From Irineochytrium annulatum (Eukaryota; Chytridiomycota; Chytridiomycetes; Chytridiales; Chytridiaceae), in the NCBI GenBank assembly GCA_027600665.1, contig JADGJL010000295.1, positions 1 to 26,363 of the forward strand: a stretch of 26,363 nt of DNA, in the 5' to 3' direction. The notes beneath the pieces are model-generated. The model did no database searches. It was given only the letters and a program-made list of their open reading frames with translations, and was not told where the DNA came from. Shown piece by piece: positions 1-26,363 of this stretch (position 1 is the stretch's first letter; each line of letters starts with the position of its first letter). The position numbers and the translations under genes were made by a program.

Positions 1-841
1 GGGTAAAACTGCAGGCGGAGGGTGGTGTGGTAGACGCCCGTGTAGGTTGAATCTTTGATCGAAGGGGAGAAGCAGGGTTAGCGCGGGGAAGTACCAGGCA
101 GACGGCGGCGACAGTAAGGCGAGTAAGGTATTGCACGAGTACAATAGAAAGCGCTGTAGCGCTTGGCGCAGTATGGTGGCGTTCTGGTATGGTGTAGCGC
201 ATACGCGCTTTTCCGCGACTCCTCCTCAGTCTGCTAGGCCCTTCCGATTGATCCTTCTTTCCTCTAAACTTACCAACGACGTTATCCAAACCAACAACGA
301 CCGTCTGCGCCTCCCCAAATATAAAACTCTTATCCGTCACATCCTTCTCAACCTTCCACCAAATTCCATTCCTGCTCGGCTCGTCCGTGATCCCCCTATA
401 GATTTCCGCGCCGCCCACAAACACCTGTATAACCCTATCGAACTGAACGCCAGTCACGTATGCCTCCCACTCCATCACCACGCTGCCCCACGGACCCACG
501 CAGTCGATTGGGGGCGTGTAGTTTGCGACCCACGGGTGGCCATACGAGAAGGCAAAGTCGTGCGTGCCGAGCGTCACTGTGCATGCCGGCGGTGGGGACG
601 GTTGCGACGGGAGGGGCACAGGTGGGAGGACTTGGAGGGTCTCGGTGTAGCCGGCGGGAACGTCGGGGGGAGGAGTTGATGAGAGAACCGCGGGGACGGC
701 AGCGGCGGCGAGATTGAGGACGAAGGGGTCCGCGTTGGGGACGAGGGCTTCGGAAGTCGCGGTGGAGGTCGCGAAGGGAGACGTCTCCGTGATGACCGAG
801 GCTGTCAGCCACGATTCGACAAGGGACCTCCACTGCACCAT
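1..841 (-). CDS. PNGase A-like secreted amidase, 3'-truncated by window edge
   Basis: Exons are 841-274 and 52-1, with an intron at 273-53 (GTAAGT donor, TCAAAG acceptor); the gene continues beyond the left edge. The product matches the peptide-N4-(N-acetyl-beta-glucosaminyl)asparagine amidase A family as I recall it. It shows the run TVTLGTHDFAFSYGHPWVANY, then FDRVIQVFVGGAEIYRG, an NGIWWKVEKDVTD segment, and after the intron YTGVYHTTLRLQFYP, which corresponds to the family's YTG..TTL block. Family members are secretory-pathway or extracellular enzymes that remove N-glycans, so a signal peptide is expected. None follows the ATG at 841. A hydrophobic run (HILILLLVYS) lies just upstream in another frame, and a good donor near 1062 with an acceptor near 882 suggests an extra 5' exon. 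The 5' end is therefore unresolved. Family assignment is fairly sure; the start is not. Confidence 0.72.
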   Translation of the reverse strand, partial: MVQWRSLVESWLTASVITETSPFATSTATSEALVPNADPFVLNLAAAAVPAVLSSTPPPDVPAGYTETLQVLPPVPLPSQPSPPPACTVTLGTHDFAFSYGHPWVANYTPPIDCVGPWGSVVMEWEAYVTGVQFDRVIQVFVGGAEIYRGITDEPSRNGIWWKVEKDVTDKSFIFGEAQTVVVGLDNVVGKFRGKKDQSEGPSRLRRSRGKARMRYTIPERHHTAPSATALSIVLVQYLTRLTVAAVCLVLPRANPASPLRSKIQPTRASTTPPSACSFT

Positions 842-1616
842 TGCTGTTGGATGCGGAATAGACGAGCAAGAGGATGAGGATATGAGCTGGGAAGAGAGGA
901 AGGGTTAGTCCGTGACGGGCGAGAAGGGCGGGAAGTCCATCCTCGCCCTGCAAGCCTCCTGACAGGAGCGACAACCGCGATGGCAATGAAAGCCGACCTG
1001 CCCGCGGCTTCCCGGGCGTCGCGGCATTCAAATGCAAACCACTTACGTTCGAACGAGCAGTAACGTCCTCGCTGGTCTTCGATGAGGCACAAAGACGGAA
1101 ATAAACGGGATGGCGTCGGAAAGTGAGGTCGATCCGACCAGGATTTGATTGCAAGGGTGCAGAACCAAGACGGCCGCGTTATCAGGTTCGCCTTTTCGTG
1201 GTTGCTGCCATGAGGCCCGTTTCAAGTCAGAGTTGGTGGGACGGGTCTATGCAGTTGTTTTCACAGTGAAAATGTAGAATGCCCATGAGATGTAAACAGA
1301 GACCTAAATGCGTTGCGCCACTCATGCCGCGTGAGTGAGTATGAGTAATCACAACCTTGGCATTCGTCGTATAGAATTCCAATGAAAATTCCGAAAGCAG
1401 CTTATTTTGTTTTTGCTTTTCTATGAGCAGCGTCGTGCATCTACAAAGATGAAAAAGAAGAAAAGAGAATGGAGTTGCTGATACTGCTTGAGTGCCGTAA
1501 CTTGAAATGAGCACGCCCCAATATGAAGAAGACCATGACTTATTTGCAACCAGTCGCCGCTAATGTGCGAACTAAATAAATACACTCTATAGAGAAACAG
1601 CAAGCTACCACCGCCT
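842..1616. other. Gap between the PNGase-like gene and PCID2
   Basis: This stretch holds the 5' end or promoter of the PNGase-like gene and the 3' flank of PCID2. On the minus strand a GTAAGT donor (near 1062) and a pyrimidine-rich CTCTTCCCAG acceptor (near 882) could define an untranslated or coding first exon of the PNGase-like gene. No other gene is supported. Open frames here lack homology I recognise and overlap on both strands. Confidence 0.5.
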
Positions 1617-3286
1617 TCAGTTGTCGGCATCGGTTACTGGGAATGGCATCTTCTTTGAAAATACACTAGCAAAGAAACCTGTTAAGCATCCAATGAAATG
1701 ATGGGAACAAAACTTACACCGCCTTCCGGTTATGCTGAATGGCGCCGTTCACCAGTCTCTGTGACAAAAGAATGGTCAGAAGGATAATGCAACAGCGATT
1801 TCCGTCACATACGTGTTCAATAAGGTCTTGGGCCAAGCACTCTGCGTCGTCTTCATCAAAATCCACCCCCCATCCGGCAAACCTGGCAGCCCGGGAAAGC
1901 TCTCCAAATGCAACCCCTCGCTCCCCTTCATTCGCGTGCACTATCCGGCAGAGGTTGCGAAACAGCGTCAGCTTGACCCGATGCTTCATGATGGTATACA
2001 GCCGGCGCCTTTTGAACCACTCCCGCCGCAGCTCAACCTCGTGCTGGTAGGAGCGATAGTTCCCGCACATAAGAGCGGCTATAAGCGGCCAAAAGATCCC
2101 GTCGAGCCCGTAGTCGGCGAGATGCTTGTGGGTCGGTATGGGCGCGCAGCGGACCAGCCGGCAGACTGTGAGGTATTGCAGGATAATCCGCCTGTTGTGG
2201 TGATTGCGAGGTAAGCGTCGATACGCGTACGTCAACGCCTCGTCCGCCTGTTCAAATCTGCGTCAACAGTCATAAAATCCCAAATATATAAGTGGCTTGT
2301 TTTATTTTTTTTATTCCAACAGGCCAAACACAACCTTCTTACCTTATCGAACTCATGAAATGACATCTTGACAACGCCGTCGTTATAACGGTACGCGACG
2401 ACATGCGATGGTGGGAAATCGTTCCAGGTGAGGCCGGTCGCGAGCAAATTTTCTGCTTGCTCGATGACCTTCGAACATCGATTCATTTCGGAAATTCGGA
2501 ACGAGATCCGGAAGACGGCATTCGCGACCGCTAAGTACCCGTACCGACTCTCCTTCCTGTAGTGTCATAAATATTGTTTAACAATTCAGAAAGGCGATGG
2601 AAGTAGACAGGACTGAGAAAGTGGGCCCCAAAAACGGGATATAGAGTGGATGCGATCGAGAAAGTACAACAGGACTGACCGCTCACGCGTGATGATGGCG
2701 GCCACGCGAGAAAAGGTATCCAAGGTCACTACGCTCTTATCGTGTCGCTTCGCCACATTATGTTGTCCGTCATCTGCCTGATGGAAAAGCATTGAGAATC
2801 GGGCTCAGGAAATGAGCTGACAATGACTACGACGTACAATCGCGGCGAGTAATTCAAGTCCGAAGCACAAGGACTTGAGGACAGGAATTTGCCAGAAGTA
2901 GTTGAAGACATTGGTCGCGAACTCGCTGAAAGGTGTCGGTCGTAAGCGGTCGCGGATTCCGCGAGGCCTCACGTTACTCACTTCAGTACAGCAGTGAAGA
3001 ATGCATGCGCGCTGTTTTCGTCCGCTTTCAGATAGTTCGCGTAGCACCGAATCAGATTCACATATTCCCCGAGGCCCTGGCCGGCCAGGGCGCCGTTGAG
3101 GTAGCTGACGAGGTTGTCATCGGAGTCGCCGCGACCAGGCAGGCGTGCGATATCGTCGAGCATCGCCTGGCGGGACTGCGGAGACACGTCGAAGGAGAGA
3201 TGCTCCGCGAGGTAGATGCCGTCCTGCATCGAGACGCTCTGAACGACGTTGTTCAAGTAGGCACCGAGAAAGGTGGTCGGTGCCAT
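1617..3286 (-). CDS. PCID2: PCID2/Thp1-family PCI-domain protein (TREX-2, mRNA export)
   Basis: Seven exons: 3286-2982, 2925-2838, 2777-2680, 2556-2343, 2247-1813, 1758-1718 and 1665-1617. All junctions are GT-AG, the phases are consistent, and the product is 409 residues (human PCID2 is about 400). Recognisable family blocks in order are FNYFWQIPVLKSLCFGLELL, DKSVVTLDTFSRV, KESRYGYLAVANAVFRISFR, FPPSHVVAYRYNDG, ADEALTYAYRRLP, RRIILQYLTVCRLVRCAPIP and the winged-helix end DDAECLAQDLIEHRLVNGAI, finishing RKAVVFSKKMPFP. In known systems the protein pairs with Sac3/GANP and Sem1 in TREX-2, linking transcription to mRNA export at nuclear pores. A Csn12-like role is the main alternative because Thp1 and Csn12 are related; length and C-terminus favour PCID2. 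It is divergent from the Dhh1 gene. Confidence 0.88.
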
Positions 3287-3772
3287 CGTGAAAATTATCG
3301 AAGTTGAAAATCGTCCGCCTCGTCGAATCCCTCACCCGACCACACTCTCACCCGACCAGCAGCCCACTCTTCCACGCCGATCCCCGCATCAGAGCACGGC
3401 TCCCATTGCATTCCTCTCCCGCCGACGCCGATCTGGTGCCAAGACCCGAACTGATATCTTCAACCCTTTAAACCTGATTGCAACAAAAACTCAAGCGCGT
3501 TGATCCCACCCACCTATCGTCGTCGCGACCGAAAAGCACTTATTTCCGGGGTCTCGATCTCTACCGCCGTTTCCCCATCCTCTTTACCGAATCCTTCGAT
3601 CATCATCAGACGCTGCTTCGGGACTTTTTTTTTTCCGTCTCCATCCATACCCGTCCCTGCCAGCGACCGCGACTGCTTAATACGCGAAAAGCAGGTCATT
3701 AAGCTGCCAAAAAATCTACTGCCGTCGCCCTTCAAACATATATAAAACCTTTCCCCGTGGAATTTGTGTATC
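3287..3772. promoter_or_regulatory. Divergent promoter region of PCID2 and Dhh1
   Basis: The 486 bp between two outward-facing start codons is rich in C and T on the plus strand and has a T tract near 3626-3633. A TATA-like ATATATAAAAC lies at 3738-3748, about 25 bp before the helicase ATG. Both flanking genes act in mRNA metabolism, so co-regulation is possible but is not shown by the sequence. Confidence 0.5.
3738..3748 (+). promoter_or_regulatory. TATA-like element upstream of Dhh1/DDX6
   Basis: ATATATAAAAC lies 25 bp before the predicted ATG at 3773. If it is a working TATA box, the 5' UTR would be almost absent, so either the element is fortuitous or transcription starts very near the ATG. 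Confidence 0.35.
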
Positions 3773-5437
3773 ATGGTCGACCGCGTCACAACCGGAATGC
3801 AGAAGATGCAACTTAACAACAACAGCCGGTGGGAACAGCCAGTTTCTATTCTGCAATCAACGCTGACGTTGCTCATTCTTGTCCCAAATTAGACCACAAT
3901 CATCCCAGCAGCAGCAGCAACAACAGCAACCGCGTGCCAACAACAATGTTAATAGGAATGGCAACACTGGCAACAACACGAACGATGGGGAGGACTGGCG
4001 ATCAAATCTGAAAATGCCGACGAAGGACGCAAGGCCACAGACGGAGGATGTCACAAAGACGAAGGGGAACGATTTTGAGGACTTCCACATTAAAAGAGAG
4101 CTGATGATGGGTTTATTTGAGGCCGGTTTTGAGAGACCTAGTCCGATTCAGGAGGAGGCCATCCCGATTGCTTTGACTGGAAGGCATATTCGTGAGTTCA
4201 CCTCCATTGCGTCGATTGTCGAGCTGTGCTTGGGGTTTTGATTCGTATCTGTAGTTGCAAGAGCAAAGAACGGGACGGGAAAGACGGGTGCTTTTGTGAT
4301 CCCGACACTAGAGCGAATTGACGCCTCGAAAAACAAAATTCAAGGTTGGTTGCTATTTACATCCATCCCGCTCATTGAATGACGTTTTGCTAGCCCTCAT
4401 TCTTGTCCCGACGAGAGAATTGGCCCTTCAAACTTCGCAGGTGTGCAAGACCTTGGGGAAGCATTTGAACGTTCAGGTTATGGTGACCACCGGCGGAACC
4501 ACTTTAAAGGACGACATTCTCCGATTGGGTCAGACGGGTGAGTACCTCCTTTGCTCAATGCGTAGGCTATTTATCGTTATTAATCCTTACCGTAGTCCAT
4601 GTTCTCGTTGGGACTCCGGGCCGTATCCTTGATCTTGCAGGAAAAGGCGTCGCGTCGCTGACCGATTGCGGCATCCTTGTCATGGACGAGGCGGACAAGC
4701 TCCTTTCTCCGGAGTTCCAACCGATTATCGAGCAGCTGATCGCACATCTCCCGAAGCCACCGCTACCGCGCCAGATCATGCTATTTTCGGCAACCTTCCC
4801 AATCGTCGTGAAGCATTTTAAGGACAAATACCTTTCGAAGCCGTACGAGATCAACCTCATGGACGAGCTCACGCTCCGCGGTGTGACGCAGTTCTACGCG
4901 TTCGTCGAAGAGAGGCAGAAGGTCCATTGCCTGAACACGCTGTTTTCAAAGCTTCAGATCAACCAATCGATTATCTTTTGCAACTCGACGTCGCGGGTCG
5001 AACTACTCGCGAAGAAAATTACGGAGCTCGGCTTCTCCTGCTTTTACATTCACGCGAAGATGCTGCAGGCGCACCGAAACCGCGTATTCCACGACTTCAG
5101 GAATGGGAAGACCAGGCACTTGGTATGCTCCGACTTGTTGACCAGGGGTATCGATATCCAAGCCGTTAATGTCGTCATCAACTTCGACTTCCCGAAAAAT
5201 GCGGAGACGTACTTGCATCGAATTGGGAGATCTGGGCGGTTTGGGCACCTTGGCTTGGGTTTGTAATTCTCTTTCGGTTTCCCAAGATTTGCAACTTCAT
5301 TAAATTACTTTTATGCAGCTATCAACCTCATCACTTATGACGACCGTTATAACTTCTACCGCATCGAGCAGGAGCTTGGAACTGAGATAGCGCCCATCCC
5401 ACCCGTCATCGACAAGAGCCTCTACGTTGCGCCGTGA
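3773..5437 (+). CDS. DHH1: DDX6/Dhh1 DEAD-box RNA helicase
   Basis: Six exons: 3773-3828, 3893-4191, 4255-4344, 4394-4537, 4596-5258 and 5319-5437, with consistent phases; 456 residues. The family acts in P-bodies, promoting decapping and translational repression. Visible features are a Gln/Asn-rich N-terminus (eight consecutive Gln at about residues 24-31), the block DEDs' equivalent [20 protein letters not shown], the Q-motif [11 protein letters not shown], Walker A AKNGTGKT (122-129), PTRELA, TPGR, DEAD (227-230), SAT (261-263), RGIDIQAVN and [10 protein letters not shown] (from about 404). It ends with the family signature [18 protein letters not shown]. The first donor (GTGGGA) is non-consensus, but it joins the N-terminus in phase. 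All nucleotide-binding and helicase motifs are intact, so the gene looks functional. Confidence 0.95.
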
Positions 5438-6864
5438 TAGTTTCGGCAATATTCAAGTTTTAAGGTGTATGGTTGCGGATTCATGAATGTTGAGAGCCCT
5501 ACTTGTTTATCGGCTCGTTACCCTTTACTCATTTGTTTGGGTCCACGTCTCCCTTTCGTTTGGTTAGCTATATAATGTGTCTTCCTTTTACGTTACTTGG
5601 TCTTATCGCCTTTTTTCCTTGTGTCCCACCTTCGCCTCCTCTTACGGGGTTTTTCCTGGCTGCATCACCCGACTTCTTGTTGATTATGATCTTTTTCCTC
5701 TTTTGTCTACTTCCTCTTTACTTTGCTTTTTCGTAAGCTTGTTGTTCCGACTCGCCACTTTACCATGACTTTGTTGGTAAGCGCTCGTTGTGTGCTTAGT
5801 ATCGGATCGCAATTTCCCTGCCTTTTTTTCACCTCTCCTGCACACAAAGGTATTCATTAGGTTTAATTCCCTCGCATACCTTTGTTCGTCCGAGTTTTTA
5901 AGAGTAGAGGCAGCGAAGTTTTGCAGCGATAGGTCGCTCTTCGTGTTGTCATCACCCCGCCGATCTCTTTCGCCCTAACTTCCTCACTTATGTTTTCTTC
6001 ACTCCGTTTATTTTGTTTACCCCACTTCAGTGCGCCCCCTATCTCAGTCGCTCGTGACTCCGCACTCCTCCACCCACTACCTGAATGTTATTGATTTCAT
6101 GGATGAAGTCTATTGATGGAGGAGTTTTCTATTTTTATTCCACTTCCTTCCTCACAATGCAATCTGAAATCGCCACCCTCCTCTTTGAATCCGTAGAGTT
6201 CCGGGTGGAGTTGTTTTTTACCTTCATATTTTCTGGGATTTTTCTAAAGGCGAGTTTGGCGGGTCGTCGTGTGTGTCGGTATTAATGGCGGCGGGGTGTT
6301 GGGCAGAAGTACCCGTAACCTTGGTGATTGGTGTCACTGGGGATGTGTCTTAGTCTTACCCTTCTGTGGTTTTTGGTGCTGGTTTAGTTCTTTTGTGTGA
6401 AGTGATGGTGGGTGGGCGTGAGAAAATCGTACAACGTATAATGATAGCTTAACAGGGATGTGGGGTGTGGTACGCATAGTAGAGCCAAAACAAATACTGG
6501 TGGGGACTTAGATTATTTTGACATCCTTCCACAAGTACCACTCACTCCTGCACAAGTATATCCCTTACGCAATGGACTCTCCTTCGATTCGCAGGCGATG
6601 GTGAGATAGGTGCGCAAGTAAGCTAAAGCCCAACTTGGGGGAAGTACGCATGAGACATCCTGTGTGCACACTGGTGCCCGTGCAGGCATCGCTTCCAGAG
6701 ACGCGAAGAGCAGTGAGACAAGCGCGCGGAACTACAAAATTTTACCGTTTATTACATTACTGTATGTGGTCATAGATAAAGGCCAATCCGTCTAAAAGTC
6801 GCAGTAATGACACTACTTTAGAAGGCGTATCGAAAGATATAATAAGGATCCACCACACGGCAAC
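5438..6864. other. 1.4-kb gap, pyrimidine-rich in its first half
   Basis: This stretch follows the helicase stop codon and reaches the 3' end of the next, convergent gene. About 5500-6060 is strongly T- and C-rich on the plus strand. The open frames inside it are low-complexity (Phe/Leu/Ser/Pro) and I judge them not to be genes. No tRNA, rRNA or repeat array was recognised. A minus-strand AATAAA lies at 6753-6748. Confidence 0.5.
6748..6753 (-). terminator. Poly(A) signal of the GPI-tail protein gene
   Basis: The plus strand reads TTTATT, which is AATAAA on the minus strand. It lies 112 nt beyond the TAA stop of the gene ending at 6865, a normal distance for a cleavage signal. Confidence 0.5.
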
Positions 6865-7570
6865 TTAGAAGAGAGTCAGGAGGGCGGCTGCAACGACCAC
6901 AGCAAGGGAGAACTTGGACGAGCCCGTAGCCCCAGAAATGGACTTGGACGTGGTGACGAATGCGGAGGAGGGCCCGGCGAAGGGAGGGGCGGCCTCGGTA
7001 ATCGTGGCAGATGCGGCAGCGGTGGTTGGCCCTTTGGCGGGGACGGTGGCGGGCATGGTGGCGGTCACGTCTGCGGTAACTACAACAATGGCGCTGCAGC
7101 TCATGGGTGACCAGACACGCCCGTCAAAGTTCATGCACTTTTCGATGTCGTCGAAGCTGGAGTCCGAGTTGAATATGAAGTTGTTGCAAGACGTCGCGTC
7201 GGGACTGCAAGTGTTTAATTAGGTTAAAACAGTATCGCGAATTCCAACCAGAAGCAACGCGGCCATACCTGTCGACGAACACGGTGGTGAAGATGTAATC
7301 GCCAATAAGGCTGGACGGTGGCGCGGGCAGGTTCGCTGTCATGGTATAGCCTTTGGAATCGGTGCCGGCGATGGATATCAAAGAGCTTCCACATTTCGCG
7401 GGGAACGGGTTGTAGATATTGGGATTGGGGCTGATTATGTGGAGCGCGGCGAAAAGGGTGTTTGCAACGTGCACGGTGTTGGGGGGGATGTTTGTCGTGA
7501 GGAGCACCCCGGTGCTTGACGACTGGAGGGAGGTCGTCTCGCCGGTGGCGAAGATGTTAACGGCTGACAT
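6865..7570 (-). CDS. Small protein with GPI-anchor-like C-terminus
   Basis: Two exons, 7570-7269 and 7204-6865 (intron with GTATGG donor and TTGCAG acceptor), give 213 residues. I do not recognise the family. The central part holds spaced cysteines (AKCGSS, ATSCNNFIF, DIEKCMNF, PMSCSA). Next come an Ala/Thr/Pro-rich stalk (from about residue 135), a small-residue stretch ISGATGSSK, and a terminal hydrophobic tail FSLAVVVAAALLTLF with no residues after it. That is the arrangement of a GPI-anchored surface protein. A signal peptide would be required, yet the ATG at 7570 begins MSAVNIFATG, which is not one. Either the start lies in an undetected upstream exon or the tail is not a GPI signal. The TATAAAAG 35-43 bp upstream argues for the start chosen. 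Confidence 0.6.
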
Positions 7571-7604
7571 GTGTGTTGAGGGTGATAAGGAGCTTACCCA
7601 ACAG

Positions 7605-7613
7605 CCTTTTATA
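7605..7613 (-). promoter_or_regulatory. TATA box of the GPI-tail protein gene
   Basis: The minus strand reads TATAAAAGG, a consensus TATA box, 35-43 bp upstream of the ATG at 7570 and 13 bp downstream of a perfect 24-bp palindrome. The spacing implies a very short 5' leader. Confidence 0.5.
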
Positions 7614-7625
7614 CCGCGCATGTTA

Positions 7626-7649
7626 GAAAAAGCCTACGTAGGCTTTTTC
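7626..7649. repeat. Perfect 24-bp palindrome
   Basis: The half-site GAAAAAGCCTAC is followed directly by its exact reverse complement with no spacer. It sits immediately upstream of the TATA box of the minus-strand gene, so it could be a binding site for a dimeric factor or could extrude as a cruciform. Confidence 0.75.
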
Positions 7650-7991
7650 AAAAAATCATGGAACCTACCTGTTCTGTTCTTTTTGCAACCTTAAAACCAG
7701 TCTTTCTGTTGACCATTGCCCAAACTTTCGCATCAATTCCGACACAAGGCCTTCTTAAGAAGAAAACTTGCGAATTTTTTTTCAGCACAATGAACATATG
7801 AATCGTTTTCCCACAGCCCTAGAATAATCTTGACTCGACTGGGCCGGACGGATGGCCGGCGGAGCGGAGCTGATGGCGGTGTCTAACGTGGTGGCCTGGT
7901 CGGATTGGCGTCTGTGCGTTTAGTGTCGGCTTCTCATCCTTTTGTTTTCGTCGTAAGCGTCCGATTATGTCATATTCCAAGAGCTGGTTTA
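7650..7991. other. Upstream region with no gene recognised
   Basis: About 340 bp upstream of the palindrome and TATA box. I see no credible open frame, RNA gene or repeat. It probably holds upstream regulatory sequence of the minus-strand GPI-tail gene. Confidence 0.4.
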
Positions 7992-8465
7992 CTACGAAAA
8001 TGACGGCTAATCAAACGGCAGGATATGGAGCGATGCCCACCTGTCGTCGTGCCTTTTGAAAGAGCATGGATATTTCAGCGTATCGGTTAAGCAGGCCCTC
8101 ATCAGCAAAACACAGGTACCGCGATCCCACTAGCGCGCCTTTGTACCCCACCGGCGGGAGCCGCGGTCCCGGACGCTTACTGAAGAGCCGAGCCCCTGGA
8201 TCACTAATTGGTACCAAGTTGGGGTTTCGGAATGCGGTATTTTTCGGTGGACTATTGGGACATCTATCCCGGACCTTGGATACTTTACCTGGGACGTACT
8301 ATTGTCTTTTTCGAAAACTGCGATCTTCCTAACATCCTGTACTCGAGTGAGGATCGGCACACATGATAACAATCGGGAAGAGAAGACACAGCCTTTCATA
8401 CCTGCTAGTGTTGACAGGCCATATCCCAAGAAAGCATGGACTGAGAAGCAGAGAGTTTTGATCAT
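7992..8465 (-). CDS. Tentative small spliced gene, hydrophobic N-terminus
   Basis: A speculative model joins exons 8465-8402, 8195-8041 and 8006-7992 with GT-AG introns in phase, giving about 77 residues. A further optional exon near 8313 is possible. The first exon reads MIKTLCFSVHAFLGYGLSTL, a signal-peptide or membrane-anchor-like start. The next contains RPGPRLPPVGYKGALVGSRY, whose Pro/Gly-rich stretch after a hydrophobic anchor faintly recalls the N-terminus of microsomal cytochromes P450, but nothing resembling the rest of a P450 follows. The ATG overlaps the poly(A) signal of the upstream HMG gene. It could be a small gene, a truncated pseudogene, or chance. Confidence 0.2.
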
Positions 8466-8470
8466 TTATT
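8465..8470 (-). terminator. Poly(A) signal of the HMG-box gene
   Basis: AATAAA on the minus strand, 60-65 nt past the proposed stop codon at 8530. It supports the model in which the last short exon of the HMG-box gene is used. Confidence 0.5.
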
Positions 8471-8529
8471 TTTCAACTAGCCGAAGAGGTTGTTTCGCCT
8501 CTCTTGAATAAAGCCCAGCACTTCGAGCT

Positions 8530-10284
8530 TCATTCGCCCTTTGACTGCAAGTGAATGTCGTTAAAAAAAAAAAAAGGAACAAGCCAAGCTTAATCGCAAC
8601 AGAAAAGCATCGAATAACACCCCACCTTCTTCCACTCCTCCATCCGCTCATCATACGCCTCCTTCTCCTTCCGATACTCCGCGTTATACAGATCCCTCAC
8701 ATCCTCCTCTAGACTCTTCCACGTGATCCCAGCAAGCCTGGCGACATCCTTAGACTTCAACTCCTTGATCTCTGCAACAACGCTCCCATCCTCGTTCCGC
8801 AACTTCCTGTCGCCCCTCCGCACGGCAGCCATGAACCTGAAATACCCCGTCGCCGGCTGCTTTGGCTTATCCTCATCATTCTCATCAGCTTTATCCTCTT
8901 TAGTCTTCTTGTCCTTAAGCACCTTCGCGATCTTTTTCAAGAGCACCTCCCGCTTCTTTTCGACGGCCTCCTCCTCGAGCGACCGTTCCGCCAAATATTT
9001 GTCCACGTCCTCCTTGTACAACTTCCGCGCCTCGTCCGCCCGCCGCTGGTACGGCGCGCGATCCTCCTCAGACATCCCCTTCCACTCGGCGCCTGCGCGC
9101 GCGGAGACTGCCGCGACATCGGACTTGAGGGATGGGTCCTCGCCGACATAGAACTCCCGCTTGGCGTTGACGAAGAAGATGTAGGCCGACATGGGTCGCT
9201 TGGGAGCGTTGCTGTCGGGGAGGGCGCGGAGTTCCTTCTTAAGCTCCTTCAGCTTGTTGGCCTTAGCTATTGGGAAAGTGAATAACATGATGGCAAAGGA
9301 CCCATAAAACGACGCTTGATAAGTACCCATGGCCTTCTCCGCCGGTGTTTTGGGTTCGGCATCGTCCGCTACCAGGGAAATCTTTAATTACTAATGGACG
9401 ATGTTTTTTGCATACCTGCTGCCTTTTTTTTCCTCGTCGTCTTCGGTTTATCTTCCTCGCCGTCCTCGACAGCTGTGATCGAGTTCAATAAACGGCTGAA
9501 GGACTTTTGCATACCCGGAGCTTTCTTTTTCCTTGTTTTCAGCTTCTCATCGTCCTCTTTGGCATCTATGCTCGAATCAACAAACAATTGCAGATTTTGC
9601 GCCGACCTAGAGCTTTCTTCTTTCTTGTCTTCGGCTTAACGTCGTCCTCCTTTTGCTGGGCTGGGCGCGAAAGTTTTAATGAACGGCGTGAAGAAGGTAA
9701 AGCCAAATGCCGCACACACATTTGGCGATCTTCTTTGCCATATCGTCGTCCTCCTCTTCAAAATGTCTTTAGGAAATCGCGCAGAAGGGATGTAGCCATG
9801 TTCTGCACACCTGCGGCATTCTTCTTCCGCGTCGCCTTCGGTTCGTCGTCTGCCTCTGTATCTAGCTCGATTAGCAAACAGCAAACGCTACGCAAGGTTT
9901 TTCGCAGCACCTGCGGCCTTCTTTCTCGACGTCTTCGGCTCGTCATCGTCCTCCTCTGCGATCAGCAGTTAGTAAACTGCAAAGGAACGCGAAGCGATCC
10001 AGTTCACCTCCATCCTTCTTCGTCTTTGGCTTCTTCGGCTTCTTCGGCTTCTTCGGCCCGTCATCGTCCCCTGCCGCGGCCGTCGCAAATCCTGAAACTA
10101 CACCGGGCACAGCGATACCGAACGAGGGGAACAGCATCGTCTGCAATGACGCGGGGTGCCTGGCGACGCGGTTAAATGCGGTGGTGTTCGAACCCCGGCC
10201 TGCGATAAGCGACACCGTCAAAGCCGAGGTCCATGCTCGCGGTATTCGGCGGACAGCCGCGGCGGCTGCGTTCAGGATGTGCAT
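8530..10284 (-). CDS. Mitochondrial double HMG-box protein with mini-exon linker
   Basis: Ten exons: 10284-10008, 9955-9911, 9861-9811, 9755-9720, 9660-9607, 9565-9515, 9472-9416, 9368-9327, 9266-8626 and 8544-8530; 422 residues. The N-terminus (MHILNAAAAAVRRIPRAWTS, Arg-rich with no early acidic residues) looks like a mitochondrial presequence. A KKPKKPKKPKTKK stretch and seven short Lys/Asp/Glu-rich linker modules follow. HMG box 1 spans about 224-299 (NAPKRPMSAYIFFVNAKREF), an acidic/basic spacer spans 300-337, and box 2 spans about 338-418 (KPKQPATGYFRFM). This architecture fits a TFAM/Abf2-type mtDNA-packaging protein; that role is inference. The last intron (8625-8545) has a long T tract before CTTGCAG. 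If unspliced, the frame ends at 8590 with a different short tail. The fourth exon (36 nt) has a weak GTGTGT donor. Confidence 0.85.
9327..9955 (-). repeat. Tandem array of seven duplicated mini-exons and introns
   Basis: Seven consecutive exons of 45, 51, 36, 54, 51, 57 and 42 nt are all multiples of three and all bounded by phase-1 introns. They encode variants of one module: acidic residues, then Pro-Lys-Thr, then Arg-Lys-Lys-Lys, then Ala-Ala-Gly (examples DDEPKTSRKKAAG, DDEPKATRKKNAAG, EEDKPKTTRKKKAAG). The intron starts are also alike: two read GTATGCAAAA and another reads GTGTGCAGAA. This implies duplication of exon-plus-intron units rather than of exons alone. Confidence 0.8.
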
Positions 10285-10384
10285 GCTTGCAATGTATCGT
10301 TCGGAATGGTCCGGAAGTTGACACTTGGCCCAGTCTTTTTCTATTCAGGACACATCAATCACGAAAAGGGAAATCAAAGGAATT
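10285..10384. promoter_or_regulatory. 100-bp divergent promoter, HMG-box gene and ERV1
   Basis: Only 100 bp separate the two outward-facing start codons. No TATA box is evident. Both predicted products are mitochondrial (matrix DNA packaging and intermembrane-space oxidative folding), so shared control is a reasonable inference. Confidence 0.5.
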
Positions 10385-10894
10385 ATGGTGGAACCGATAC
10401 CGCCGTCCGTCGTCGATGGCGCGCCGACGACGAAGCCGCCCTGCCGCATCTGCGATGGATTTAAGAACTACGTGAAGACTGAGTCCGCGAAGACGCCCTC
10501 GTCAACCGCGAAGAAGTCGACAGCGAAGAAAGTCGCGACCCCACAGACCCCGCCGATGCCTTGCCCGCCCGACTCCTACGACCTCGGCTCCTCGACCTGG
10601 ACGTTCCTTCACACCATGGCTGCCTACTACCCTGAGGCGCCCAGCGAGAAGGAGCAGCGCACAATGACCAAGTTCTTCCGTACGTTCTCCAAGGTGTATC
10701 CGTGCAGCCACTGCGCGGAGCATCTGCGTGGGGAGATGAAGAAGAACCCGCCAAAGGTGCAGAACAACAGGCTGCTGAATCTGTGGTTGTGCGGGGTGCA
10801 CAATGAGGTGAATGTCAGGCTGGGCAAGCCGGTGTTTGACTGTGAGATGGTTTGGGAACGGTGGAGGGATGGACCGACCGATGGTAGTTGTTAG
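10385..10894 (+). CDS. ERV1: FAD-linked sulfhydryl oxidase Erv1/ALR
   Basis: A single exon of 169 residues. Erv1 is the FAD enzyme of the mitochondrial intermembrane space that reoxidises Mia40 and passes electrons to cytochrome c or oxygen. The N-terminal shuttle pair is in PPCRICDGFKNY (C20, C23), and a flexible Lys/Ala/Thr/Pro-rich linker covers about 32-58. The Erv/ALR domain has the FAD-contact run STWTFLHTMAAYYP (70-83), the active-site YPCSHCAEH (C107, C110), HNEVNVRLGKPVFDC and the structural pair C136/C153. All expected cysteines are present. I chose the ATG at 10385; upstream in-frame sequence to 10325 has no ATG. The gene is divergent from the mitochondrial HMG-box gene. Confidence 0.93.
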   Translation: MVEPIPPSVVDGAPTTKPPCRICDGFKNYVKTESAKTPSSTAKKSTAKKVATPQTPPMPCPPDSYDLGSSTWTFLHTMAAYYPEAPSEKEQRTMTKFFRTFSKVYPCSHCAEHLRGEMKKNPPKVQNNRLLNLWLCGVHNEVNVRLGKPVFDCEMVWERWRDGPTDGSC

Positions 10895-11238
10895 AGACGG
10901 GGCGGGAGCGGTGGGATGAATGTTATACTGCTGGTCGGAATGAGACGGTGGAAGGCATAAGGATGTATGCGTACGTAATGTGTTGGGAATTTTACAGTGG
11001 ATGTACGTTGTTTCAATTCTTTGATGAAGAATAGTAGCTGCTACGCTGCATCCCACGATCAGGACACGGGAGTAGCCGTAACAAGCGTTTTTTTTAATTA
11101 TTGCATGGACCGTTGTTTGCCACGCTGACTTTAAGTAAACTCGCACCTTCATATTATCATTGTAGTGTGTAAAGGTGGTCTAAAGGCAGCAACCGCAACG
11201 GCACAGAGGACGCGTCACTTCAAATTCAATCGAAAATC
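10895..11238. other. ERV1-RPN3 intergenic region
   Basis: 344 bp holding the 3' flank of ERV1 and the promoter of RPN3, which are in tandem. It contains a short T run at 11090-11095. No consensus AATAAA, TATA box, RNA gene or repeat was recognised. Confidence 0.4.
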
Positions 11239-13362
11239 ATGTCCGCCTCAACCTCGAAGAACGTCGTGCCCATGAAGACGGACGACGACAAGACGGAGCA
11301 AGCTGCGGTCGCGCCCGTGGAGGATGAGAAGACAATCGCCGCCGCTGGTACCGCCGTGCATCAGCATTAGAACGCGCGCTGACGATGGCCCGTAGAAATC
11401 AAGCAGAATCTCGCCCTCCTCGAGAGATCCGTGCAGTCTGGCGAGTCGAGGTTTATAACGCGGGCGCTGCGATCTACGGCGTCGCTGAGGAAGAAGCTCA
11501 CACCTGAGATCTTGAGGCATGCGATTTCGACTAACTTGCCGAAAGGTGAGAGCTTTGTGAGCGCGAGTGCGGGGCCTTGCGGCGTGTGAAGAGTTGGACG
11601 ATACGGACTTGGGATGCGCGTGAAGGAAGATATTGGTGCAGTCATTTATTAATATGCGACGTTCAAGGTCATCCCATGAAGACGTCACTTCTGGCCGTCA
11701 TTGAGGTAAGGTCTTCGTATGGCATTGAATACTTATCTTTGATTAAGAGCACCGACTCCATGGAGGTGGACGCGGAGCCGACTACGACTGATGCGAAGAC
11801 TGTGGGTCTTTGCTTCAAACTTCGGATCTAAACATTTAAATCAGGCAACAGCCGTCATCCCAGAGGTCGAAGTGTACTTTGGTTACCTCGTTCTCATCCA
11901 CCTGCATGACAAGAAGGAGGTCAAGAAGGTATGCGTGCGCTTTGGGTACCGGAGCCAACGTAATGTATAGGGAGCGAAGCTGTCGACGGAGTTGGTAGAG
12001 AAGGTTCGGTCAGTGAACCGTCGGGCCCTGGATCAGATCGCAGCAAAGATTTACTTTTACTATGAGAGGTTTTATGAGGTCACTGGCAAGCTTGCCGACG
12101 TGCGGCCGTAAGTTTTAATAGCGGAGGAATGTTGCTATGCTGACGACGATGTTTTTTTTTTGATTAAGCATCCTCTTGGCCGCTCAAAGGACCGCGACGT
12201 TGAGGCACGACGACGAAACTCAGGTTTGTCACAATTGTCTATTGTCGTAAGATCTTACTTTTCATATAGGCAACCCTGATCAACCTACTTCTCCGGAACT
12301 ACCTTCACTACAATCTTTACGACCAGGCCGACAAGCTTGTCTCGAAGGCCGCCTTTCCCGAGACGGCGGGCAACAACCAGCAGGCTCGATACCTTTACTA
12401 CCTCGGCCGCATCAAGGCCATTCAACTCGACTATACGGCGTCCCACCAGCATCTCCTACAGGCTATCAGGAAGGCGCCCGAGAACCCGAAGACGGCGGGC
12501 TTTCAGCAAGCGGTCAACAAGCTGGCTATCATTGTGCAGCTATTGACGGGGGAGATCCCGGAGAGGAGCGTGTTCAGGCAGGCGACGTTGCGAAAGCCGC
12601 TGGTCCCGTACTTTCATATTACGCAAGGTGTGTGTTTGAGAGACTCGCTGGTTTCGAAACACTAACATTTGCAGCCGTGAGGGTTGGCGACCTTACGAAG
12701 TTCCAGGAGACGCTTGGGAAATATGAGAAGGCATTCAGGGCCGACAAGACTTACACGCTGATTTTACGGTACGGGTGTTCGAATTATCCCTTGCTAACGC
12801 CACGGGCTAAGACTGCGTCATAATGTGATTAAGACGGGTGTGAGGATGATCAGCCTTTCGTACTCTCGGATATCGCTGCGTGACATCTGCGTCAAGCTGC
12901 AGCTGGATAGCGAGGAGGACGCCGAGTATATCGTCGCGAAGGTACGGTATTTTCACTTTGACTTGGTACCTAAATCAGTTTCAAGGCTATTCGCGACGGT
13001 GTCATCGACGCCTCGATTGACCACGAGAAGGGATATATGAAGTCAAATGTATGGTGGATGTTAGTTTAATGCATGCCGCTAACACGGTGGCTGTAGGAAA
13101 TTCTGGACGTTTACTCGACGACAGAGCCTCAGAGCGCTTTCCACCAGCGCATCAGCTTTTGTCTCAATCTTCACAACGAATCCGTGAAGGTAAACTATCC
13201 ATCAAGATGTGTTGTCGCTGATGTCTTTAGGCGATGCGGTTCCCATTTAGCTCTCATGGAAAAGAGTTGGCGTCCGCGAACGCGATTCGGGAGGAGGAGC
13301 GGAAGCTGGCGACGGAGATCATTGATGGGGATTTGGAGGATGATGAGATGGAGGAGTTTTAG
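11239..13362 (+). CDS. RPN3: 26S proteasome regulatory subunit Rpn3/PSMD3
   Basis: Thirteen exons: 11239-11347, 11396-11545, 11668-11705, 11748-11801, 11845-11928, 11971-12107, 12169-12223, 12270-12627, 12675-12768, 12812-12941, 12986-13048, 13097-13189 and 13231-13362; 498 residues, slightly shorter than yeast Rpn3 (about 523). Rpn3 is a PCI subunit of the proteasome lid. Recognised blocks include [100 protein letters not shown], the PCI-domain stretch [20 protein letters not shown] with [20 protein letters not shown], and the typical acidic end DDEMEEF. The third and fourth exons are very short (38 and 54 nt), with the acceptor AAATCAG at 11844 chosen to preserve phase. Alternative use there could alter a poorly conserved loop only. 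Confidence 0.94.
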
Positions 13363-13469
13363 ATAGATTTATTAGGAACTAGCTCGAAATTGTACTATTA
13401 AGTATATTGATACAAGCCACCGCCGTCCCATCATTTTCCTTGTGCAACGTCCACGCCATCGCGGCCTCG

Positions 13470-16400
13470 ATGTGGGTGAGTTATTGCTGTTGAGCAAGCG
13501 ATGTATCGCGCCGCATTGCAAGATTGTAGTGACTAGTTGCCTTCGGCAGGACATCTTTTCGGTCCAGTGTCTGGTTGACTCCCTGCCTCTCAGGATCGAA
13601 TGCTTTTGCCCTTACGGTGCGACGACTGTCTTTGGCGCTTTATTCAGCTCTTCTGACCGCCTTGGCAGACCAGAAGGTCTTGGTCGGCACCTCGGACGGC
13701 TCCCTTCTGCTCTATGCGCTCCAGGAGGGTCCCGTGTTTGGCATCCAGCTGGTGGAGACGCGGAAGTCGTTCTCGAAGAAGGCCGTTAACGATCTTGCGG
13801 TCTACAATAACGGGAGGTCGTTTCTGTGTCTGACTGGTAGGCTTATATGTTTTCGCCATGTTCCCGTGGCCGGCGGCTTATCTTGTTGGTTGTGTTGTGG
13901 CCATGCAGATGGCCAGCTCGACTCATACGACCTGTCAACGATGTCCCTGAATGCTCGGTTTCCGAAGACAAAAGGGGCCACGTGCTTTAAAGTGTTTGAG
14001 TCGAGCCGGAATCGGCAGAGGGAGGCAACGGGCGGGAGCGTCGACAGGACGAACGGCCACGGCTCGGTCGATGTCACCCGGCTGGCGGTGGTGGTCAAGC
14101 GGAGGGTGATGCTGTATCGGCTGGAGGTCTCACGCGGGGTAGTGGAGTGGAAGGAGGATGGGGTGGGTGCTCTCGTTACCTGCTCGATCTAACGACGCGT
14201 TGTATACGAAGAGTGCGAATTTGAGCGATCGGCCTCGCTCGTTGCTGTGGATTGATGAGCATCGGTTAGCGTTCGCAGTGCCGCGAGGTTACTCGTTCGT
14301 CACGTTCCCGGCCGGAAATGTGACGGACTTGCTAGTGTTTGGAGGAAACATCGTGAACGCACTAGCTCTTGGAGGTTTGACGGCGCCCGTGAAGATCTAC
14401 AAGCAGATAATAGTGAAACTGGATAACGGACAGCTGCTTCTTACGAAAGATGGTTTGTCGCCCTTCCAACGCAGTCTTAAACTAATATGGTGATGAAGCT
14501 GCTGGAGTATTCGTGAACGATAACGGCGCCCCGTTGATTGAGAGGGATCTCGAATGGCCGCAAGCTCCGGACGAAGTGTACTTCTGCCCACCGTACGTGG
14601 TCTCAATCATCAATCAAACGGTGGAAGTGCGAAGTTTGAAGTCGGGAGGAGTCGTGCAGAAGATCGATCTATACGACAGCCGCTTGATGATGTTGGATTC
14701 GTTGATCTATATTGCAAGTGGGAACTCGATATGGCGGCTGCTTCCACTCGACTTTGAAGATCAGGTCCGAATCTCTTTTTCACACTCGTGTCAGTTGGCC
14801 TGTTTACTGAGGCTCTTGGCTTTGCAGATTGAACAACTTATCTCAGCTAGTCGATTTATCGAGGCCCAGCGTTTAATAGAAGAGCTTGAGTTTTCCACCG
14901 AGGACGAAAAGGTAGAATTGCGTTGTTCCCATTGATTACGCCTGACACGTGGCCCAGATGGCGAACGTTATTCGAGTGCGCGGGCTGTACGCCCATCACC
15001 TTTTCACCTACGATAAGAAATACGAGGAGGCGATCTCCATGCTTGCCGAGTTAAAGGCCTCTCCGATCGATGTCATCAACCTCTTCCCTCAGTTCTCGCT
15101 CTTGGTTCAACAAGCCCCATCAACCATAACCTCGCCGACGATCGTACCTACGCCAGATCTGACATTGCAGCCGCAAGAGGAAAGGGTTGCTTTGAAGGCG
15201 CTAATGGATTACCTGATAAACCAGCGGACGGTGTTGGCGAAGCTGCGTCATCTTCAGAAGATCGAGCAGCAGCAAAATCGGAATGTCACGACCTCCCCTT
15301 TACCGTCCGCCGCCATACTGTCCACGCACGGCAACCCGTCTCGGCACACTTCCTCATCGACGGAGGCGTCGAATTCAATTTGGTCGGGCTCAGGGGATGG
15401 GTATCCGGATGGTTACAACATGAGGTTCCCTTCCGTTGACGACACCCTTTATCTTTGCGAGGTGGTGGATTCGACCTTGCTGCGGGTTTATTTGGAGGTT
15501 AACGATGCGCTTGTGGGACCATTTGTACGGATAAAGAACTTCTGTTCGCTGCAGGAGGGCGAGAGGGTGCTGCATGCGAGAGGGAAGGTGTCGGACTTAA
15601 TCGACTTCTATTTTACGAAGGGGGAGCATGCAAGAGCGTTGAAATTGCTCCTAAAGTACGTGTGTCTTCCGTTGCTTTTCCAGTTTAGCTAATCACTTTA
15701 CAGACGAGCAAATGAGTCAAACAAAGAGAAAAAGCCGTTGATTCGGTACCTGCAACGTCTGGAATTAGGAAGTCATATGACGCTTATTTTTGAGAGTTCA
15801 ATATGGTTATTGGACAACTATCCAGACGAAGGCCTTTCGGTATAGAAGTGTCAGCTATAAGCGAGCCTAACCTCCGCTCGTAAGGTTTTCACCGACAGAT
15901 ACGATGAAATATCACTGAAAGTGCAACGGAAGGTGCTAGACTTCTTGGAGGAGAAGTCACAATATCTTGAAAGAGGATACTTGGAGTACCTTATTGAAGA
16001 TCTCGGCTCCGAGACGGCCGATTTTCACGATCGGCTGATTTTGAATTATTTGCAATTCATTATGAGGGAATTAATGGGTGGAGACGTCAAAGGTATTCGT
16101 CTTTCTTTGTCTGTCGCTGATTTGGTTTGCAGGCGGGGATTACGATGCAATTCAAAAACGGTTGCTTCATTTCCTTGACTCTTCTCTTCACTACCGAGCG
16201 GAACGGCTCTTCCCTTTATTCCCTGAAGATGGTACAATTGGTGCCTGTTGCTGGTGTATAACGTCACGCTTAGAACTTCACGAGGAGAGAGCAATACTTC
16301 TCAGTCGGCTAAAGCGACACAGGGAGGCGCTAACGATACACGTTGGCGTGATTCGGGACATTGGATTGGCGCAGCGTTATTGCGAAAAGCATCAGCCGTT

Positions 16401-16991
16401 AGAGTACGGGATGTATGAGGAGGAGGACGTCGGTTCTCTACGTGGCGGAGCAACTATGGGCAACCTCGGGAACCTGTATCTTATGCTGTTGGAGATAATG
16501 ATTGGGAGTATCTCGGAAGGAATAACAGAGGAATCACAGTTGTTGGCATACATGGATCGATATGGAGCGAAAATTGATATATCACGGGTACGTACCTAGC
16601 TACCTCATGCTTTTTAATTCTATCCTCAAACAAGGCATTTGCGATCTTGCCGCGGTCGATCAACCTGTTTAAAATTGTTGAATTTTGCCGAAAGTCCCTC
16701 AATCGTGCACAGTTTGAAAAAAGGCTCTCGGCTGTCATTACGGGGCTTGGTGACGCCGAAAGACTTCAGGTTAAGCAGAAGCTTGTAACGCTGCAATCTC
16801 GTCGGATAACAATTACGGACGACCGCATGTGCCCGAGGTCTGGCCATTCAGTGTTTTGCAATCCTAATACCTTTATTCTTCGTAGGTGCTTGCGGCGCGT
16901 TGGCAATAGTGTATTTGCATCGTACCCCGATGGTGTTGTCGTTCACGTTTTTTGCCAGTCCAGAGATAAGAACAAGGGAGGCGTAGCATAG
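13470..16991 (+). CDS. VPS39: HOPS tethering subunit Vps39/Vam6
   Basis: Fourteen exons: 13470-13475, 13550-13616, 13669-13836, 13909-14162, 14212-14452, 14499-14764, 14828-14911, 14958-15655, 15704-15839, 15885-16092, 16133-16231, 16274-16587, 16635-16837 and 16886-16991; 949 residues (human 886, yeast 1049). Vps39 binds Rab7/Ypt7 and tethers late endosomes and vacuoles. The CNH beta-propeller starts PLRIECFCPYDQKVLVGTSD and includes RPRSLLWIDEHRLAFAV. The CHCR part shows EQLISASRFIEAQRL, GLYAHHLFTYDKKYEEAISM and ALVGPFVRIKNFCSLQEGE. The C-terminus carries C913-x2-C916 and HVFC (H935, C938) within CPRCLRRVGNSVF, as in metazoan Vps39. Removing the last intron is what creates the CPRC pair. 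The proposed first exon is just ATG TGG. It lies 107 bp after RPN3. Confidence 0.92.
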
Positions 16992-17367
16992 CGTAGTGCA
17001 ACTATATTTGCGCCCTGTATTGGTCCCTCAGCACTCTCCTTCCAATTTATGTAGATTAGTTTTCGCTTAGCTTTTATCCCCATTGTGCAAGTAGCACGAC
17101 TATACCTCGTTCATGTTTGTATCGCATACAGTAACCCAATAGTTAATTGCAACGCATTTATTCACCTAAAGACAAAACGGACAAGAGGGACATTACACTC
17201 TCTCGTCAAGGAAAGACATATTCGGCGAATCGAAAAGATACAAAGAAGGCAGGCAAGAAACCAACATGACGTTACAAAAAAGGGGACGCCTATAGCGTAG
17301 TATCTTAATACAACAGGTTGAAAGTAAGGGGTAGCTAAGTGATCTGATCTTAGCAAAGTGATCCGAT
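16992..17367. other. Convergent 3' ends of VPS39 and the membrane protein gene
   Basis: 376 bp between two converging stop codons. It contains a minus-strand AATAAA at 17162-17157 and a diverged direct repeat abutting the membrane-protein stop codon (17336-17370). No gene is supported; open frames here have no recognisable features. Confidence 0.5.
17157..17162 (-). terminator. Poly(A) signal of the membrane protein gene
   Basis: AATAAA on the minus strand, 206 nt after the TAG stop at 17368. It is the nearest consensus signal for the minus-strand gene. Confidence 0.45.
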
Positions 17368-18794
17368 CTAAGCGCCGAGGAGGGGCTCCTGCTCCTCCCT
17401 CGCCTTGACGAAGTGCCTCTGGGCTGGCCTGAAGAGGCCGTGGGCGATGACGTAGATGGCAAGGATGAAGGAGAACCATTTGATGAAAACGGAGTCCTGC
17501 TCAGCCGAGATGGCGAGTAGACCCCAGGCGATGACCGAAGCGCCGGCGACGTCGCCAGTCTCGTGGCGCCACTCCGTGTATGAGGAGGCGGTGGCGGCAA
17601 GCTTTAAAAGGATAAGGCCGGCGAGAACGGAATGGAAAACGTCAGGGTGCGCCGGCTGTTGCACCGTCGTGAAAATGGCCATAACGTTAATCCACAGGAG
17701 GAAAACCAGCCAGCCTGTGTAAGGAAGTAAGAAATATTAGGGAAAATGTACGAAAAGGAATTTGCGAAGGTTGACAATTGCGTGGCAAACACACAAACAA
17801 GGAGACCGCGATACGCGAAAAGAAATGGATATACCGTGGAACATCGAGATAGGAGCATGGACGAGCACGCTCTGCGCCAGGCTCTGAGCGGGGTAGGAGG
17901 TGTTGACGTGGTAGTAAGCCAGCGAGATGGAGCCGATGGCAAAGATCAGGACGATGAGAGAAAGGACGAGGTGGTCGGATTCCTGATAACAGATGAAGTC
18001 AGTAGATTATAATGGCAACCGAATTGTCCGAACAACACACACACACCCAGAGAGTCAGCTGGATGCCGGACAGTAGACCGGCAATGGCGAACCAGGGGCC
18101 GACGCCGTGCTCAAGAATGGCCTCGGTCTCGGGGAACCACTGCCAGATGACAAAGCCACCAAACAAGAAGTGGATTAAGCCCCAGGCGGCGAAAGCCCAT
18201 GAGGCAGGCGTCTAACCATAAACTGTTAGCATGAATGCAGCCGAGAGCAAAACGCGATAACCGCATATTCCCGTTGATATTATCACACTTACGATGTAGG
18301 TCGGGTGTTTAGTGTAATCATGACCGCCACGATCAGGGCCGAACGCCGAGTACAGTCCCGATGAGAGGAAAAAAAAATAAACCAACGTATTCTACAGGCA
18401 CACACAGGATAAAAGGATAAGGTTAGACAACCAGATTGAGGAAACTTAGAAACGTATAGGTCGTGTGCTCAAGACATGGATACGCCATTTAGCGCCTCCT
18501 CCCAGCGTCCTGCACGCCACTACTGATCCTCAGTATGGCGTCGAACGCGTACCTTCGACCCTGCCGCCACATTGAGCGCATCCAGATCCAAGCCCCTACA
18601 AAGTCCCCGACCACCCCGGCCACGCCGGCCCCGGGGCGAGATCCATCTGTCTTGGCCGTCATACTCACGGAAATGCGCAGGAGGAGCGGGTGATGGGACA
18701 TCTTGGCTTCCGTTGGAGACGAGGACGGAATTGGGACTTTTCGAGCAATTTGCAGCTCTTCCCAGAGCAACCCCTCACCTGATTCGCGGGCCAT
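17368..18794 (-). CDS. Polytopic membrane protein with TspO-like motif
   Basis: Six exons: 18794-18779, 18701-18553, 18391-18293, 18211-18047, 17982-17835 and 17714-17368, with consistent phases; 307 residues. The hydrophilic N-terminus has a short Arg/Gly run (PRGRRGRGGRG). Then come about seven to nine hydrophobic segments, among them NTLVYFFFLSSGLYSAF, WGLIHFLFGGFVIWQWF, WFAIAGLLSGIQLTLW, LVLSLIVLIFAIGSISLAYY and WLVFLLWINVMAIFTTV. The run TPASWAFAAWGLIHF resembles the 'TPAxxAFxIWGLIY' motif I recall from TspO/MBR-related proteins, so it may be a distant TspO-like or uncharacterised fungal family. That is a motif resemblance only. It could equally be a fungal family of unknown function. 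The first exon is only 16 nt; the 5' end is the least certain part. Confidence 0.68.
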
Positions 18795-19075
18795 GCCAGC
18801 AGCAGCGTATGCCCTGGCCCACCCGACTAGCGTTGACAGAGAAAGTATCAATAGTGGATTAAGTAGGGATCCGCCTACGTGCTTAAGTCATTGTCGAAGG
18901 GCGACCGCGGTAGCTTTAGAGTGACGGCAACGTTGTTGCCGCGCTCAGATGCCGCGCTGAATACAAGACCGCTGCCCTCGGCGACGTCCGAATGCCCCGC
19001 GACGCGTCGCCAGGCGTCCACCAGATTTACGTGGCGGATCACCAAAGTCATCGCGAACACCTCACGCGTGCAACA
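18795..19075. promoter_or_regulatory. Divergent promoter of membrane protein and secreted repeat protein
   Basis: 281 bp between outward-facing start codons. No TATA box stands out. An open frame crosses it on each strand, so the exact 5' ends of both genes are open to revision. Confidence 0.35.
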
Positions 19076-22000
19076 ATGAGACGACGGCTGCGCAGGCTCC
19101 TCGCGACGGCGACGCTGGTGATGCTCGCGCCCGACGCGGACGCGGCCTGCCCGCACAGTCCGTGCACGGTGAATTGGACCAGAAATTCGTGGAAGTGCTC
19201 TGACCCCAACAAAAACAGGTCGGCCCGCCAATGACCTACGATGAGTGTCCCGAAATCGCGATGCTGGTCGATGACCACTGTCGGCAGTTCCTCTGGGACG
19301 ACCAGTGCGTCGGCGAGGCCATCAAGTTGGGCTTTAACTGCGTAAATATCTTCCTTCTTCCATTTTATCAGTCCCGCTCCCCTTATCTGCGTTCTTTCTC
19401 GCGTCCTTCTGACCATGTAATGTTGCCAACCTCAGCCCTCGTTCAGGCCAAAAAGCGCTGGCTGCTCTCACAGCGTCTGCACCGTGGGCTCGCCTCTGAC
19501 ACCGTCCTGCGACCGGTGCGCGCAACGCGTTATGGAGCGGGAGGGCTTTTGCGGCACGACGTCGTGGAGCAGCGCGTGCGTCGACCTGGTCTCTGAGCTG
19601 TGTCCGCTAAACTGCGTAAGTTGCATGTTGGTTTAGCATTGATGAAATATATTAATCGAGGTCCAACAGAATGGAAACAACTTTGTTGACCACCTGGCGT
19701 TCTACTTACAAAAGCGCGGAGTGGCGACAGGGGTGCAGAACTACGTCCCGGTCGTCACGACCACAACCATGACCGTGGCGGCTGCGGCGTCCGCTTACCC
19801 GCTTACGTGCGATCATTCGATGTGCACTATCGGCAACCCCCTGTCACCGTCGTGTAACTCCTGCGTCGCTCAAATTGCCAGCGTCGACCCGCACTGCAGT
19901 ACAACTCAATGGGACGCGACCTGTGTGCAGGAGGTGTTCACCATCTGCGGTATCTCCTCGTGTGGATTATTTAGCCCGCCGACATCTTCGACATCGAAGT
20001 CTACCACCGCGTACGCCTACCCTAATTTTTTAAGTTCCACCCCTACCTCAACTCCGCCATTCTCCCCCATCTCAACAAGTTCCTCTTCTACCACAATCTC
20101 AACAATTGCCCCTTTTGTACCGCCGACGACAAGCGCAGTACCTCCTTCCATCCCCACTTCGTCAGTGTCTGCAAATGATGGCGATGGCGCTGTCCCCACC
20201 CCAGCGGCAACAATGACGGCCATCGTCTACCCGTGCGACGGCACCAAGACGTGCGCCGCAGTCCACCTGACGGTCGACATCTACGGCGTCCTTTTCGACC
20301 CGGAGGGTGACCGCGTCGGCCAAATCCCAAACCCGATCATCACGCCCCCTTGCACCGACATGCTCTCCTGCTACAAGCTCAACGACACCATCTCCCAGTC
20401 CGGCTCCATCACGGATCGATTCGGGCATGTCGTCGGCATCCTGAGTAACTATCAAGGTTGGCCGTGCTCCACCGTGTTCGATTGCGCGCTCGTCGGGCAC
20501 ACTATCGACTGCTACGGGAACGTGTACGACTCGAAGAACGTGTTTGTCAAGAGCGTTCCGAACTATGTGTGCAGCGCCCCACCGTGCCTCGACCTAGCGA
20601 CGTGCAACGACCTCGGGGATATCATCGATCTGAACGGGGACGTGTACAATATGTACGGACGCTTCCTCGGCATAATTCCGAACTACGTCCCGATTCTGCC
20701 GTGCACGAACTCGGCGGCGTGCACGAGCCTCGGGTACACTCTCGACTTTTACGGCGACATTTACATGAAAAATATTCTGGTGGGGACCATTCCGGGCTAC
20801 CAGGGGAAAGTACCGTGCACCGACGTATCCTCCTGCACGGCTTTAGGCGATACGGTCTCATATTGGGGCGACGTTTTCAGCGGGACCGGGTATTACCTCG
20901 GCACAATTCCTAACTACGCAGTATCCCTACCATGCACGACGCAGGCCCAGTGCGCGACCATGGGCTACAACGTCAGCCCGGCGGGCGATATTTACGACTC
21001 GTACGGGAACTACATCGGCACGTTGCCCACATACCTGAATTATGCCCCGCCCTGCTCAACGATCGTCACTTGCCAGCAGATGAACGCGACGATCGACGGC
21101 TTCGGGAACGTGTACGGTTCCGAGGGCTACTACCTCGGTACCATCGTGAACTACGAGGCCCAACTTCCCTGCAACACAGCCCTGAGCTGTAGGGACCTCG
21201 GATACACGGTCGATGCCGCCGGCTTCGTGTACGACAAATCCGGGACCTATCTCGGCGCGCTGCCCTACGCGGGTCTGTCACCATGTGGCGACTACGTCTC
21301 TTGCTCGCGTCTGAACGACACGATCGACCTTTGGGGCGACGTCTACTCCATCGAATCCGGTAAGCTCGTGGGCGCTGTGCCGGGGTACAGGCCCCCGCCG
21401 CCGCCGTGCGCGGACCTGCTGCAGTGCGAGGAGATGGGATACGAGGTCAAGTGGGGCGGGAATGTAATCGACCCGGCGTCGGGGGACTACATGGGCACGC
21501 TTGGCGTGTACCAGAACCCGAACACGACCGCGGGACTCCTGAGCCCGCTCGTTGCGCCGTGCTACACGGTGGCCCAGTGCAACGGGCAAGGGTTCACATC
21601 CGACCTGATGGGGAACGTGTACGACGGTCGGGGCGCGTTCGTCGGCCGGCTGCCCCCGAACGGGACGCTGCCCTGCGGGTCGATCGCCGACTGTCAGTAT
21701 GCGGGATACATCGTCGACTACTGGGGAGATGTCTTCGACCCGACCGGCGTGTACGTCGCCACGGTGCCGGAGTGGGTGCTGCTGCCGTGTTGGAACGGGG
21801 CCGAGTGCGCCAGCATCGGGCTCACGGTCGACCGCCTTGGGGACGTGTACAACTGGACGGAGGACGCGTTCATGTATCTCGGTACAATACCCAACTACGG
21901 GACCACGGCGCCGTGCGAGGAAGCGCCGCTGTGTGTGGCGGAAGGGTACATCATCAACGGATGGGGGGACGTCTTCGACAACACGACGGGCCTATTCATT

Positions 22001-22627
22001 GGCGTCGTGCCGGGCCAATTAACGTCGGCTCCCGTCGCGACGGCGCCGCCGTGCATGAGCAACGCCACGTGCGCGGCGCTTGGCGACACGGTCAATCCTC
22101 AGACCGGCGCGATCACGGATGCCAAGGGGGTTGTGGTCGGGAACGTGTACGAGTCGACAAGCGCCCCCGCTCCGTGCTTGAACGCGACGGCCGCCGGCTG
22201 CGCGGCGGTAAACTTGACGATGTCGGCCTCGGGCCAGGTGTTTGACAAGAACGGGACGAACCTCGGTAACGTATGGGGCACGTCGAACACGCAGCTGTGC
22301 ACTACGGTTGACACGTGCGCGCACCTGAACTTTACGATCGGGGAGCACGGCAATATCGTCGACAACGGCGGGAGGATCGTTGGCAACCTGTATGGTGCGC
22401 TGCCGACGACACAGTGTGGGTCCGCGTACGAATGCGCGCATTTGGGGCTTCTCGTGAACCCGGATGGGAACATAGTGGACAAAAAGGGCTTTATCGTGGG
22501 GAATGTGGCGCTGGCAAAGGTGGCTACCGGAGTGAAAGTCGGCTCGAAGGGTCTTCGACAGCGTCAGATTGGTTGGTGGTGGTTGGGGTCTGCAGCTTAC
22601 ATGGTCGCGGGGGTGTGCCTATCATAG
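19076..22627 (+). CDS. Secreted Cys-rich protein with 19 tandem ~40-residue repeats
   Basis: Four exons: 19076-19168, 19219-19341, 19436-19615 and 19670-22627; 1117 residues. A signal peptide (MRRRLRRLLATATLVMLAPD, cleavage near A23/A24) is followed by three related Cys modules (about 25-72, 82-132 and 179-230). These share C-x-H-S-x-C-T and a later W-x2-x-C-V motif; examples are CPHSPCTVGPPM, CSHSVCTVGSPLTPSC and CDHSMCTIGNPLSPSC. A Ser/Thr/Pro-rich stalk (about 231-318) leads to 19 repeats (about 319-1080) and a hydrophobic C-terminus (IGWWWLGSAAYMVAGVC) that might anchor it. The function is unknown; extracellular or cell-surface location is inferred. Similar Cys modules occur, from memory, in secreted proteins of chytrids and myxobacteria. 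Many N-x-S/T sites are present. The 50-nt intron at 19169-19218, with a CTGAC branch-like site, restores the first module. Confidence 0.85.
20228..22514 (+). repeat. 19-unit protein repeat, about 38-48 codons each
   Basis: The repeat consensus is P-C-x(5)-C-x(3-4)-G/N-x-T-x-D-x-x-G-D/N-V-Y/F-D-x-x-G-x-x-x-G-T-I/V-P-N-Y. Each unit has two cysteines and a G-x-V-Y-D-x-x-G-x-x-x-G turn-rich segment. Clear units begin at CTDMLSC, CLDLATC, CTDVSSC, CTTQAQC, CGSIADC, CTTVDTC and CGSAYEC. The last four lack the PNY ending and have a GNIVD..G.IVGN form, so the array has two sub-types. Individual units are well diverged, so the array is old rather than recently amplified. Confidence 0.85.
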
Positions 22628-23497
22628 AGAAGATGAAAAGCATTCTTGTCCAAATCAATAAATATCCTTTGTAACAGTGAGGTCAGCATGCTGAGATATG
22701 CTTCAGACTTCCGTCCATTATCGAGAGTCAACTTGACTGGCGAGGAATTCGGAGACGAGTGGCGACCTCACAAGCGCAGTAGAAGCAGGTAAGCAGTTGG
22801 GGTGCGGAGTTTGAAAGCTTAGCTGTGCTGTTTTCATGGAGTGAGTTTTGCTGGCAGTGTTGCGACCATGGAAGTGGGGACAGTATTATTACATGCGGGA
22901 ACTCGCTGGAATGGGGTTGCTTGGAAGAAGAACCCCTCTTTTTTCGATTTCGATCCGCGCCGACCTCAAGCACAACGGGGTCCAGCGGGTCGCGGCTGGT
23001 CGCGGACCGTGAGCACAGAGCTTGTCCGGCCGCCCGCGAACCCTTCGCCCGGCGCGGTCGAAGGCCTCCGTCGGGAAGCCCGTCCCCACGCCGCCGTCGT
23101 CCGACCAGAGTGGTCGGGACGTCGACAAGGTCCGCTTGGCGCGGACCTGTGTGAAGAAAGCAAGATGGGGTCCACGTTCTTTTTGTCCAACAGGCCAACT
23201 CGGAATTTGATTTCCAGCGGATATTCCCGTCCTGTACCGCGCACTTCCCATTACTCCATATCCCAGCACTCCCGGCTCCCTGTCGAAGTCCCCTTCCTTG
23301 TTGCCGCGCCCCTGATCAACCTCCTCTACAGCGCCGACGATCGCCGTCGTCGAGTTGGAGCCAACAACTTGAGGTGTGAGAGCTGCGATGTGGCCTGGAA
23401 AGTTAACCTCCCACGTGAACTCGTCCAGCGGCTCGCATCAGACCTCAGAGGGCGGCATCTGTGAACCCACGGTACACAGAGATCAGCCAGCTCGGGA
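22628..23497. other. Gap with unassigned open frame (22868-23464)
   Basis: This region holds the 3' flank of the repeat-protein gene and the 5' flank of the next gene. A 198-codon ATG-initiated open frame on the plus strand (22868-23464) is in the same frame as the downstream gene and ends at a TGA 33 nt before its proposed ATG. It is Arg/Pro-rich and unrecognised, and overlapping frames are open on both strands because the stretch 22945-23165 is GC-rich. It may contain 5' exons of the next gene that I could not resolve. Confidence 0.4.
22657..22662 (+). terminator. Poly(A) signal of the secreted repeat protein gene
   Basis: AATAAA, 30 nt past the TAG stop at 22627, followed by a T-rich stretch. 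Confidence 0.55.
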
Positions 23498-25627
23498 ATG
23501 CAAGCGGACGGCCCCGCCATAGTGCTCGCGTACGACCAAGGCCGGAAGCAGGTCTTCATCAAGAACCCTGACCCCGAGCAGAGTGGATGGGCCGTGGACC
23601 AGCTCCGCCAAAACTGCCACGCCGTGTTCGAGCGCGCGTTCACCGACAACGAGGTCCACCCTGACCGCCTGCGATATGCCTTCGTCGCGAAGGTCTTCAT
23701 TGTGCAGACGCCGCGGCCCATCGGCGGCAAGCGCCGCCCTGGGTTCCTCGAGTTCGTCGGTGAGACGGCCGACGACGCGGTCGATTGGATCCTGACCCTC
23801 GCCACGCTGCCGCCCGTCCGGAAGGGGAAGAGGAGGCCACCGGACCCCGGGTCGCTGCTCCGGTTCGTCGTGTCTGCGCTAAATGAGGTCCTGGGCTTGC
23901 ACGTGACGGGGAGAGATAAGGACGGGATGGACGATGCCGTGATGAGGGGAATGAGGCGCGCGGGACAGCTGGACATGGTATGTGTGCTACCCATGTCAAC
24001 CTGTGCCTGCCTAACACTCAATTCCAGGCTGACAAAATCTACCTCCCTGAGCATCTGAGGGAGAGCTACCGCAAGGCGTCACCGGCCGTTGGCGCGAGCG
24101 AACGGCTGTTAGCAAGCAATGGCATCGCGAGCTTCGTGCCTGCGATGAGCAGAAGGGCTCCGCCGCCGGCGCTGCTTGCGATGATGGAGGATGATGAAGA
24201 CGACGATGAAGAGGAGGACGAAGATGTTGAGGAGGAAGACGGGTCGCTCGCGGGGGAGGTCGATGAGGGCGCCGTGGGTACAGGCGAGGACGGGAACGCC
24301 AGCGGGAAATTAGCGAAGCCGCGTCGAAAGCGGGTGCCATCCGCGTCGTCGCTCAAGGCCGTATCGACTAACCCCGCGGGTGCCGGCAGGCCTGCATCCG
24401 TGGCGGGAAACTTCGAAGATCTTGCGCCGCTCGGGATCCCATCGGCGGGCCTTCCTGAAGCCAGGTTCGCGGATCAGTACTGGTCGCAGGCGCCGAAGGA
24501 CCTACACGTGCCACAACCGACCTCGGCGAATGGGAACTATCCACCCATGCCTACAAATGGTGAGCATCGAATCGCTATCTGTCCCCTTTTCTTCATTATA
24601 TTTGCATTCTCCTGAACATCCCTTCTCCTATTAACTCCACGTAGCCAACCCCATGGACCCCAAAAGCCTAATCTTGCAACCCCTAAAACCCTTCCTAGAC
24701 TTCGACGGCCCGCGTCGAAGGCCATCCGATTCCTCTGGCGTCGTCCGCGACCGGTCTGCTGCTTCCGCCGAGGGCTCCTCGGCCCACGAGACGAAGTCCC
24801 TGCCCTACCTCCCGCCCCACTTCTACCGTCGCTCTCGAAAGGCCGCCAAACCGCCCGCTTCTGTCGAAGGCATGTCGTCTACGCGCCCAAACGGCCGACC
24901 CCTTGTGGACGACGCCGGTCGGATGCGGAAACCTCAGCCCGACGAAGGTGACAACATATTTTGGTCAGACCCCTCCGACGGGTCCAGCGGACGCATTGCG
25001 TCGCCGTTGAGTACAGCGCCGTTGCACTGCCATCAGCGACCCCCACCGTCTGCGACGCTCCCGTACCCGTTCCGACCCGCGCAGCCCCGCGTCGCGGCGC
25101 CGCCACCTCGACCCGCGGCTCCGGACCCGTCGGCGCTCACAACGTCGCGGCCGCTAGACACGTTTACGGCCGCACTGGAGGAGGTGGCGCGCTTGCGCGC
25201 CGTCGCGGAGGCTGGCGTGGACCGCGAGCTCGCGTGGGCGAGGAGGGAGGATGCGTTGATCGCGGAGTTGAGGGCGGCGCGCGGCGAAAGTATGCCGCCG
25301 ATGGGGGGCGGTGTCGATGGTCCACTTCAAGGAATAAACAAAATCGGGCCGGCGGGCGGCGTCGGAGGGAAATCCGTCGGGAGGGTTGCGGGATGGGGGT
25401 TAGGGCCTAACCAGTATGCGGACATGCCGATTGGCGCGGATCTGGGTGCGGGAGGCGGTCAGTATGGGTTTTACGGTGACCCCCGCGCCCCTGCGCTCAT
25501 CGGTTCGCGGCCGCCGCCGATGCGGCCGCCGCTAAGTAGGCCAGCGGATTCGCGTGTGTACTCGCCGTATGCGCCGGGCTCTGGGCCCATAGGGATCCTG
25601 GGCATGTATCCGGGACCTGGTGGTTAA
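23498..25627 (+). CDS. Probable nuclear protein, unknown family, acidic and Pro-rich
   Basis: Exons 23498-23977, 24028-24559 and 24645-25627, with consistent phases, give 664 residues. The family is not recognised. Residues 1-170 look globular (MQADGPAIVLAYDQGRKQVF, HAVFERAFTDNEVHPDRLRY, GFLEFVGETADDAVDWILTL). An intron then leads to DKIYLPEHLRESYRKASP, a 20-residue Asp/Glu tract near residue 215 and a basic NLS-like KPRRKR. The rest is disordered Pro/Gly/Ser-rich sequence with one short helical, coiled-coil-like stretch (TAALEEVARLRAVAEAGVDR). This composition suggests a nuclear regulatory or chromatin-associated protein; that is inference. The ATG at 23498 is the first after an in-frame TGA at 23462, but 5' exons upstream may exist. 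Third positions are strongly GC-rich. Confidence 0.65.
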
Positions 25628-26093
25628 TGTATAAATTTTTCTCTGTTCCTTCCAAGGATCGTTTAATGATACCTGTCCGTTCAAATGTAATCATCAACCC
25701 AGTTACTCCACCAGCGAGCCTCTTATGCCACCGCAAATCCTTTCGCCTCCAATTTGCATTGCACTGGCGTGACAAAATGAACAGCAGCTGACTGCAAATT
25801 CCAAGGGAACGCTACCACAACAATTAATACCTTTGCTGTTAGATTATGAGCCGTGTGTCGGCGAGTTTTAGGAAGATAGAGTTGAAGAATACATTGGGAC
25901 GCAGAGTCCGTCACACTCGAGTCCTCGTAGTATATCAACTCCACATCCAGAACATGTAGGGAACTTCCAGTGGTCAGAATCTAACACGTTAACAGCGCTT
26001 CTGCGTTGTACAACTGGAGCGATCCTTGCTGATCTGAAATCTAAGATCTGCTTGATTGCTAATATTTAAGGAACTAGCTACCCCTTATTGATA

Positions 26094-26174
26094 TTGGTCA
26101 AGTTATGAAGATTGCTCAACGAGTTTAGATAAGGTGTAAACACGTAAACGTGAAATCCAAAGTTGGTTCGATCC
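26094..26174 (+). pseudogene. Decayed tRNA-like pol III element
   Basis: GGTTCGATCC at 26165-26174 matches the pol III B box (GGTTCGANNCC) exactly, and an A-box-like TTGGTCAAGT sits at 26094-26103. The T-stem around the B box has only about three base pairs, and no matching seven-base acceptor stem is visible, so it is not an intact tRNA gene. A tRNA pseudogene or tRNA-derived SINE relic is most likely. A T4 run lies at about 26236. Confidence 0.3.
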
Positions 26175-26309
26175 CACACTCTATTCAGTGATTAGACTGT
26201 ACCACGGATGTTGTCAATTATTGTTATAGTGTATGTTTTGCTTCTCGCGTGAGCATCTAGTGCGGAATTTAGATAGTTAGGGCCCAGGACGTCGCAAGGC
26301 ACCGCCGGG

Positions 26310-26342
26310 AGCGCCGATTTTACTCGGCGTCGCCGGGGCGCT
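26310..26342. repeat. Short GC-rich inverted repeat at window edge
   Basis: AGCGCC (26310-26315) and its complement GGCGCT (26337-26342) flank a 21-nt loop that itself contains GCCGA/TCGGC. The neighbouring CGCCGGGAGCGC and CGCCGGGGCGC form a near direct repeat. The GC content differs sharply from the AT-rich flank. Confidence 0.4.
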
Positions 26343-26363
26343 ATTATTTGGCGTGTAGGGCGT

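Follow-up and report, generated by a model that had tools for sequence, protein, structure and literature searches.

Descriptions of fungal adhesins are rare outside the Ascomycota, particularly in phyla outside Dikarya, according to the sections of a 2018 review on which we draw (PMC6023273). The ascomycete plan outlined in those sections consists of a signal, an N-terminal head, a Ser/Thr stalk, repeats and a GPI signal, and Cys-rich regions and GPI signals are recorded for 16 and 18 of the catalogued adhesins, respectively (PMC6023273). A second described system is BAD-1 of Blastomyces, which the available text of two sources presents as a surface protein, secreted and roughly 1100 residues in length, with a separate binding domain and a long tandem array in which every repeat has one Cys pair (PMC6023273, PMC3708853). 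The same portion of the review presents BAD-1 as a protein without a GPI signal, in which the wall-binding domain is C-terminal (PMC6023273). Two protein families also enter the comparison, DUF3659 (PF12396) and PF26780. Both are catalogued without known function, and for PF26780 neither a solved relative nor a ligand is known; no paper naming DUF3659, PF12396 or PF26780 was found in the literature searched, outside which most subscription journals lie.

The gene considered here occupies positions 19076-22627 on the forward strand of the window, by which we mean the whole 26,363-nucleotide stretch analysed from the chytrid Irineochytrium annulatum. We suspect that it encodes a wall- or GPI-anchored surface protein, in which PF26780 heads would be carried on a disulfide-braced spacer in the manner of an ascomycete adhesin, and we regard this reading as moderately probable. 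The grounds for it are the order of the parts together with the hydrophobic end, the DUF3659 score, the predicted order of the repeats, the N-glycosylation sequons and the acidic character of the array. As far as the sections consulted describe them, the Als/Epa/Flo-type GPI adhesins of yeasts have the same overall plan as this protein (PMC6023273), which by sequence has a putative secretion signal, a head, a Ser/Thr stalk, Cys-rich repeats and N-glycosylation sites. However, they have no Pfam domain in common with the window frame at E <= 1, and the repeats found here, in a chytrid, are DUF3659 units with paired Cys. For the Cys-paired repeat itself, the nearest working analogy is BAD-1, although the repeat of BAD-1 has 24 residues and the window unit about 39, with another fold and family. 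Membership of the BAD-1 family is ruled out by the absence of the WxxWxxW motif of those 24-residue repeats, which occurs 0 times in the window protein; HHPK is absent too.

The gene model was placed by hand from the sequence alone, and has four exons, all on the forward strand. Exon 1 (19076..19168) has an ATG, a basic start, a hydrophobic run and an ADA-AC site, and a signal peptide at residues 1-23 was judged by eye. Intron 1 (19169..19218; 50 bases, GT..AG, phase 0), in which CTGACC precedes the AAACAG 3' end, links the two halves of the first Cys module, the remainder of which lies in exon 2 (19219..19341). This intron is supported because removing it brings the first CxHSxC module back together over a change of frame. 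Intron 2 (19342..19435; 94 bases, GT..AG, phase 0) is followed by exon 3 (19436..19615), which includes the second module, and intron 3 (19616..19669; 54 bases, GTAAGT..AG, phase 0) by exon 4 (19670..22627), a frame that is open up to its stop codon and is supported by codon-position GC. A possible polyadenylation signal, AATAAA (22657..22662, forward strand), lies 30 bases beyond the stop. The spliced product has 1117 amino acids, and the coordinates given by the first-pass annotation, made without database searches, are correct.

That annotation had also described a secreted and probably long extracellular molecule with three Cys modules, a stalk rich in Ser, Thr and Pro, 19 repeats with two Cys each, and a hydrophobic end, and this architecture holds. 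The CxHSxC modules begin at residues 25, 82 and 179, with the refinement that the first has six Cys and the second and third have eight each; module 1 is split over exons 1-2, module 2 lies at 19463-19615 and module 3 at 19808..19963, all on the forward strand. The stalk (19964..20227, forward strand; residues 231-318) is 88 residues long and 59% S/T/P. There are exactly 19 two-Cys units, the last 19 residues of the protein are hydrophobic, and the signal peptide and layout agree with secretion, as far as sequence can indicate this.

The array of DUF3659-type units spans 20228..22519 on the forward strand. Units are about 39 residues long, with the consensus PC-x5-C-x3-G-x-T-[VI]-D-x2-G-x-V-x-D-x2-G-x3-G and a mean pairwise identity of 32%. 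All 19 units conserve both Cys and one Gly without exception; the Cys are spaced C-x5-C in 18 units and C-x7-C in unit 17. Unit 3 has two extra Cys, and the array total is even (40). The array is coding, judged by its composition, with GC of 55/48/82% at codon positions 1/2/3 compared with 35-46% in the three introns. A regular expression for the repeat core found 19 matches, whereas 1000 shuffles of the array's residues gave 0.33 on average and never more than 3; this result, the codon-position GC and the Cys pairs in 19 of 19 units rule out chance or a reading-frame artefact. Between units, 1010 of 2111 codon pairs for the same residue use different codons. Mean nucleotide identity between units is only 47%, and we therefore consider the units to be old. 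A recent DNA tandem repeat is ruled out by this low identity and by Tandem Repeats Finder, which reported no tandem array at the DNA level.

The first-pass annotation could not match the architecture to a described family; both main parts do have matches, the array to DUF3659 and the CxHSxC modules, which the annotation missed, to PF26780-labelled proteins. Its remark that the repeats loosely resemble DUF3659 was right as to the likeness, which is real, and understated its strength: the protein frame scores 90.7 bits against the Pfam profile (curated cutoff 24.8, E 5.3e-26), with no other Pfam family at E <= 1. The strong match to a characterised family that it had named as counting against its reading was thus found in part, DUF3659 being matched and its function not known. 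In two-unit pieces, DUF3659 was listed at E <= 0.036 for eight of ten and was not listed for two; a single piece (units 18-19) was above the cutoff. The Pfam profile has a length of 61 and covers parts of two window units. A six-frame search of the I. annulatum genome with DUF3659 gave one match above the cutoff and one below, and none of 14 controls had a match above it.

Searching proteins with the repeats gave P0001 as the sole homologue (DUF3659, 91.4 bits). P0001 is a bacterial-type Flp-pilus protein of the RcpC/CpaB kind, without the adhesin plan of the window protein, and carries its DUF3659 array of roughly 40-residue units in the middle of the protein. Being also of low complexity, P0001 exceeds the cutoffs of several unrelated Pfam families, a sign that repeats of such simplicity are prone to spurious matches; the window frame gave no such matches. 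With hhalign, the 19-unit profile aligned with the seven P0001 units over 24 columns (probability 93.6%, E 2.2e-7), a comparison with one other member only. In this alignment the helix-like KEQLAAAG of P0001 lies opposite the second of the two Cys in the window unit. None of the seven P0001 units has a Cys, whereas every window unit has a Cys pair around a predicted helix. The alignment therefore places the unit among DUF3659 repeats, with a Cys pair around its helix, and, relative to the single relative found, we take the pair to be an addition, as judged from these sequences.

Stacked beta-hairpins had been proposed for the repeats, and a hairpin is indeed predicted in each of units 4-6, but each also has a short helix, so the repeats are not hairpins alone. 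The prediction for these three units is ordered (mean pLDDT 82.4), and the disorder throughout that the first-pass annotation had likewise set against its reading is not seen. The pTM of the three-unit model is 0.49, which neither fixes the packing between units nor speaks for or against a stacked solenoid. No solved relative of the predicted units 4-6 was found.

A few two-Cys DUF3659-like units occur at three other loci of the I. annulatum genome (G000), on contigs C859 (5004-5321; L011), C548 (51155-51944; L012) and C877 (1738-1977; L013), where they are broken by stops or spread over different frames. They could represent copies in decay or, alternatively, intron-rich genes belonging to this repeat family. 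A search of the genome with units 11-19 gave no further locus, and the window locus is the only long open array found in the 26.9 Mb (1082 contigs). With at least three other loci of a few broken or frame-scattered units, the gene itself could be imagined as a decaying member of a once larger family, without a present role. We consider this very improbable, as this copy retains an open frame of 2.9 kb, all 19 Cys pairs, a GC of 82% at third codon positions and three clean introns.

In the same window, a frame for a sulfhydryl oxidase of the Erv1/Alr family (PF04777, 122 bits) lies at 10325-10891 on the forward strand. Ordinary housekeeping neighbours are a DEAD-box helicase (4538-5263, forward), an HMG-box protein (8590-9330, reverse) and a Vps39_1-domain protein (14949-15689, forward); identification of a neighbouring gene as VPS11 was dropped, Pfam assigning Vps39_1. 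Elsewhere in the genome, PACRG, a flagellar protein, is above cutoff, and there are many chitin synthase domains (best 773 bits), a family that was also above cutoff in 4 of 14 bacterial controls.

By sequence matches, the CxHSxC modules group with PF26780-labelled proteins. A module of one such protein, P0006, matches window modules 2 (E 4.8e-13) and 3 (E 3.9e-11). When two modules of another I. annulatum gene were used as the query, nine relatives were found among 28 candidates, all labelled PF26780. This is a precomputed label, given without a residue range and the sole Pfam accession common to the nine. PF26780 was not listed in Pfam scans of module-bearing proteins, and its profile is seemingly missing from the copy of Pfam used. 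Four of the relatives are from chytrids (Blyttiomyces, Irineochytrium, Zopfochytrium and Phlyctochytrium) and two from myxobacteria (Minicystis and Kofleriaceae), the other three being without an organism name. Secreted hydrolases are among the nine. Module 3 is predicted with three helices (pLDDT 96.0, pTM 0.77), and no PDB match was found for this structure.

In aligned modules, Cys are present at both columns 24 and 31 in 27 of 27 bacterial modules and at neither in 11 of 11 from I. annulatum. Their joint presence or absence suggests a disulfide between these columns that would have been lost or gained once. Another joint absence, of Cys at column 47 and at one of columns 16/19, is seen in window module 1 and at L044; in all of these patterns the aligned sequences are related, so the independent events are few.

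The I. annulatum genome has at least 15 module matches over nine contigs. Among four other module-bearing frames that were scanned, two encode S1/P1 nucleases and one a zinc carboxypeptidase, and one was unmatched. The nuclease and carboxypeptidase frames (L002, L004 and L006, on contigs C924, C203 and C893) have a C-terminal S/T linker and one or two CxHSxC modules, an arrangement that looks like that of enzymes carrying a binding module. The L002 frame agrees in 209 of 210 residues with a protein from Irineochytrium annulatum, which belongs to Chytridiales. A binding role for the heads is suggested because secreted enzymes of the same genome carry the module, as binding modules are carried. 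The link with enzymes is only partial, as two of ten bacterial module frames scanned with Pfam are proteases (one trypsin, one thermolysin), a third carries a MopE metal-binding motif, and the remaining seven match no Pfam family at 1e-5.

A search across bacterial and archaeal genomes yielded 113 module relatives, of which 80 were kept (L021-L100). By record title, the 80 include 65 that are myxobacterial or "Deltaproteobacteria", nine from Planctomycetota, for which the matches are weaker and mostly partial, and six with uninformative titles. Of 66 uncut bacterial frames, 54 have a module that begins no earlier than 60% of the way along, which fits an appended module; in P0007 the module is N-terminal. 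Judged from the sequences, the sharing of the module between chytrids and myxobacteria could reflect gene transfer. We can also conceive of a distinct class of chytrid adhesins, in which a disulfide-braced DUF3659 rod presents a binding module shared between chytrids and predatory myxobacteria, perhaps by gene transfer, both groups using it to attach secreted proteins to prey or polymers. This idea is tentative and, in our estimation, rather doubtful.

At the other end of the protein, a hydrophobic tail (22568..22624, forward strand; residues 1099-1117), recognised by eye and with a hydropathy window, is a possible GPI signal. Small and basic residues (GSKG) precede it, among which the attachment site may lie. 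The tail is only moderately hydrophobic, with a 13-residue hydropathy maximum of 1.76, and the array is strongly acidic (67 acidic and 24 basic residues). Both features would suit a soluble protein, secreted or part of the zoospore matrix. In such a protein the tail would have no role in GPI attachment, and cations or other ligands would be bound by the acidic GxVxDxxG loops. However, small and basic residues followed by a terminal hydrophobic run are the usual layout of a GPI signal, and this is what the protein has, so that a soluble protein seems improbable to us.

In the surface-anchored protein that we prefer, the signal peptide would lead into the secretory pathway and the C-terminal tail would be replaced by a GPI anchor, perhaps with linkage to the wall. 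Each of the 19 units is predicted to fold as a helix and a beta-hairpin, probably pinned by a disulfide between its two invariant Cys. Together they would form an acidic, N-glycosylated spacer, which may pack into a rod; all 13 N-glycosylation sequons of the protein are inside the array. The S/T/P stalk would be O-glycosylated and extended, and the three CxHSxC modules at the outer, N-terminal end may attach to surfaces, polymers or other cells. A long, Cys-braced and glycosylated array, as predicted here, would also suit a structural protein of the wall or cyst coat. In that case the wall would be reinforced or spaced by the array and its disulfides, with the heads fastening the protein to the cell's own wall polymer and no adhesion to anything foreign. 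Binding to the own wall by heads at one end would have a parallel in the C-terminal domain of BAD-1, in the part of the review available (PMC6023273). Yet the heads lie opposite the likely anchor and beyond the S/T stalk, a position that outward display fits better, and we think a purely structural role possible but unlikely.

In limited searches, neither a second protein with the same combination of parts nor a Cys pair in every DUF3659 unit was met elsewhere, and no paper on the I. annulatum genome was found in the literature searched, to which most subscription journals do not belong. Even with a role confined to the wall, the protein would still be a good illustration of a DUF3659 array braced by Cys. 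It offers a possible context for DUF3659 and PF26780, two families without a known function, and raises the question of why PF26780 is found in both chytrids and myxobacteria. As an intact candidate with a separable head, stalk and repeats, it makes chytrid attachment testable.
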